DNA from: Roseibium salinum
GTDB lineage: Bacteria > Pseudomonadota > Alphaproteobacteria > Rhizobiales > Stappiaceae
DNA length: 64,000 nt
Direction: 5' to 3'
NCBI RefSeq assembly: GCF_026240905.1
Contig: NZ_JAPEVI010000003.1
Coordinates: forward strand, 2,046,001-2,110,000
Part shown: one piece after another, positions 1 to 64,000 of the stretch
Numbering within the stretch: position 1 is the first letter of the stretch
Layout: each line of letters begins with the position of its first letter
Notes under the pieces: generated by a model
What the model was told of the DNA's origin: nothing
The model's input: the letters and a program-made list of their open reading frames with translations, nothing else
The model's database searches: none
Made by a program: the position numbers and the translations under genes

Positions 1-1052
1 CGGCCCGGCAGCAGCGGCTCGTCGGACATCCAGATGACGTGGGCGGCAAACTGGTCGGCAACATCCGGACGGGACGCCGTGGACGACAGGAGGTCGCCGC
101 GGGAGATGTCGATCTCATCTTCCAGCGTGATGGTGACCGCTTCTCCGGCGCAGGCGTCCTGCACTTCGCCGCTCGTGCCGATGATGGATTTCACCTTCGA
201 CATCTTGGCGGGACCGGCAACAACCAGCTCCTCGCCGACCGAAACCCGACCGCTGGCCACGGTGCCCGAATAGCCGCGGAAATCGAGGTTCGGCCGGTTG
301 ACCCACTGCACCGGGAAACGGAACGGAGCCTCGAGCTCCTGTTCGCCGACCTCGACACCTTCCAGATGCTCCAAGAGCGTCGGGCCGGAATACCAGGTCA
401 ACTTGTCGCTGGTGGCGGTGACGTTGTCGCCGTAGCGGGCGGACATCGGGATCGCCTGCAGGGTTTCGAAGTCGAAGCCGTTGGCAAAGGTCTCGAACTC
501 CGTGCGGATCTGTTCGAACCGCTCTTCGGAATAGTCCACCAGGTCGATCTTGTTGACCGCCAGCACCACGTGGCGGATGCCGAGCAGCGAGGCGATGAAG
601 GCGTGACGGCGGGTCTGCACCATCAGGCCGTTGCGGGCGTCGACCAGCAGAACGGCAAGATCGGCGGTGGAAGCGCCCGTGGCCATGTTGCGGGTATACT
701 GCTCGTGGCCCGGCGTGTCGGCGACGATGAACTTGCGCTTGTCGGTCGCAAAAAAGCGATAGGCGACATCGATGGTGATGCCCTGCTCGCGCTCGGCTTC
801 CAGACCGTCGACGAGCAGCGCCAGGTCCATGTCCTCACCGACCGTGCCATGCTTGCGGGAGTCGCGCTCGAGCGCCGCCAGCTGATCCTCGAAAATCAGT
901 TTGGTGTCGAAGAGCAGGCGGCCGATCAGGGTCGATTTGCCGTCGTCGACGGAACCACAGGTGAGAAAACGCAGCTGGTCCTTGGTTTCCTGCGCAAGGA
1001 TATATTCGGTAACGGCTGTTTCGGCAGCTTCCTGGACGTTTGCGATCGTCAT
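1..1052 (-). CDS. cysN: Sulfate adenylyltransferase large subunit CysN (3' end outside window)
   Basis: GTPase subunit of ATP sulfurylase, which with CysD converts sulfate and ATP to adenosine 5'-phosphosulfate in cytoplasmic sulfate assimilation. About 350 residues are visible, running off the left edge. The EF-Tu-like G domain is clear: P-loop GSVDDGKS (residues 33-40), DTPGHEQ (112-118) and NKID (167-170), followed by the beta-barrel domain 2. The ATG lies one base after the cysD stop, so the two are co-transcribed and probably translationally coupled. Whether the protein ends as CysN or continues into a fused APS kinase (CysNC, common in rhizobia) cannot be seen. Family assignment is very secure. 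Confidence 0.97.
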
Positions 1053-1053
1053 C

Positions 1054-1989
1054 TTAGAAATATCCTTCGCGCTTTTTCTTTTCCATGGAGGCGCTTTCGT
1101 CCCTGTCGATCAGGCGGCCCTGACGTTCGGACGTGCGGGCTATAAGCATCTCGCGGACAATGGAGGGCAGCGTATCGGCATCCGACTCGATCGCACCGGT
1201 GAGCGGATAGCAGCCGAGCGTGCGGAAACGAACCATCTTTTCCTCAATCACTTCGCCGGGCTTAAGCTTCATGCGGTCGTCGTCGACCATGATCAGCATG
1301 CCGTCGCGTTCCACCACCGGACGCTTGGCGGCCAGATACAGCGGCACCATCGGAATGTTTTCCGTCAGGATGTACTGCCAGATGTCGAGCTCGGTCCAGT
1401 TGGACAGCGGAAAGGCGCGGATGCTCTCGCCCTTTGCCACGCGGGCATTGAAGAGGTTCCACAGTTCCGGACGCTGGTTCTTCGGGTCCCAGCCGTGATT
1501 GGCATTGCGGAAGGAGAACACGCGCTCCTTGGCACGGGATTTCTCCTCGTCGCGGCGCGCACCGCCGAAGGCCGCGTCGAAACCGTATTTGTTGAGCGCC
1601 TGTTTCAGCGCTTCGGTCTTCATGATGTGGGTGTGCACGGACGACCCGTGCTCGAACGGACTGATGTTCTTCTCCAGCCCTTCGGGGTTGGTGTAGACGA
1701 TCAGGTCCAGCCCGAGGCGGCTGGCTGTCTCGTCGCGGAACTTGATCATGTCCCGGAACTTCCAGGTCGTGTCCACATGCAGCAGCGGAAACGGCGGTTT
1801 TGAAGGATAGAACGCCTTCATCGCCAGATGCAGCATGACGCCGGAATCCTTGCCGATGGAATAGAGCATCACCGGGTTGGAGAATTCGGCCGCCACTTCG
1901 CGGATGATGTGGATGCTTTCCGCCTCAAGGCGCTTCAGATTGCTGAGGCGCTCCGGCGTGATCCCATGAGACTGAATATTCATGTTCAT
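1054..1989 (-). CDS. cysD: Sulfate adenylyltransferase small subunit CysD
   Basis: Catalytic ATP sulfurylase subunit and partner of CysN. The PP-loop SIGKDSG lies at residues 44-50 of the chosen protein. The conserved blocks [32 protein letters not shown] and the C-terminal KKKREGYF match the family from end to end. The frame is open 20 codons further upstream, to 2049. I prefer the ATG at 1989 because it gives 311 residues, close to the usual ~300, and has a GGA five bases upstream. ATGs at 1998 and 1983 are alternatives. It sits between cysQ and cysN in one leftward operon. Confidence 0.95.
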
Positions 1990-2055
1990 TTTTTCCATTT
2001 CGGCCGGCTGCCGGCCCTTTCCGAGATCTGTTTCCTGGCGTCCGCCCATCCGCGT

Positions 2056-2898
2056 TCAGGCAGCGGGAGCCAGATCGGGCAGCAGCGCCTTGGAGCTGAC
2101 TGCGACGAAATGCGGGTTGAGGAGATCGTTCTTGTGCGGATTTTCCGGCACCCGGTAGACGAAATCCGCATAGGATCCGGCCACGACCACCGACCCGCCG
2201 GCACCGCGCACCACGGCGTCTCCGGCGGCGATGTCCCACTGCATGGTCGGCGCAAGGCGCGGATAGAGGTCCGCCTTGCCGGCAGCCACCCAGCAAAGCT
2301 TCAGGGACGAGCCGACCGACAACTGCTCGGCCACCTGCAGGCGGCCGATAAGGTTTGCCGTTTCCTCCGACATGTGGGACCGGCTGGCAAGGACGCTCAG
2401 CCCTTGTGCCGGGGGCGTCCTGACGGCAATTGCCTCGCTGTCGGCCACGTCACCATTTGAAATCCGGCCCCTGAAGGCCTGCTGGCGCGTCCCGCCCTCG
2501 CCGGCCAGGGCACCGCCCCAGAAGATCTCGCCGAGCGCCGGCGCGGCCACGACGCCGAACACCGGGACGCCGTCTTCGATCAGGGCGATGTTGACCGTGA
2601 ACTCGCCGTTCTTCTTCAGGAACTCCTTGGTGCCGTCGAGCGGGTCGACGAGAAAATAGCGGTCGCCGACATTCGGAAGATGCCCGGCTTCGACGGATTC
2701 TTCCGCCACAACCGGCACGTCCGGAAACAGCTCCGCCAGACCTGCGAGGATGATTTTCTCCGCGGCGGCATCGGCCAGGGTGACAGGCGATCCGTCCGCC
2801 TTGCTTTCGACGTCAAACGGTTCGGCGTAAATTTTCATGATCTCCTCGCCGGCCTTAATTGCAAGCCGGTTCAAAAAGGATATCTGGTCTTCCGTCAT
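2056..2898 (-). CDS. cysQ: 3'(2'),5'-bisphosphate nucleotidase CysQ
   Basis: Inositol-monophosphatase-fold phosphatase that hydrolyses 3'-phosphoadenosine 5'-phosphate (PAP), the by-product of PAPS use, and so relieves product inhibition in sulfur assimilation. Metal-binding motifs are present: EES at about 66-68, VDPLDGTKEF at 84-93 and WDIAAGDAVVRGAGG near the C-terminus. The ATG at 2898 is preferred over the TTG one codon upstream, since GGAG lies five bases before the ATG. It is the first gene of a cysQ-cysD-cysN operon; the 280 bp upstream hold its promoter, though I identify no specific operator there. Confidence 0.93.
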   Translation of the reverse strand: MTEDQISFLNRLAIKAGEEIMKIYAEPFDVESKADGSPVTLADAAAEKIILAGLAELFPDVPVVAEESVEAGHLPNVGDRYFLVDPLDGTKEFLKKNGEFTVNIALIEDGVPVFGVVAAPALGEIFWGGALAGEGGTRQQAFRGRISNGDVADSEAIAVRTPPAQGLSVLASRSHMSEETANLIGRLQVAEQLSVGSSLKLCWVAAGKADLYPRLAPTMQWDIAAGDAVVRGAGGSVVVAGSYADFVYRVPENPHKNDLLNPHFVAVSSKALLPDLAPAA

Positions 2899-3180
2899 CA
2901 ACGCTCCAACTCGTTCAATTTTCGAAATAATTTCCTGCAGCTCCCCTTCCGGGGCATGCCGCTAAATAGAAAGAAAAAAATATGTCAATTCAAGGAATGG
3001 TGTTCCACGAAATCTTCGGAAATGAAAACGGTTGAGGCAGTCTGTTGGCAGCACAAGTCTTTTTTTCCGGACGCGGCGCAGCCTTGTGGCATGGATTCAC
3101 GGATTGGCAAGGCATTCCTTGCTAAGTTCGGCGGATGTTTGACAGCCATCCTATGATCGATAGCAAGAGACGAGACGACA

Positions 3181-3678
3181 ATGCCGGACACCAAACCAGT
3201 CGCTGAGCAGCGCCAGACAGCGGATGACGCTGCCCCGGCACAGCGCGCGCGCCGGGCACGCGTGTTCAAGAAGGGAAAGATGGTCTTCCAGGACGGGCTC
3301 CGGTCAATCCCCTGCCTTGTCCGGAACATTTCCGACGGCGGCGCCCTTTTGGAATTCGAACAGGCCTACATGCTGCCGAAGGAATTCGACCTGCATATCG
3401 ACCTGGAAGATTACGAAGTCACCTGCGAGCGCCGCTGGGAAGACGGCCTGCGCTGCGGTGTGGCGTTTGTCGGCGAAAAGCGCCCGACCGGCAAAGAGCG
3501 CGTGCAAGTGCTGCAAAGCTCCGAAGAACCCCTGCTGAACGCCCCCAACGAGCGCATGGAAGCCCCTGACGCCTTCCTGGCCCGCATCCGCCCTGAAAAC
3601 GCCCCACATCCCAGTGAGCCGGTGCGCCGCACACGGCCGGAGGGCTCCGGCAAGCCGACATTCGGCAAGAGGCGGTAG
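3181..3678 (+). CDS. PilZ-domain protein
   Basis: A 165-residue protein with a PilZ fold at about residues 20-100. Visible features are the basic RARRARVFKKG stretch resembling the c-di-GMP-binding RxxxR element, SDGGALLEF resembling the (D/N)xSxxG motif, and a terminal beta strand CGVAFVG. The remaining ~65 residues are Pro/Arg-rich and look disordered. PilZ proteins are usually c-di-GMP receptors, and the gene converges on a GGDEF/EAL gene 25 bp away, which supports that role. The output partner is not visible. The start has a weak GAGACGAG ribosome site. Confidence 0.85.
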   Translation: MPDTKPVAEQRQTADDAAPAQRARRARVFKKGKMVFQDGLRSIPCLVRNISDGGALLEFEQAYMLPKEFDLHIDLEDYEVTCERRWEDGLRCGVAFVGEKRPTGKERVQVLQSSEEPLLNAPNERMEAPDAFLARIRPENAPHPSEPVRRTRPEGSGKPTFGKRR

Positions 3679-3702
3679 AAGCGGCCGGTCCTGCGGACAG
3701 CT

Positions 3703-5732
3703 TCAGCGCGACCCGACGAGCGCACTCTCCGGGAGAATCTCCGCATTCGCGTTCTCCTGTACCGCCACGTCGATGTCGAACGGCATCGGATGGTCGATCG
3801 CGAAGCCCTGCACAAAGTCGACCGCGATTGAGCGCAGCGCCAGGAGATGTTCGTAGGTCTCGACGAATTCCGCGATCGTCTTCTTGCCCGTCAGATGCGC
3901 GATCTTGTTGATCATGTCGATGGTCAGCATGTCGGACTTGTCGTCCAGAATGCCGCGCACGAAGCTGCCGTCTATCTTGACGAAATCGACCGGCAGACGC
4001 TTGAGATAGGACAGCGAGGACATGCCGACGCCGAAGTCGTCCAGCGCAAACCGGCAACCGAGTTCACGCAGCGTGTCCATGAAGACGATCGCCTCGTCGA
4101 AATTGGCGATCGCGCTGGTCTCGGTAAGCTCGAAACACAGGGCGGACGGCGGCACGCCGGAGCGGGTCAGTTCGCGGCGCACGTAGTCCAGAAAGCTCTC
4201 GTCGGTCAGGGTCAGGCCGCTGAGATTGATCGCGTAGGTATCGCGGCCGTGCGGATCTCTGCGCCGGATGATCTCGAGCGCCTTGCGCACCACCCAGCGG
4301 TCGATCAGCGGCATTAGCCCGAAGCGCTCGGCGGCCGGGATGAATTCCCCCGGAGCAATCAGCGCACCGTCTTCCTTCAGGCGAACCAGGATTTCGAAAT
4401 GGCTGAACCGCCCGGACGGCGCCGCCGCGGGCGCGATTGCCTGGGCGAACAGACAGAACCTGTCCTGCTCAAGCGCCCGGTGCAATCGCTGGACCCAGCT
4501 CAGACTGTTGGCGAAATGAGACTGCTGGGCGTCCTCGCTCGTATAGACGTGAACCCGGTTGCGCCCTTTTTCCTTGGCGATATAGCAGGCAACGTCGGCG
4601 GCGCGGAGCGTTTCGGTGAACGAGAAAATCCGGTCTCCGAGCAGCACGACGCCAATGCTGGCCGTCACCGCGTAGCGCAGGCCCTCCCACGAGAAATCGA
4701 AAGTCTCCACGATCTTGCGCAGCCTGTGCGCGGTCGCCTGAGCCTCCTCGTGCGGGCAGTCGGGCAGGACCAGGCCGAACTCATCGCCGCCGAGCCGTGC
4801 AAGCAGGGCGGTGGGCGGAAGTGCGGCGGTAAGCTCGCCGGCAACACCATTCAGCAGATGATCGCCCACGGCATGGCCGCCGGTATCGTTGATCGTCTTG
4901 AACTGATCGAGATCGAGAAAGATCACGGCGTGTTGTGTGTCCCCGGATCTCAGCGTTTCTCTCAGGCTTCGCTCGAACAGACGCCGATTGGGCAGTCCGG
5001 TGAGCGCATCGTGATTGGCGCTCCAGGAGAGCTTGCCCTCGATCGAGCGACGGTGTTTCAGGAAGCTGTTGAGCCGCCAGATCGTAAGTGCGATGAAAAC
5101 CGCAGCCAGGAGCAGGTTCGCCCCGAGCAGCAGCCCCTGGACGACCCGGCTGCCCTCGCCGAGGCTGTCGGAGAATTCTCTCGCCAGCGGGGAAATCTGC
5201 ACGTCGAGCCGGTCCAGCGTAGCCAACAGATGCGCTCGCCTTGACGGGGTCAGCCCGGCCGGATCGCCAATGCTGCCGGCAAGCTTCTCAAGTTCATGCA
5301 GGTAGACTTCGGCATTGCGCCAGGCCTCGATGGAGTCCGCCATATGCGGGAACCACCTGAAATTCTCGAAGAGCATGATGACCCCGGGAATGTCGTCCGG
5401 GTGAAGTCCCCCTTGAGAAAGCCTTCCACAGCGCGACTTCTGTCCGGCGGCTCGGCTTCCAGCGCCAGCCTCGCCTCCCGGTCGCCCAGGGGGACGGCAA
5501 TCGCCTGGCGATAGCGCTGAAGGAAAGCGGGATCGGCTGAGTTGATATAACGGTCGAGATAATAGATCGCTTCGCGCTGCCCCTTGGACCAGAGGCTTTC
5601 GCCGGTCACATAGGCCCTCAGCGAGGAGACGACCTGCAGGCTGAAGGACGCAAGCAGGGTCTGAGCGACGATAATGGCAACAAATGGCCACGCAACAGCG
5701 ACCAACCTCAGCCTTGAACTGTCGGCCCGCAT
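3703..5732 (-). pseudogene. Membrane GGDEF-EAL c-di-GMP turnover protein, frameshifted
   Basis: Reconstructed as about 676 residues: an N-terminal membrane helix, a ~170-residue periplasmic sensor region, a second helix near residue 200, a GGDEF domain with intact LGGDEFG (about 315-319), then an EAL domain. The EAL signature is FEILVRL rather than EALVRL, but DDFGVGMSSLSYLKRLP, a KID motif and AEFVET are kept. The N-terminal part (ATG at 5732) and the rest are in different frames. The shift falls near 5398-5403, where a three-base C run in the coding strand would need four (GDFT joining PDDIPG). The gene is either truncated or mis-sequenced. If intact it would make and/or degrade c-di-GMP at the inner membrane. 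Confidence 0.88.
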
Positions 5733-6138
5733 ATTCTGGTCTAGCCCCCAAAACGCCGTATCGCCGCGTCGGCAACCGGATGCCGACCTGCGGGCCCGGG
5801 TCGCCACCGGCCCCTTGAAAATATCACTTCAAACCGAACCCGCAGACATTGTGAAGCTTCACCCTACACAACTTAACATCGCCTTCACAAACCCGGTTAA
5901 CTGTTCGTCAACAGAAACGTTTATTTCAATTGTCAATTTTATCACTACGCGTGAAATCGCCGTGACACAAAGTTGTTTAAAGCCTTCATAAAACTTTATT
6001 CAATATATACATGAATCCCCTGCAGCATCCGTAAGCAATTGAACCTCCCGCGACGACAGATCTTCCTCCCGGCCCGCGCTGCGCAAGCCGGGAGGAGGAT
6101 GGAAGCCGAGGGCTCTGGTCGGAAATCCATCGACCCGA
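5733..6138. other. Intergenic region, AT-rich centre
   Basis: No convincing gene. The stretch from about 5840 to 6030 is markedly AT-rich compared with its surroundings and probably holds the promoter of the leftward GGDEF/EAL gene. A GC-rich hairpin downstream of the glutathione S-transferase lies at 6064-6096. I see no RNA gene or repeat. Confidence 0.5.
6064..6096 (-). terminator. Hairpin downstream of the GST gene
   Basis: A 10-bp inverted repeat, TCCTCCCGGC and GCCGGGAGGA, with a 13-base loop, about 45 bp beyond the stop of the leftward GST gene. There is no T tract after the stem on the minus strand, so this is a terminator-like or mRNA-stabilising stem rather than a textbook intrinsic terminator. 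Confidence 0.45.
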
Positions 6139-6735
6139 TCAGGCGCCGTTGCCGTCACGCGCCGCGGTGCGGGCGACGGCGGGGCGGTCGGCGCAGCGTT
6201 TCACCCAGTCACGGATTGCCTGGTTGTCCGGCACGAGGTCCTTGAACCAGTGGAATGGCCCGCTGCACAGAAGGTCGGCGGCGGAGTACTTGTCGCCGAG
6301 GAGGTAAGGCTGCTTTTCGAGGGTTTCGGCAAGCCGCCCGACCATCGTGTCGAAATCGCGCAGGCTCGCATGAAAGGCCGGATGGGACATTTCGGCCCAG
6401 TGGAGTATGATCACCGGCTCCATCACGCCCTGATAGTAGAACAGCCACGACAGGTAAGCGCCGCGCCCCGGCTGGCCTTCGATCGGCCCGAGCCCGGCTT
6501 CCGGGTATTTGTCGGTGAGATAAAGGATGATCGCACCGCGCTCGCGGAGTTGCTCCTCGCCGTCGACGAGAAACGGCACCTTCTTTTCCGGATGGGGGTT
6601 TGCCGCGTCGGGCCCGCCGGAGCCGTCCTGACGCGGGATGGTCACTTCGCGGATGTCGACATCCGCACCCAGTTCGTCAATCAGTGACACGATGGCCGAG
6701 GACCGGCTGTTGGGGGCATGGTAGAGAGTGGGCAT
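6139..6735 (-). CDS. Glutathione S-transferase family protein
   Basis: 198 residues with the usual cytosolic GST layout: a thioredoxin-like N-terminal domain (residues 1-80, starting LYHAPNSRSSAI, with KKVPFLVDGEEQLRERGAI covering the cis-Pro and glutathione-binding segment) and an all-helical C-terminal domain. It probably conjugates glutathione to electrophiles or acts as a glutathione-dependent reductase or isomerase; the substrate is unknown. GGAG precedes the ATG. It is divergent from the WYL regulator 69 bp away, which is a candidate controller. It is far from the homogentisate cluster, so I do not call it maleylacetoacetate isomerase. Confidence 0.88.
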   Translation of the reverse strand: MPTLYHAPNSRSSAIVSLIDELGADVDIREVTIPRQDGSGGPDAANPHPEKKVPFLVDGEEQLRERGAIILYLTDKYPEAGLGPIEGQPGRGAYLSWLFYYQGVMEPVIILHWAEMSHPAFHASLRDFDTMVGRLAETLEKQPYLLGDKYSAADLLCSGPFHWFKDLVPDNQAIRDWVKRCADRPAVARTAARDGNGA

Positions 6736-6804
6736 GGAAAGCTCCTTTCAGTTGCAATAAGAACGGTATAGCTTCCCCCTGCTGACAATTTACGGCAGGA
6801 GCAA

Positions 6805-7509
6805 ATGGCCCGCACCGACAGATTGATGCGCCTGATGGATACGCTCCGGCGCCTTCCACAGCCCGTCACCGCATCGCGGCTTTCCGAAGAGACGGGCGTC
6901 TCGTTGCGCCAGCTCTATCGCGACATCGCCACCTTGCGCGCCGGCGGCGCGCTGATCGACGGGGCCGCGGGCATCGGCTACACGCTGGTCGAAGATCCGG
7001 CGCTGCCGCCGCAAAGCTTCTCCCGGATCGAGATCGAGGCCCTGATGCTGGCGCTGAGCGGCCTGGAGCAGATCGGCGACGACGGCCTGACCCAGGCCGG
7101 CCGCAACGCCATGGCCCGTATCATCGCCACCCTGCCGGACGCCCAGGCGCGCCAGGCCATGCACACGGTGCTGCGCAGCTGGCGCCGGCCCGACGCCCGG
7201 CCGGCGGTGACGATCGACATGGACCTGCTGCGCGAGGCCTGCTGGGAGGAATTCAGCCTGCAGATCACCTATCGCGATCTGCGCGAACAAGTCACGGAGC
7301 GCAAGATCTGGCCGCTCGGCCTCTCCTACGGTGCGGACAAAATGATGCTCCTGGCCCATTGCCGCCTGCGGCAGGATTTCCGGATCTTTCACGTCAACCG
7401 GATCGAGCAGCTCAGCCGGGGTGAAGAAAGTTTCCGGCCCCGCCGCGTGGGGCTTTTGCGGGACTATGTGGCACAGCGAAGGAAGGAATATGCGCAGGCG
7501 CAGCGTTGA
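6805..7509 (+). CDS. YafY-type HTH/WYL-domain transcriptional regulator
   Basis: 234 residues. An N-terminal DeoR-like winged helix (RLMRLMDTLRRLPQPVTAS, then SLRQLYRDIATL as recognition helix) is followed by a WYL-type sensing domain at about 140-215 (LQITYRDLREQVTERKIWPL, then a WYL-like MLLAHCRLRQDFRIFHVNRI). WYL proteins bind small molecules or nucleic acids and control nearby genes. It is divergent from the GST gene, suggesting local control of that gene. GCAGGAG is well placed before the ATG. Confidence 0.88.
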   Translation: MARTDRLMRLMDTLRRLPQPVTASRLSEETGVSLRQLYRDIATLRAGGALIDGAAGIGYTLVEDPALPPQSFSRIEIEALMLALSGLEQIGDDGLTQAGRNAMARIIATLPDAQARQAMHTVLRSWRRPDARPAVTIDMDLLREACWEEFSLQITYRDLREQVTERKIWPLGLSYGADKMMLLAHCRLRQDFRIFHVNRIEQLSRGEESFRPRRVGLLRDYVAQRRKEYAQAQR

Positions 7510-7558
7510 GGAACATTGTGCCGTGCCCCTTCAACGCCTTCTGGTTCAATCGCGCCGG

Positions 7559-8098
7559 TCAGGCCACCGACCGATCGAAGGCATAATGCAGGCGAACGCA
7601 GCCGCGGTCGATCGCCCTGGCGTCGATCAGCCTCGGGCTGGCCTTGAAGCCCGTCGGCGGAAAAAGCACCGGCCCTCCTCCGATCAGCTCGGGAATGACA
7701 TAGATCTCGATCTCGTCCAGCGCGCCGCGTTCCATGAAAGCCATCTGCAACCGGCCGCCGCCAAGCATCCACACGTCACCGTCGTCAAGCGCCCTCAGTT
7801 CGCCGATCAGCGCATCGACATCGTGCCGGGTCTCGAGCGGGCCTTTCGGATTGTCGATCGGTCCGGAGGTCACGACGATGACACGCTGATCGCCATAGGC
7901 CCAGGGATCAGGGCTGCCGGCGATGAAGTCATAGGTGCCGCGGCCCATGACTATCGTGCGCATGCGCTTGAGAAACAGGCGGTAGTCGTGCTCGCCCAGG
8001 TCCATCGTGTCGTATTTGAACAGCCAGTCCAGGCTGCCGTCTTCCGCCGCGATGAAACCATCCAGACTTGCGGCGATATAGCCGAAGATGCGTGCCAT
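7559..8098 (-). CDS. Dihydrofolate reductase-family (RibD C-terminal-like) protein
   Basis: 179 residues starting ARIFGYIAASLDGFIA, typical of the RibD-C/YwjB-like branch of the DHFR fold. Conserved blocks include VMGRGTYDFI, VVTSGP and WMLGGGRLQMAFMERGALDE (a NADPH-binding GGG loop), then ELIGGGPVLFP. It is probably an NADPH-dependent reductase of unknown substrate; the subfamily is often paired with TetR regulators. The frame is open further upstream, but GGAG lies nine bases before the ATG at 8098 and the upstream part overlaps the divergent TetR gene. A 28-bp palindrome separates the two genes. Confidence 0.88.
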   Translation of the reverse strand: MARIFGYIAASLDGFIAAEDGSLDWLFKYDTMDLGEHDYRLFLKRMRTIVMGRGTYDFIAGSPDPWAYGDQRVIVVTSGPIDNPKGPLETRHDVDALIGELRALDDGDVWMLGGGRLQMAFMERGALDEIEIYVIPELIGGGPVLFPPTGFKASPRLIDARAIDRGCVRLHYAFDRSVA

Positions 8099-8116
8099 GG
8101 CGTGAATCTCCAGTTG

Positions 8117-8144
8117 ATTTATAAATGAACATATGTTTATAAAT
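8117..8144. promoter_or_regulatory. Probable TetR operator between the DHFR-like and tetR genes
   Basis: A perfect 9-bp inverted repeat, ATTTATAAA and TTTATAAAT, separated by ten bases that include the smaller palindrome AACATATGTT. It sits 18 bp upstream of the DHFR-like start and overlaps the first possible start of the divergent tetR gene. This is the standard position for an autoregulatory TetR operator controlling both genes. Binding is inferred from symmetry and position. Confidence 0.75.
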
Positions 8145-8150
8145 TCGTTG

Positions 8151-8714
8151 ATGACAAGACCCAAATTGATGTCGGACGAGCTCGTCCTCGACAAGCTTCT
8201 GAAAACACTCTCTGAAACCGGCCCGGACGGCCTTACCTTCGCGCGCGCTGCCGCCGGAGTCGGCCTGTCGGCGGCCACACTGGTGCAGCGCTATGGCAGC
8301 CGGGAGACGATGGTGGAGGCGACGCTTCTGCACGCTTGGGACCGCCTGGACCAGGCGACCCGGGCAGCCGACGCCGAGGCGCCTCTCACCCCAGCCGGGG
8401 CCATCGACTTTCTCCTGCGCCTGATGCCCGAGGAAACGGCCGAGCACAACACCACCGACGGCCTGCTGCTCCTGCGTGAGGATATCCGCAACCCCACCTT
8501 GCGCGCCCGCGGCGCCGCCTGGGGTCACTATCTGGCAAGCGCGCTCGGACGCCGCCTGACAGCCAACCCAGACCACATGGAGAGGCTGGGATGGCAGATG
8601 GCCGGCGTCTGGCAGGGTGCCCTCATATGGTGGGCCTTCACCCGCACCGCCTCGCCCGCAACGGCCATACGCACGGCCCTGGAGGACTGGTGCGAGACGG
8701 CGGGGGTGAGGTGA
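8151..8714 (+). CDS. TetR-family transcriptional regulator
   Basis: About 187 residues: an N-terminal three-helix DNA-binding domain (LDKLLKTLSETGPDGLTFAR, then GLSAATLVQRYGSRETMVE as the HTH) and a helical ligand-binding C-terminal domain. The start is uncertain: 8133 is inside the palindromic operator and 8169 is also possible. I chose 8151 because it leaves the operator outside the gene; none has a good ribosome site. It is divergent from the DHFR-like reductase, which it most likely represses. The inducer is unknown. Confidence 0.85.
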   Translation: MTRPKLMSDELVLDKLLKTLSETGPDGLTFARAAAGVGLSAATLVQRYGSRETMVEATLLHAWDRLDQATRAADAEAPLTPAGAIDFLLRLMPEETAEHNTTDGLLLLREDIRNPTLRARGAAWGHYLASALGRRLTANPDHMERLGWQMAGVWQGALIWWAFTRTASPATAIRTALEDWCETAGVR

Positions 8715-8937
8715 TGCAAGCTCAGTCGGCGTAGCGCGTCGCATGCCCCTCCGGCCGGAGCCTCGCCCTCATGCTGATGCGATAACGTCGCGAAACGGGC
8801 TGGAGCCCTTCGAAACCGGACGGCTTCAGATCCAGAGACGCCACATGCCGCATCGACCAAGAACTGCCCGCAAGCGTAGGGGCGATCATTGCAGCTCGTC
8901 GGAGCTATCCGGTGAGCCTCATACCAACCATCATTGA

Positions 8938-9429
8938 TTATGACCCATCTGAGCTCTTGCCGATGATGCTGACGCTGCCGTCGGTCTCCAGCACCGCGCA
9001 GGCCACATCGTCGACGTCGCCCAGTCCGCTTTCGCGCATGGCCGCCTCGATCTCCTCACGCGTGATCCGCTGGCGCCGCATTGCCCCGTCCAGGAAGGCA
9101 CCCTCCCGCATGATCAAAGTCGGCTCCGCCTTCACAAGTCCCTGGAAGCGCTCCGAGCGGACGGAGAGCCATGTGATGACGAATTGCAGCGAAATCAACA
9201 GCCCCAGCGCCATCACGCCTTCGGCAAGCGGCACCGATCGGTTCAGCAGAACCGTGGCGAGCGTGGAGCCCAGCGCCACCGTGACGATAAGGTCGAACGC
9301 GTTCATCTTGCTCAGCGTGCGCTTGCCTGAAGCCCGCAGCATGAACACCAGCGCCACATAGGCGAGCGGCCCCACGAGCAACGTCCGCCCCAGCCCGGCC
9401 CAGCCGCCAAAAAACACATCCTGCCCCAT
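8938..9429 (-). CDS. DUF421 (YetF-like) membrane protein
   Basis: 163 residues. Two or three N-terminal membrane helices (LGRTLLVGPLAYVALVFML, the FDLIVTVALGSTLATVLL block, and a third after EGVMALG) lead into a small soluble YetF-type domain with EPTLIMREGAFLDGAMRRQRIT and a C-terminal beta hairpin ACAVLETDGSVSIIGK. Function is unknown; DUF421 proteins are often stress- or sporulation-associated in other bacteria. The ATG at 9429 is supported by AGGGAG six bases upstream; the open frame further upstream is not supported. Confidence 0.87.
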   Translation of the reverse strand: MGQDVFFGGWAGLGRTLLVGPLAYVALVFMLRASGKRTLSKMNAFDLIVTVALGSTLATVLLNRSVPLAEGVMALGLLISLQFVITWLSVRSERFQGLVKAEPTLIMREGAFLDGAMRRQRITREEIEAAMRESGLGDVDDVACAVLETDGSVSIIGKSSDGS

Positions 9430-9671
9430 CAGCATCTCCCTGGTCGCTGTTTCGCACGCGGCCGGGTTCAGATGCCGCGCTTTCGCTTGAACGCATGAGG
9501 GCCGCATATGGTGGCATCCTTGAAAGCACCGGAACCGCAAGGCGGTGGCGCGAGCGCGGGTCTGGCAGGGCGCACCGGGGGGAACAGCGCTCGGCCGCAA
9601 CCACAGCTCTCTTCAGCCGCGGCATGGGCTTTTCAGCAAGATCCTGCAGGGCACGGGCGAAGATCGTGAAG

Positions 9672-9881
9672 TCAGGTGGGCGGTTGATCGGAACGGGGAT
9701 CATCTTGCGAAGTGTCGTCTCCGCTCGAGTCGCGAGACGCCTTGCTTAGGAGGTCACTCCATTCGCCCAGGATGCCGTGACATTGAGAACACGCAAGCTG
9801 TTCGGACGCGGATATGAGGCCTTGTACGATCAGGACGTTGGATGCGCCGCAAGACGGGCATCGCACTGTAATGCTGGACAT
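9672..9881 (-). CDS. Small zinc-ribbon protein
   Basis: 69 residues. Two CxxC knuckles (CPSCG near residue 9 and CSQCH near residue 34) make a single zinc ribbon. A hydrophilic, Asp/Ser-rich tail follows. AGGAG lies eight bases before the chosen ATG at 9881; a longer frame to 9923 has no support. No specific function is assignable. It may bind nucleic acid or another protein. It reads leftward toward the DUF421 gene but is 240 bp from it. Confidence 0.65.
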   Translation of the reverse strand: MSSITVRCPSCGASNVLIVQGLISASEQLACSQCHGILGEWSDLLSKASRDSSGDDTSQDDPRSDQPPT

Positions 9882-10286
9882 AGGTATGCTCCTGCTGCCG
9901 ATAGGCGGGAGCGCTGAAAACACCCGTTTGTAGGGGATATCGCAGTCTCTCTGTCGTCGGCTGCCAGTGGTTCTTTCGCCGACAATGAGATGATCCTAAC
10001 AGATCAGTGCCGCCGCGGCGAATGATGCCTCCGCGGGTCTATCGCTGAATGCGGGCAGAAAACGCGGGCGCGGCGCCCGAAGACAAGAATTTGCCATTCG
10101 CTCCAATTCAGCCCCTTACGGTTTTTCACAAGACTTACCTTACGTACTCCCCCCAACTGTAACTTCCCGCCTCTTCAATCTAGGATTTCATGATGAAAGG
10201 CAACACCCCAACCAGCGAGCGAAAAACCGCGCCACCTGTATCTCGTGCCGGCCCGCAGCCCCATCTCATGAGCGGAACGGATAGCA
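9882..10286. other. Intergenic region
   Basis: About 400 bp without a gene I can support. It contains the upstream region of the zinc-ribbon gene and a GGGCGC/GCGCCC palindrome at 10066-10078, which may be chance in such GC-rich sequence. I see no tRNA, terminator or repeat. Confidence 0.4.
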
Positions 10287-10556
10287 ATGGCCTGTAGCGA
10301 CACCCTCCCCCGGCTCGATCGTTTCGCGACCCTGGAAGATCTGCAGGAAAAAGGCTGCGCTATTGCCATCTACTGCAGGACCTGCAACCGCAACGAAGCT
10401 TTGGAAATGGACAGGTCCGTTCAGGCACTTGGAAGAGCTTTTCCGCTTTACCTGCTCGAGACCAAACTCGAGTTGCTCGGCATAGCCCAATGCCACCCCG
10501 AGACCAGACTCCGCTGCCTGGCGAAACTTTCCAGGGAAGATTTGGGAGCACTTTGA
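10287..10556 (+). CDS. Small hypothetical Cys-containing protein
   Basis: 89 residues, not recognised. The N-terminal half has a plausible zinc-knuckle half-site (IYCRTCNRNEALEMD), but the second CxxC expected for a ribbon is absent. The C-terminal part holds only isolated cysteines (AQCHPET, LRCLAKL) and could be out of frame. A weak GGA precedes the ATG. It could be a real small protein, a decayed gene or chance. Confidence 0.4.
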   Translation: MACSDTLPRLDRFATLEDLQEKGCAIAIYCRTCNRNEALEMDRSVQALGRAFPLYLLETKLELLGIAQCHPETRLRCLAKLSREDLGAL

Positions 10557-10663
10557 CGGGGCGATCGGATGTGTAACCCGGACGATGTCGCCTTTGCCCA
10601 GTCACTGCCTGCGCGCAGTTCTCAGAGCCGCTCCGTCAACCCCGTGGCCCGACCAGAGGCATT

Positions 10664-11110
10664 TCAATCGGGCTCATTGCAGGGCTGCTCAAGTTCAAGA
10701 ATGTTGCCCTCCGGATCGCGCGCATAGATAATCAGAAATGGTTTTTCCGCCGATCCAAAGTTCGTCACTTCCCCGACCCGTGCCCCGCCCGCATCAATGA
10801 CCGCCGAGAGCACGGCATCAAGGTCGTCCATCTGAAAACAGAGGTGCCCGAAACCGGGTTCATTCACCCTGGGTGGCTTTATGTCGTGCGTGACCTTGTG
10901 CTCATGTATCTCCAGGAACGGGATGTCGCATCCGGGAAGCTTCAACCAGATCGAGTAGATATCAGAGTTCGGAAGACCGTTGCCTCGCGAAACCCTCTCG
11001 CCGGACAACCTCCAGGGTTCGCCAAGGCTCTCGCATTTGAACACATTCACGTAAAAGGCTGCGAGTTTGTCTGCATCCCGGGCAACCAGGTTGATGTGAG
11101 CAAGTTTCAT
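10664..11110 (-). CDS. VOC-family (glyoxalase/bleomycin-resistance fold) protein
   Basis: 148 residues with the paired beta-alpha-beta-beta-beta units of the vicinal oxygen chelate fold. Likely metal ligands are the His in LAHINLVARD near the start, the His in FGHLCFQMDD, and the Glu in NILELEQP at the C-terminus. Members are dioxygenases, isomerases or resistance proteins; the substrate cannot be told here. The ATG at 11110 has GGAG ten bases upstream. The longer open frame to 11230 is not supported. Confidence 0.85.
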   Translation of the reverse strand: MKLAHINLVARDADKLAAFYVNVFKCESLGEPWRLSGERVSRGNGLPNSDIYSIWLKLPGCDIPFLEIHEHKVTHDIKPPRVNEPGFGHLCFQMDDLDAVLSAVIDAGGARVGEVTNFGSAEKPFLIIYARDPEGNILELEQPCNEPD

Positions 11111-11329
11111 GAGGTTGACGGCTCCCTGACGAGCCGACGATAACAGCCGGCATGGATTAACGAAACGCGGGTGTTTCCCGCCGGACCAGGCGAAACGGCT
11201 GCGCAATTGCACGGGACTGAAACGCGGCACTTGAATCGAGTTCTCTCCTTGGCGAAAACGGTGAAATGATCAATTGACGGCAATGAGCCCGAAGCCGCCT
11301 TTCGTCGGCTTTGTTAGCGGAGTGAAAGC

Positions 11330-11824
11330 ATGACATTGGCAGATTATGTTTTTCGAGCCGCAGCAATGAGCGACCTGCCCCTGCTCCGGACGTGGCAAAG
11401 CCTTCCACATGTCCAGGAATGGTGGAACAGCGACGAGCCTTTCGACGAAGAGGAGTTGCGCGATCCCCGCGTTTCAAGATGGATCGTAGAGCTGAACGGC
11501 AAATCGTTCGCCTACATGCAGGACTATTCGGTTCATGGATGGGAAGAGCATCATTTCGGGCATCTTCCTCCTGGATCGCGCGGGATAGACCAGTATATCG
11601 GTGACCCGGCGATGATCGGCCGCGGCCATGGCACAGCCTTCATTCGACAAAGAATGCACGTATTGTTTACCGCCGGCGCTCCCGTAATCGCCGTCGATCC
11701 GCATCCGGCGAATACAAGGGCCGTCACGGTCTACACGAAGCTCGGATTTCGGATTGCAGGGGTAGAACGGGAGACGCCATGGGGTTTCATTCTACCAATG
11801 GAGGCCCGACCCCCTGGCGAATGA
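11330..11824 (+). CDS. GNAT acetyltransferase resembling aminoglycoside 6'-N-acetyltransferases
   Basis: 164 residues. The acetyl-CoA-binding segment MIGRGHGTAFIRQRM has the R/QxxGxG/A signature, and VDPHPANTRAVTVYTKLGF matches the motif B region. IDQYIGDP and the WNSDEPFDEEELRDP segment are typical of the AAC(6')-I/siderophore-type acetyltransferase group. Chromosomal relatives are widespread and often have no resistance role, so substrate is unproven. GGAG precedes the ATG. It is the last gene before the AT-richer island. Confidence 0.8.
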   Translation: MTLADYVFRAAAMSDLPLLRTWQSLPHVQEWWNSDEPFDEEELRDPRVSRWIVELNGKSFAYMQDYSVHGWEEHHFGHLPPGSRGIDQYIGDPAMIGRGHGTAFIRQRMHVLFTAGAPVIAVDPHPANTRAVTVYTKLGFRIAGVERETPWGFILPMEARPPGE

Positions 11825-12369
11825 ACGGTTGATCCGCTTTGCAGGCGTTCCATTTCGGACCCGTAGCTCGCAAGAACGTGCAGTTTCAATTTAGCAACTA
11901 ATTCCAATTTTAGCTGAGACCCTGCCACCTTATGATATGCGACAAGAGACTGCCGTTGTCTCCCTTTGCTTTGTCGTGCGCGGCCTTCTAGAGGTATCAT
12001 GGACTGGGAGTTGGGTTACTAATACGCGTTCCCGATGCGCACACTCTAACGGGTTGTTTCTGGCTAGGACAACCAGTGCCGCATCCCCTGGGGTAAAATG
12101 GCCCGCCTATCGAAAAGGCCAGGAGAATTTCAAATTTCTCATACTGGAAAAGCCGAACAATTTGTTCTATGTTTGTTCTCATCCATGAGGACATACAGTT
12201 GTTGCCACCCGAATCTTCTAATAACGCCGACTTCATAAAATGTCGCCGGCATACTCAAGCACATGTTGGCTATCACACTCTCAATTTCAGCACTGACAAC
12301 TGTTGCTTGAATTCACAATCTGCAAATCAAAAGTGGTGGACTCGTAACGAATCTCGTATTTCGTCTCCT
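11825..12369. other. Long leader of the accessory island
   Basis: About 545 bp. Short frames on both strands lack ribosome sites and recognisable domains. Base composition shifts to AT-rich near 11870. An SOS-type box sits at 12164-12178, and a short hairpin GGTTGT/ACAACC around 12053-12074. I looked for a copy of the tRNA-Gln 3' end here, as expected for an attachment site, and found none. Confidence 0.45.
12164..12178. promoter_or_regulatory. Alphaproteobacterial-type LexA (SOS) box
   Basis: GTTC-N7-GTTC, reading GTTCTATGTTTGTTC. It matches the direct-repeat LexA site known in alphaproteobacteria, and the other strand (GAACAAACATAGAAC) has the A-rich spacer typical of real sites. It is immediately preceded by a GAAC half-site that makes GAACAATTTGTTC. 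It lies about 190 bp before the HD-protein start and suggests DNA-damage induction. Spacing to the gene is long, so the promoter must be upstream with a long leader. Confidence 0.55.
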
Positions 12370-13767
12370 ATGACAGTTCAGCGCATTCGTGATCCCTTAC
12401 ACAATTTGATCGAGTTCAAGGCGGATAGTGAACTTGAAAACAATCTTTGGCGCGTCCTGCAAACTCGACCGTTTCAACGCTTACGTCGCGTCAAACAGCT
12501 TGGATTTTCTGAGCTCGTGTACCCAGGGGCAAGCCACACCCGTTTTGCGCACAGCGTCGGTGTATTCCATACTGCTAGACAATTGATGGAGGTCGTGAGG
12601 TCCGCCGGCCCGCGAAAAGATAGCCGAGAGAACTGTGCCTTGGCAGCCGCACTTGTTCACGACCTAGGACATGGCCCCTTTAGCCATGCCTTCGAAACGG
12701 TTGGAAAAAGGCTTAGCCTCAAACTTGCTGACCATGAACACGTGAGCGATTTACTTATTCGGGACGGCGAAGTTGCAGACATCTTGAATGAGATGGGAAG
12801 CGGCTTCGCAATTGATGTCGCTGATATGGTCAAAAAAGAGGGTAAAATTACCGTTCACAATGCCGTGGTTTCGAGTCAGTTTGATGCTGACCGGCTTGAC
12901 TATATGCGGCGAGACCGTTTGATGTCAGGAAGCCAACATGCGGCAATCGACTTCGAGTGGCTAATTGCTAACTTAGAAATAGCTTCGATCCCCACTGGTG
13001 TTGATGATGAACAGACAGGAACTGTTGACACTTTTGTGATCGGCCCCAAAGCCATTCACGCTGCGGAAGCCTACGTTCTTGGCCTATTTCAATTATATCC
13101 AACGGTTTATTTCCATAAAACTACGCGTGGCGCAGAGAAAATTTTTACAGAACTATTGATCCGCATAGTACACCTCACAAGAGATGAGAGCATTGAACAA
13201 ATTGGCTTGCCAGTTCAGCATCCTCTCGTCCAATTTGCTCGTGACCCTGAAAATCTAGATATCGCTCTTTGTCTAGACGATTCTGTTGTTTGGGGTGCGC
13301 TCTCCTTGATGGCAGAAGCGAAGGACAATTTGATAAGATCCTTTGCACTTCGACTGCGTGACCGGAAACTCTTCAAGTGTGTTGATATTCGGGCTCGTAT
13401 TAGTCACGAATTCGACCCTGAAAGCACTGGCGATATTGAGAAAAAAGCAAAAATCGAAACCTGCTGCGCAAAAGTAAACGAAAAATTAACCGAATGGAAC
13501 CAGCGTGAATCTGGGGAGATTCATCGTATCCTTGTCGATGAAGCCGAACGCTCTCCGTATAAGGATGGCGCCGGATCAATAGGGCCAACTGAACGAATTA
13601 ATGTACGCACCGACGGAGGCAAACTCGTAGATTTGAAGCAACGTTCACGCGTTGTCGCTAATCTCGACGAATTCAAGCTTTTCCGTGCGTATCATGACCC
13701 CGGTGATCTTGACGCCTTGTCGACTATCAACGCAATTATTCAAGGGGAGGTCCAAGCATGTCACTGA
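12370..13767 (+). CDS. HD-domain phosphohydrolase, SAMHD1/YwfO (COG1078)-like
   Basis: 465 residues. The dNTPase/SAMHD1-like core opens with IRDPLHNLIEF and FQRLRRVKQLG. The metal-binding HD set is complete: H61 in TRFAHSVGVFH, H97-D98 in LVHDLGHGPFSHAFE, and the downstream Asp in FDADRLDYMRRD (171-182). This family hydrolyses nucleotides, often dNTPs to nucleoside and triphosphate. The stop overlaps the YwgA-like gene by 10 bp, as in the Bacillus ywfO-ywgA pairing known to me. The ATG at 12370 is chosen by family N-terminus; no ribosome site is visible and the frame is open upstream to 12169. Codon use is AT-richer than the flanks, indicating acquisition. Confidence 0.9.
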   Translation: MTVQRIRDPLHNLIEFKADSELENNLWRVLQTRPFQRLRRVKQLGFSELVYPGASHTRFAHSVGVFHTARQLMEVVRSAGPRKDSRENCALAAALVHDLGHGPFSHAFETVGKRLSLKLADHEHVSDLLIRDGEVADILNEMGSGFAIDVADMVKKEGKITVHNAVVSSQFDADRLDYMRRDRLMSGSQHAAIDFEWLIANLEIASIPTGVDDEQTGTVDTFVIGPKAIHAAEAYVLGLFQLYPTVYFHKTTRGAEKIFTELLIRIVHLTRDESIEQIGLPVQHPLVQFARDPENLDIALCLDDSVVWGALSLMAEAKDNLIRSFALRLRDRKLFKCVDIRARISHEFDPESTGDIEKKAKIETCCAKVNEKLTEWNQRESGEIHRILVDEAERSPYKDGAGSIGPTERINVRTDGGKLVDLKQRSRVVANLDEFKLFRAYHDPGDLDALSTINAIIQGEVQACH

Positions 13768-14276
13768 GTGATTCCAAAAAAGTTGCAGCTATTGTTGCGG
13801 ATGCCGGTGGACGCGTTGTTGGGCGGACCCGTCTGCAAAAAATCGCGTATCTTCTCACGGTAACCGGAATGGAAGACGGATTGTCTTTTTATTACAAACA
13901 TTACGGTCCTTACTGTGAAGACTTAGCTAGCGCAGCAAGCTTGGGAGCACTTTTTGGCGAGTTGAAGGAGACTGAGTCTCCGACAACGTGGGGCGGAACA
14001 TACTCAATCTTCGAAGCAGATAGACCACACGACCTCGCTCCTGCTTCTGATGTCCGACGTCAATTTGCCAGCACAGCTGCAAGGTCGGATTCCATTGTTC
14101 TTGAACTCGCAGCTACCGCCGTCTTTCTCGCGAAAGAGGGATTTGACGACCCTTGGGCAGAAACAGCCCGTAGAAAGCCCGAAAAAGCTATTGGGAACCG
14201 TCTCGCAGATGCCAAGAACCTTTTGAAAGCCCTCTCAGAAATTGAAACCCCACGTCCACTACCCAATATTGCGTAA
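13758..14276 (+). CDS. YwgA-like / Panacea-like protein partner of the HD phosphohydrolase
   Basis: 172 residues. The N-terminal half (GRTRLQKIAYLLTVTGMED, then SFYYKHYGPYCEDLA) is the signature of the YwgA/SocA-like group, whose members resemble Panacea antitoxin domains. The rest is helical with no catalytic motif. A strong GGGGAGG precedes the ATG, and the first 10 bp lie inside the HD gene, so translation is coupled. A likely role is binding or restraining the HD enzyme, or sensing a trigger. That role is inference. Confidence 0.75.
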   Translation: MSLSDSKKVAAIVADAGGRVVGRTRLQKIAYLLTVTGMEDGLSFYYKHYGPYCEDLASAASLGALFGELKETESPTTWGGTYSIFEADRPHDLAPASDVRRQFASTAARSDSIVLELAATAVFLAKEGFDDPWAETARRKPEKAIGNRLADAKNLLKALSEIETPRPLPNIA

Positions 14277-14614
14277 CAGTGTCGCGTCGGACTGTTGGCT
14301 TGACGACGCGAACAATACGGAAGCGCGAGAGCACTTGGAACTGAGGGCTTTTCCGGGATTAAGTGGGATTGAGCGGTATTTCGCGATTTTCTGCTGTTTC
14401 TGAAAGAGCCAAGCGAAAACAGGGGCGCAATTTCAAGGTGGAAACTGAAACACTATTCTTGAAGCGAGTTCCCACCTCGGCAAAAATCGCGGAGTTCTGC
14501 AGGATTGGGGAAACTCGACCAGTCTGAGGGGGCATCTGAGGTGGGAACACATAAAGTGCCAACTCACAGTTGATTTTGCGTCTGGCGGACTTCGATGGAA
14601 ATTCCGTCACCTTG
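14277..14614. other. Island intergenic region with a long inverted repeat
   Basis: 338 bp between the convergent YwgA-like and Ntn-hydrolase genes. No supported gene: a 108-codon minus-strand frame lacks domains and overlaps the neighbour. It contains an 11-bp perfect inverted repeat, GTTCCCACCTC at 14468-14478 and GAGGTGGGAAC at 14538-14548, with a 59-base spacer. This may be the remnant of a mobile element end or a structured RNA. Confidence 0.45.
14468..14548. repeat. 11-bp inverted repeat with 59-bp spacer
   Basis: Arms GTTCCCACCTC and GAGGTGGGAAC are exact reverse complements. Neither arm looks like a known insertion-sequence end, and no T tract follows on either strand, so it is not a standard terminator. 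Function is unknown. Confidence 0.6.
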
Positions 14615-15547
14615 TCAACACAGCTTGTCATCAGGATCAGATGGAAGTTGTGAAAGCTCCTTATTAATATCCTCCTCCAAGCCATCGAGATTGGGTTTGG
14701 GTGCTCCCTTTTGTGCCGCCTCTAACATCTTTTTTAGGTGGGGTGTCACGTGCCGCATAAGGACATCTGACGTTGCGGACATATCCCATCCCCTCATTAT
14801 GGACGGTACGTTCGAAGAGGCAGAAGCACTTTTATTGTTGGCATAGTACAGTTGGCTTCCTCCGCCCTTCTGCAAGCCCTTCTTGCTGTTTCGCCATATG
14901 ACAATGCTGCCCGGCCCAACGGTTTTCCTTTCTTCTGTGTGTGAGAAGTAGGCAACTCGCGCTAATTGATCCGCCACAGTGACAGCAGAAATTTTCTTTT
15001 TATTGTAAGCATTTACAAGACTGAGAGTTGGACGCACCCAGTCTGTTTGTCTCTCCAGGCAAGCGGCTCCCGATCCCGCAAGTCCCACAGGAGGTGGGAT
15101 TCTCAACGGTTGAAGAGTCTCCCCCATGATGTGGTTGCCACGGCGAAAAACGTAGCCGGTCTGAGAGTAGACAAGATCAATGGTGTAAGCGCACGGTCTA
15201 TCGCCCACGAATGCAGCTATCAAAAATCTGTGCTGTCGATCCCTCACATCGCGAAAACTGTTGAGGTGTGGCGGAAACTCTCGCTTCATCGCGTCTGCAA
15301 TCACATCTAGCATCTGCTCAATTGGATGATGCCGGCCACGTAGAACATTGCTAATCCATTGCGACGGCTGATTTTCTAAAACAGTTGCTCCGAGCCCAGC
15401 ATAGCCAATTATCGCAATCCCATCGAAGACATCGACAACCGTCGCTTTAACCGCATCATCTTTCGGTGGTCCACGTTCAAAGGAAAGCCGTCTGTCTGCG
15501 ACCAACCAAATTGACCCCCTAGTTTGAATGGTTAGGATCAAAGTCAT
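14615..15547 (-). CDS. Orphan proteasome/HslV-like Ntn hydrolase
   Basis: 310 residues. After Met removal the chain would begin with Thr1. Counting from it, Asp17 (in WLVADRRLSFE) and Lys33 (in DDAVKATVVD) fall exactly at the catalytic positions of proteasome beta subunits and HslV. FDGIAIIGYAGLGAT matches the Gly47 region, and GLAGSGAACLE resembles the serine-bearing loop. It therefore looks like an N-terminal-nucleophile hydrolase needing no propeptide. The last ~70 residues (rich in Lys, Glu, Asp) extend beyond a normal beta subunit. No ATPase, alpha subunit or chaperone gene is nearby. Substrate is unknown. It lies in the AT-richer island; the ribosome site is weak. Confidence 0.72.
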   Translation of the reverse strand: MTLILTIQTRGSIWLVADRRLSFERGPPKDDAVKATVVDVFDGIAIIGYAGLGATVLENQPSQWISNVLRGRHHPIEQMLDVIADAMKREFPPHLNSFRDVRDRQHRFLIAAFVGDRPCAYTIDLVYSQTGYVFRRGNHIMGETLQPLRIPPPVGLAGSGAACLERQTDWVRPTLSLVNAYNKKKISAVTVADQLARVAYFSHTEERKTVGPGSIVIWRNSKKGLQKGGGSQLYYANNKSASASSNVPSIMRGWDMSATSDVLMRHVTPHLKKMLEAAQKGAPKPNLDGLEEDINKELSQLPSDPDDKLC

Positions 15548-15644
15548 AAAGTGGCTACTTCCCTCTTAGGAAACCTTCCATACTGTACATTACGCACAGC
15601 ATAAGCCGTTGAAAAGAACCAAATTTTCGGAAAAGAAATGGAAC

Positions 15645-15719
15645 TGGCTGGGGTGGCAGGATTCGAACCTGCGCATGGCGGTACCAAAAACCGCTGCCTT
15701 ACCGCTTGGCTACACCCCA
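15645..15719 (-). tRNA. tRNA-Gln (TTG)
   Basis: 75 bases including encoded CCA. Acceptor stem TGGGGTG pairs with CACCCCA, discriminator G. The anticodon arm GCGGT/ACCGC encloses loop TTTTGGT, giving anticodon TTG. The T arm GCAGG-TTCGAAT-CCTGC is canonical. Transcribed leftward, so its 3' end faces the accessory island, the usual orientation for integration at a tRNA. Confidence 0.96.
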
Positions 15720-16090
15720 AGGCCGTGGGAACGCTGTATAGCGGTCCCTTTTGGGAAGCGCAAGTCTTGCCCCGCGCAATCTTTTGACGGCTCAGACCGG
15801 TTTTCCCCAGTTGCTTCGGGGGCCTTCGCGGAACCGCCGGCCTTCGGCGCCGGTTGCGCCATGAGGCGGCCGCCCCGGCGCGCAAAACCGGCTTCAAACC
15901 GGACCCAAACCGAGCCCAAAACCAGCCCCTGTGCGGCTTGTTCCGCTGATGTCGTTCGCCGTTTCAAAAAAATGCGGCAGCGCCGGCCAAAGCTCTTGCG
16001 AGAACAGGTCAGCTTTGCTACATGACCCTCCACACGGCGCGGCGTTGCCCGCTGTTCCCGTTGGGTTCGGCTTGAACCCATAGATCTAGT
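15720..16090. other. Spacer between tRNA-Gln and tRNA-Pro
   Basis: 371 bp, GC-rich on its left part. It should contain the promoters of the divergent tRNA genes. Translated frames running from it through either tRNA are artefacts. I see no gene or repeat. Confidence 0.5.
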
Positions 16091-16167
16091 CGGAGTGTAG
16101 CGCAGCCTGGTAGCGCACCTCGTTCGGGACGAGGGGGTCGGAGGTTCGAATCCTCTCACTCCGACCA
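16091..16167 (+). tRNA. tRNA-Pro (CGG)
   Basis: 77 bases with encoded CCA. Acceptor CGGAGTG pairs with CACTCCG, discriminator A. The anticodon stem CCTCG/CGAGG encloses TTCGGGA, giving anticodon CGG. D arm and T arm (GGAGG-TTCGAAT-CCTCT) are canonical. Confidence 0.96.
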
Positions 16168-16524
16168 TTTTCCACTTTGCACAATTCCCTTTTGTTTTCG
16201 TGACTTTTCACGTCCGTTGCGGTCAGCGGAAATCCGCACGGCTGCGGCCCGTGCACGCGGCAGGTCTCGCGGCGACGGTTCGTTGCGGCGCGGCTTGCTT
16301 GCACGAGGCAAAACTTATTCCCCTCCCGCCCCTCTCCCCCGCCCGGCTGGCCGCCGAAATCCCTTGTTCCGGAAAGCCGGCATGGGCCGTGAGGCACCAT
16401 GGCGGATGGACCCGGGAGCAAAGTTCTGTTTCACTTGGAGGGTTAACACCCGAGGCTTGGGGCCCCGGATGGCCAGGGAGGCCAGGTTTCGCGCCGGGGC
16501 TTCGTTTCAGGATCGGGGGGACAC
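16168..16524. other. Upstream region of the hydroxypyruvate isomerase-like gene
   Basis: 357 bp with no supported gene. Small frames here are GC-rich shadows without domains. The promoter of the following two-gene operon must lie here; only the strong ribosome site (a run of Gs before the ATG at 16525) is clear. Confidence 0.4.
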
Positions 16525-17295
16525 ATGAAATTTTCTGCCAATCTCGGTTTTCTGTGGGCCGACCGCTCGCTGCCCGATGCGATCCGGGCGGCGAAGGCCG
16601 CCGGTTTCGACGCCGTCGAGTGTCACTTTCCCTATGGCGATCCGGCGGCCGAGACACGCGCCGCGCTGGAGGAGACGGGCCTTGCCATGCTCGGGCTGAA
16701 CACCAGGCGCGGCGACGTCACGGCCGGCGACAACGGCCTTGCCGCGCTGCCCGACCGGCAGGAGGAGGCCCGGGCGGCCATCGACGAGGCGCTGGCCTAT
16801 GCGCGGGAAACCAAGACCGGCGCCGTGCATGTCATGGCCGGAAACACGAAGGATCCGTGCGCGCGCACGACGTTCGAGGTCAATCTCGCCTATGCATGCG
16901 AGAAGGCCGCGCCGGACGGCATCATGATCCTGATCGAGCCCTTGAACCCCCGCGATGCGCCCGGCTATTTCCTGAACGGCACCGCCCTGGCGGCGGAGAT
17001 TATCCACGATGTGGACCAGCCGAACCTGCGGCTGATGTTCGACTGCTATCATGTCGAGATCATCGAGGGCGATGTGATCCGGCGCCTGGAGACCCTCTTG
17101 CCGGTCATCGGCCATATCCAGATTGCCTCGGTCCCGGACCGCGGAATTCCGGACCACGGCGAACTGGACTACGCTAGTGTCCTGTCCCGGCTGGCCGAAC
17201 TCGGCTGGGAGCGGCCCATCGGCGCCGAATACCTGCCGGCCGGCGACCCGGACCCGGACATGTCCTGGCTGGCACGATTTCAGAACAAGGGATGA
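16525..17295 (+). CDS. Hydroxypyruvate isomerase / 2-oxo-tetronate isomerase-like TIM barrel
   Basis: 256 residues of the AP-endonuclease-2-type TIM-barrel sugar isomerases. It starts KFSANLGFLWADRSLPDAI; metal-ligand blocks ILIEPLNPRDAPGYFLN, LMFDCYHVEIIEGD, HIQIASVPDRG and GAEYLP are all present (Glu, Asp, His, Glu set). It interconverts hydroxypyruvate and tartronate semialdehyde, or a related 2-oxo-tetronate. The next gene overlaps or abuts it and encodes the reductase that would take tartronate semialdehyde to glycerate, which supports a glyoxylate/tetronate function. Confidence 0.9.
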   Translation: MKFSANLGFLWADRSLPDAIRAAKAAGFDAVECHFPYGDPAAETRAALEETGLAMLGLNTRRGDVTAGDNGLAALPDRQEEARAAIDEALAYARETKTGAVHVMAGNTKDPCARTTFEVNLAYACEKAAPDGIMILIEPLNPRDAPGYFLNGTALAAEIIHDVDQPNLRLMFDCYHVEIIEGDVIRRLETLLPVIGHIQIASVPDRGIPDHGELDYASVLSRLAELGWERPIGAEYLPAGDPDPDMSWLARFQNKG

Positions 17296-17300
17296 GACAT

Positions 17301-18230
17301 ATGAGCGACGTTATCGGCTTCATCGGCCTCGGCTTCATGGGCCTCGGCATGGCAAGCAATATCCGCAAGGGCGGCTACGACCTGTGGGTCAAGGGCCGCC
17401 GCAACCGCGCGCCGGTGGAAAGCCTGGTGTCGCAGGGTGCGCAGGAGGCCGCCAGTCCCCGCGAAATGGCGGAAAAATGCGATATCATTCACCTGTGCCT
17501 GTCGAACTCGCCGCAGATCGAAGCGACCATGCGCGGCCCGGACGGCATCCTCGCCGGCGCCCGGCCCGGCCTGATCGTCATCGACACCTCGACCGCCGAC
17601 CCGGCCTCGACAGAGGCACTGGCGGCGGAGCTTGGCGAGAAGGGCGGGCATTTCGTCGACGCGCCCCTGGGCGGCACGCCCGTGCAGGCCGAGGCGGGGC
17701 AGCTGATTGCGATGGTGGGGTGCGATGACGACATCCTGGAAAGAATTCGCCCGGTCATCGAGTGCTGGGCCGGCACCGTCAACCACATCGGGCCGGCGGG
17801 CGCCGGCCACAAGATGAAACTCCTGATGAATTTCATCAGCCTGTCCTACGGGGCCCTCTACTCCGAGGCCCTCGTGCTCGGCGCCAGGGTGGGGATTTCG
17901 CCGCAGACCATCCGGGACGTGATCGCCCCCAGCCGCATGGGCTGCGGCTTCTTCGACACGTTCATGTCCTACGCGGTCGACCGCAACCGGGACGCCCACA
18001 AGTTCTCCATCGCCAATGCCGCCAAGGACATCCGCTACCTGAACGACATGGCCGCCAACGCGAATGTCGTGAACATCATGGCCGGGGCGGCAAAGCACTA
18101 CTACACCCAGGCCGTCGCCACCGGGCACGAGGAAGACTACGTGCCGATGCTGAGCGACCATGTCGGCGCCCTGAACGGCGTCGATCTGGACGACGTCGTG
18201 CGCAAGGGCCGCAAGGGCGGCGTGGACTGA
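17301..18230 (+). CDS. NAD(P)-dependent tartronate semialdehyde reductase-like beta-hydroxyacid dehydrogenase
   Basis: 309 residues. N-terminal Rossmann motif GFIGLGFMGLGMASN, then the catalytic-family signature HFVDAPLGGTPVQAEAGQL and the active-site Lys in GAGHKMKLLMNFI; the C-terminal helical domain follows. It is a 3-hydroxyisobutyrate dehydrogenase/GarR-type enzyme; position after the isomerase favours tartronate semialdehyde reduction to glycerate, but 3-hydroxyisobutyrate-like substrates remain possible. An ATG at 17292 overlaps the upstream stop (ATGA). The ATG at 17301 is preferred because AAGG is correctly spaced for it. Confidence 0.88.
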   Translation: MSDVIGFIGLGFMGLGMASNIRKGGYDLWVKGRRNRAPVESLVSQGAQEAASPREMAEKCDIIHLCLSNSPQIEATMRGPDGILAGARPGLIVIDTSTADPASTEALAAELGEKGGHFVDAPLGGTPVQAEAGQLIAMVGCDDDILERIRPVIECWAGTVNHIGPAGAGHKMKLLMNFISLSYGALYSEALVLGARVGISPQTIRDVIAPSRMGCGFFDTFMSYAVDRNRDAHKFSIANAAKDIRYLNDMAANANVVNIMAGAAKHYYTQAVATGHEEDYVPMLSDHVGALNGVDLDDVVRKGRKGGVD

Positions 18231-18319
18231 GGGCGGACTGCCGGGTTGTCTTCACGGGAGTAGTGAAGTGGAGTTCGCCGAGGTCTGTCGGGTGGAACGC
18301 GAATGCCTGTGCCTCTCCG

Positions 18320-18350
18320 ATCCCGGCTCGCGCTGGCGCTTGGCCGGGAT
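18320..18350. repeat. Hairpin resembling alphaproteobacterial intergenic palindromes
   Basis: Inverted repeat ATCCCGGC and GCCGGGAT with a 15-base centre (tcgcgctggcgcttg), followed by GACGATGGG. This looks like the short GCCGGGATGAC-type dispersed palindromes common between genes in alphaproteobacteria. It may also end transcription of the preceding operon, though no T tract follows. Only one copy is seen in this window. Confidence 0.45.
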
Positions 18351-18408
18351 GACGATGGGGAGGTAGGCGAGCGGGAGGCGGCTTCTTGTTTCAAACGTTC
18401 CCGTCCCG

Positions 18409-21400
18409 CTATTCCCCCGGTGTGCGGCCGAGGGATTGTGCCGCGTCGATTTCCCGGTGGAGGCGTTCCTCCTCCTTGACGGCGGGGGTGATGAAGCGGC
18501 CGAGGAGCAGATAGGCGACCGGCGTCAGGAACAGCGTCGACAGCGTTGCAAGGCCGAGGCCGCCGACGATGACATAGCCGAGCGCGATGCGGGCTTCCGC
18601 GCCGGCGCCGCTGGCCATGATCAGCGGCAGGCCGCCGACGATCGTGCAGATCATGGTCATCATCACCGGCCTGAGGCGGATGTTCGCGGCATTCTCGATC
18701 GCCTCGCGCACCCCCTGCCCGCGGTCGCGCAACTGGTTGGCGAATTCGACGATCAGGATGCCGTTCTTGGCCATGATCCCCACCAGAAGCACGAGGCCGA
18801 TCTGGGAATAGACGTTCAGCGTCGTGCCGGTCAGCAGCATGGCGAACACGGCGCAGGCAAGGCCAAGGGGCACGGTCGCCATGATGATGATCGCGCTGAC
18901 GAAGCTTTCGAACTGGGCCGCCAGCACCAGAAGAATGATGATGATGGCAAAGCCGAATGTGCGGCCCATGGAGGACGACTGTTCGCCGAGGGTCGCCGTT
19001 TCGGCAAGCGGGATGATGCGCGCCCCGGGCGGCAGAAGCGGCCCGGCGATTTCCAGCGCCCGCTCATAGGCATCGCCAAGGGCGAAGTCCGGCGCAAGGC
19101 TTGTCGTGATGGCGACGGCGCGGAGCTGCTGTTCCCGCTCTAGCGACGGCGGAACCGCCTTTTCCACCAGAGTGGCGATGGTCGAGACCGGGACGAACCG
19201 GCCGTCCCCGGTCTTGATGAAGATGTTTTCCATATCCGTCGGGTCGTTGATCGGATTGGTGGTGGAAACGAACTTCACGTCGAAGGCCCGGTCGTTGATG
19301 AACACCTGGCCGATCTTGCGCCCGTCGAGCATGGCCTGCATGGCCGCGCCGAGACCGTTGATGTCGATGCCCAGATCCGAGGCGCGCTCGCGGTCGATCG
19401 ACACGGAAAGCTGCGGCTGCGTGGCCTCGGTCGACCGGCGCGCCTGGCGGAAGCGGGGTTCTTCTTCCATCGCCGCGATGATCCGCTCCGCGGCCTCGCC
19501 CAGTTGCGCGTAGTTGCTGCCGGCGACCGCGAACTGAAGGCCCGAACCAGCGCCGCGGATCCCCAGGCTGTTGGGCTGGAAGGCAAAGGCGCGCACGCCC
19601 GGAACCTCGCGGACGAGTGCGCTCACCTCCGACAGGATGTCCTGCTGCGAGCGGATCCGCTCGTCCCAGGGGGCGAGGCGCATCACCATGAAGCCGCTGT
19701 TCTTGGAGCCGCCCGTTCCGGCGATGGAGAACGTGCTGGTGATCTCGCCGGCGTCGCGATAAGGCTCCAGCAGAACTTCGATCTCCCGCATCTTCTGGGT
19801 GAGATAGTCCAGGCTGACGCCTTGCGGCGCCGAGACGCGCATGAAGGCGATGGAGCGGTCTTCCGTGGGGGTCAGCTCAGACTTGATCGTCCCGAACAGG
19901 ATGCCCGCCGAGGCCGCAAAGAGCAGCGAGACCGCCACGACGACGACCGGCGCATCCAGGCAGGCATGGAGGGTCCGCCGGTAGAGAGCGGTCAGGAAGC
20001 GTCCCACGGCCCCGACGGGGCCGCTGTGGCCGTTGCCCTTGCCGTCACCGCCCTGATCCTCGCCGGTCTTCAGGATACGCGATGCGAGCATCGGGCACAG
20101 GGACAGGGCGACGATGGACGACAGGAACACGGCAATGGCCAGCACGAAGCCGAACTCGCGGAACAGCCCGCCCGTCTGACCGGGAAGAAACGACAGGGGA
20201 ACGAAGACGGCGATCAGCGTCGCGGTGGTCGCCAGAACGGCGAAGAAGACCTCTTCCGTGCCCAGCACGGCGGCCGCGCGCGGGCCCATCCCCTCGTTGC
20301 GCCTCCGGACGATATTCTCCAGAACCACGATGGCGTCATCCACGACCAGCCCGGTCGCCAGCACGAGCGCCAGAAGGGTCAGGATGTTGATGGAGAAGCC
20401 GGCAAGGTAAATGGCCGCCAATGTGCCGATGAGGGCCACCGGCAGCGAGACGCCGGGAATGATCGTGGCGCGCCAGTCCCACAGGAAGATGAAGATGATC
20501 AGGAGAACGATGCTGACCGCGATGGCAAGCGCGATCTCCACCTCGTGAATGGCGCCGTTGATGAAGGTCGCGTCGTCGCTGGTGATCTCGATGGTCGTGC
20601 CGTCGGGCAGGTTTTCCTGGATCCTGGCCGCCATGGCGCGGACGCCTTCGGAGATTTCCAGCGTGTTCGACTGCGCGGCGCGGATGATGCCGAGGCCGAT
20701 GCCCGCCTGCCCGTTGGCGCGAAGCTGGGTCTGGCCGGTATCCGGCCCGAGCGTCACCGTGGCGAAGTCCCGCAGCCGGGCCCGGCTGTTGACGATGATG
20801 TTCTCGAACGCTTCCGGCGTGCTGATCGCGGCGGTTGCGCGCACGATCAGGTCCTGGTTGTTGCTGGTCAGCGATCCGGCCGGCGTGTCGAAGGCCATGG
20901 ACGACAGGGCGCTGGCGACATCGGCAATGGTGAGGTTGAGGCTCGCCAGCTTGGCCTGGTCGATATCGATGCGGAAGATCTTGTCCCGGTCGCCGTAGAC
21001 CTGGACATCGGCGACGCCGGCGACGGAGGCCAGCGTGTCGGCGATCTCCTCCTCCACGAGAACGGTCATGTCTTCGACCGACATGCGGTCGGATGTCAGG
21101 CCGAGTCGCACGACTGCCTGCGCATTGGCGTCCGCCTTGACGATGCGCGATGCCTCCGCATCCTCCGGCAGGTCGTTGGTGATGCGGCCGAGCGCATCGC
21201 GCATGTCGGAGGCGGCGACGTCGAGATCGACATCGTCGGAGAATTCCACCGTGACGCGGCTCTGGCCGAAGGACGAGGAAGACGAGATGGACTTGACGCC
21301 GGAAACGCGGGAGACCGCCCCCTCGATGATCCCGGTCACCTCGCGGTCGATGGTCTCGGCCGCGGCAGCGGGATAGTCGGTGCGCACGGAGATGACCGGC

Positions 21401-21549
21401 CGGTCCACGTCCGGCAGTTCACGGACCTCAACGCCGAAGATCGCCGCGATGCCGGCGACGACGGTCAGCATGTTGATCACGAAGGCCAGCACGGGACGGC
21501 GGACGAACAGGCCGGTGAAGCCGAGATCCTTGAGGCGGTCCATTTTCAT
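18409..21549 (-). CDS. RND efflux pump inner-membrane transporter (HAE1/AcrB-like)
   Basis: 1046 residues, normal for the family. The first helix near residues 20-40 is preceded by FTGLFVRRPVLAFVINML. The proton-relay Asp pair is intact in LATGLVVDDAIVVLENI. The periplasmic porter and docking loops and the second six-helix bundle ending TLFLTPVAYLLLGRF are all present. Proton-driven export of drugs or other hydrophobic compounds out of the periplasm or inner membrane is expected, with the adaptor encoded 7 bp upstream. No outer-membrane channel gene is adjacent, so it presumably borrows a TolC-like protein. GAGG precedes the ATG. Confidence 0.95.
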   Translation of the reverse strand: MKMDRLKDLGFTGLFVRRPVLAFVINMLTVVAGIAAIFGVEVRELPDVDRPVISVRTDYPAAAAETIDREVTGIIEGAVSRVSGVKSISSSSSFGQSRVTVEFSDDVDLDVAASDMRDALGRITNDLPEDAEASRIVKADANAQAVVRLGLTSDRMSVEDMTVLVEEEIADTLASVAGVADVQVYGDRDKIFRIDIDQAKLASLNLTIADVASALSSMAFDTPAGSLTSNNQDLIVRATAAISTPEAFENIIVNSRARLRDFATVTLGPDTGQTQLRANGQAGIGLGIIRAAQSNTLEISEGVRAMAARIQENLPDGTTIEITSDDATFINGAIHEVEIALAIAVSIVLLIIFIFLWDWRATIIPGVSLPVALIGTLAAIYLAGFSINILTLLALVLATGLVVDDAIVVLENIVRRRNEGMGPRAAAVLGTEEVFFAVLATTATLIAVFVPLSFLPGQTGGLFREFGFVLAIAVFLSSIVALSLCPMLASRILKTGEDQGGDGKGNGHSGPVGAVGRFLTALYRRTLHACLDAPVVVVAVSLLFAASAGILFGTIKSELTPTEDRSIAFMRVSAPQGVSLDYLTQKMREIEVLLEPYRDAGEITSTFSIAGTGGSKNSGFMVMRLAPWDERIRSQQDILSEVSALVREVPGVRAFAFQPNSLGIRGAGSGLQFAVAGSNYAQLGEAAERIIAAMEEEPRFRQARRSTEATQPQLSVSIDRERASDLGIDINGLGAAMQAMLDGRKIGQVFINDRAFDVKFVSTTNPINDPTDMENIFIKTGDGRFVPVSTIATLVEKAVPPSLEREQQLRAVAITTSLAPDFALGDAYERALEIAGPLLPPGARIIPLAETATLGEQSSSMGRTFGFAIIIILLVLAAQFESFVSAIIIMATVPLGLACAVFAMLLTGTTLNVYSQIGLVLLVGIMAKNGILIVEFANQLRDRGQGVREAIENAANIRLRPVMMTMICTIVGGLPLIMASGAGAEARIALGYVIVGGLGLATLSTLFLTPVAYLLLGRFITPAVKEEERLHREIDAAQSLGRTPGE

Positions 21550-21556
21550 CGGCGCC

Positions 21557-22735
21557 TCACGACCCGCTTCCGGTGGAAGAGGTTTTCAGCGGTTCGTCGG
21601 AGGCCGGCGCCTGCTTGCGGCCGGCAACCGCCACGTCGGCACCATGGCGAACGAGGTGAATGCCCTCGGTCACCACCTCGTCCTCCGGCGTCAGCTCGGC
21701 ATCGACGAGCACGCTGTCTGTGTTGCGCTGGATGATGTTTACCGGGACCCGTACGCCCCGCCCCTCGCGCACGGCCCAGACGAATGCACCGTCCGAGCCC
21801 CATTGCACGGCAAGCGGATCGACACCCGGATAATGGTCGCCCGGGAACGTCATGGATACCTGGAAGGACATTCCGGCCCGCAGCTTGTCGGCATCGTTGG
21901 CAAAGCGCGCGCGCACCTGAAGCGTCCTGCTGTCGCTGTCGACCCGGTTGTCGACAGCGCTGATCACGCCTTCGAAGGTCTCGCCCGGCCGCGCGACCGA
22001 TGACGCCGTCAGCGGCGAGCCGACCTTGATCGAGGAGGCATAGCGCTCGGGCACCCAGAAGTCGACCAGGATCTCGCTGCGGTCGTCGATCGTGGCAATG
22101 ACCGTCTGGGGAGAGACATAGTTGCCCGCCGTAATCGGCAGGATGCCGACAATGCCGCCGATCGGCGTCTCGACGGACCGGCGCGACAGGGCCAGTTCGG
22201 CTTCGCGAAGCTGGAGGCGCGCATTGTCGACCGCCAGTTCGGCGTCGGTGACCTGGACCGTCGTGGCGGTATTGGTCTTGCGCAACGCCTGCATGCGCTG
22301 CAGCCGCGCCTCGGCATCCTTGAGAGCATTGGAGGCCCGCTCGACGGCAATCTGCTCGGCGTCGGCATCAAGGCGCGCGATGATGTCGCCGGCCTTCACG
22401 GTGGCGCCGGATTTGACCAGCACCTCGGTCATCCGGCCGCTGGTAAAGGGCGTCACCGCGACGGACTGCAGCGCGGTGCTGGTGCCGATTGCGGAAAGGC
22501 GGTCGTTGATGGTGATGTCCACCACCGGCGTCGTCACCACCGTGGCCTGGGGTCCGCCGCGCCCGCCTCCCGGCCGCCCGGCATCCTGCGGGCTGACGTT
22601 GGCGACCGAAATCGGCAGCCAGTCGACGCCCCATTGCGCCAGGAGCGTCCCGGCTCCCGGATAATAGCGAACCCACAGCCCCGCTGCGACCGCAACTGCC
22701 ACAAGGGTCAGCACGAACTGTTTCCAAAGCGACAA
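21557..22735 (-). CDS. RND efflux periplasmic adaptor (membrane fusion protein)
   Basis: About 392 residues. An N-terminal membrane anchor (LWKQFVLTLVAVAVAAGLW) is followed by the half-lipoyl segment (SGATVKAGDIIARLDADAEQ), a coiled-coil hairpin (residues ~120-190, alanine/leucine/glutamate-rich), the second half-lipoyl (ETPIGGIVGILPITAGNYV) and beta-barrel and membrane-proximal domains. It links the RND pump to an outer-membrane channel. I chose a TTG start at 22735 because GGAG lies six bases before it and it gives the typical SLWKQF N-terminus; a GTG at 22747 is the alternative. It is the first gene of the two-gene operon. Confidence 0.92.
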   Translation of the reverse strand: MSLWKQFVLTLVAVAVAAGLWVRYYPGAGTLLAQWGVDWLPISVANVSPQDAGRPGGGRGGPQATVVTTPVVDITINDRLSAIGTSTALQSVAVTPFTSGRMTEVLVKSGATVKAGDIIARLDADAEQIAVERASNALKDAEARLQRMQALRKTNTATTVQVTDAELAVDNARLQLREAELALSRRSVETPIGGIVGILPITAGNYVSPQTVIATIDDRSEILVDFWVPERYASSIKVGSPLTASSVARPGETFEGVISAVDNRVDSDSRTLQVRARFANDADKLRAGMSFQVSMTFPGDHYPGVDPLAVQWGSDGAFVWAVREGRGVRVPVNIIQRNTDSVLVDAELTPEDEVVTEGIHLVRHGADVAVAGRKQAPASDEPLKTSSTGSGS

Positions 22736-22819
22736 AGAACACTCCACCCGGCTTTTGCGAGCCGATAACGCTTAAAAGGATTTCCTGCCTCAGGTCTCTA
22801 CGGCAGATCCCCGGTTTCA

Positions 22820-22845
22820 ACAATCTATATAGTGTACCAAATTGT
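22820..22845. promoter_or_regulatory. AT-rich promoter/operator region of the RND operon
   Basis: An AT-rich patch about 90 bp upstream of the adaptor start, bounded by inverted ACAAT and ATTGT and containing TATATAG and GTGTAC elements. It is the likeliest place for the efflux operon promoter and a TetR- or MarR-type operator. No regulator gene is adjacent. Symmetry is weak, so this is tentative. Confidence 0.35.
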
Positions 22846-22856
22846 AAGCGCAGCGG

Positions 22857-22888
22857 GGGCCGGCCGGAACATTTTGATGGGCCGGCCC
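22857..22888 (-). terminator. GC-rich hairpin downstream of sitD
   Basis: GGGCCGGCC and GGCCGGCCC form a 9-bp stem with a 14-base loop, 40 bp past the sitD stop. There is no T tract, but the position suggests it ends or stabilises the sit transcript ahead of the RND promoter. Confidence 0.4.
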
Positions 22889-22928
22889 GGATGCCGGCTC
22901 TTCCAGGCGGCAGGAAGGGAACCGAAGG

Positions 22929-23789
22929 TCACTCGGCCAGCTTCTCCGCCTCCACGCGCCGCATCGAATTTTGCCGTGTCACGACCTGGCGGCGGATGAA
23001 GGCGATGATGAAGCCGGCAGTGAGGATCAGGATGATCGTCGGTGCCGGGGCGCTGTCGAGGAAGAAACTGGCATAGGTGCCGGCCAGCATCGCGGCCATG
23101 CAGACGAGAACCGAGACCCACAGCATCGCCGCGAAGGTACGCACCAGCAGGAAGGCAATCGCTCCGGGAGCGATCAGCAGGCCGATTGCCAGGATCAGCC
23201 CGGCGGCGGACAGGGTGGCGACGATGGTGAGCGAGAGGGCGGCCAGGACGCCGTAGTGCAGCAGGTTGACGGGCAAGCCCGAGGCCTGCGCCTGGGCGGG
23301 GTCGAAGCTGTGCAGGACAAGGTCCTTCCACTTGAGCACCAGAGCGCTGCCGACGACCAGCGCGATGATGCCGGAGGTCAGAAGCTCGTCCGGCTCGACG
23401 CCCAGCATGTTGCCGAAGAGGATGTGATCCAGATGGGCATTGGTCTCGATCGAGACATAGAGCACGATGCCGATGCCGAACATGCCGGAAAACACCACGC
23501 CCATGACCGTGTCCTGCTTGACGCGGCTGTTGCCGGACAGGAATCCGGTCAGCAGCGCGCAGACCATGCCGGCGGCGAAGGCGCCGACGAGCAGCGGAAT
23601 TCCCAGGATATAGGCGAGCACGATGCCAGGTAGCACCGCGTGGCTGACCGCATCGCCCATCAGGGCCCAGCCCTTCATGACCAGAAAGCAGGACAGAAGC
23701 GCGGTCGGGACCGACACGATCACGCAGATCAGGAAGGCATTCTGCATGAAGCCGAAGTTGAACGGCAGCAACAGCGTGTCGAAGTCCAT
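22929..23789 (-). CDS. sitD: Metal ABC transporter permease SitD
   Basis: 286 residues of the ABC-3 permease family, with about eight membrane helices beginning MKGWALMGDAVSHAVLPGIVLA, a signature shared with its paralogue SitC. The cytoplasmic tail is charged. With SitC it forms the membrane channel for Mn2+/Fe2+ import. The start overlaps the sitC stop as TGATG; a GTG one codon earlier is possible, and GGGGAG serves either. Last gene of sitABCD. Confidence 0.92.
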   Translation of the reverse strand: MDFDTLLLPFNFGFMQNAFLICVIVSVPTALLSCFLVMKGWALMGDAVSHAVLPGIVLAYILGIPLLVGAFAAGMVCALLTGFLSGNSRVKQDTVMGVVFSGMFGIGIVLYVSIETNAHLDHILFGNMLGVEPDELLTSGIIALVVGSALVLKWKDLVLHSFDPAQAQASGLPVNLLHYGVLAALSLTIVATLSAAGLILAIGLLIAPGAIAFLLVRTFAAMLWVSVLVCMAAMLAGTYASFFLDSAPAPTIILILTAGFIIAFIRRQVVTRQNSMRRVEAEKLAE

Positions 23790-24709
23790 CACAGCATCTC
23801 CCCGGGTCCGGCCGGCCGGGACGACCCGGCTTCGACAGGTGCAGCCGTCTCAGGAGGGCTTCTGCGCAGGGCGGCGGCCGCCTTGCGGCGCGCGGCCAGA
23901 AGCCCGTGTTTGGGCGCCAGCAGGAAAGCGACGAGGAATATCAGCGTCTGCAGCGTGACGATGATGCCGCCGGTCGCGCCATCGAGGAAATAGCTGGCGT
24001 AAGCCCCCGTGAAACTGGTCAGCGCACCGATCGCGACGGACAGCATGATGAGCCGCGGAAAGCGGTCGCACAGAAGATAGGCCGTGGCCCCCGGGGTGAC
24101 CACCATCGCGATCACCAGAAAGGCGCCCACTGTCTGCATCGCCGCGACCACGGATGCGGACAGGAGCACGAAGAAGACCGCCTTCAAGAGGCCAGGACGA
24201 AGGCCGATGGTTCGGGCGTGGTTCTCGTCGAAGAAGGTGACCATCAGGTCCTTCCACTTGGCGAGCAGGACCGCCAGCGAGACGAAACCGATGATGGCCA
24301 GTTGCAGCGTGTCCTCCGGCGTGATCGCCAGGATGTTGCCCATGGTGATGGTCTGGATGGAGACGGACATGGGATTGACGGAAACGATGAACAGACCGAG
24401 ACCGAAGAATGACGTGAAAATCAGGCCGATGATCACATCGACCTTCAATCCGGACCGTTCCGACAGGAACAGCATGGCGCCGGCCGCAAGTCCGCCGGCG
24501 ATAAAGGCGCCGAGGGAAAACGGCAGGCCGATGATATAGGCACCGGCAACGCCGGGCACCACCGAATGGGACAGGGCATCGCCGATCAGCGACCAGCCCT
24601 TCAGCATCAGATAGGCGGACAGGAAGGCGCAGACGCCGCCGACCAGAGCCGAGACCCACATGGCGTTGGTCATGTAGCTGTAGGTGAACGGCTCCAGCAA
24701 CAGGTCCAT
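23789..24709 (-). CDS. sitC: Metal ABC transporter permease SitC
   Basis: 306 residues, ABC-3 family. It contains LMLKGWSLIGDALSHSVVPG, the counterpart of the SitD signature, and seven to eight membrane helices. The last ~35 residues are Ala/Arg/Pro-rich and cytoplasmic. It pairs with SitD. The ATG at 24709 overlaps the sitB stop (TGATG), so all three downstream genes are translationally coupled. Confidence 0.92.
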   Translation of the reverse strand: MDLLLEPFTYSYMTNAMWVSALVGGVCAFLSAYLMLKGWSLIGDALSHSVVPGVAGAYIIGLPFSLGAFIAGGLAAGAMLFLSERSGLKVDVIIGLIFTSFFGLGLFIVSVNPMSVSIQTITMGNILAITPEDTLQLAIIGFVSLAVLLAKWKDLMVTFFDENHARTIGLRPGLLKAVFFVLLSASVVAAMQTVGAFLVIAMVVTPGATAYLLCDRFPRLIMLSVAIGALTSFTGAYASYFLDGATGGIIVTLQTLIFLVAFLLAPKHGLLAARRKAAAALRRSPPETAAPVEAGSSRPAGPGEML

Positions 24710-25608
24710 CACTTGCGAACCTCGCTGGTCTGAACCTCGTCGCCATATTGAACGAAGGGCCGTTCGTCATCGGTCAGAATGGTCACCTTGCGCTGATCGC
24801 TGTCGGTGTGCAGCGTCTGGCCGCTGATGGTGAAGTGGCGCAGAACGCCGCCGAATGCCAGTTCCAGGTTCTTGCGGTTGAAGGTCGTCTCCGTCGGACC
24901 GTAGGCCAGCACGGTGCCCTTCATCAGCACCGTCCTGTCGCAGAACTCGGGAACGGAACCGAGATTGTGGGTGGACACAAGCATCACCCTGCCCTCGTCC
25001 CGCAATTCCCGCAACAGCGCGACGATCTGGTCCTCGGTCTTGACGTCGACCCCGGTGAAAGGCTCGTCGAGCAGGATCACCTGCCCGTCCTGGGCAAGCG
25101 CACGCGCCAGGAAGACGCGCTTGCGCTGACCGCCCGACAGTTCGCCGATCTGCCGGTGACGGAACTCCTGCATGCCCACACGTTTGAGCGCCTCTTCAAC
25201 CGCTTCGTGGTCAGCCGGTTTCGGGCGCCGCAAAAAGCCCATGTGGCCGTAGCGGCCCATCATGACGACATCTTCCACGAGCACCGGAAAAGACCAGTCG
25301 ACCTCTTCCGCCTGTGGCACATAGGCGACCAGGTTCTTGCGCAAGGCCTCGCGAACGGTCATGCCAAGGATCCGGATCTTTCCCCTGGCAACCGGCACGA
25401 AGCCCATGAGAGCCTTGAACAGCGTCGACTTGCCCGCGCCGTTGACCCCCACGAGCGCCGTCACCGTGCCGCGCGGGATCTGAAAGCTGGCATCCCACAA
25501 CGCGGTGTGTCCGCTCCGGTAGGTGACCGTGACGTCTTCCGCGGAGATCCCGCCGTCCGCCACTTCAGGCCGCTGGTTCACGTCCGGGTCCTCGATGACA
25601 TTCAGCAT
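24709..25608 (-). CDS. sitB: Metal ABC transporter ATP-binding protein SitB
   Basis: 299 residues. Walker A is [10 protein letters not shown], signature [15 protein letters not shown], Walker [13 protein letters not shown] and the switch His in [12 protein letters not shown]-terminal extension of ~40 residues follows the ATPase core. It energises import of Mn2+/Fe2+ through SitCD. It starts about 97 bp downstream of sitA, in the same operon under the Mur-like operators. Confidence 0.94.
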
Positions 25609-25704
25609 GGGGCCATTCCAGTTTCACTCTTTGCAAACAGGTGCCTGCGGCGCCACCGCCGCAGATCTCACATTCATTCCAGGTCCGCTCTCGGCAACAG
25701 GCAT

Positions 25705-26607
25705 TCAATCCTTCGCGGCTTTCAGCCCTTCGGCAACCGTGCTCGAGGTGACTTGCAGGAGGTCGAGATACGTCGGCACCTCGCCGTCAGCCTCGCTCAA
25801 GGAATCCACATAAAGCACGCCACCGTATTTTGCACCGGTTTCGCGGGCCACCTGCTCGGCCGGTGCGGTATTGACCGTGCTTTCGCAGAACACGACCGGG
25901 ATGTTGTGCTCCCGGACCCCGTCGATCACGGCCCGCACCTGCTGCGGTGTGCCGACCTGGTCCGCGTTCATCGGCCAAAGATACAGCTCCTTCATGCCGA
26001 AATCACGCGCCAGGTAACTGAAAGCGCCCTCGCAGGTAACCAGCCAGCGCCGGTCCTCGGGTATCTTCGCGATCTCCTCGCGCAGCGGTTCAATTGTCGC
26101 GCGCAGCTTGTCTTTGTAGATTTCGGCGTTCCTGGCATAGATCTCCGCGTTGTCGGGATCATGCTCGGAAAAAGCCTTCACGATATTGTCGATGTAGATC
26201 AGGGCGTTATCAAGCCCCATCCAGGCGTGGGGGTTCGGCTTGCCTTCATAGGAACCAGCGGCGATCGGGATCGGCTCAACGCCGTCCGTGAGCGTCACCG
26301 ATGGGATGTCGCCCGTGTTGGAGAGAAATTGCTCGAACCAGAGCTCCAGGTTCATGCCGTTCCACAGGATCAGATCCGCATCGGAGGCCCGGACGATGTC
26401 CTGCGGCGTCGGCTCGTAGCCATGGATCTCCGCTCCGGGCTTGGTGATCGAAACCACTTCCGCGGCATCTCCGGCCACATTCTGCGCGATGTCCGCAATC
26501 ACGGTGAAGGTCGTCGCCACCTTCATCTTCTCGCCGGCGAGAGAGCTTGTCGCAAGGCCTGCGCCAAACATCGCCAGGGAAGCCGTCAGGACCAGTTTTT
26601 TCAGCAT
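25705..26607 (-). CDS. sitA: Manganese/iron-binding periplasmic lipo/soluble protein SitA
   Basis: About 300 residues of the cluster A-I (ZnuA/PsaA-like) metal-binding proteins. A Sec signal peptide (KKLVLTASLAMFGAGLATSSLA) precedes the mature start GEKMKV. Likely metal ligands are His in GAEIHGYEP, His in KPNPHAWMG, Glu in VTCEGAFSYL and Asp in VDSLSEADG. There is no long His-rich loop, which favours Mn/Fe over Zn. Three consecutive ATGs occur (26613, 26610, 26607). The third best fits AAGGG spacing. It is the first gene of sitABCD. Confidence 0.93.
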   Translation of the reverse strand: MLKKLVLTASLAMFGAGLATSSLAGEKMKVATTFTVIADIAQNVAGDAAEVVSITKPGAEIHGYEPTPQDIVRASDADLILWNGMNLELWFEQFLSNTGDIPSVTLTDGVEPIPIAAGSYEGKPNPHAWMGLDNALIYIDNIVKAFSEHDPDNAEIYARNAEIYKDKLRATIEPLREEIAKIPEDRRWLVTCEGAFSYLARDFGMKELYLWPMNADQVGTPQQVRAVIDGVREHNIPVVFCESTVNTAPAEQVARETGAKYGGVLYVDSLSEADGEVPTYLDLLQVTSSTVAEGLKAAKD

Positions 26608-26645
26608 CATCATTACCCTTATGGATTAAACTCCTGCAAGTGATA

Positions 26646-26662
26646 TTGCAACTCATTCGCAA
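26646..26662. promoter_or_regulatory. Mur/Fur-type operator, promoter-proximal copy
   Basis: TTGCAACTCATTCGCAA, a 17-bp imperfect palindrome about 35 bp upstream of sitA. Its reverse complement differs from the second copy at one base. It resembles the Mur (Mn-responsive Fur-family) boxes described for alphaproteobacterial sit genes, so Mn-dependent repression is expected. Confidence 0.75.
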
Positions 26663-26674
26663 TTGTCAAGCTAG

Positions 26675-26691
26675 TTGCAAATGAGTTGCAA
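26675..26691. promoter_or_regulatory. Mur/Fur-type operator, distal copy
   Basis: TTGCAAATGAGTTGCAA, a near-perfect palindrome with centre 29 bp from the other copy and in opposite orientation. Together with the first it makes a larger inverted repeat with 16-bp perfect arms (GATATTGCAACTCATT and its complement). Two Fur-family dimers on one promoter is a recognised arrangement. Confidence 0.75.
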
Positions 26692-26888
26692 TATCAAAAC
26701 CGGTCACATCAGCATCACGACCGGCAGGGAACGGCGAAACCGCCGAGCCCGTAGATCCGCTCGTACCGAAAAGCCGGTTTTTGCTGGAAAGAATTCGACT
26801 GAACAAAAGTTCCAAGGTCCGTTGTTCTGCCCGCGACCAACGGCTCGATATTTGCCGACTGCGTCGTCCCGACCGGTTTCGAGAGGGC

Positions 26889-27662
26889 CTATCGTTGCCC
26901 GAGCCGGGCCCTGTGGAAGGCCTCGAGATTGGCGGCATCGTCCGTCTGGTAAGGAAGCGCATAATACGGAGCGCCCGGGCGGAAACCGTGGTCGTAGCCG
27001 TAGAACGGAAAGGCAAATTCCCCGGTCCCGTAGTTGGCGGTCGTGTTGACCACGACGGCCTTTATTTCCCCGTCCTTGCCGGCGATCAGGTCGTCCACAT
27101 AGCCGTAACCCGTGTTGTCGCTCAGCAAGGCGGTATCGCCGATGACGTCAGTGGCCTTCCAAAGCCGTGGACCGGCCAAAAGATCGCTGTCGATGACCTG
27201 CGTATTCTTGACTTCGTCCCTGCTCAGGAGGGATTTGTCTCCCAACGGGTCGTAGTCGCCAACACTGTCCTCTCTGACCGGAATCTCGATGTAATCGAAC
27301 GCGGGTCCGACCTTAACCTCGTCCCACGGAACCGAAACGTGCGTGTCGCCGATATCCCAGAAGCCGCCGACTTCGGCGATCACGGCGACGATCCTGTTGC
27401 TCTCGCTGATGATGATATTCTCGATAGCACCGATTTCGTCGCCGTCCGGGCCGCGCACGTCGGTGTCGTGGAGCATGGCATCAACGCTCCAGCCATCGGC
27501 ATAGAGATCATCGTAGTTCCATGCCTCAAGGTCGGTCACCTCCGGCGGGCCGGCCTGCTGCTGCTCGCCCTGGTTCTGTTCCTGCTGCGCCCAGCCGTGG
27601 CCTGCAGGGCCAATGCTGACTCCCAACACGAGAAGCGCGCGCGTGAGTGCTGATATGTGCAT
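26889..27662 (-). CDS. Secreted PRC-barrel domain protein
   Basis: 257 residues. A signal peptide (HISALTRALLVLGVSIGPAGHGWAQ in full, cleavage near AQ) is followed by a Gln-rich linker and two PRC-barrel-like segments, at about 60-125 (VRGPDGDEIGAIENIIIS) and 155-215 (DNTGYGYVDDLIAGKDGEIK). PRC-barrel proteins of this periplasmic type are common in rhizobia and often stress-induced, with unknown biochemical role. AGGGAG seven bases before the ATG at 27662 decides the start over 27677. Confidence 0.85.
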   Translation of the reverse strand: MHISALTRALLVLGVSIGPAGHGWAQQEQNQGEQQQAGPPEVTDLEAWNYDDLYADGWSVDAMLHDTDVRGPDGDEIGAIENIIISESNRIVAVIAEVGGFWDIGDTHVSVPWDEVKVGPAFDYIEIPVREDSVGDYDPLGDKSLLSRDEVKNTQVIDSDLLAGPRLWKATDVIGDTALLSDNTGYGYVDDLIAGKDGEIKAVVVNTTANYGTGEFAFPFYGYDHGFRPGAPYYALPYQTDDAANLEAFHRARLGQR

Positions 27663-27730
27663 GGCCAACTCCCTCATGATTGCTCTCAGCCTTCCGGCAC
27701 GGCACCGAGACGAAAGGGCGGATTCCCATC

Positions 27731-27747
27731 GGAGTGTTCGACACTCC
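27731..27747. promoter_or_regulatory. Perfect palindrome in the PRC-barrel gene leader
   Basis: GGAGTGT-TCG-ACACTCC, 7-bp perfect arms, about 70 bp upstream of the PRC-barrel start. It could be an operator or an mRNA hairpin. Just upstream on the minus strand GGAAC occurs with CGGTT 16 bases later, loosely resembling a general-stress EcfG promoter, but the -10 half is imperfect. Confidence 0.4.
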
Positions 27748-27854
27748 CTATTGAAACGAAAACCGTTCCGCGAAGGAAGTTGTTCCACCGATCTTGCGGC
27801 AGAGAGCCCGGGGCGGCTGCGTCCATCGGGTCCGCGGCGACCTGCAGCTGAACG

Positions 27855-27885
27855 AAAAAGGGCGGCAGGTTGAAACCTGCCACCC
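27855..27885 (-). terminator. Intrinsic terminator of the chemoreceptor gene
   Basis: On the minus strand, GGGTGGCAGGTT and AACCTGCCGCCC pair with one mismatch around a two-base loop and are followed directly by TTTTT. It lies 26 bp past the stop of the leftward chemoreceptor gene. Confidence 0.8.
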
Positions 27886-27910
27886 CGATGAAGACATGCG
27901 ATAACGCAGA

Positions 27911-30355
27911 TTAGGCCGCTGTCACTCGGTTGAGGAAGCTCTCGATTCCCTCTTTCAGCGCCCTGCTGCGGGCGCTGAGCGTGTCCGAGGCAGCCAGGAC
28001 TTCGCCGGAAGCCTCCTTGGTTTCGGCAACCGACCGGGCGAGGCTCGCCATGTTGGAAGTCACGGCCATGGTGCTCTCGGCCGCCCGTTGCACGTTTCCG
28101 GAAATCTCGTTGGTGGCAGACCCCTGCTGGGTAACCGCGGCAGAGATCCCTTGCGTATAGCCGTTGACCTCTTCCATCGTACTGGAAATTTCTCCAATCG
28201 CGGAAACGGCCGACCTGGTGGATTCCTGGATCGTCTGGATCTGCGAGGAGATCTCCTCGGTCGCCTTGGAAGTCTGGGTCGCCAGTTCCTTGACTTCCGC
28301 CGCGACGACCGCAAATCCCTTGCCGGCATCGCCTGCGCGAGCCGCCTCGATTGTGGCATTCAGCGCCAGGAGATTGGTCTGCTCCGCGATCGCCTGAATG
28401 AGACTGACAACCTCACCGATCTTCGTGGCCGCCTCCGCCAGGCCCTGAACCTTGCCGTTGGTTTCGTGAACGGCGCCCGTTGCCGACGTGACGATGTCGG
28501 AAGAGCGGCGCACCTGCTCGGCGATTTCGTCGATGGACGTGGACAGTTCCTCCGCCGCGCCGGCAACATTTTCCACGCTCATGCTGGCATCTTCACTGAC
28601 CTTGGCCGTATCGCCTGCCTGTTTGGCGCTGGTCTCGGCAATGCCGCCGAGCGCCATTGCCGTGCTGGACATGCCGGCAGCCGTCTCGTCCAGGGCACCG
28701 AGAAGACCCTTGATTTCCTCGCGAAAGCCGACGATCAGATCCTCGATCTCATGCTGGCGGGCGTACTGGGCTTCACGATGGGAATTGGCCTCGTTTTCCA
28801 GGCGGATGCGCTCGCGGGCATTTTCCTGGAAGACCCGTACGGTGCGGCTCATGTCGCCGATTTCGTCCCGCTGGTCGGTGGAGGGGATCACCACATCCGT
28901 GTCCCCTTCGGCCAACCGGCCCATGGCTTCAGTCAGGGCGCGCGTCGGACGGGTGATGACCAGCGAGAGCACGAAAGCAAGCAGACCGCCGGCCACGATG
29001 GCGGCGACCAGAGCCGCCGCGATCAGGCCGAGCGCGGTGTTCGCTCGCGCGTAGGCGCTGGCGGACTGCGCTTCGGTCAGGCCGGTAATCACGCTGCGCA
29101 CCTTGTCGGACACGGCCACCAGATCTTCGCGACTGGCGTCAAAGGCTTCCTTCGCGCTCACCATGGCGGCGAATTCGGCCTCGTAGGAATTGACCTCTGT
29201 TTCGATCGAGGCCACCGCATCCTGGATTTCCGGAAAGACGGCACTGTCCGCCTTCAAGAGATTGGCAAGGTAGCGCAGGGTCTCGATCCTGTTGGTGACT
29301 TCATCCGCCCCCATGGTTTCAAACCCGGCGAAGAACTCCATGGTCGCCGACCGGATGTCCATGGACGCATTCTGAAACTTGTTCACGTTCACGTTCACGA
29401 GATCGACAATGCCAAGCTGCGATGTCGCCTTGCCGGCAATGGCCTTGGCATCGTCGGTTGCGGCATAGACGACCTTGCGCAGGGCGGAGGCTTGACCGTG
29501 AAGCTGGGACAGCCCGGAGGCGACTTCCGCCGCAAGGGCGGCCGGCACGGACGCGTCCGCGGCCCCCTCACCTTCCGGCTTCGGAAGCTTTTCGGAAAGT
29601 GCGCCGGCCATATCGGCCAGGGCCTTTACCTTGGCGGGCTCGACGCCGTCCACCTTGAGCTTGCCGGCTTTCGCAGCCATCCTGGCGAGGCTTTGCGTTC
29701 CTTCGGTAACGGCCATCGCCGTTTCAGGCACAAGTGAGTTTCCTTCACCGGCATCAGCGATCTTTGCGTTCAGGTCCGCCGTCAGGTCTTCCATGTCGGA
29801 GAGCATGCGGCCGACCTTGTCGGCGCGGTTGCGCGTTCCGCTCGCCGTCTTGGCCGCGCTGCTCGCGTCGCGCTGTATCTTGTTCATCCGGTCGTTGATC
29901 TGCGCGGCGATGGATTGCAGTCCGGCCGCCGACCGCAGCAGCGTCGCAACCTGTGCCTGACGGTGGTCTACCGCCTCCACCACGCCATCGAACTCGCTGC
30001 CCAACTGACCGACAAGCGAAATGGCTTCCACCGTCTGCTCGTGGCCGCCGCCTTGTCCGGACACGTCATCGAGCGCGACCAGAGCCGATTCCAGCCGACC
30101 GATCTGAAGTCTGGCAGCTTCAGCCAATTCAGGGCTTCGGCCGGCAAGATAGGACTCCTGCGCCTGTGCAACCTGCTGCAGGCCCGCCATGGCCGCCGTC
30201 GTCCTGGCGCTGATGTCCGACTGGGCCCGCAAACCGAGGATCGCGACCGTGCCGACGGCACCGACAGCCGCGGCCACAAAAACCATCGCCACGAAACCGC
30301 CGCCGACCTTGGCCGACAGACGAATGTTCTTCAAAGGTGTAAGCAGCTTGGACAT
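27911..30355 (-). CDS. Methyl-accepting chemotaxis protein with long helical sensor
   Basis: 814 residues. First membrane helix at 19-42; a ~400-residue periplasmic region that is strongly helical and Ala-rich (helical-bundle type sensor, larger than usual); second helix at 442-468; HAMP at about 468-520; then the methyl-accepting/kinase-control domain with hairpin tip [20 protein letters not shown] near 655-675. Signals to CheA/CheW; ligand unknown. ATG at 30355 is preferred because GGGGG lies five bases upstream; the adjacent ATG at 30358 is too close. The open frame further upstream has no support. Confidence 0.93.
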
Positions 30356-30598
30356 CATTTCCCCCAGCACATGGGTGAAATGAAGGGGGTGTTCGGCTAA
30401 ACAATTGGTGAAAGATTGAGCACTGCTGTTGTCTTTTCTACAGGCAAAATAATTCAGGCTCGTTTTTCTCTTTGCCGGCAACAGGTTGAAGGTCGTTGCC
30501 AATAGAAGAATTTTCTGCCGAAATAAATCCGGCTACGCCAAAAAAGGTCCAGGACGTTCTGCCGCCCGGCGTTTTTTGACATTCTCAGGTGGTTCGCC

Positions 30599-30802
30599 CT
30601 ATGCGTCGTCGCGTTTGGCGTGTGCCGCATCGAGCAGTTTCCTGAGGACATCCCGGTCGCCGATCTGGTTGGCCATCAGCAGGATCAGCCTGGCGTTATA
30701 GGCATCGCTTTCCGGCTTGCCGAGCCCCTCATGCGCCGCCAGAAGATCGGCGTAGAAGGCGTCCGGCTCCGTCAGGTTCGCGGTGGTGACCAGTTCGCTC
30801 AT
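30599..30802 (-). CDS. DUF2783 domain protein
   Basis: 67 residues, small acidic helical protein of the DUF2783 family (LTEPDAFYADLLAAHEGL, SDAYNARLILLMANQIGD). Its ATG overlaps the stop of the FAD hydroxylase (ATGA), and this family is typically found next to such hydroxylases in homogentisate-type clusters. Role unknown; perhaps an accessory subunit or stabiliser of the monooxygenase. Confidence 0.8.
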   Translation of the reverse strand: MSELVTTANLTEPDAFYADLLAAHEGLGKPESDAYNARLILLMANQIGDRDVLRKLLDAAHAKRDDA

Positions 30803-32418
30803 GTGCCTGTTCCTTCCTTGCCGAGCGCGATTGCCAGCGCGTTCGAGATTTCCTGCCGGTCGAGCATCGTCCAGCGCGCTGCCACATGCTGATCCGGGCG
30901 GATCAGATAGACAGCCTGGCCGACGTCCCCCAGATAACGGGCCTTCAGCTCCGCACCGATATCCTTCAGCGGAACGGTTATGCCCTTGACGGAAAGGCCA
31001 TGGACGTCGCTTTCTGGAGGGACGTCGACGCCCAGTCCCAACAGCGCGAAATCGCCGCCGATCTTGTCAAGCAGCCAGGAGCGGCCAACCGGAGCGTCGG
31101 ATGCCGGACTTCCGGGCCGGGTGCGGGCCGGCAGTCCATCGGCATCCGGGCCGTTCAGCGGCGAACCATCGTAATGGCAGGGAACCGACAACCGGCCGGA
31201 ATTCACCAGCGGACGGGCAAAGGCATGATGCTCGGACAGATCCAGGGCCGCGTCCCGGAAGATGCGGCTCATCTCGGTTTTCGGCGTAATGAAATCCGTC
31301 GAGCGCGTGCTTTGCAGAATGTTCTCGTCTGCCGCCATTTCCCGTTCGAAGCGATAGGAATCCAGGAGCGTTTCCGGCGCCTTGCCCGTGAGGACCAGTT
31401 TCAGCTTCCAGCCGAGATTGTCGATGTCCTGAAACCCGGAATTGGCGCCGCGTGCGCCGAAGGGCGAGACCTGGTGCGCGCTGTCGCCGGCGAAGATTAC
31501 CCGGCCATGACGGAATTTTTCCATGCGGCGGCACTGGAACGTGTAGATCGACACCCATTCTAGATCGAATTCGACATCCTCGCCCAGCATGTGCTTCAGC
31601 CGGGGAATGACGTTTTCCGGTTTCTTTTCCTGCGCCTTGTCGATGTTCCAGCCGAGTTGCAGATCGATCCTCCAGACCCCGTCCGGCTGCTTGTGCAGGA
31701 GGGCCGACTGGCCCTTGTTGAAAGGCGGGTCGAACCAGAACCAGCGCTCGGTCGGGAACTCGGCCTTCATGATCACGTCGGCGATCAGGAAGTTGTCTTC
31801 GAACACGCGGCCGACGAAATCCAGTCCCAGCATCGCGCGGGCCGGCGAACCGGCACCATCGCAGGCAATCAGCCAGTCGGCCTCAAGGAAATAATCGCCA
31901 TCCTCGGTGTGTATGGACACAAGGGTATGGTCTTCCTTGCGTTCCAGGCCGGTGACCTTGTTGCCGCCCCGGATTTCCACCGGCTTGCCTTCCGCCTGCA
32001 GGGAGCGCAGGCGTTCGACCAGATAGAGCTCGCAATAATATTGCTGCAGATTGATGAAGGCCGGGCGCTTGTGCCCTTCTTCCGGCAGCAGGTTGAAGTC
32101 GTAGACCTGGCGGTCGCCGAAGAAGACCTTGCCGACATTCCACACAACTCCCTTGCGGACCATTTCATCGCCGCACCCGAGCCGGTCGAAGATCTCCAGA
32201 GACCGTTTGGAAAAGCAGATTGCCCGTGAGCCAACACTGACCTTGTCGTTGTCGTCCAGAACGACAACCGGAATGTCCGCCTGGGCCAGATCGATCGCCG
32301 TTGCGAGGCCGACCGGGCCGGCACCGATGACGACCACCGGATGGCGGACCGGATTGTCGGCTCCCTGGTCCGGGGACCATTTGTACGGATAAAGCGGCGC
32401 TTCAAACAGTTTGGTCAC
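30799..32418 (-). CDS. MhpA-like FAD-dependent aromatic hydroxylase
   Basis: 539 residues of the class A flavin monooxygenases. FAD-binding GxGxxG is VVVIGAGPVGLATAIDL (near 32-41), the DG motif is LIACDGAGSPAR, and the GD motif is RVIFAGDSAHQVSPFGARG. The C-terminal thioredoxin-like domain ends in DQHVAARW. It uses NAD(P)H and O2 to hydroxylate a phenolic ring. Placement with hmgA suggests it makes homogentisate or a similar hydroquinone, for example from a 3-hydroxyphenyl acid (inference). The GTG at 32418 is chosen because GGAGGAG lies five bases upstream; in-frame ATG at 32433 precedes the ribosome site and is rejected. Confidence 0.87.
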   Translation of the reverse strand: MTKLFEAPLYPYKWSPDQGADNPVRHPVVVIGAGPVGLATAIDLAQADIPVVVLDDNDKVSVGSRAICFSKRSLEIFDRLGCGDEMVRKGVVWNVGKVFFGDRQVYDFNLLPEEGHKRPAFINLQQYYCELYLVERLRSLQAEGKPVEIRGGNKVTGLERKEDHTLVSIHTEDGDYFLEADWLIACDGAGSPARAMLGLDFVGRVFEDNFLIADVIMKAEFPTERWFWFDPPFNKGQSALLHKQPDGVWRIDLQLGWNIDKAQEKKPENVIPRLKHMLGEDVEFDLEWVSIYTFQCRRMEKFRHGRVIFAGDSAHQVSPFGARGANSGFQDIDNLGWKLKLVLTGKAPETLLDSYRFEREMAADENILQSTRSTDFITPKTEMSRIFRDAALDLSEHHAFARPLVNSGRLSVPCHYDGSPLNGPDADGLPARTRPGSPASDAPVGRSWLLDKIGGDFALLGLGVDVPPESDVHGLSVKGITVPLKDIGAELKARYLGDVGQAVYLIRPDQHVAARWTMLDRQEISNALAIALGKEGTGT

Positions 32419-32522
32419 TGGGTCTCCTCCCATCTGCCCGCTCCGGGCAACGCATAGGCCCCTTAAGGGAACCCGTTCTGGCCTCTCCGCGTTGACTTTC
32501 TGCAAACTCCAAGAGGTGCGAC

Positions 32523-32783
32523 ATGAACTTTTTCACACGAAAAGGCCTGCTCACGTCAGGCCGCCGCTGGACGTTCCGGGTTCTGACCGCGGTTCTGTCC
32601 GGAGTCGCGCTCGCCCTCATGGTCTTCGGTCCGCTCACGGTCTGGGCCGACAACTGGAGCATGATCGGCATAAGCGTGGTCGCAGCCGAGATACTTGTTC
32701 TTTTCGGCGGACTGGCCTGGCTCGGGATGCTGACGCTTTCCCGCCGACGCGATCCCTCGCGGACTGACAAGGCCGCATCCTAA
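32523..32783 (+). CDS. Small two-helix membrane protein
   Basis: 86 residues with two membrane helices (about 19-42 and 47-70) and a basic cytoplasmic tail RRRDPSRTDK. AGAGG precedes the ATG, so expression is plausible. No family recognised. It lies in opposite orientation between the FAD hydroxylase and DinB genes, overlapping the DinB stop by 4 bp. Function unknown. Confidence 0.65.
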   Translation: MNFFTRKGLLTSGRRWTFRVLTAVLSGVALALMVFGPLTVWADNWSMIGISVVAAEILVLFGGLAWLGMLTLSRRRDPSRTDKAAS

Positions 32784-33313
32784 CCCGCACTCCTCAGCCG
32801 GCCGGCCACCGGATGGCGGTCGAACTCCAGAAAGAATTCGTCCAGCTGCGGCGGGGCCACATCCGTTCCCGCGAGCATGGCATGCACCTGACCGCGGTGA
32901 TGGATCTGATGCTGGAACAGGTGCAGCAGCGTGTTGCCGATCGTCTCGAACCGGTTGCCTTCCTCGCCCCTGTCCTGCGCGATTTTCCGGTCGAGGTCGT
33001 CCGGACCCAACCCATCACAGAACGCCATGAGTTCGCGGTCAACGTGCGCCTGCGCGTCTTTCAGGTCCGCTGCCGTTTTCAGATGCGGAACGTCGAAGAC
33101 CGAAAGCCCCTTGCCCGTCTCCTTCAGGGAATCGAGATAGTAGCGGTCCACTTCGAAGGTGTGGTTGAGCGTTTCCCGGATCGAGGGAAAGAAACTGACC
33201 CGTTCTGCCTCGAAGGCCGCCTGGTCGAGCTTGCAGCAGGCTTCGTACAGCAGCTCATTCGCGTAGGCATTGTTGCGGGCCATCAGGCGGAGATATTCAA
33301 TGGCTGTGGTCAT
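32780..33313 (-). CDS. DinB-family putative metalloenzyme
   Basis: 177 residues, four-helix bundle of the DinB/YfiT type. The metal-binding His triad is visible: LNHTFEVDRYY in helix 2 and HLFQHQIHHRGQVHAML in helix 4. Family members are thiol-dependent transferases or isomerases. In this setting it might be the otherwise missing maleylpyruvate/maleylacetoacetate isomerase-like activity, since some DinB-fold proteins do exactly that with mycothiol or glutathione; this is inference. Starts 3 bp after the MBL gene, same operon. Confidence 0.85.
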   Translation of the reverse strand: MTTAIEYLRLMARNNAYANELLYEACCKLDQAAFEAERVSFFPSIRETLNHTFEVDRYYLDSLKETGKGLSVFDVPHLKTAADLKDAQAHVDRELMAFCDGLGPDDLDRKIAQDRGEEGNRFETIGNTLLHLFQHQIHHRGQVHAMLAGTDVAPPQLDEFFLEFDRHPVAGRLRSAG

Positions 33314-33316
33314 CGC

Positions 33317-34267
33317 TCACCCCTGCAGATCCGACCACATCTTCGCATCGCGTTCGGCGGTCCAGATGCGCGGCGTGTCGATGTCGAGCGCTTCGTCATA
33401 GGCCCGGGCGACGTTGAACGGCAGGCAGTGCTCATAGATCGCATAGTCGGAGAATTTCGGATCGCAGACGGCCCGGCAGGCGTCCCAGGCTTCCTTGAGC
33501 GATCCGCCCCGCTTGGCGACCCCGGCGACGGGAAGATAAGTAGAGCGGACGAAATCGCCGGTGGCGTCCAGCGCCGCATTGACCATCTTGGTGCCGACCA
33601 GCGCATCGCCGCGGCCCGGCGCGATGGCGTCGAGGTCGAAATCGCGGATGCGCTCCAGCGTGCGCGGCCAGTCGCCGAAATGCCCGTCGCCGCAATAGCA
33701 GGCGGAGTGATACTCGACGATATCGCCGGTGAACATGACGTTGGCGTCGGGGACATGAATGACCATGTCGCCCGCCGTATGGGCCCGGCCCAGGAACATC
33801 AGGTCCACGCGGCGCTTGCCGAGATAGACCGTCATGCGGTCGGTGAAAGTGGTGGTCGGCCAGGTCAGGCCCGGAATACTCTCGTGGCCCTGGAACAGGC
33901 GCGGGAACCTGGCGAATTCACTCTCCCAGTCCTCCTGCCCGCGTTCGGCAACCATCGACCGGGCCTTTTCGCTCATGATGATTGTCGGGGCGCCATAGGC
34001 GGAGGCGCCGAGCACGCGCACGGCGTGGTAATGGGTCAGCGCCAGGTGCGTGATCGGCTTGTCGGTGACGGACCGCACCTTCTCGATCACCTTGTTCGCC
34101 AGGCGCGGGGTCGCCTGCGCCTCGATGATCATCACGCTGTCATCACCGATGATGACACCGGAATTCGGATCGCCCTCTGCGGTAAAGGCCCAGAGGTCCC
34201 GGCCGATCTCGGTGAAGGAGATTTCCTTTTCGCTCATGTCGCCGGCGGATGCGAATTGTTTGGTCAT
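33317..34267 (-). CDS. MBL-fold hydrolase with degenerate HxHxDH motif
   Basis: 316 residues, metallo-beta-lactamase fold. The first metal motif reads LTHYHAVRVLGASAYG: the HxH pair is kept but the Asp-His are replaced by Val-Arg. Later ligands remain plausible (GRAHTAGDMVIH, VMFTGDIVEY). The site may bind one metal or use another chemistry. AGGAG precedes the ATG. Located in the homogentisate operon between the FAH hydrolase and DinB genes; a lactone or thioester hydrolase role is possible. Function is not established. Confidence 0.85.
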   Translation of the reverse strand: MTKQFASAGDMSEKEISFTEIGRDLWAFTAEGDPNSGVIIGDDSVMIIEAQATPRLANKVIEKVRSVTDKPITHLALTHYHAVRVLGASAYGAPTIIMSEKARSMVAERGQEDWESEFARFPRLFQGHESIPGLTWPTTTFTDRMTVYLGKRRVDLMFLGRAHTAGDMVIHVPDANVMFTGDIVEYHSACYCGDGHFGDWPRTLERIRDFDLDAIAPGRGDALVGTKMVNAALDATGDFVRSTYLPVAGVAKRGGSLKEAWDACRAVCDPKFSDYAIYEHCLPFNVARAYDEALDIDTPRIWTAERDAKMWSDLQG

Positions 34268-34340
34268 GGTCTTTCTCCTTCGTTTCGACTGGACTGCGGA
34301 TCGGCGTTCGGTGCTGGCACACTTATGGAGAACAACGGTT

Positions 34341-35348
34341 TCAAGCCTTTTCCACCGTCTGCTCGATCGCTCCGAAAATCGAATGGCCTTCCCCGTCCAG
34401 CATCTCGATGCGGACGGAATCGCCGAATTTCAGGAACGGCGTCTTGGCTTCGCCCGAGTTGATCGTCTCGATCATGCGTAGTTCCGCGATGCAGGAATAG
34501 CCCACGCCGCCCTCGGCAACCGGCTTGCCCGGTCCGCCCTCAAGCTTGTTGGAGACCGTGCCCGAGCCGATGATGGTGCCCGCACACAGGGAGCGGGTTT
34601 TCGCAGCGTGGGCGATCAGCCGGCCGAAGTCGAAGGTCATGTCGACGCCCGCATTGGCGCGGCCGAACGGCTTTCCGTTCAGGTCCACATGCAGCGGCAG
34701 GTGCAGCTTGCCGCCCTTCCAGGCATCCCCCAATATGTCGGGCGTCACCGCGACCGGGGAGAAGGCCGAGGAGGGTTTGGACTGGAAGAAGCCGAAACCC
34801 TTGCCGAGTTCCCCCGGAATGAGACCGCGCAGGGAAACATCGTTGACCAGCACAATGAGCCGGATCGTTTCGCGGGCGTCCTCCGCGGAAATGCCCATCG
34901 GGACGTCGCCGGTGATCACGCCGACCTCGCCCTCCATGTCGATGCCCCAGGCTTCATCGCGCATCCTGATCGGATCGCGCGGAGCAAGGAAGGTGTCGGA
35001 ACCGCCCTGGTACATCAGCGGATCGGTCCAGAAGGTCTCCGGCATCTTGGCGCCGCGGGCCTTGCGCACCAGTTCGACGTGATTGACATAGGCCGAGCCG
35101 TCGGCCCACTGATAGGCGCGCGGCAGCGGCGACAGGGCGTCGTGCTCGTGAAAGCGGATCATCGGCACCGCTTCATGAGAGAGGCTTTCGGCCAGGAGCT
35201 TCAGTTCCGGCGCGACACGATCCCAATCGTCCAGCGCCGCCTGCAAGGTCGGCGCGATGTGGCCTGCCTCCGTACAATAGGTGAGCCGGTCGTTGACCAC
35301 CACCAGCTTGCCGTCGCGGCTGCCGTCCCTGAGCGATGCCAGTTTCAT
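34341..35348 (-). CDS. Fumarylacetoacetate hydrolase-family protein
   Basis: 335 residues. The FAH catalytic domain holds the Mg/Ca-binding Glu and Asp set in WGIDMEGEVGVITGDVP and LIVLVNDVSLRG, followed by GFFQSKPSSAFSPVAVTP and the GTIIGSGTVSN block. It cleaves fumarylacetoacetate to fumarate and acetoacetate, the last step after homogentisate ring cleavage, or a close analogue. AGGAG lies upstream of the ATG. It is shorter than mammalian FAH, as usual for bacterial forms with a reduced N-terminal domain. Confidence 0.9.
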   Translation of the reverse strand: MKLASLRDGSRDGKLVVVNDRLTYCTEAGHIAPTLQAALDDWDRVAPELKLLAESLSHEAVPMIRFHEHDALSPLPRAYQWADGSAYVNHVELVRKARGAKMPETFWTDPLMYQGGSDTFLAPRDPIRMRDEAWGIDMEGEVGVITGDVPMGISAEDARETIRLIVLVNDVSLRGLIPGELGKGFGFFQSKPSSAFSPVAVTPDILGDAWKGGKLHLPLHVDLNGKPFGRANAGVDMTFDFGRLIAHAAKTRSLCAGTIIGSGTVSNKLEGGPGKPVAEGGVGYSCIAELRMIETINSGEAKTPFLKFGDSVRIEMLDGEGHSIFGAIEQTVEKA

Positions 35349-35354
35349 GAGGTT

Positions 35355-36233
35355 TCAGCTCCTTTTGATCGCCAGTCCGTCCCGGCTGACGATGGTTTCT
35401 CCCGCGAAGGCCTTTGTCGCCTCCAGCCATTCTTCTTTTTCAAAGCCCGGCAGATCCGCCGGGATGAGATGATTGAGCACGAGCATTTTCGTGCCTGCCG
35501 CCGTTGCGATCCTTGCCGCGTCGGGCGCCATCGTGTGGCTCGCCAGCAGGTGTTCGCGCAGGCGCTCGCCGTTGCCGGTTATCTCAACGATCCTGTCGAC
35601 GCCACGTTCCAGCATGGCCTCGTGGATCAGAAGATCGCAACCCTTTGCGAACTCCGCAAGCGGGGGAAAATAGGCCGTGTCGGACGAGAAGACGACGGAC
35701 CAGTCGGCGGTCTCGAACCGCAGGGCAAAACAGTCGGTCACCGGCGGGTGGTCGACGCGCAAGGCCCGGACGGTCAGCGTGTCGTCTCCAAGCGGCACGT
35801 TTCCTTCCCCCAGCAGATGGATCTCGACAAGGCTGCGCAGGTCCGGACGGCCTTCGTCTTCGATGCGCAGGTCAATGTCGTAGCGCATGGATTTCAGGAA
35901 CCCGTCCCAGTATTGCGCAAGGTCAGCGGGCCCGTAGACCTTCACCGGGCGGGCGAGCCCCGTCGTCCAGGCGGTGTGCAGGAGCGGCCCCAGTTCCAGG
36001 ACGTGATCGGAATGCATGTGGGTGACGAAGACAAGGTCTAGGTCCTTGAGCACCACGCCCGCTTCCACCAGTCCACGGGTAACGCCGAGGCCGCAGTCCA
36101 CCACACAGCGCCGCCCGCCGATCTCGATCAGCGAACTGGTCGGCGACGGGCCACCGGGCCGGATGGCCGGACCGCCCTTGGAACCGAGGATGACCAGACG
36201 GTCTTCAGGTGCCGGCGATTTCGTTTCACTCAT
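35355..36233 (-). CDS. MBL-fold metal-dependent hydrolase
   Basis: 292 residues. Canonical HxHxDH in FVTHMHSDHVLELGPLL, later ligands in VVFSSDTAYFPP and a final His in LVLNHLIP; arrangement resembles RNase Z/arylsulfatase-like or lactonase MBL enzymes. Starts at the last base of the hmgA stop (TAATG), so translation is coupled. It is likely an auxiliary hydrolase of aromatic catabolism, substrate unknown. Confidence 0.87.
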   Translation of the reverse strand: MSETKSPAPEDRLVILGSKGGPAIRPGGPSPTSSLIEIGGRRCVVDCGLGVTRGLVEAGVVLKDLDLVFVTHMHSDHVLELGPLLHTAWTTGLARPVKVYGPADLAQYWDGFLKSMRYDIDLRIEDEGRPDLRSLVEIHLLGEGNVPLGDDTLTVRALRVDHPPVTDCFALRFETADWSVVFSSDTAYFPPLAEFAKGCDLLIHEAMLERGVDRIVEITGNGERLREHLLASHTMAPDAARIATAAGTKMLVLNHLIPADLPGFEKEEWLEATKAFAGETIVSRDGLAIKRS

Positions 36234-37603
36234 TATTTGTTCCAGGTTCCTTCTGGCGTACCGTCGAATTTTTTCTCCAGAGAGTCCCAGCAGTCAATGT
36301 AATCATCCTGCAGGGGCGCCTCCTTGGCGGCGAATTCGCTCAGCTGCTGCGGGAACCTGGTTTCGAACATGAAAGACATGGTGTTGTCGAGCTTTTCCGC
36401 CTTGAGATCGGCGTTGGACGCGCCCTCGAAAGCATTGTTGTCCGGCCCGTGCGGCAGCATCATGTTGTGGAGCGACATGCCGCCGGGAACGAAGCCCTGC
36501 GGCTTGGCGTCGTACTGGCCGTAGATGTTGCCCATCAGCTCCGACATGATGTTCTTGTGATACCAGGGCGGGCGGAAGGTGTTTTCGGCCACCATCCAGC
36601 GTTCGCGGAAGAGTACGAAATCGATATTGGCCGTGCCGGGCACGCCTGACGGCGCCGTCAGCACGGTGAAGATCGACGGGTCCGGATGGTCGAACAGGAT
36701 GGCGCCGATGGGGCAGTAGTTGCTCAGGTCGTATTTGCAGGGCGCGTAGTTGCCGTGCCATGCGACCACATCCAGCGGCGAATGGCCGATGCTGGTCTCG
36801 TGGAACTGGCCGCACCATTTCACCGTCAGCGTCGACGGCGTCTCGCGATCCTCGAAATGGGCGACAGGCGTCTTGAAATCCCTGCGGTTGGCCATGCAGT
36901 TGGCGCCGATCGGCCCCCTGCCCGGCAGTTCGAATTTCTGACCGTAATTCTCACAGACAAAGCCCCGCGCCGGCCCGTCGATCAGTTCCACACGGTAGAC
37001 GAGGCCGCGCGGAATAATTGCGATCTCCTTCGGCTCCAGGTCGATGATGCCCAGTTCGGTGGCGAAGCGCAGCCGCCCTTCCTGCGGCACGATCAAGAGC
37101 TCGCTGTCCGCGGAGAAGAAATACTCATCCACCATGGATTTGGTCACCAGGTAGATGTGGCTCGCCATGCCGACCTGCGTGTTGACGTCCCCGGCCGTGG
37201 TCATGGTACGCATGCCGCTGATCCAGTTCAGCGCCTCGCCGGCATGGGGCACCGGGTCCCAGCGATACTGCCCCAGCGAGATGACGTCCGGCAGGATGTT
37301 CGGCGCGGATTTCCAGTAGGGAACATCGATTTTCCGGAACCGGTTCGTGTGCTTGACGGACGGACGGATGCGGTAGCACCAGGTGCGCTCGTTCTGGTGG
37401 CTGGGCGCGGTGAAGGCCGTGCCGGAAAGCTGCTCTCCATAAAGACCATAGGCGCATTTCTGCGGGCTGTTCATGCCTTGCGGCAGGGATCCAGGAAGGG
37501 CTTCCGTTTCAAAGTCATTTCCGAAGCCAGGCATATACTCAAGTTCTGATCGATTGCCGCCGCCAGTTGCAGATGCCGGCTTGCTGTCTGTTCTCTGATC
37601 CAT
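36233..37603 (-). CDS. hmgA: Homogentisate 1,2-dioxygenase
   Basis: 456 residues. It opens the ring of homogentisate with O2 to give maleylacetoacetate in tyrosine and phenylacetate-type catabolism. Iron ligands are visible as H349 and E355 in [14 protein letters not shown] and H385 in LPHGPD, keeping the spacing of the human enzyme. N-terminal [16 protein letters not shown] and [12 protein letters not shown] are typical. GGGAGGA precedes the ATG. It is first in a leftward operon with the MBL, FAH, second MBL and DinB genes. A palindrome 30 bp upstream is the likely operator. Confidence 0.97.
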
Positions 37604-37632
37604 GATGTCCTCCCGGTACAGAGGTGATATTA

Positions 37633-37646
37633 GTTACAGATGTAAC
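37633..37646. promoter_or_regulatory. Probable operator of the homogentisate operon
   Basis: GTTACA-GA-TGTAAC, a perfect 6-bp inverted repeat extended by TT/AA outside one mismatch, 30 bp upstream of hmgA. Position and symmetry suit repression by a dimeric regulator responsive to homogentisate. No regulator gene adjoins it, so the protein is unknown. Confidence 0.65.
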
Positions 37647-37786
37647 CAATATTTCGATCCGGATCAAGAGACCCGGCCGGCTGTGTTGCGGCGGAGCGCC
37701 GCAACCTCAGATTCCAGGTCATGCCGTAAGTTTTACTTTACGTACTTGGCCTAGGCTTGCCGCCAGACCCACCACTGGAGCATTCC

Positions 37787-39820
37787 ATGTCCCTTAGAAA
37801 TCGAATCTTTTTCGCCTCTAGCGGCGTTTTCCTGGTCGGATTCCTGGCCCTGATATTGGCCGTAACCTTCATGGCGCAGGGAACCTCGCAAAAATCCGGT
37901 GAAGATCTCATCCGCAAGACGGCCGAAGCGCTCGCTCTTGACGCGGGCAAGACGCTCGCCGAGGCCCAACTGGCCGCGCGCGCGGCAGCCGATGCCCTGG
38001 AAGGCCTGCAGCACGCGGGTATTGCCGACCGCAATGCCTATGGCGCAGTCATGCAGCAGCAGATCAGCCGGAACAAACATTTCGTCGGTGGTGGCGCGAT
38101 CCTGGAGCCGGACATGGCAGGACGTGACGCGGACAATGCGGGTGCCAATTTCTCGGACGAAAAAGGCCGGTTCATTCCCTATTTCTACAATGACGGCGCG
38201 AAGGTCGCCTGGGAACCGCTTCTTTTCGGCGGCGATAGCGGATCGGAAGACTGGTACGACAAGCCGAGAAAGCTTGGCCACGACACCATGACCGAGCCCT
38301 ATCTCTACCCTGTCAACGGTGTCGACGTTCTGATGGCGACCGCCTCCTCGCCGATCCTGGATGTATCCGGACGCGGCATCGGCGGTGCGACGATCGACGT
38401 CTCCCTGACGGGCCTGCAGGAGGCCGTCAGTGCCAGTCAGACCTATGAGACCGGTTATGTCGGCCTGTTGAGCGAGGCCGGTGTGTGGGTTTCCCATCCG
38501 GACGAAGCCCTTCTCGGCCAGAAGGCCGACAGCGAGATCGTGGAGCGGCTCAAGGCCATGAGCGGCGAAGCGACCTTCACGACCCGCGAGGGGACTGCCG
38601 AATCCATTCAGGCGTTCGAACTGGACGGAACCGGCCAGCGCTGGTTCGTGATCGTCGCGGTCGATGAAAGCGAACTGCTCGCCAGCGCCAATTCCACCAT
38701 GCAGATGAGCCTGTTGCTTGCGCTCGCGCTGCTGGTGGCAGGCACCATCCTGATGTGGATGCTCGGCTCCACCATCGCCGGTCCGGTTCAGGCCCTGACC
38801 GCGCGGATGCGTGAACTGGCTGCGGGCGACGCGGAAACGCCAGTTGCCTATACCGGCCGCAAGGACGAAATCGGCCAGATGGCCGGGGCGCTGGAAGTCT
38901 TTGTCGCAAACGAAAACGAGCGCCGGTCGCTGCAAAGCAATACGGAGCTTGCGCAGCAGAGCCAGCTTGAGCGGCAGAAGACGATCGAGACGCTGATCGA
39001 ATCCTTCGAACGGGAAGTCCAGGCCGTTCTGGATCAGGTCAGCGGTGATACCGAGCGGATGGAGCACACCGCCGCAGCCCTTGACGCCATCGCGCGGGAC
39101 ACATCCGCAAAGGTGTCTTCCGTCGCAAACTCCTCCGACGTCGCCCAGGGCAGCGTGCAGACCGTCGCCTCGGCGGCAGAGGAGCTTTCCGCATCGATTT
39201 CGGAAATCGGCCGCCAGATCGAGCAGACCAAGGATGTCGTCAACAGCGCCACCCGCGCGGCAAACGAGTCCAACGACAAGGTCGGCAGCCTCGACAGCGC
39301 CGCCCAGAAGATCGGCGAAGTCCTCAGCCTCATTCAGGCGATTGCCGAGCAGACCAACCTGCTCGCCCTGAACGCGACCATCGAAGCGGCCCGCGCCGGG
39401 GAAGCCGGCAAGGGCTTCGCGGTGGTTGCCGCGGAAGTGAAGGAACTGGCGACACAGACCGCCAAGGCCACGGAAGAGATCTCGGCCCAGGTCACCGGCA
39501 TCCAGTCGTCGACGCGCAATGCCGTCGGCTCGATCCAGGAAATCGCCAGCACGATGGAAGAGGTGAACCAGTTCACCGCAGCCATCGCCGCCGCGATCTC
39601 GCAACAGGGCGATGCCACCAACGAGATCAGCCACAACGTCCAGCAGGCCGCGAACTGCACCAACGACATGAGCACCAGCGTGGGCGACGTCATGCAGGCC
39701 GCGGACGAAACCAGCAGTTCGGCTGCGGATGTTCTTTCGGTCTCGCAGTCCGTGTCGCAACAGGCTCAGGGGCTGCAGGCGACGATTGCCGACTTCCTGG
39801 TACGTGTGCGGGCGGCATAA
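37787..39820 (+). CDS. Methyl-accepting chemotaxis protein with dCache sensor
   Basis: 677 residues. First helix about 7-28; periplasmic Cache-type sensor about 30-280 ([36 protein letters not shown] and [20 protein letters not shown] are dCache hallmarks); second helix about 288-310; HAMP; signalling domain with tip [20 protein letters not shown]. dCache receptors bind amino acids, organic acids or amines. The ATG at 37787 has TGGAG seven bases upstream; the frame extends 30 bp further without support. Single gene, ended by a strong terminator. Confidence 0.93.
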
Positions 39821-39842
39821 TCGCCCGAAAGATCAAAAGTGG

Positions 39843-39874
39843 GGCCCGCGCAAGCCGTTGCGCGGGCCTTTTTT
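39843..39874 (+). terminator. Intrinsic terminator after the dCache chemoreceptor
   Basis: Perfect 11-bp stem GGCCCGCGCAA and TTGCGCGGGCC with loop GCCG, followed by six Ts, 22 bp after the stop. Confidence 0.95.
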
Positions 39875-39988
39875 AATCCCCCGCGCCTTCCAGACCGGCC
39901 CACGGCGAAGTTTTGCGCAAGACCGGCTTGATCAATTTCGCACGGTGGAGTATGAAAGAGAACAAAGCAGGAACATTTGAGGCGACCG

Positions 39989-40285
39989 ATGCAAATGGCC
40001 AACCCGACACGCTCCTCCGTCGTACAGTCTTCCCCGCGCCTGGAGACACCACGCATCGATGTCACGCCGGAAGAAGTGCGCACGATGATGCTTTACCTGC
40101 GCAAGGCGCGGGACCGGGCCATCGACATCCGCGATCGCTCTCCCGGCGGCAGTTATCTGGAAAGCGTGCTGGACCGCACTATCGACGGTCTCACCCTGGA
40201 ACTGTCGCAACTGGACTATCTTCTGGCTTCCGAACCGGCCGCTCAGCCGCTGCCCGCCGGCCGGCGGATGCGACCGGCGATATGA
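39989..40285 (+). CDS. Hypothetical small helical protein
   Basis: 98 residues, not recognised. Residues 25-85 look like a helical hairpin (TPEEVRTMMLYLRKARDRA, LESVLDRTIDGLTLELSQLD), flanked by disordered ends. TTGAGG lies seven bases before the ATG at 39989. It may be a small regulatory or coiled-coil protein. It is not in an operon with its neighbours. Confidence 0.6.
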   Translation: MQMANPTRSSVVQSSPRLETPRIDVTPEEVRTMMLYLRKARDRAIDIRDRSPGGSYLESVLDRTIDGLTLELSQLDYLLASEPAAQPLPAGRRMRPAI

Positions 40286-40477
40286 TGGAGCCTCGGCAAT
40301 TGTCTATCTTGCCACTTCGGTTTGCGCCTAGGCGGCGAGGCTCTTGCCTTTGCAGGGACGGCAGCCGGCTATCTGAAAGAGAATCTCGTTCCTGCCGAGC
40401 TTGCGGGCCCCGGTGACGCAGCGCCGTGACCTCTCTCAATCCAACAACAGAAGCTTCGCCCGATCCGCAGAAGCCGC

Positions 40478-41953
40478 TCAGGCGGCCGCCTCATCTCCCG
40501 GAGCGGTCTGCCAGCCGAGATCCGACAGGGTGACGATGCGGTTGCCGCGCAGGTCAGTTGCGCAGACCAGAAAACCGCGTTCTTCCATGTGGCTGAGCAG
40601 CCAGCGGGCGCGGCCCGGGGAGCGCGTTCCGTAGGCGGTGGCGATCTCCAGGTTTCCCGGGCATGGCGCCTTGGCGAGCGCGGCCTTGGCGAGCAGCAGA
40701 TAGACGCCGCGCATGTCCTCGGGAAGCTCCGCCGCGATAAGCTCCGCCTGGGCCCAGGCGCCATCATCCATCTCGCCTTTCTCGACGCCGGCCCTGGCGA
40801 CCGAGAGCTTCTCGCGGAAGCTCTGCAGGTCGGGAGCGCCGCCGGGAAGCTTGGCGATCCGGCAGCGGACCTGGAAATCCTGGTAAAGCGTGGCGATCGG
40901 CTGGAATGCGGCGTCTTCCTCTTCCAGGATGCCGGACAGGATTTCGGCGATCTTTTCCTCGCGCTTGCCGAAGTCCAGAAGGCTTTCCGGCGGCGCTGCC
41001 TCCGCGTCCCCTGCCCGTTCGGCACTGGAGATCTGGCTGAGGACGTCACCCGTCGAGGCGACGGGCTCGGCAAAGCGCGAGCGAACCGGCTGAACCTCGC
41101 CGGCCGAAGGAGTGAAAATCAGGTCCTTGGCGTCTTCCTTCGGCTGTTCCGGCAACGGCATCAGCTTCGGGCTGCCGCCGCGGCCAATGGTTTCCACGGG
41201 ACCGATCTTGACCGGCACCGGACGGCGGGACAAGGCAGGGCCGAGCGCGATGAAATGCCCCCGGTCCAGATTGCGGAAGGTTTCCGCCTGACGGCGCTCC
41301 ATGCCGAGAAGGTCGGCCGCGCGGGCCATGTCGATATCCAGAAACGTCCGGCCCATCAGGAAGTTGGAGGCTTCCGCGGCCACGTTCTTGGCAAGCTTGG
41401 CGAGGCGCTGTGTGGCTATGATGCCGGCAAGTCCGCGCTTGCGGCCCCGGCACATCAGGTTGGTCATGGCGCCAAGCGAACGGCGGCGGGCTTCCTCGGT
41501 CACTTCGCCGGCCGCGGCCGGCGCGAAAAGCTGCGCCTCGTCGACGACCACGAGCATAGGGTACCAGAGATCCCGGTCGGCATCGAAGAGTCCGTCGAGA
41601 AAAGTCGCCGCGGCCTTCATCTGGCGGTCCGCATCGAGCCCCTCCAGGTTGAGCACGACCGAAACGCGGTGCTGGCGCACCCGGCCCGCAATCATCTGCA
41701 GGTCCTTTTCGGTGCCCACGGCATCCACGACCACATGGCCGAACTTGTCGGCGATCGAGGCGAAGTCCCCCTCCGGATCGATGATCGCCTGCTGCACCCA
41801 GCTCGCCGATTGTTCCAGCAAACGCCGCAGAAGATGCGATTTTCCCGAGCCGGAATTCCCCTGCACCAAAAGGCGCGTGGCCAGCAGCTCTTCCAGATCG
41901 AGTCCGGCGCGCGCGCCGCCTGTCATTTCTCCGATGTCGATTTGTACCGTCAT
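40478..41953 (-). CDS. HerA-like (DUF87) ATPase
   Basis: 491 residues. Walker A GNSGSGKSHLLRRLL near 32-46, Walker B LVVVDEAQLFAPAA, sensor-like ATQRLAKLAKNV and the arginine-rich CRGRKRGLAGII are typical of the HerA/FtsK-type DUF87 family. The C-terminal ~200 residues lack clear catalytic motifs and include a final winged-helix-like segment. HerA enzymes pump DNA with NurA in end resection or, in other cases, in anti-phage systems. No NurA- or Sir2-like partner is adjacent, so here it is a lone housekeeping-type ATPase, common in rhizobia. Confidence 0.86.
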   Translation of the reverse strand: MTVQIDIGEMTGGARAGLDLEELLATRLLVQGNSGSGKSHLLRRLLEQSASWVQQAIIDPEGDFASIADKFGHVVVDAVGTEKDLQMIAGRVRQHRVSVVLNLEGLDADRQMKAAATFLDGLFDADRDLWYPMLVVVDEAQLFAPAAAGEVTEEARRRSLGAMTNLMCRGRKRGLAGIIATQRLAKLAKNVAAEASNFLMGRTFLDIDMARAADLLGMERRQAETFRNLDRGHFIALGPALSRRPVPVKIGPVETIGRGGSPKLMPLPEQPKEDAKDLIFTPSAGEVQPVRSRFAEPVASTGDVLSQISSAERAGDAEAAPPESLLDFGKREEKIAEILSGILEEEDAAFQPIATLYQDFQVRCRIAKLPGGAPDLQSFREKLSVARAGVEKGEMDDGAWAQAELIAAELPEDMRGVYLLLAKAALAKAPCPGNLEIATAYGTRSPGRARWLLSHMEERGFLVCATDLRGNRIVTLSDLGWQTAPGDEAAA

Positions 41954-42217
41954 GCGACCACTTCAAGCGCGGCCGCGGCCGCGCTGCGGATTCTTCCATC
42001 CGTTGAATTCTGCAGGGCGGTAGTGAGCATGATTCCGCACCTCTTGCAAAGCCGCAGCTCTTCGAAACCGGGGTTTTCCCAGAATTCCACCGCCCGGCCG
42101 GCACAAATCGATCACGTTGATTTCAATTCCTGTTTCCTCAATTGCCGGTTCGTGATCCCATGTCCGACAAACCGGGATGCCATTCTCGGAGTGACGTCGG
42201 AAAGGGAGGGGATCTCG

Positions 42218-42868
42218 ATGAAAATTCACGCTGATCTGAGCGAGCGGGCCGTTGTCGACAGTGCCACTCTGGAGTGGGTTTCCTCCCCCATGGCGGGCGT
42301 CGAACGGCGCATGCTGGAGAGGGACGGCGACGAGGTGGCCCGTGCCACCAGTCTGGTCCGCTACGCGCCGGGCTCGGCCTTTGCCGCGCATAGCCATGAG
42401 CTGGGCGAGGAGTTCCTGGTTCTGGACGGGGTCTTTTCCGACGAGAGCGGCGACTATCCGAAAGGCATGTATGTGCGCAATCCACCCGGGTCCCGCCACA
42501 CGCCCTCCAGCGAACCGGGGGCGGTCATTCTGGTGAAGCTGCGGCAGATGCAGCCGGACGATGATGCTTTCGTGCGGGTCAATACGCTGGATCCTTCCGG
42601 TTGGCAGAACGGCCGCTCCGGCGAGCATATTCTGCCGCTCCTCATTCGTGCCGACGAAGAAGTCGTCATGCTGGACTGGGAGCACGGCGCCAGTTTCGGG
42701 GAACAGGAATTTCCGGGCGGCGCGGAGTATTTCGTCGTCGAAGGCAGTTTTAAAGACCAGGACGGCACATACGATCAGGGCACCTGGCTGCGCCTGCCGG
42801 CCGCAAGCCGGCAGGTCATCACTACGAGGCATGGCGCCCGCGTCTGGCGGAAGACCGGGCACCTGTAG
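42218..42868 (+). CDS. ChrR-like double cupin protein
   Basis: 216 residues containing two cupin units: residues ~15-110 (FAAHSHELGEEFLVLDGVF, the metal-binding HxH...E) and ~120-212 (ASFGEQEFPGGAEYFVVEG). It resembles the C-terminal cupin of ChrR anti-sigma factors but lacks the N-terminal sigma-binding zinc domain. It may be a metal-dependent dioxygenase-fold or sensor protein. GGGAGGGG six bases before the ATG fixes the start. Confidence 0.82.
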   Translation: MKIHADLSERAVVDSATLEWVSSPMAGVERRMLERDGDEVARATSLVRYAPGSAFAAHSHELGEEFLVLDGVFSDESGDYPKGMYVRNPPGSRHTPSSEPGAVILVKLRQMQPDDDAFVRVNTLDPSGWQNGRSGEHILPLLIRADEEVVMLDWEHGASFGEQEFPGGAEYFVVEGSFKDQDGTYDQGTWLRLPAASRQVITTRHGARVWRKTGHL

Positions 42869-42875
42869 GTCGCCT

Positions 42876-43469
42876 TCAACGGGCCACGCCCCAGCCGCCG
42901 GCAAAGGCGATCTCGTTCAAGCGTTTGCGCCCGCTCGGGACTTCCCGGGCCCTGAGGCTCTCCGGCAACTCCGATGCATCGCCGATGCACCCGATCGCGA
43001 AGGCGATTTCCGGCCTGAACCGCTCGGGTACGGCGAGCGCTTCGTGGATCTTGTCCTTCAATATCCCCGCCATGCCATGGGTGTGATAGCCGAGAGCGGT
43101 GGCTTGCAGGGCCGCGTGGGCCCAGGCCGACCCGGCATCGAAGGAATGGGTCCCGTTCGCCCGGTTGGGCTTGCCGTCCCTGCCGTCGATTTCCGTGTCG
43201 GTAAAGAGATAGACCAGCGCGGATGCATTCCGGGCCCATGCCTGATTGAACGGATCGAGCAGTTCGACGAGGCGATGCCAGTCCGTGTCGCCGCGCCGGG
43301 CATAGACAAACCGCCAGGGCTGAATGTTGAAGGCCGACGGCGACCAGCGGGCCGCTTCCAGAATGGTCTTCAGATCCGCTTCCGGCATTTCCGAGCCGTC
43401 GAATGCGCGCGGCGACCAGCGGTTCAAAAACAGATCCTGGACGGGATGATCGGGTGTTCTGGCGGTCAT
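42876..43469 (-). CDS. Nitroreductase-family oxidoreductase
   Basis: 197 residues. FMN-binding motifs NRWSPRAFDG and ARWSPSAFNIQPWRFVYARR at the N-terminus and GYHTHGMAGILKDK in the centre match NfnB/YdgI-like nitroreductases. It probably reduces nitro compounds or quinones with NAD(P)H. GGAG precedes the ATG. A symmetric AT-rich repeat upstream suggests control by a MarR- or HxlR-type repressor. It converges tail-to-tail with the cupin gene, 8 bp apart. Confidence 0.88.
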   Translation of the reverse strand: MTARTPDHPVQDLFLNRWSPRAFDGSEMPEADLKTILEAARWSPSAFNIQPWRFVYARRGDTDWHRLVELLDPFNQAWARNASALVYLFTDTEIDGRDGKPNRANGTHSFDAGSAWAHAALQATALGYHTHGMAGILKDKIHEALAVPERFRPEIAFAIGCIGDASELPESLRAREVPSGRKRLNEIAFAGGWGVAR

Positions 43470-43532
43470 ACGGGTTTCTCCATGTCGCTACGAGGGCCGT
43501 TCGCCCACTGATGGCATGGAGATAGGATCAAT

Positions 43533-43565
43533 TATCTTTATGTCAAGATACTTTATATCAAGTTA
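43533..43565. promoter_or_regulatory. Operator-like repeats upstream of the nitroreductase gene
   Basis: TATCTT-tatgtc-AAGATA (43533-43550) is an inverted repeat, and CTTTATGTCAAGATA is followed directly by CTTTATATCAAGTTA (13 of 15 identical). Tandem binding sites of a dimeric regulator are likely, about 65-95 bp upstream of the nitroreductase start. Confidence 0.6.
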
Positions 43566-44486
43566 TTATCCTGGCCTGAGGACTACGCTCGACGGGCCCT
43601 GCCCTGCACGGATAGCCGGTGCGGCAAGGATTGCGGACAGGACCAGCAAAGCCGACACGGCTTCGCGCAGACCGACCTCTTCGCCGAACACCAGCCAGCC
43701 GACAAGAAACATGGCCGGCAGTTCAAGACTTCCGGCAGCGGCCGTGCGAACCGGACCGACCCGCTGGCAGGCGATTGTGAAAAGCACCTGCGGGATCAGC
43801 ACCGTCATCAGACCCATCGCCACGATCAGTCCCCATTGCTCCGGAGAGGATGGCAGGACCGTGCCCTGGCCTTCCTGAAGCGCCAGCGGCAGCAGCCCGG
43901 CAACGGAGCCGAGAAGACCGCATACGGTCCGCTCGAGCGAATTGAGCTGTCCGGCCGGACCGCTCAGCACCACCAGCAGAAAGCCGAAGGCAATCGGTGC
44001 CGGGATGGCCCAGAGAAGCGCGGAAAGGATTTCCGATGACAGGGACGACGGATCCAGCAACAGCGCCGCTGCGCCAAGCACGAGACCTGCCGCGAGAAAC
44101 GACCGCCATGTGAGAGCCTGCCGCAACAGCACCCAGGCAAACAGCGCCGCGAACACCGGATAGGACATGTAGACGACCCCAGCGGCAGCGACGGGCGCCC
44201 GGGTCATCGCTTCCAGATAGCCGATCAGGCTGAGGCCGAGCACCGCCCCGGCTCCGGCCAGAAGAAGTGCTCCGCCGCGCTTGTGCCGCTCCAGCGGCAC
44301 GAAAGGCAGAAGGAACAGCGCGGAAAAGCCGAAGCGGTAGAGCGCAATCGTCGCCGGACCCGCTCCGAGCGCCTGCAAGTCCCGCACGAACAACGGAACC
44401 AGGCCGAAGCAGGCCGCGCAGGCGGCAATGACGAGGGTTGCCCCTGTTGGGCCGAGAGCCGGACGTGGAAGCGTGGAAATCATCAT
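43566..44486 (-). CDS. EamA/DMT-family transporter
   Basis: About 306 residues with ten membrane helices in two EamA repeats (first ending near 145, second VCGLLGSVAGLLPLAL onward). DMT exporters move amino acids, metabolites or drugs; substrate unknown. Two adjacent ATGs (44486, 44483) are possible, neither with a good ribosome site. Divergent from a LysR regulator 78 bp away, the usual layout for control of the exporter by that regulator. Confidence 0.87.
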   Translation of the reverse strand: MMISTLPRPALGPTGATLVIAACAACFGLVPLFVRDLQALGAGPATIALYRFGFSALFLLPFVPLERHKRGGALLLAGAGAVLGLSLIGYLEAMTRAPVAAAGVVYMSYPVFAALFAWVLLRQALTWRSFLAAGLVLGAAALLLDPSSLSSEILSALLWAIPAPIAFGFLLVVLSGPAGQLNSLERTVCGLLGSVAGLLPLALQEGQGTVLPSSPEQWGLIVAMGLMTVLIPQVLFTIACQRVGPVRTAAAGSLELPAMFLVGWLVFGEEVGLREAVSALLVLSAILAAPAIRAGQGPSSVVLRPG

Positions 44487-44564
44487 GCAACGTCGATAAC
44501 GCCGCAAATTACATAAATAAAATTCTTAGTTTTCATTCTTTTCATGAAATGCTTTCATGCACTC

Positions 44565-45518
44565 ATGATACCGCGCCTTGCCATCCATCATCTGACCCTG
44601 CTCTCCGCGATTGCCGAGACCGGCAGCATGACCACCTCCGCCGCGCGCCTCGGCGTCACCCAGTCCGCCGCCTCGCACAGGCTGCGCGAGGCCGAGCGCC
44701 GGATCGGCCTTCCCCTGGTGCAGCGCATTGAGACGGGCTTCGAGCTGACGCCTGAGGGCGAGCGGCTGCGGCATCTGGGTGAGACGTTTCTCGGCGAGTT
44801 GTTCCGGCTGGAGCAGGAACTGGAGGAACGCGCGCGCCAGGCCAGGATACTCGTGCGCCTCGGCCAGGCGACCTACAGCCGCTATCACTGGTTTCCGGCG
44901 TTTCTCGAATACCTGGAGACGGCCGATCCGCGCCTTTCCGTGGATCTGTCGGGAAGGGCAACCGCGCATCCCCTGGCCTCGCTTCTCGACGGCTCGGTCG
45001 ACGTATCGCTGATCTTCGGCAGGGAACCCGCGTCGACCCGCTTCCACAGCATCAAGCTGGGCTCGAACCCGATTGTCGCCGTTTTGTCGAAGAACCATCC
45101 GCTTGCTTCGGAGACGGTCGTCAACAGCCTGAACATGGGCGACGAGCGCTTCTTCATCTATCCGCTCACCGCCGAACCCGGTTTCGACTGGACGACCCTG
45201 CTTGGCGCGCCCTCCAAGCCGTTCCGCCGGCTCACTCCGATGCCGACGCCCGAGGCCGTGATCGACCTGGTCCGGGCCAGCTTCGGCGTTGCCATCTTCA
45301 GCAAATGGGCGATCGAGCCGGAGCTTGCAGATGGCACGCTCATCTCCCGGCCGATCAGCGAGGAAGGCGTGTCGATGGATTGGTGGTGCGTGAGGCGGGC
45401 GTCAGACCCGGACGGCAGTCCGTCCGCCCGCTTGGCCGCGGCACTTGCCTCATGGAGCCGCAAGACCGACCGTGCTCTGTCCACCCTTGCCTTCGGCACG
45501 CGATCTTCCGGCTCCTGA
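44565..45518 (+). CDS. LysR-family transcriptional regulator
   Basis: 317 residues. N-terminal winged HTH (HHLTLLSAIAETGSMTTSAA, then VTQSAASHRLREAERRIGLP) and a C-terminal two-lobed effector domain. It resembles the MetR/CysB-like part of the family only broadly. The start may be 44565 or 44544; a TTTCATGAAA palindrome at 44540-44549 overlaps the latter and favours 44565. It is divergent from the EamA exporter, its likely target. Confidence 0.88.
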   Translation: MIPRLAIHHLTLLSAIAETGSMTTSAARLGVTQSAASHRLREAERRIGLPLVQRIETGFELTPEGERLRHLGETFLGELFRLEQELEERARQARILVRLGQATYSRYHWFPAFLEYLETADPRLSVDLSGRATAHPLASLLDGSVDVSLIFGREPASTRFHSIKLGSNPIVAVLSKNHPLASETVVNSLNMGDERFFIYPLTAEPGFDWTTLLGAPSKPFRRLTPMPTPEAVIDLVRASFGVAIFSKWAIEPELADGTLISRPISEEGVSMDWWCVRRASDPDGSPSARLAAALASWSRKTDRALSTLAFGTRSSGS

Positions 45519-45552
45519 AGGAGACCGGACGGCCGACCGGCGTCGTCAGCGG

Positions 45553-46680
45553 TCAGGCAAAATCATGCTTGAACTGGTCGCGCAGGACGTTCTTCTGGAT
45601 CTTGCCCATGGCGTTGCGGGGAAGTGTGTCCAGCACATGCACCTTTTTCGGCTGCTTGAACCTGGCGAGCCGGTCCGCCAGGGATGCCTGGACGGTTTCC
45701 TCGTCGATTGCCGCACCGGGTTTAGCCGCCAAGACGGCCACCACAGCTTCGCCGAAATCGGCGTGCGGTACGCCGATCACAGCGCTTTCGGCAACGCCCG
45801 GCACCTCGTCCAGCAGAGCTTCGACTTCGGCGGGGTAGACGTTGAATCCGCCGGAAATGATCAGGTCTTTCGACCGGCCGACGATGGAAACGTAGCCGTC
45901 CTCATCGACGCGGCCCATGTCGCCGGTGATGAAATAGCCGTCGACGCGAAATTCCTGCGCCGTCTTTTCAGGCATGCGCCAATAACCCTGAAAGACGTTC
46001 GATCCCTTGACTTCGATGATGCCGACCTCGCCCCGGGGCACTTCCCGGCCCGTCCTGGAGTCGACGATGCGCAGGCCGACGCCGGGCAGTGCAAAGCCGA
46101 CGGTTCCCGGGCGGCGCTCGCCGTCATAGGGGTTGGAGGCGAGATTGTCATGGCTGAGCATGGCGCCCTTCGACCGGCCGGTCGTACCGGAGGTGTAGAG
46201 GATCGCGGCAAGGTCCTCCGCCGCCCTCGCCCGGTTGCCATACTGGCCCGGCATTGTGTCGGCAAGCTCGCTCAAACCGCCCCTGCCGTCCGCATCGAGG
46301 GTCTGCAGCTTCGCCCCCGCCTTCTGCGCGACGCCGGCCAGCGCATCGGCCCTGGCAGGGTCGCAGACAAAGACGGAGGGTTCCGCGTCTCCGACGAAGT
46401 AGCCGACTTCGGCGGGCGTATACGCGGTGTTGAGCGGCAAGAAGACCCCGCCTGCCCGTATCGTACCGAGATAGAGCATCAGGGCGTCGGGGGATTTCTC
46501 CACCTGCGCGGCCACCCGGTCCCCCGGTTTTACGCCGAGCTTGTGCAAGGCTCCTGCATACTGCGCCGAGCGGGCGAGCATTTCCCGGTAGCTGAGACCG
46601 GTGCCGTCCGCGGTTTCCAGGAACATTTTGTCCGGATCCGGAATATAGGCGGTCAGGGCATCAAACAGGTGGTTGCTCAT
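45553..46680 (-). CDS. matB: Malonyl-CoA synthetase MatB-like, large internal in-frame deletion
   Basis: 375 residues instead of about 505. The start (SNHLFDAL), P-loop-like A3 motif (TSGTTGRSKG, 163-172) and C-terminal domain with catalytic Lys (PRNAMGKIQKN) are well conserved. However LSHDNLASN runs directly into PYDGERRPGTVG at residues 183/184. In MatB about 130 residues lie between these blocks, including the ATP-binding YGMTE region and an HTHGLF segment. Both deletion edges normally read SN, so recombination between short repeats is plausible. The product is probably inactive for malonate plus CoA ligation. Confidence 0.88.
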   Translation of the reverse strand: MSNHLFDALTAYIPDPDKMFLETADGTGLSYREMLARSAQYAGALHKLGVKPGDRVAAQVEKSPDALMLYLGTIRAGGVFLPLNTAYTPAEVGYFVGDAEPSVFVCDPARADALAGVAQKAGAKLQTLDADGRGGLSELADTMPGQYGNRARAAEDLAAILYTSGTTGRSKGAMLSHDNLASNPYDGERRPGTVGFALPGVGLRIVDSRTGREVPRGEVGIIEVKGSNVFQGYWRMPEKTAQEFRVDGYFITGDMGRVDEDGYVSIVGRSKDLIISGGFNVYPAEVEALLDEVPGVAESAVIGVPHADFGEAVVAVLAAKPGAAIDEETVQASLADRLARFKQPKKVHVLDTLPRNAMGKIQKNVLRDQFKHDFA

Positions 46681-46925
46681 TGAGAAGTTCCGGATTTGCG
46701 AACGTTTGCAAGGCGTGTTTCAAAAGGGAAGACTTTTAAAGCAAGTCTGCGCCATCAGAGCAAGGGAAGGATAAATGCGTAGTTTTCGTTCGCTATTGCG
46801 CCATGCAAAGCTATCCACAGATCGGACTTGCCTTGCCCAAATTTTAGCAAGTTCGCCAGCATAACTGGTCTTCGAGAGGCCGCGTTGCCGCCTTCACGTG
46901 TTCAATACCATCGAGGTTACATTCC

Positions 46926-47588
46926 ATGCCGACCACGCAGACGCCCAGACCTCAGACGCTGGCGGAATTCGTTGCCGACGGCGCCGTCCATATGATCGGG
47001 ATCTGCCTGGGACTGACGGCAACCCTGGTCCTGGCCGTCACGCTCTGGGATGCCGGCGATCCCGCGCGCCAGGTGACCGTGATGATCTATGCCGGATGCC
47101 TGATGGCGATGCTGATCTGTTCGGCGCTCTACAACATGTTCGCAAGAGAGCATAGATCCGGCATTCTCCGGCGCCTGGACCACGCCGCCATCTTCCTGAT
47201 GATCGCCGGAACCTACACGCCCCTTGCCGCCATCATGATCGGCGGATGGACGGGCGGGATCCTGCTGGCATTCGTCTGGACCGGTGCCGTGGCCGGGGCG
47301 ATCATCAAGCTGGTTCATCTGACCGGCCTCGAACGGCTGACCGTGCCGATCTATCTCGCTCTTGGCTGGGTCGCCGTCTTCGCAGCCAAACCGCTCATCG
47401 AGAAGGCCACGCCTTTCGGTTTCTACATGATCCTGGCAGGCGGACTGCTCTACACGATCGGCACGCTCTTTTATGCCTGGAAACGCCTGCCCTTCCAGAA
47501 CGCCATCTGGCACGCCTTTGTCCTGGCCGCCGCGGTCTGCCATTTCGGCGCCGTCTTCCATGACGTCGCGCTGATGCAGAACGTGTAG
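46926..47588 (+). CDS. Hemolysin III / PAQR-family membrane protein
   Basis: 220 residues, seven membrane helices. Conserved metal-site motifs of the family are present: EFVADGAVHMIG, SALYNMF, RLDHAAIFLMIAGTYTP and a C-terminal HAFVLAAAVCHFGAVFHD. Homologues are Zn-dependent integral membrane hydrolase-like proteins; haemolysis is not implied. GAGG lies ten bases upstream of the ATG. Monocistronic. Confidence 0.9.
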   Translation: MPTTQTPRPQTLAEFVADGAVHMIGICLGLTATLVLAVTLWDAGDPARQVTVMIYAGCLMAMLICSALYNMFAREHRSGILRRLDHAAIFLMIAGTYTPLAAIMIGGWTGGILLAFVWTGAVAGAIIKLVHLTGLERLTVPIYLALGWVAVFAAKPLIEKATPFGFYMILAGGLLYTIGTLFYAWKRLPFQNAIWHAFVLAAAVCHFGAVFHDVALMQNV

Positions 47589-47614
47589 CAGCTGACCGGC
47601 GGCGTGCCGGGGGC

Positions 47615-48346
47615 TCAAGCTGTGGTTTGCGGGGCCTTGTCGAGGACGACCACCTTTGTCCTGAGCGGAACACGGTTGAAGAGGTCGATCACATCCTGCT
47701 GCCACATGCGGATACAGCCGGAGGAAACACTCTTGCCGATCGAGGACGGCTGATTGGTACCGTGAATGCGGTAGAGCGTGTCCGTGGACCCTTGCCACAG
47801 GTCCATGGCCCGTGCGCCGAGCGGATTTTTCAGGCCGGGCGGATAGCCTTCCACCCAGTAGCGTTCCAGCGACGGCTTGCGGGCGATCATTTCCCGCGGA
47901 GGGCGCCAGAGGGGATGTTCGCGTTTGACGCGGATCAACGCCTCTCCCGACCATGCAAATCCAGCCTGGCCGACGCCGATCCCGTATCTGAGGCACTTGT
48001 CTCTGGAAAGGGTCCAATAGAGGAAATTGTTGTAGGGGTCCACGACGACCGTACCGGGCGTCTGACGGGATTTGTATTCGACCACCTGCCGCCAGTATTT
48101 CTCGTCGAAGCTCTTGTAGTTGATCGCCGGCCAGGTGAAATCGCCGTCAGGCAGCGCCGCATAGGCTGTCGCGTAGTCAAAACTCTCGTCCGGCAGCGCC
48201 GGCTGGCCAGGCAGCCCAACGACGGTTTGGCAGCCGGCCAGCGGCGCCGCGGCGAGAAACAGCCCGCCCGCAAGCAGCGTGCGGCGGTCGAGCAGACCGC
48301 GCTCGCGCGCAGGGGCGGGTTCGTGCGGCGAATAGTGACGCTTCAT
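47615..48346 (-). CDS. L,D-transpeptidase (YkuD) lipoprotein
   Basis: 243 residues. A twin Arg (21-22) and lipobox LAGC (Cys39) indicate an exported lipoprotein, possibly via Tat. The YkuD domain ends with the catalytic His195 and Cys211 in IHGTNQPSS and SVSSGCIRM. It forms 3-3 crosslinks in peptidoglycan or attaches proteins to it. GGAGG five bases before the ATG at 48346 fixes the start. It is divergent from a dipeptidase gene, across a palindrome. Confidence 0.93.
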   Translation of the reverse strand: MKRHYSPHEPAPARERGLLDRRTLLAGGLFLAAAPLAGCQTVVGLPGQPALPDESFDYATAYAALPDGDFTWPAINYKSFDEKYWRQVVEYKSRQTPGTVVVDPYNNFLYWTLSRDKCLRYGIGVGQAGFAWSGEALIRVKREHPLWRPPREMIARKPSLERYWVEGYPPGLKNPLGARAMDLWQGSTDTLYRIHGTNQPSSIGKSVSSGCIRMWQQDVIDLFNRVPLRTKVVVLDKAPQTTA

Positions 48347-48399
48347 GGGACCTCCAGAAATCCGGTTCCCTTCTTTGAGGCAGCTTTTCGCCACTTGCA

Positions 48400-48422
48400 A
48401 GTCACTTTCAATCAAAGTGGCT
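48400..48422. promoter_or_regulatory. Palindrome between L,D-transpeptidase and dipeptidase genes
   Basis: AGTCACTTT-CAATC-AAAGTGGCT, 8 of 9 arm positions pair. It lies in the divergent promoter region, 54 bp and 92 bp from the two starts, so it could be a shared operator. Confidence 0.5.
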
Positions 48423-48513
48423 TACATTCTCCAAAGGAACAATTAGATTACCGTTGCACCCGGCCCGGTGCCCGTTCACCTGCGTCCCTCCCTCCACCAC
48501 CCAAGGATATTCC

Positions 48514-49581
48514 GTGCAGAACGCCCCTGTCAGATCGCCCTTTCCCGTGTTTGACGGTCACAACGATACTCTCCTGAAGCTTGAAATCAGCAGCATCAAG
48601 GGTATCGAAGACAGCTTTTTCGAGCGCTCGAACTCAGGTCACCTGGATCTTGCAAGAGCACAGGAGGCGGGATTCGCCGGCGGGCTGTTCGCCATGTTCG
48701 TGCCCTCCAATCCGGACCAGGATTTCACAAGACCGTTCAACCCGAACGATCCTGTCAACTTCCAGCCGGTTCCCCAGAAGAAGGCACTGGATTTCACCTA
48801 CCGGCTTCTGGAGCGGGCAGAGCGGATTGCGGCGGACTCGGCGGGTGCTGTCACGATCTGCCGGTCACCGGACGAGATCCGCGCCGCCATCGAAGCCGGG
48901 AAGCTGGCATTGAGCGTTCACATCGAAGGGGCCGAAGCGATCGATACGCAGTTCTATGCGCTCGAAGAACTCCACAAGCGCGGATTGCGGTCCCTCGGCC
49001 TCGTCTGGAGCCGGGAAAACGCCTTCGGATACGGGGTGCCGATGGCCAATCCGGCATCTCCTGATATCGGGCCAGGATTAACCGGCCCAGGACGGGACCT
49101 TGTCAGGGCGTGCAACCAGCTCGGCATTCTGCTCGATGTCTCGCATCTCAACGAAAAGGGCTTCTGGGATGTTGCCCGCATCACCGAACGGCCGATCGTT
49201 GCGAGCCATTCCAACGTCCATTCCATCTGCCCGAACAGCCGCAACCTGACAGACAAGCAGCTGGACGCCATCAGGGAAAGCGGCGGGCTGGTCGGAATCA
49301 ATTTCCACGTAGCCTTCCTGCGTCCGGATGGAGGTCATTCGCGGGACACTTCCCTTAATACCATTGCCGATCACGCCGCTTATCTGGTGGACCGGCTCGG
49401 CGAGGATTGCGTTGCGCTCGGATCGGATTTCGACGGCTGTGTCCTGCCTGCGGACCTTGGCGATGTGACCGGTCTGGGCCGGCTGATGGAAACCCTGGAC
49501 GCGCGGGGCTTTAATGCGCAGGTCCTGGAGAAAATCGCCTACAAGAACTGGCTGTCCGCCCTGGAAAGGTCGGCTGCGTAG
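48514..49581 (+). CDS. Membrane dipeptidase (peptidase family M19)
   Basis: 355 residues, TIM-barrel dipeptidase. Zn-binding HxD at H16/D18 (FDGHNDTLLKL), bridging Glu in LSVHIEGAEAI, and the His-bearing VSHLNEKGFWD, VASHSNVHSICPNSRNLTD, GSDFDGCVLP. Family members cleave dipeptides, including L-D ones. Start is the GTG at 48514, six bases after AAGGA; an upstream ATG at 48454 has no site. No signal peptide is evident, so it is probably cytoplasmic. The adjoining peptide importer suggests it processes imported peptides. Confidence 0.92.
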   Translation: MQNAPVRSPFPVFDGHNDTLLKLEISSIKGIEDSFFERSNSGHLDLARAQEAGFAGGLFAMFVPSNPDQDFTRPFNPNDPVNFQPVPQKKALDFTYRLLERAERIAADSAGAVTICRSPDEIRAAIEAGKLALSVHIEGAEAIDTQFYALEELHKRGLRSLGLVWSRENAFGYGVPMANPASPDIGPGLTGPGRDLVRACNQLGILLDVSHLNEKGFWDVARITERPIVASHSNVHSICPNSRNLTDKQLDAIRESGGLVGINFHVAFLRPDGGHSRDTSLNTIADHAAYLVDRLGEDCVALGSDFDGCVLPADLGDVTGLGRLMETLDARGFNAQVLEKIAYKNWLSALERSAA

Positions 49582-49881
49582 AGTATGGCCCAGTGCCTTT
49601 TTCCGAGAGAAACGAACTCGCAAACTTGTGACCGAGCGCTCGCAAATGAACAATTGATTTTAGCGGGCCGGCGGAAAACAATGCATGCATAGTTAATTCC
49701 TGCAGCCGTCAATTTGCCAAGTCCGGCATCGTACTTAATTGCGCAACTTAAACCTCGGTTTTAAACAGCGTTCAGGTGCGAGCAAAGTGCCAACAATCGG
49801 GGACCGGCGGCTGCGGACAGCAGGCACGCCCCGTCGGGCGTTGCCTGCCAACGCGATGCCATCGGGGGCAACGACCTGAAT
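49582..49881. other. Upstream region of the GntR gene
   Basis: 300 bp between the dipeptidase and the GntR gene. AT-rich around 49680-49770. No gene, terminator or clear operator recognised. Confidence 0.4.
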
Positions 49882-50643
49882 ATGCAACAAACCGCGAACA
49901 AGGTTCCGCCGCGAAATTCCGCGTCAGACGGCAAGCGGGCGCGCAAGTCCGAAGCGGTATTTCAGGATCTCAGGCGGAAGGTCCTGACGGGCGAACTGAC
50001 GTCCGAGAGCCCGATCACCGAACAATCGCTGGCCCAGGACTACGGCTGTTCCCAGAGCACGATCCGTGAAGCGCTGATGCTTCTCCAGGAATACGGCCTG
50101 GTTGTCCGTCTCGGCTATCAGGGAACTTTCGTCACCAACCCGAGCCAGCTTGAAGCCCGGCTGATGCTGAGACTACGCATCGACATTGAAACAACCGGGA
50201 TTGCCGAGGCAGTCGGCAACGTTACGCCCGAGGACCTTGCGGAGCTGCGCGAGCTCGACCGCCAGTTTGAGAGATGCCATGCAAACCGCGACGTTTTCGG
50301 CTGCGCGGAAATCGATCTCTCATTTCACCTGAAGCTTTTCCGGATCGCCCGGATGCCGGTTCTGGAACCCATGCTGGTTCGAACCATCACCATGGTGCAA
50401 AGGGTCATGCTGCCGACACGCCGGTCGGAATCCGACTGGAGGGACCCTTCCGTGACCCGCCACCGCGTGATCATCGAGGCGTTGGAAGCCAGGAACGTTC
50501 AGCGGACCCTGGCTGCGCTGAAAGCGCACATCCTTTCCAGTGCCGTGCTGCTGGCACCGCATTTCTACGGCACGGATCTAGACGATCTGAATGGCGAATA
50601 TGATGACGTCCCCCTCGGGATGGGCGGAGCGCGCCGCATTTAG
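49882..50643 (+). CDS. GntR-family (FadR/FCD-type) regulator
   Basis: 253 residues. Winged HTH at about 22-85 (FQDLRRKVLTGELTSESPIT, then SQSTIREALMLLQEYGLV) and an all-helical FCD ligand-binding domain with a likely metal site (CAEIDLSFHLKLF, TRHRVIIEALEARNVQ, LKAHI). FadR-type proteins respond to small organic acids. It converges on the opp genes, 61 bp apart, and is likely to regulate them or the dipeptidase. Confidence 0.88.
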   Translation: MQQTANKVPPRNSASDGKRARKSEAVFQDLRRKVLTGELTSESPITEQSLAQDYGCSQSTIREALMLLQEYGLVVRLGYQGTFVTNPSQLEARLMLRLRIDIETTGIAEAVGNVTPEDLAELRELDRQFERCHANRDVFGCAEIDLSFHLKLFRIARMPVLEPMLVRTITMVQRVMLPTRRSESDWRDPSVTRHRVIIEALEARNVQRTLAALKAHILSSAVLLAPHFYGTDLDDLNGEYDDVPLGMGGARRI

Positions 50644-50704
50644 AGCATTTCCCGACAATATTGACGCATATTCCCGGAAAACCGGACCAGCCGGAACGGC
50701 GCGG

Positions 50705-52330
50705 TCAGGCGGTTTCCATCATCTGCCGCTGGGTCAGCATGGCCGCCGCGATCAGTTCCTTCGTATATCCACTCTTCGGCGCTTCGAAGATCTCGTCCGT
50801 CGTGCCGGCTTCGACCACCTTGCCGCGCTGCATGACCATCACCGTGTCGGACAGGGCCCGCACCACGGCAAGATCGTGGCTGATGAACAGATAGGTCAGG
50901 CCGTGCGCCCTCTGCAATTCCCTCAGGAGTTCGACGACCTGCTTCTGGATCGTCCGGTCCAGGGCAGAGGTCGGTTCGTCCAGCACCACCAGCTGCGGCT
51001 TCAGCACCATGGCGCGCGCAATCGCTATGCGCTGGCGCTGTCCGCCCGAGAATTCGTGCGGGTAGCGGTTGCGCGTGGCAGGGTCGAGTGAAACTTCCTC
51101 AAGTGCCTGGCACGCCCTGGCGTCCCTGTCCTTGGCCGTCAGCGACGGCTCGTGTACCAGGAGACCTTCGGAAATGATCTGGCCGACCGTCATGCGCGGG
51201 CTCAGGGAGCCGAACGGGTCCTGAAAGATCAGCTGCATGTGCTTGCGCAGGCCGCGCATTGAGGCGCGGTCCTTGCCCGAGATCTGCTGCCCCTGGAAGA
51301 CCACGCGGCCGCTGGCCGGAAGCAGGTTGAGAACCGCGCGGCCGAGGGTCGACTTGCCCGAACCGCTTTCGCCGACAATACCGAGTGTCTGGCCCTTGCG
51401 CAGGGAGAAACTGATATCGTCGACAGCCCTCAGGATGTGCGCCGGTTTCAGCCAGCCGGAGGAGAGTTCGAATTCGACATTGACCTTCTGCGCTTCCAGA
51501 AGGACCGGCGCGCTGGCGGGAACGGGCTTCTTGTGTCCGGTCGGCTCGGCGTCCAGGAGCATCTTTGTGTAGGGATGCTCGGGCAGGGTGAAGATCTTGT
51601 CGGTCTCACCGCTTTCGACCACCTCCCCGGTCTTCATCACGTAGACGCGGTCGGCAATGCGCCGGACGATGCCGAGGTCATGGGTAATGAAGATCACCGA
51701 CATCCCGAGGCGCTTTTGAAGATCGGCCAGAAGATCCAGGATCTGGGCCTGGGTGGTCACGTCCAGCGCGGTCGTCGGTTCATCGGCGATCAGCACGTCC
51801 GGATCGTTGGCGAGCGCCATCGCGATCATCACGCGCTGACGCTGACCGCCCGACATCTCGTAAGGATAGGATTTGATCTTGCGCTCCGGATCGGGAATGT
51901 TCACGAGCCTGAGCAGGTCGAGGGCCTTGGCGCGGGCCGCCTTCCAGGAAAGCCCGCCATGCACGACCATCGGCTCGGCCAGCTGACGACCGATCGTATA
52001 GAGCGGATCGAGCGAGGTCATCGGCTCCTGGAAGATCATGGTGATCTTGGCGCCGCGAATGTCGTTCAGCTCGCTGATGGGCAGTCCGAGAATGTTGCGC
52101 CCCTCAAAGAGCACTTCGCCTCCGGTGCGACCGTTGGAGGCCAGAAGCCCCATGGCGGCCATCATGGCCTGGCTCTTGCCCGAACCGCTCTCCCCGACGA
52201 TGGCGACGGTCTCGCCCGCCTCGACATGGATATCGACGCCGCGCACGGCCTCGACCGTGCCGGTCGGCGTGTCGAAATTGACCGTCAGGTCCTTGATGGA
52301 GAGGACCGTCTTGTTGCTTTTCGTGGTCAT
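50705..52330 (-). CDS. Oligopeptide ABC transporter, fused double ATPase (OppDF-like)
   Basis: 541 residues carrying two ABC domains. N-half: Walker [15 protein letters not shown], signature [15 protein letters not shown], Walker [14 protein letters not shown]-half: [43 protein letters not shown]. Each is followed by the oligopeptide C-terminal segment. It energises the OppBC channel. AGGAG six bases before the ATG at 52330 favours it over 52336. Last gene of the operon. Confidence 0.93.
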
Positions 52331-52339
52331 GGTCATCTC

Positions 52340-53464
52340 CTACCGGTCTTTCGGGTCCAGGGCATCGCGCAGCCCGTCGCCGATGAAGTTCAGCGCGAAC
52401 AGGGTCGATGTCAGGAAGATGGAGGGGAAGATGAGCATCCAGGCGGCTCCCTGAAGGTTGCGGGCGCCTTCGGAAATCAGAACGCCCCAGCTGGTCATCG
52501 GCTCCTGAATGCCGAGCCCCAGGAAGGACAGGAAACTCTCCAGCAGGATGACCTTGGGGACCAGCAGCGTCATGTACACCACCACGGGTCCGAGCGTATT
52601 GGGAATAATGTGCCGGCGCACGATGCCGCGGTCGCTAACGCCCATGGCCTCGGCCGCCTGCACGTATTCCTGGCGTTTGATGGTGAGCGTCTGGCCACGC
52701 ACGATGCGCGCCATGTCCAGCCATTCCACGGCACCCACGGCAATGAACATCAGGATGAAATTGCGGCCGAAGAACACCACCAGCATTATCACGAAGAAGA
52801 TGAAGGGCAGCGAATAGAGAATGTCGACGACGCGCATCATCAACTGGTCGGCGCGCCCGCCGAGATAGCCGGACGTCGCCCCGTAGAGGACGCCGATCGA
52901 GATGGCCACGATCGTTGCCAGCAGACCGATGGTCAGCGACACGCGGCCGGCGATGAAGGTCCGGGTCATCATGTCACGGCCGTTGGAGTCCGTGCCGAAA
53001 TAGAAATGCATGTGGTTGATTTCGGCCCGCATGGTCGCGGATTTCCTGTCGGCCGACATGTCGGTCAGTTCAGCGTTCCTGAACAGATCGCTCCGGTCGA
53101 CATAGCGCGTGGTGCGCGGATCGATTTCACGGCTCGAGGACACCCTTGCAATGACGGTATCGCCGTCCCGCTCGTAGCTTTCGACCGTCATGCGTGCACG
53201 CTTCAGCGCGGACTCCAGGCCCGGCTCCACCTGCTCGGGCCGCGGATAGGCTTCCAGGCTCGCCGGAACCTTCACGTAGTTCTGGTAGACGGCGTCGTAA
53301 TCGTGGGGGGACAGGATCGGCCCGAAGATCGAAATCAGCGCGATAGCCGCCAGTACGATCATGGAGGCGACGGCGGCCCGGTTGGCAAACAGCCGGTCGC
53401 GCGCATCCTCCCAGAGCGAACGGCCCTTTGCCGGTGCGTCGCCGGTTGTCACGGTCATGGTCAC
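52340..53464 (-). CDS. Oligopeptide ABC transporter permease (OppC-like)
   Basis: 374 residues, longer than the usual ~300. After the first helix (AAVASMIVLAAIALISIFG) a periplasmic loop of about 120 residues, rich in charge and DPRTTRYVDRS-like repeats, precedes HFYFGTDSNGRDMMTR and the five-helix core with the EAA loop (EAMGVSDRGIVRRHIIPN). It forms the channel with OppB. A GTG at 53464 fits GGAGGAG spacing (6 bases) best; the ATG at 53458 is an alternative. Confidence 0.9.
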   Translation of the reverse strand: MTMTVTTGDAPAKGRSLWEDARDRLFANRAAVASMIVLAAIALISIFGPILSPHDYDAVYQNYVKVPASLEAYPRPEQVEPGLESALKRARMTVESYERDGDTVIARVSSSREIDPRTTRYVDRSDLFRNAELTDMSADRKSATMRAEINHMHFYFGTDSNGRDMMTRTFIAGRVSLTIGLLATIVAISIGVLYGATSGYLGGRADQLMMRVVDILYSLPFIFFVIMLVVFFGRNFILMFIAVGAVEWLDMARIVRGQTLTIKRQEYVQAAEAMGVSDRGIVRRHIIPNTLGPVVVYMTLLVPKVILLESFLSFLGLGIQEPMTSWGVLISEGARNLQGAAWMLIFPSIFLTSTLFALNFIGDGLRDALDPKDR

Positions 53465-53477
53465 GTCAGGCTCCTCC

Positions 53478-54401
53478 TCAATCGTAGCGCACACGCGGAT
53501 CAAGCAGCGCGTAAAGCAGATCCACGACGAGGTTGAACAGGATAACGAAGCAGGCCACGATCACGACCGTTCCCATGACGAGGGTGTAGTCGCGGTTCAG
53601 GGCACCCTGCACGAAATAGCGGCCGATGCCCGGTATGCCGAAGATGGTTTCGATCACCACGGAGCCCGTCAGCAGGGCGGCCGCGGCCGGACCGAGATAG
53701 GACACGACCGGCAGGATCGCGCCCCTCAGTGCATGTACGACAATCACCATGTAGCTGGTCAGGCCGTAGGCCCTCGCCGTGCGGACGTGATTTGAGCGCA
53801 TCGCCTCGATCATCGAGCCGCGGGTCAGGCGCGCGATAACGGCAACCTGCGGCAGGGCAAGCGTCACGACAGGCAGGATGACATTGACGAAAGCGCCGCC
53901 GTTCCAGCCGCCCACCGGCAGCCAGCCGAGCCAGACCCCGAGGATCAGCGTCAGGATCGGCGCGACGACGAAGTTCGGTATCGTCACGCCCAGCGTCGCG
54001 GCCGCCATGACCGCGTAATCGGGCGGCCGGTTCTGGCGCAGTGCCGCAAAGACACCCATCGTCCCGCCGACGACCAGGGCCAGGCACAGGGCCGACAGAC
54101 CCAGTTGCATGGAGATCGGCAGGCTTCTCGCGAACAGTTCGTTGATCGTGAAGTCGCGGAAATAGAAACTCGGCCCGAAATCGAGCTGCGCGATGCTCTT
54201 CAGATAGAGCAGGTACTGATTCCACAGCGGCTCGTCGAGATGGTAGATCCTGTTCAGGTTCTCCATCACCTTTGCTTCAAGCGGCCGCTCGAGATCAAAC
54301 GGTCCGCCCGGAGCGATCCGGATCAGGAAGAACGCCATCGTTACAATCAGAAAGAGGGTCGGGATTGCCCCGAGCAATCGACCGAGCACGTACCGGTGCA
54401 T
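53478..54401 (-). CDS. Oligopeptide ABC transporter permease (OppB-like)
   Basis: 307 residues. Typical OppB N-terminus YVLGRLLGAIPTLFLIVTMA, IRIAPGGPFD, six membrane helices, and the EAA motif in THVRTARAYGL-like SNHVRTARAYGLTSY. Works with the OppC-like protein. It starts about 195 bp after oppA, separated by a hairpin. Confidence 0.92.
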   Translation of the reverse strand: MHRYVLGRLLGAIPTLFLIVTMAFFLIRIAPGGPFDLERPLEAKVMENLNRIYHLDEPLWNQYLLYLKSIAQLDFGPSFYFRDFTINELFARSLPISMQLGLSALCLALVVGGTMGVFAALRQNRPPDYAVMAAATLGVTIPNFVVAPILTLILGVWLGWLPVGGWNGGAFVNVILPVVTLALPQVAVIARLTRGSMIEAMRSNHVRTARAYGLTSYMVIVVHALRGAILPVVSYLGPAAAALLTGSVVIETIFGIPGIGRYFVQGALNRDYTLVMGTVVIVACFVILFNLVVDLLYALLDPRVRYD

Positions 54402-54556
54402 AAGCTCTGCCCTTGTCGTTTTTCATGGCGGACTTGATGCCGGCCATGCCCAATAAGGTCACATCCTGTCAGGCCCGCACTGCGCCGGCAATGCGCTCGA
54501 GCTCTGACAGGTGAGACATGATCAAACACGGTCGAAATGGCTGCCGCCTTGCGAAA

Positions 54557-54580
54557 ACCGGCAGGGAAATCCCTGCCGGT
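54557..54580 (-). terminator. Intra-operon hairpin between oppA and oppB
   Basis: Perfect 11-bp arms ACCGGCAGGGA and TCCCTGCCGGT around a 2-base centre, followed on the minus strand by TTTT. It sits 17 bp past the oppA stop. Such stems commonly attenuate read-through or stabilise the binding-protein mRNA so that OppA is made in excess. Confidence 0.7.
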
Positions 54581-54596
54581 CTCGTGGTTTGCGGGT

Positions 54597-56183
54597 TCAT
54601 TCGGAGATGCTGATCCAGCGGGTCGGGTGGATGTTGAGGAGGTTGTCTTCAAAACCGGAGACCTTGTCGGAGACCAGGTTCATGGACCCGTAGTACATCA
54701 GCGGGATGAACGGCAGGTCGCGCATGAAGATCTCTTCAGCCTGCTTCAGGATCCCGGCACGCTTCTCCAGGTCGATGGTGGCCGCAGCCTCGTCCATCAG
54801 CGCATCGTATTCCGGGTTCTCGTAGCGGGCATAGTTGAAGCCGGTATTGTCGCTTTCAACCATGAACAGGAAGTTCTGCGGGTCGGAATAGTCACCGATC
54901 CAGCCGGCCCGGGCGACGTCAAAATCCTGACGGTCACGCAGCATGGCGTAATGGGTCTTGGTATCGGTGTTGACCAGCGATACTTCAACACCAAGCGGGC
55001 TCCACATGTCGGCAATCGCCACGGCCGTGTTCTTGTGATTTTCTGACGTGTTGTAGTTGATCGTCAGCTTGAGCGGCTTGTCCGGACCGTAGCCGGCCGC
55101 TTCCAGCAAATCGGCCGCTTTTTCCTCGCGGTCGATCTGGGACATGTCCTTGTAGTCCGCATAGGCCGGTTCACCATAGTTGCCGATGCCCGGCGGAACG
55201 AAGGAATAACCCGCGACCATGGTCGAGCCCCAGATCTCGTCGGCGAGAAACTCTCGGTCGATCGCCATGGAAAGCGCCTGGCGAACCTCCGGCTTGGCGA
55301 GATTTTCGTCTTCGTGGTTCAGGGCGTAATAGTAGGTGCCGAGATACGGCGCGACGCGGAACTGGTCGCCGAGATTTTCCCGCATGAAGTCGACCTGCTC
55401 GGTCGGCGCGTCGTTGTTGGTATGCAGTTCACCGGCCTGGAAACGGCGGAGGGCCGCGCCGCGGTCCTCGGTCGGATGGTAGAAGATGGTCTCGACCTGG
55501 ACATTGGCCGCATCGTGGAAATGCGGGTTCTTGACGGCCTTGATATGGGCGTTGGGAACGAACTCGGTCAGCGTGTAGGCGCCGTTGGAAACGAAGTTTT
55601 CCGCTTTCACGAAGTCGGTGCCGTGCTCTTCAACTGTCGCCGGATGAACCGGAAGGCCCGTCTGGTGGCCCAGCAGGTCGACGAAAAACGGGGTGGGACT
55701 TTCGAGCGTTATCTCCAGCGTCTTGTCATCGACCGCCTTCACGCCGAGCTCTTCCGGCTTCGCCTCACCCTTGTTGACCTTTTCCGCGTTCATGATCGGA
55801 TAAAGAACGGTCGCGTATTTCGCGCCGGTGTCCGGGGTCATGATTCGGCGGAGCGAATATTCGAAATCGCCGGCAACCACCGGGTCGCCGTTGGACCACT
55901 TGGCGTTGTCGCGCAGGGTGAACGTGTAGACCGTGCCGTCGTCGGAGATGGTCCAGTCTTCGGCGACGCCGGGAATGATCTGCCCGTCGGCCGCGTAGGT
56001 TACCAGCCCTTCGTAAAGGTCGCGAAGGATATGGGCCTCATAGACCGTGGAGGTCTTGTGCTGGTCGAGGGTTTCCGGGTCGGCCGTATTGCCGCGGTGA
56101 TACACCACCTCGGCAAACGCGGTTAGAGATGTGGCAGCCATCAAAGCAGCCGCAAGCGCTGATACACGCATGGACTTCAACAT
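54597..56183 (-). CDS. Oligopeptide-binding periplasmic protein (OppA-like)
   Basis: 528 residues, SBP family 5. Signal peptide LKSMRVSALAAALMAATSLTAFA, then VVYHRGNTADPETLDQHKTS, the family motif AEDWTISDDGTVYTFTLRD with NGDPVVAGDFEYSLRRIM, and the C-terminal YYGSMNLVS. Close in type to OppA/MppA. It delivers peptides, possibly murein-derived, to OppBC. GGGGAGAG precedes the ATG. First gene of the opp operon. Confidence 0.93.
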   Translation of the reverse strand: MLKSMRVSALAAALMAATSLTAFAEVVYHRGNTADPETLDQHKTSTVYEAHILRDLYEGLVTYAADGQIIPGVAEDWTISDDGTVYTFTLRDNAKWSNGDPVVAGDFEYSLRRIMTPDTGAKYATVLYPIMNAEKVNKGEAKPEELGVKAVDDKTLEITLESPTPFFVDLLGHQTGLPVHPATVEEHGTDFVKAENFVSNGAYTLTEFVPNAHIKAVKNPHFHDAANVQVETIFYHPTEDRGAALRRFQAGELHTNNDAPTEQVDFMRENLGDQFRVAPYLGTYYYALNHEDENLAKPEVRQALSMAIDREFLADEIWGSTMVAGYSFVPPGIGNYGEPAYADYKDMSQIDREEKAADLLEAAGYGPDKPLKLTINYNTSENHKNTAVAIADMWSPLGVEVSLVNTDTKTHYAMLRDRQDFDVARAGWIGDYSDPQNFLFMVESDNTGFNYARYENPEYDALMDEAAATIDLEKRAGILKQAEEIFMRDLPFIPLMYYGSMNLVSDKVSGFEDNLLNIHPTRWISISE

Positions 56184-56400
56184 ATCGCTCTCCCCTTTGG
56201 GTTATAGTTGCAATAGGAACGATGCGTCACAAGATTCCACGCTCTATGCGCGCAATCAAGCATTCCCCAACGGCATATTCCAACCTCAGCTCAAATTAGG
56301 CTATGTTTTTGCCTGCCCGATAGGTTTTCGAGAATATTTTTCCAAAATTTGACCGAGAAGTCAAAATTTGTCCAACCGCGCACGAAATTTTCTTTCACTT

Positions 56401-56931
56401 CTAGCGGCAGAAACGATATTTTCCGCTATAGGCCAGATAAGTCCCCGTATTCGGATTGAACGATTTGAACTTGCGGGAGCAATAGGCCACCCATTGCGGC
56501 GTGAACGGAGCCAGGCCCGTCTTCGTATAAGGCACCCGCTGAGGCTGCGAGCTGTAGCGCGGCGGGTTCAGGTAGATCCGGGACCGGGGCGGGTTCACGT
56601 AAACGCGGGAGCGGTACGGGTAGGCCCGCATATCGTAGGGGTGGTAGTAGTTGGGGGCGCCGTAGGGCCTGTAGGGCGGGCCGTAGAAACCGCGCGGACC
56701 GTAAAAGTACGAGCCGCGATAGGCCCGGTAACCGCCCGTTCCGAACGAGAAGCCGATACCGCCGCCGCTGAAATAGATCCCGTCCGCGCGGGCGCTCCCC
56801 GTCCCGCTGACAGTGGTGAGACTGCCGGCCGTGACAACGAGCAGTGCGGCAACCGCGCAGGACTTCAGGCCACTGGTCATACGCCGAAAAAAGGCTGAAC
56901 GCTTTTCAATCCGTCTTGTCAGATCAGGCAT
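56401..56931 (-). CDS. BA14K-family protein
   Basis: 176 residues. A signal or membrane-anchor segment at about 20-48 is followed by a Gly/Tyr/Pro-rich low-complexity region (GPPYRPYGAPNYYHPYD) and the C-terminal BA14K motif VAYCSRKFKSFNPNTGTYLAYSGKYRFCR in summary, with two conserved cysteines. BA14K proteins are secreted or cell-surface lectin-like proteins of rhizobia and Brucella. Function unknown. Confidence 0.85.
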   Translation of the reverse strand: MPDLTRRIEKRSAFFRRMTSGLKSCAVAALLVVTAGSLTTVSGTGSARADGIYFSGGGIGFSFGTGGYRAYRGSYFYGPRGFYGPPYRPYGAPNYYHPYDMRAYPYRSRVYVNPPRSRIYLNPPRYSSQPQRVPYTKTGLAPFTPQWVAYCSRKFKSFNPNTGTYLAYSGKYRFCR

Positions 56932-57167
56932 GGTGCTTCTCCCGGCAGCCCCGATGGCTGCGCTCTGGTGGTGCGCCCCTGTCCACGTTCAGGAATTATA
57001 GCCGAGTTTAGATGGAAAATCTCGAGGTCCGACTCAAAAATGGCCCACCATTTTCCTACATGGCTGCCCTGGGGTACGGCCCCATATTACGCTTGCGCCG
57101 CCCCGGTCCCGCCAGTAAACCGGGCGCCGGCCTGCAAATCGGCAATCACTCACATCAAAAGGCATCC

Positions 57168-58977
57168 ATGGCCCCGCCCCTACTGATCCTGCGCGACATT
57201 CATCTGACATTCGGCGGCACACCGCTTCTGAATGGAGCGGAGCTTTCCGTTTCCGATGGCGAACGGTTGTGCCTCGTCGGGCGCAACGGGTCCGGCAAGT
57301 CGACGCTGCTCAAGATCGCTGCCGGCATGGTGGAGATGGACAGGGGAGAACGGTTCTTCCAGCCGGGACGCACGGTCCGCTATCTGCCGCAGGATCCCGA
57401 TCTTTCCGCCTACGAGACGACACTCGACTACGTCAACGAGGGCCTGACGGAGGGCGACGACCCGTATCGCGGCGCCTATCTGCTCGACGTTCTGGGCCTC
57501 AACGGCAAGGAAGACCCGAAGTCACTTTCCGGCGGCGAGGGCCGCCGCGCCGCCCTTGCGCGCACCCTGGCGCCGGAGCCGGACGTGCTGCTGCTGGACG
57601 AGCCGACCAACCATCTGGACCTGCCCGCCATCGAGTGGCTGGAAGAAGAGCTGAAAAGCCTCAAGTCGGCCCTCGTCCTGATTTCCCACGACCGCCGGTT
57701 CCTGGAAAATCTGTCCCGCGCCACCATCTGGATCGACCGGGGCGTTACCCGGCGGCTGGACAAGGGATCTCGCGCACTTCGAGACCTGGCGTGACGAGGT
57801 GTTCGAACAGGAGGAGATCGACCAGCAGAAGCTGGCCCAGAAGATCAAGCGCGAAGAGCACTGGATGACCTATGGCGTGACCGCACGCCGCAAACGCAAC
57901 ATGCGCCGGGTACGCGAACTGGCGGACCTGCGCAAGCAGAAGCGCGAGCATCGCGGGCCGCAGGGAACGGCCAGGCTGAGTGCCACGGACGCGGAAGTTT
58001 CCGGCAAGCTGGTCATCGAGGCGAAGGGCATTTCCAAGACCTTTGGCGAGCGGGACATCGTCAAGGATTTCTCCACGCGCATCCAGCGCGGCGACCGGGT
58101 CGGCTTCGTAGGTCCGAACGGCGCCGGCAAGACGACGCTGCTGAAGATGCTCACCGGCGAACTGGAGCCGGATACCGGCACTACAAGGCTGGGGACCAAC
58201 CTGGAAATGGTCACCCTCGATCAGAAACGCGAAAACCTCGATCTCGATGACAGCCTCGCCTCCGTCCTCACCGGCGGGCGCGGCGACACGGTCGTCATCG
58301 GCGACGAGACGAAGCACGTGATGTCCTACATGAAGGACTTCCTGTTTTCGCCCGAGCAGGCCCGCACGCCGGTCGGCGTCCTGTCCGGCGGGGAGCGCGC
58401 CCGCGCCATGCTGGCCCGGGCGCTGGCCAACAAATCAAACCTGATGGTGCTCGACGAGCCGACCAACGACCTCGACCTGGAGACGCTCGACCTGCTGCAG
58501 GAACTGCTTGCCGACTATCCGGGCACCGCGCTGATCGTCTCCCACGACCGCGACTTTCTCGACCGCGTCGCCACGTCGGTGATCGTGTCGGAAGGCGACG
58601 GCCTGTGGCGCGAATATGCCGGCGGCTACTCCGACATGCTTGCCCAACGCGGCGAAGGCGTGACGGCCCGCAGGATCGAAAAGGCGGCTCCGGCGAAGAA
58701 GGAAAAGCCTGCGCCCTCAGACTCTTCTTCGCAAAAGCCGCAGCAGAAGTCGAAGCTAACCTTCACGCAGCAGCATCAGCTTAAGACCCTGCCCGGAACG
58801 ATCGAGAAACTTGAAGCAAGGCTCGAAGCGCTTCAGGCGGAAATGAGCGACCCGGACCTTTATGCGAAGCATCCTGACAAATTTGCCAAGTTATCGCAGC
58901 AAATCACTGATCTCACTCAGGAAAAGGAAGCCGCCGAGGAACAGTGGCTTGAGCTGGAGATGCTGAGCGAAGGCTGA
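57168..58977 (+). pseudogene. ABC-F ATPase (Uup-like), frameshifted
   Basis: Reconstructed at about 602 residues: two ABC domains (Walker A GRNGSGKST near 38-46 and GPNGAGKTTLLKM; signatures LSGGEGRRAALAR and LSGGERARAMLAR; both DEPTN), an interdomain linker (about 200-270) and a C-terminal coiled coil, the layout of Uup. Such proteins act on ribosomes or branched DNA. The frame breaks near 57769: GGATCTCGCG would continue if one C were absent (GF-AHFETWRDEV). The downstream part then runs intact to the stop. Either a real null allele or a one-base sequence error. Confidence 0.9.
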
Positions 58978-59022
58978 GTGCCGCCATGGCAGCAGCCTCC
59001 TGCGCAGACATAAGGCGCCCGT

Positions 59023-59595
59023 TCACCTCAGGTCCTTGTAAAACACGGTGGTCGAATCCAGCTGGCCGTGGCTGCCATAGGCGTAATCCGGAATGACGCC
59101 GACCTTGCTGTAGCCACAGGTCGGGTAGAGCTTTTCGGCCCGGTCTCCGGTGACAGTGTCGAGGACGAGCAGCCAGCGGTCCAAAGAAAGCGCCAGGCCG
59201 TCGATGGCAGTCATCAGTTTGCGGGCGAGCCCCTTGCGGCGGTGCCCGGGATGAACCATCAGCTTGGCGACCTCGGCGCGATGCCGGCCATTGTCCTGGG
59301 GCGCCAGCATCAGCATCACGACACCTGCGATCTCGTTGCCGTCCTTCGCCGCCATCAGAAACGCCTCACCGCTTTCCAGCATCGGCAACCGGCCCTCCCA
59401 GAAGGCTTCGGCCTTTTCCCGGGGCATCGGCAGGATGAAGCCGATGCCGGCGCCGTCTTCGACGCAGGCCCTCAACAGCGATCCAAGTTCCTGCACCGCC
59501 CCGCGGGCCTCGTCTGCCGTCAGGAGAAAAACGGGTGCCTCGGGGCGGAAACCGGATGCCGTAAGGCCAGGGGAAAGAATGCCGGAGACAGTCAT
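59023..59595 (-). CDS. GNAT-family N-acetyltransferase
   Basis: 190 residues. Acetyl-CoA-binding motif VAKLMVHPGHRRKGLARKLM and LLVLDTVTGDRAEKLYPTCGYSKVG match the family. Acceptor unknown; the DTVTGDRAEKLY type often acts on small amines or on proteins. Its ATG overlaps the stop of the XRE-cupin gene (ATGA), so the two form an operon. Confidence 0.88.
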   Translation of the reverse strand: MTVSGILSPGLTASGFRPEAPVFLLTADEARGAVQELGSLLRACVEDGAGIGFILPMPREKAEAFWEGRLPMLESGEAFLMAAKDGNEIAGVVMLMLAPQDNGRHRAEVAKLMVHPGHRRKGLARKLMTAIDGLALSLDRWLLVLDTVTGDRAEKLYPTCGYSKVGVIPDYAYGSHGQLDSTTVFYKDLR

Positions 59596-60149
59596 GGTGT
59601 GATTACCGTCAGGATGTAGCGGGCCGCTTCGTCACCGGTGGCCCGATAGCTGTTGGGAGTGTTGAGGCGAAAGCGGAGCGCATCGCCGGGACTGAGGTCA
59701 TGAAAGTCGGAGCCGAGGGCGACACGCAAAGTGCCGCTCAAAAGCACCAGATGGTGTTCCAGATCCGGGATGGGAGGCACTGCATAGGATATGGTGGCGC
59801 CGGCGGGCAACAGCCCTTCGATCACCGCGCCACGATATCCGCTGGCGGCCGGCGTCAGAGCGCGGCGGATGAAACCGGTCTCCGGGTCTTCCCAGACGGC
59901 TTGCGCCTCTTTGGGAATGTGGCGCTCGGCAGTGCCGGACGCGGCGCCGAAGAGCTCGGCCATGGATAGCCCGAAGGCGCTGGCCAGGCGGCCGAGGGCA
60001 CTTGTGGTCGGGCTCGTGTCGCCACGCTCGATCCGCGACAGGGTCGCCCGGCTGATGCCGGTTTTCTCGGCCAGCTCTTCCAGCGGCCAGTTTCTGGCCC
60101 GGCGCAGCCCGGTCAGCCTTCGGGCCAGATCTTCATCCAGGTTCGGCAT
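59592..60149 (-). CDS. XRE-family regulator with cupin domain
   Basis: 185 residues. HTH_3 domain at about 8-62 (EELAEKTGISRATLSRIERG) and a C-terminal cupin at about 95-180 (LEHHLVLLSGTLRVALGS, then DALRFRLNTPNSYRATG). This class senses metabolites and often represses itself and a co-transcribed acetyltransferase or transporter. The start at 60149 is chosen because the frame upstream crosses the palindromic operator at 60155-60188. No ribosome site is evident there, so leaderless or weak initiation is possible. Confidence 0.86.
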   Translation of the reverse strand: MPNLDEDLARRLTGLRRARNWPLEELAEKTGISRATLSRIERGDTSPTTSALGRLASAFGLSMAELFGAASGTAERHIPKEAQAVWEDPETGFIRRALTPAASGYRGAVIEGLLPAGATISYAVPPIPDLEHHLVLLSGTLRVALGSDFHDLSPGDALRFRLNTPNSYRATGDEAARYILTVITP

Positions 60150-60154
60150 GCAAA

Positions 60155-60188
60155 ATCTCACTTTCGAGAATTTTCTCGTAAATGAGAT
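60155..60188. promoter_or_regulatory. Autoregulatory operator of the XRE-cupin/GNAT operon
   Basis: Two nested repeats: ATCTCA...TGAGAT outside and CGAGAA-TT-TTCTCG inside. The 16-base arms pair at 14 positions. It ends 6 bp before the chosen ATG, so bound repressor would block the operon directly. Confidence 0.75.
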
Positions 60189-60222
60189 TCCGCGCAATGC
60201 CAAGCCGAAAAATCAGGCAGGC

Positions 60223-61484
60223 TCAGATTTTCGAGAACACCGCGCTGGCATTCACGCCGCCAAAGCCGAAGCCGTTGGTCAGAATGTGATCGACCTCGCG
60301 GGCAATCGCCTTGCCGGGGATCAGTTCGAACCGGCTCACGGCTTCGTCTGGCTTCTCGAGATTGCGCGATGGCGGCAGCAGGCCGGTCGTCAGGGCCTTC
60401 ACGCAGACGATCGCCTCAACGGCACCGGCCGCACCGAGCAGGTGGCCGAACATGGATTTCGACGACGATACGGCAAGGTCCTTGCCGCGGCCTTCGAAGA
60501 GCGTTGTCAGCGCCGCGATTTCCGCAGCATCGCCAACCGGAGTGGAGGTGGAGTGGGCGTTGACATAGCCGATATCGTCCGGGGTCAGGCCGGCGGTCGA
60601 CAAGGCCAGCCGCATGGCCCTCAGGCCGCCTTCCCCGTCCGGAGGCGAAGCGGTGACATGATAGGCGTCGGCGGCTGTACCGTATCCGGTGAGCTCAGCC
60701 AGTATATTGGCGCCGCGCGCCTTTGCATGCTCGTATTCCTCCACGACGAGAACGCCGGCGCCCTCTCCCATGATGAAGCCGTCGCGGTCCTGATCGAAGG
60801 GGCGGGATGCGTGGGCCGGATCGTCGTTGCGCCTGGAGGACATGGCCTTGGCCGCGCAGAAGCCGGCATAGGAGACCTTGTCGATACAGGCTTCGGATCC
60901 CCCGCCACCATGACATCGGCCTCGCCGCAGCGGATCAGGCGCGCGGCGTCGCCAAGGGCCTGGAGGCTGGCGGCGCAGGCGGTGACCGGCGCACCGATCG
61001 GTCCCTTCAGGCCGTGACGGATGGAGACCTGACCGGCGGCGAGATTGGCAAGGAAGGACGGCACCAGGAAAGGCGACGCCCGTCGCGGACCCTTTTCATC
61101 CACGAGCCGGGTTCCGGCGGTCATGGCGGGAAAGCCGCCGACACCGGTTGCGATGATCGTTCCGGTGCGTTCCCTTTCCGCGTCCGTGGCAGGTGCCCAG
61201 CCTGCATGGGTGAGAGCTTCCTGCGCCGCCCCCATTGCGAAATGGATGAACCGGTCGGTGCGCCGCTGCTCGCGCGCATCCATCACCGCATCGACGTCAA
61301 AGCCATGCTCGTCTTCTTCCCTTGTCGGGACTTCACCGGCAATCTGGCAGGCAAGCTCGCCGGCGTCGAAATGGGTGATCCTGCGGATGCCGTTTTCACC
61401 TGCCGTGACGCGCTGCCAGAAGGCCTCCAGACCGGTGCCGAGGGGCGATACGATCCCCATTCCAGTTACAACTACACGCCGCAT
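60223..61484 (-). pseudogene. Beta-ketoacyl-ACP synthase II (FabF-like), frameshifted
   Basis: About 420 residues if restored. Catalytic triad of KAS II present: Cys170 (VTACAASLQALG), His311 (NAHSTSTPVGD) and His348 (SKSMFGHLLGAAG). It would extend acyl-ACP with malonyl-ACP. The frame breaks near 60899-60903, where five Gs on the coding strand (after VMVAG) should be six to continue GSEACIDKVSYAGF. The two parts are otherwise perfect. It could be a second copy or a specialised paralogue rather than the essential fabF. Confidence 0.9.
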
Positions 61485-61584
61485 GTCTTGTCCTTCACCT
61501 GAGTTAGCGTCCGATCATGTGCCATGGCACATAGGGTCTCTTCGCGCGGGCTGCCACGTGCACACCTTCGCGCCAAAAGCAGTG

Positions 61585-62004
61585 TCAGAGTTGCGAAAGC
61601 CTCTTCAAAACATTGATAGTCCTGAAGAAATCATCATCGCCCAAATGGGCCATCACGTCGCCTTGTGCCCTGCGCCAAAGAGGCATTGCCTGTTCCAGGA
61701 AGTCCTCGCCCTTGCCGGTCAGCCGATAGCTTTTTCCCCTGCCGGCCGCCGAATTGGAGGACGAGACCAAGCCCTTGCGCTCCAGAAGCGCGATGTTGCG
61801 CACAAGGGTCGTGCGCTCCATCGACAAGCGCTCTGCCAAATCGCCGGTCGTTTTTTCCGGTGCCCGCTTGATGGCGGCCAGCACGGAAAACTGTCCGGCC
61901 GTCATGCCCGCCTGCCGGGCCAGCCGGTCATAGTGGCGGCTGACCGCGCGGGCGGCCTTGCGGGCATTGTCGAGAACGCAGAGCGACAGATCGTCTTCTT
62001 CCAT
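61585..62004 (-). CDS. MarR-family regulator
   Basis: 139 residues. Winged-helix MarR fold: QAGMTAGQFSVLAAIKRAP, the recognition region GDLAERLSMERTTLVRNIA and LLERKGLV wing. Likely repressor responding to a phenolic or oxidant. It is divergent from the HdeD-like gene; a GTGTG/CACAC palindrome lies 11 bp upstream of its ATG. Downstream gene is the FabF-like one, 100 bp away, same strand. Confidence 0.87.
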   Translation of the reverse strand: MEEDDLSLCVLDNARKAARAVSRHYDRLARQAGMTAGQFSVLAAIKRAPEKTTGDLAERLSMERTTLVRNIALLERKGLVSSSNSAAGRGKSYRLTGKGEDFLEQAMPLWRRAQGDVMAHLGDDDFFRTINVLKRLSQL

Positions 62005-62014
62005 GGGCCACTAT

Positions 62015-62030
62015 GTGTGCATATACACAC
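62015..62030. promoter_or_regulatory. Candidate MarR operator
   Basis: GTGTG-CATATA-CACAC, symmetric, between the divergent MarR (start 62004) and HdeD-like (start 62144) genes. Autoregulation is likely. Confidence 0.55.
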
Positions 62031-62143
62031 CGAAAGTCAAGTTGCCGATCCCCAAGAGGAACTTGCGCAAATTACCAAGTCCCATTAGCGTCCGCGAAGC
62101 AGGTGCCGTCGCATACGGCAACCGGAACGTGAGGGAAGTCGAG

Positions 62144-62704
62144 ATGGCAAACGCGGTTCAGGCAGTGGAAGACATGAAGTTGAAGATCCAGGAAAACTGG
62201 GGCTGGTTCCTGGCGCTCGGCATCGCCCTCGTCCTCGGCGGCGTCATCCTGATCGCGGCGCCCCTGGCGACATCCATAGCGGTGACGATCCTGATCGCTT
62301 TCGTCCTGTTTGTCGGCGGGCTCGTGCAGATCTACAACGCCTTCAAGACCTCGGGCACCTCAGGCTTCCTCTGGCATCTGGTCGCCGGCATCATCGCCGT
62401 TGTCGGAGGCATTCTCATTTACACCAACCCGCTTGCGGGGACGTTCGCGCTGACCCTGGTTATCGCGGCAATCTTCATTGCTCAGGGTATCAGCCAAGTG
62501 CTGCTCGCCTCCAAGCTGCGTCCGCACGAGGGTTGGGTCTGGGTGCTGATCGCCGGCATCGTCTCGCTTGCCGCCGGCGTCATGATCTGGCTGGAACTGC
62601 CGGGCTCCGCGGGCTGGGCACTCGGCCTGGTTGCCGGCATTTCCGTGCTGATCAACGGCTGGAGCTATATCGCCATCGCGCTGGCCGCGCGGGCGGCGAG
62701 GTAG
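62144..62704 (+). CDS. HdeD-family membrane protein
   Basis: 186 residues with six membrane helices in pairs (LALGIALVLGGVILIAAPLA first, final LALGLVAGISVLINGWSY type). HdeD-like proteins are linked to acid or envelope stress in enterics; here function is unknown. Chosen start is the ATG at 62144 with upstream GAGGGAAG. Upstream frame is open to 61958 but crosses the MarR gene. It abuts the leftward rsuA stop with no gap. Confidence 0.85.
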   Translation: MANAVQAVEDMKLKIQENWGWFLALGIALVLGGVILIAAPLATSIAVTILIAFVLFVGGLVQIYNAFKTSGTSGFLWHLVAGIIAVVGGILIYTNPLAGTFALTLVIAAIFIAQGISQVLLASKLRPHEGWVWVLIAGIVSLAAGVMIWLELPGSAGWALGLVAGISVLINGWSYIAIALAARAAR

Positions 62705-63409
62705 TTACTCCCCGGCGAAGATCAGCGCCTTGTCGTCCTCGGAGAGAACCCTCCAACCGCCTTCCTCGAGGCCGTCAAGCCCGAGCCCGCCGATACGGCT
62801 GCGCTGCAGTTCGTTCACGTGATTGCCGACTGCCGCAAACATGCGGCGGACCTGGTGATAGCGGCCCTCGTGCAGGATCAGGCGGGCGTGGGTGTCGTCC
62901 AGCACCTCCAGTTCGGCCGGCTTCAGCGGTTTGACTTCGCTTTCCAGCATCATTTCACCCGACGCAAACAGCGCGCCCTCGTCACCTTTCAGAGGCCGGT
63001 CCAGCGTCACCTCGTAGACTTTCGGGACCTCCGACTTCGGTGATATCACCCTGTGCAGAAAGGTCCCGTCATCGGTGAAGAGCAGCGCACCGGAGGTTTC
63101 CTTGTCGAGCCGGCCGATCGTGGAAAGAACCGGTTTGCGCATGCGGAACCGGTCCGGCAGAAGGTCATAGACCAGACGGCCCTGGTCCTTCAGGGAGCAG
63201 GTATAGCCGAGCGGCTTGTGCATGAGCAGAACCACGCCTTGCGCCGGGTCCAGGGGCTCGTCGTCGAAGAGGATATCTTCGTGCGGGGTCTTGCTGTCCG
63301 CCTTCAGGCGATTGCCCTCTTTGTCCGTTACCCAGCCATGGCGGATCGCCGTCTGGACTTCCTTCCGGCTGCCGTAGCCCAGATTGGCCAGGAGTTTCAC
63401 CAACCGCAT
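62705..63409 (-). CDS. Small-subunit rRNA pseudouridine synthase (RsuA-like)
   Basis: 234 residues. S4 RNA-binding domain at the N-terminus (RLVKLLANLGYGSRKEVQTA), then the pseudouridine synthase core with catalytic Asp in IGRLDKETSGALLFT and LHEGRYHQVRRMFAAVG. RsuA family converts U516 of 16S rRNA to pseudouridine. Located 1 bp after the rsmC-like gene in the same direction, forming an rRNA-modification operon. Confidence 0.92.
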   Translation of the reverse strand: MRLVKLLANLGYGSRKEVQTAIRHGWVTDKEGNRLKADSKTPHEDILFDDEPLDPAQGVVLLMHKPLGYTCSLKDQGRLVYDLLPDRFRMRKPVLSTIGRLDKETSGALLFTDDGTFLHRVISPKSEVPKVYEVTLDRPLKGDEGALFASGEMMLESEVKPLKPAELEVLDDTHARLILHEGRYHQVRRMFAAVGNHVNELQRSRIGGLGLDGLEEGGWRVLSEDDKALIFAGE

Positions 63410-63410
63410 C

Positions 63411-64000
63411 TCAGCGCCCTCCCTTTGCCTTGACGGCCTTGATCACCTTGTAGCCACCTTCATCGGCCAGTTGGACGACGTGGGCAAAGACTTCAGTGAG
63501 CGTCTGCTCATATGGCAGGTGGCGGTTGGCGACCATGTAGAAGTCACCACCGGACCGCAGGCCTGCGGCCGCGGCCCGGATGAAGCCCTGGCCGACATCC
63601 GTGCGGTCGGCCTTGCCGGCCTGATGGAAAGGCGGGTTGGAGACGATGAAATCATAGGGGCCTTCAATCCCCTTGGTCACATCGGACCAGATGCCGGTCA
63701 TGGTCTTTTTGCCCTTGAAGGCGGCAAGGTTCTGTTCCGCCAGATCCAGCGCGCGTTTTTCCGCCTCGTAGAGATCCATGCCGGCAACATTCGGCGCCTT
63801 TTCAAGGACAGCCCGGGCCAGATAGCCGAAGCCGGCGCCCAGATCCGCGCTCCTGCCCTTCAGGGTTTCAGGAAGCAAGCTGGCCAGCAGTTTCGAGGCC
63901 GGGTCGATCCGGTCCCAGGCGAAGATACCGGGCCGGCTGACATAGGTGCCGTCCAGCACCGGACGCGGCGCATCAAGGGCCAGCCAGTCGGACAACCGCT
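63411..64000 (-). CDS. RsmC-like SAM-dependent methyltransferase (5' end outside window)
   Basis: At least 196 residues visible, running off the right edge. SAM site ADLGAGFGYLARAVLE, acidic residue in AGMDLYEAE, and the N-methyltransferase catalytic motif FIVSNPPFH. This is the catalytic domain of RsmC/RlmG-type enzymes that methylate guanine N2 in rRNA; the degenerate N-terminal domain would lie beyond the window. A TTG at 63995 could start a short form but is unlikely. Confidence 0.85.
   Translation of the reverse strand, partial: RLSDWLALDAPRPVLDGTYVSRPGIFAWDRIDPASKLLASLLPETLKGRSADLGAGFGYLARAVLEKAPNVAGMDLYEAEKRALDLAEQNLAAFKGKKTMTGIWSDVTKGIEGPYDFIVSNPPFHQAGKADRTDVGQGFIRAAAAGLRSGGDFYMVANRHLPYEQTLTEVFAHVVQLADEGGYKVIKAVKAKGGR

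Follow-up and report, generated by a model that had tools for sequence, protein, structure and literature searches.

A co-inherited HD phosphohydrolase and YwgA-like gene pair in Roseibium salinum, a candidate anti-phage module

The genome of Roseibium salinum (5.78 Mb, 3 contigs) harbors, in the 64,000-nt stretch analyzed here (the window), a gene for an HD-domain protein that runs directly into a gene for a small YwgA-like protein. A preliminary description made from the sequence alone proposed a dNTP-depleting toxin or anti-phage effector that is restrained or triggered by its small partner. This raises the question of whether the two genes belong together, whether they serve immunity or ordinary metabolism, and in which direction the small protein would act on the enzyme.

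An AT-rich two-gene unit next to tRNA genes

Inspection of the locus bore out the overlap of the HD gene with the gene of its 172-residue partner (Table 1). The GGGGAGG motif, read directly from the sequence 7 nt ahead of the ATG of the partner gene, is likely its ribosome-binding site. The HD reading frame is open back to position 12169 and would then encode 532 aa; we placed its start at around 12370 because similarity to relatives begins there, and not at 12169.

Both genes are also AT-rich, as had been claimed, with a coding GC of 0.47 (calculated for the 532-codon frame) and 0.50, compared to ~0.62 for the window. Among the 55 other genes of the window, which were called by a simple script for this comparison, 53 have a GC of 0.57–0.67, and the two remaining ones (0.48 and 0.50) adjoin the pair. 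The AT-rich segment was probably acquired. The 310-aa gene that shares it has no Pfam match at E ≤ 0.01 and is found in none of the other genomes among the 45 of the genus. Downstream of the pair lies a dispersed repeat with two parts of ~113 and ~82 bp, which has matches, often in multiple copies, in 15 of the 45 genus genomes (the window's own among them). Its parts are ~220 bp apart in other genomes and adjacent in the window, and some copies are located close to the same tRNA region; the repeat is possibly the remnant of a mobile element. No structured RNA was detected in its portion 14323–14440 (z −0.37 and 0.53).

Table 1. Features of the locus in window coordinates.
Feature	Position	Strand	Remarks
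HD-domain protein gene	12370-13767	+	465 aa; ATG at 12370; predicted EF1143/SAMHD1-type deoxynucleotide triphosphohydrolase
Partner gene	13758-14276	+	172 aa; YwgA-like; DarG C-terminal-domain fold (winged helix and helical part)
Overlap of HD gene and partner gene	13758-13767	+	10 bp; read from sequence
GGGGAGG, likely ribosome-binding site of partner gene	13744-13750	+	within HD gene; predicted function
AT-rich segment	12001-15600		GC 0.47-0.54 per kb vs ~0.62; contains the pair and one reverse-strand 310-aa gene
Dispersed two-part repeat	14323-14506
310-aa AT-rich gene	14618-15547	-
tRNA-Gln	15645-15719	-	adjoins AT-rich segment
tRNA-Pro	16091-16167	+	near end of AT-rich segment

Co-inheritance, distribution and genomic neighborhood

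A search with the partner profile alone fetched 83 loci, 80 of them genomic (those kept out of 95 relatives) and three viral. At 77 of these an HD gene, or a piece of one, lies upstream on the same strand, showing that the pair is conserved beyond close relatives. In four of the six loci without an HD gene the match is at most 400 bp from a contig end (L018, L049, L053, L063), and in the other two (L073, L074) the small protein has no HD match within 10 kb. With start codons of the relatives assigned by an automatic rule, 60 of the 77 pairs overlap, most often by 4 bp, 15 are spaced by 1–14 bp, and two with HD fragments (L061, L066) are ~200 bp apart. The HD gene is split or partial at six loci (L019, L026, L037, L061, L066, L076).

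The trees of the two proteins mirror each other, with r = 0.934 for 69 pairs (the window and 68 of the 83 loci, after split, partial and duplicate loci had been dropped) against a highest value of 0.25 in 2000 permutations, where shared ancestry by itself yields some correlation. The 77 of 83 loci and the mirrored trees together rule out a chance adjacency. On a tree of 81 HD proteins, which has several long branches among its eight solo and four distant paired rows, the label "paired" requires four changes compared to a shuffled mean of 11.4, indicating a small number of partner gains or losses. A tandem-chain model of enzyme and partner of the relative L062, based on an alignment of 28 rows, reached a pLDDT of 89.9 and a pTM of 0.79; with neither an enzyme-alone baseline nor an inter-domain error beside these values, we base no claim of an interface on it. 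A conserved third gene was considered and rejected: when all ORFs of 90 aa or more were compared with one another, and the pair itself and frames antisense to it were set aside, the widest of the first 60 of 133 clusters covered 11 loci at varying distances.

Within the genus the partner protein occurs in two of 45 genomes, the window's own and G005, whose DNA matches window positions 12321–14012 at 71%; matches to the tRNA region are widespread in the genus. Partner matches were found in 6 of 101 relatives, and partner profile matches in 13 of 385 genomes of the class, several of them distant or in ORFs of DarG length. HD matches of at least 100 bits likewise occur in 13 of the 385 class genomes, six with an adjoining partner and six without; in the remaining one (G191) the enzyme seems to be divided between two contigs, and the partner adjoins its C-terminal piece. 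Two additional pairs of the class fall below 100 bits. Four of the pairs found in the class are much more distant (L129, L130, L131 and L132, the last with reversed gene order). Both the locus scan and the HD tree place Bosea as the nearest named relatives. Further hosts include many Alphaproteobacteria and two Desulfovibrio isolates and, among metagenome-assembled genomes, whose assignments can be wrong, Beta- and Gammaproteobacteria, Polyangiaceae, Desulfobacteraceae, Marinimicrobia, Rhodothermales and Planctomycetes, as well as cyanobacterial and spirochaete ones in which the HD gene is split or fragmentary. None of the HD genes examined in Paenibacillus and Bacteroides has a YwgA-like neighbor.

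A tblastn search with the partner against 72,556 plasmid and 50,697 phage records gave no match, and three IMG/VR contigs carry the pair. The 53 proteins near these three viral-contig copies match 21 PHROG families, including integrases, repressors, a primase and methyltransferases, and no structural proteins are among the described ones.

Relatives of either protein were also observed in other company. On four plasmids of Sinorhizobium, Labrenzia and Rhizobium (L178–L181, at approximately 1620–5410 of each locus) a related HD protein of 35–39% identity ends a run of radical SAM, 3′-5′ exonuclease, AAA ATPase and HD genes that has no YwgA-like partner. The run was seen in all four of the loci examined, which were drawn from the best 12 plasmid matches; Shedu, DNA methylase, deazaguanine synthase, ThiF or ABC-three-component genes are found nearby, and it looks like another HD-based defense cassette. 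A YwgA-like domain also occurs in a 245-aa ORF (L136:3396–4187, minus strand) without an HD match, beside what we read as a ParB-like gene and a serine recombinase gene. Finally, at L074:6586–13189 a YwgA-like protein lies between type III-like methylase and restriction genes identified by Pfam, with no HD gene and with ORFs ahead that we read as C5-methyltransferase-like and Vsr-like. Its position amid type III-like genes suggests that the control domain may serve other effectors.

A PADLOC scan supported the expected enrichment of defense genes around the pair. In two batches, 292 neighbor proteins of 110 to 1100 aa (from the 42 of 83 loci flanked by 4.3 kb or more on either side) matched 100 and 55 PADLOC families at E ≤ 1e-10, compared to 5 and 12 families for 279 proteins from 40 control regions, which were hand-picked at round coordinates in 21 class genomes other than those of the 42 loci, 16 of the regions coming from the window's genus. 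The contrast is to be read qualitatively, because one protein, e.g., a methyltransferase, matches many PADLOC models and inflates the counts. The best 25 neighbor families of each batch include type I restriction-modification (RM) methyltransferases and specificity subunits, type II methyltransferases, a IIG enzyme, mad2, mad3, DpdJ, DpdE, ZorD, DRT, PDC-M03, PDC-S68 and BilB. The full control list comprises mad3, mad8, AriA, PbeA, IetA, TRIP13, PDC-S07, a CARF protein and an ATPase-Toprim protein, and mad3 is no rarer there than around the pair, with 7 proteins in the control and 3 among the neighbors in batch 1. Directly upstream of the pair in G005, on the same strand, lies a gene for a DRT9 reverse transcriptase (L104:10793–12361; PADLOC E 3.4e-156). 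This transcriptase accounts for 37 of the 43 PADLOC families matched at 1e-6 by a set of 50 window ORFs, including the pair, to which it had been added; mad3, AriA, mad8 and two WYL models are among the matches listed (best 25) for the other six families. Outside the pair, the window itself gave only generic PADLOC families among the matches listed.

These surroundings bear on the possibility that the pair is a housekeeping regulator of the dNTP pool, in which the partner would tune dNTP hydrolysis during normal growth and whose alphaproteobacterial copies would be transferred metabolic genes and not immunity genes. In Priestia megaterium (L183), an HD gene (298 bits) is followed by a 169-aa YwgA-family gene (family profile 68.9 bits, E 1.2e-20, among 407 ORFs), and we take the two to be ywfO and ywgA, the neighbors that the preliminary description had named for Bacillus. 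They lie beside genes for phosphate acetyltransferase, a site-2 protease and YwhD, on a record labeled as a 410-kb plasmid. In addition, ywfO is listed among the genes that co-evolve with polC (PMC3814617), and a YwfO-like protein is described as retained in the minimal cell Syn3.0 (PMC4993169). In contrast, the pair is rare and patchy in Alphaproteobacteria, as the class and genus counts above indicate, its neighbors are rich in defense models, and integrases are matched around the viral-contig copies. We regard a housekeeping role as rather unlikely, yet as a serious alternative.

The enzyme, its partner and a proposed mechanism

The HD protein exceeds the Pfam cut-offs for PF01966 (E 9.5e-10) and PF19276 (HD_assoc_2; E 2e-07). 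Its best solved relative by sequence is EF1143 (2o6i, E 3.1e-37, HD residues 6–337), followed by 2q14, 2hek, 9mr6 (fungal SAMHD1) and animal SAMHD1 chains, and a model of the relative L062 likewise finds EF1143 first by fold, including entries with dGTP and dATP or with dGTP and dTTP. We aligned 73 proteins, those of the window and of 72 of the 83 loci, leaving out the six loci without an HD gene and five with two HD pieces (L019, L026, L031, L037, L061) and retaining partial proteins such as those of L066 and L076. The proposed metal site is intact: H61, H97, D98 and a downstream Asp, D174, are each present in 71–72 of the 73 proteins, all exceptions being gaps. R58, H101, the H106/E109 dyad, Y178 and D182 are each kept in 71–72 of the 73 as well, the single non-gap exception among these conserved residues being a Tyr at 101; D174 opens the motif D174-R175-xx-Y178-xxx-D182. 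Position 31, which corresponds by spacing to the guanine-reading residue D137 of SAMHD1, is Gln in 43, Asn in 16, Glu in four and Asp in four of the 73 proteins, and is Asn in EF1143 according to the alignment. From the motif spacing, we take H61, H97, D98, D174, H101, E109 and H122 to be the presumable counterparts of H167, H206, D207, D311, H210, D218 and H233 in SAMHD1. The first four of these SAMHD1 residues are described as metal residues, the other three as further proposed catalytic residues and D137 as part of the AL1 activator site (PMC7045340). The defense dGTPase CloA is described as using H117-D118 with H126/E129 (PMC12265719), a HD-to-dyad spacing (+9, +12) equal to the one found here.

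Sequence, conserved residues and the fold of a relative thus support the nucleotide or dNTP hydrolase class named in the preliminary description, and dNTPase activity is the natural prediction because of the relatedness to EF1143 and SAMHD1 and the kept metal, dyad and pocket residues. In PADLOC (2023) the HD protein has a partial match to a dGTPase model (35.3 bits, residues 18–111), and among the models of PADLOC 2023 and NCBIfam 2026 none fits either protein of the pair well.

The partner had been described as YwgA/Panacea-like and compared to antitoxin domains. Its likeness to YwgA is supported by the Priestia match, but membership in Panacea (PF13274) is ruled out, as the protein has no Pfam match at E ≤ 1 and its fold match is DarG; the antitoxin domain that it resembles is hence that of DarG and not Panacea. 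Weak profile matches, among them a partial one to the PADLOC DarG model (23.9 bits, residues 13–60), and the fold match all point to the C-terminal part of DarG, and as modeled the partner is a single free-standing fold like the DarG C-terminal domain (CTD). This DarG domain is described as occluding the DarT active site (PMC11481870). With a net charge of −2 in the window and a family median of −1 (range −9 to 4), the partner is not acidic, and a DarG-style mimicry of ssDNA is therefore not suggested.

The anatomy of the locus, with the effector gene first, a coupled and co-inherited DarG-CTD-like partner and an intact active site, is best read as an enzyme under a protein brake. We tentatively propose that the pair is a mobile effector-regulator module, most likely anti-phage, with a partner-inhibited dNTPase. 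In this model, the translationally coupled partner would bind the HD enzyme and hold it inactive until the partner is released or overridden upon infection, the signal being a phage product, a nucleic acid or a shift in nucleotides; the active HD protein would then strip the cell of dNTPs, so that DNA replication of both phage and host stops. Several observations speak against the model: HD relatives that lack the partner (in six of the 13 HD-positive class genomes, in Paenibacillus and Bacteroides, and on the rhizobial plasmids, where other genes accompany them), the four gains or losses of the paired label, the small protein without the enzyme at L073 and L074, and the generic PADLOC families of the window. 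Two observations argue against an exclusive role in defense, namely the Priestia pair among ordinary metabolic genes and the listing of ywfO among genes co-evolving with polC. Of the original proposal, the enzyme class, the conserved pairing and, qualitatively, the defense neighbors are supported, whereas the Panacea identity is not.

Alternatively, the partner could be a trigger: the enzyme would be idle alone, and the winged-helix partner would sense a phage cue (a nucleic acid, a nucleotide or a protein) and switch the enzyme on. We consider this unlikely, though a serious alternative, as the fold nearest to that of the partner belongs to an inhibitor, the DarG C-terminal domain, and as tight coupling is a usual layout for an effector and its brake. 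About as doubtful is an extension of the brake model to a widespread anti-phage system, in which the dNTPase would be locked by a DarG-CTD-like winged-helix protein that itself senses infection. The signal unlocking the dNTPase would then be DNA or a protein of the phage or a shift in the nucleotide pool, and the same control domain would have been reused for DarT, the dNTPase and perhaps type III restriction (L074). It is very unlikely that the partner is an adaptor for an HD protein with another substrate (modified nucleotides, a second messenger or nucleic-acid ends), since every EF1143/SAMHD1 pocket residue checked is kept, even though HD proteins are described to catalyze varied chemistry (PMC8177086) and the solved relatives 2q14 and 2hek bear generic names only.

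Comparison with known systems

With EF1143 of Enterococcus faecalis (PDB 2o6i, 3irh, 4lrl) and SAMHD1, the HD protein shares the metal and substrate residues and, judged from its relative, the fold; the alignment to EF1143 excludes the C-terminal 128 residues of the window HD protein. EF1143 is not known to need a protein partner. It is described as a dNTPase whose active form is a tetramer (PMC12042053).

The agreement with type II toxin-antitoxin systems is confined to the layout of the genes, their co-inheritance and the fold of the partner. The C-terminal domain fold of DarG in DarTG (PDB 7yk3) is common to the partner, but here there is no DarT neighbor and no macrodomain or NADAR domain, and the partner is not acidic. 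Panacea/SocA (DUF4065) systems share the idea of a small partner to varied effectors. A term search of the main text of the paper on Panacea found no mention of an HD domain, phosphohydrolase, dNTP or YwgA (PMC8832971). In agreement with the preliminary description, a literature search, outside of which most subscription papers lie, found among the matches listed no description of the pair as a defense or toxin-antitoxin system, and no paper having both YwgA and an HD domain. The ywfO-ywgA genes of Bacillaceae belong to the same two families and are adjacent in the same order in Priestia. There they are 23 bp apart and lie among ordinary genes, whereas the alphaproteobacterial copies mostly overlap, occur patchily and have defense genes nearby.

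Clover resembles the pair in combining an HD triphosphohydrolase (CloA) with a partner gene (CloB), in its location in defense islands, in the HD/HE catalytic spacing and in the suggested logic of a restrained dNTPase. By analogy, it is the nearest worked-out logic for a restrained enzyme. However, CloA resembles Dgt-type dGTPases, for which the window HD protein scores only 36.1 bits with TIGR01353 (cut-off 152.35), and the anti-phage dGTPase models give 18.5 and 14.3 bits (cut-offs 400 and 383). CloB also differs from the partner here, being a nucleotidyltransferase that synthesizes p3diT and not a protein of DarG-CTD fold. Membership in Clover is thus ruled out, since the enzyme is not of the Dgt/dGTPase type and the partner is no Pol-beta-type nucleotidyltransferase. 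The CloB product is described as suppressing CloA, and mutation of CloB as toxic (PMC12265719).

Bacterial immunity by dNTPases must spare the host, and the answer of Clover is an inhibitory nucleotide (PMC12265719). In the pair, the answer seems to be a different one, namely a protein with a toxin-antitoxin fold that would latch an enzyme from the EF1143/SAMHD1 branch, not the Dgt branch. If true, this would provide a testable role for the unexplained YwgA family and would account for the adjacency of ywfO and ywgA in Bacillaceae.
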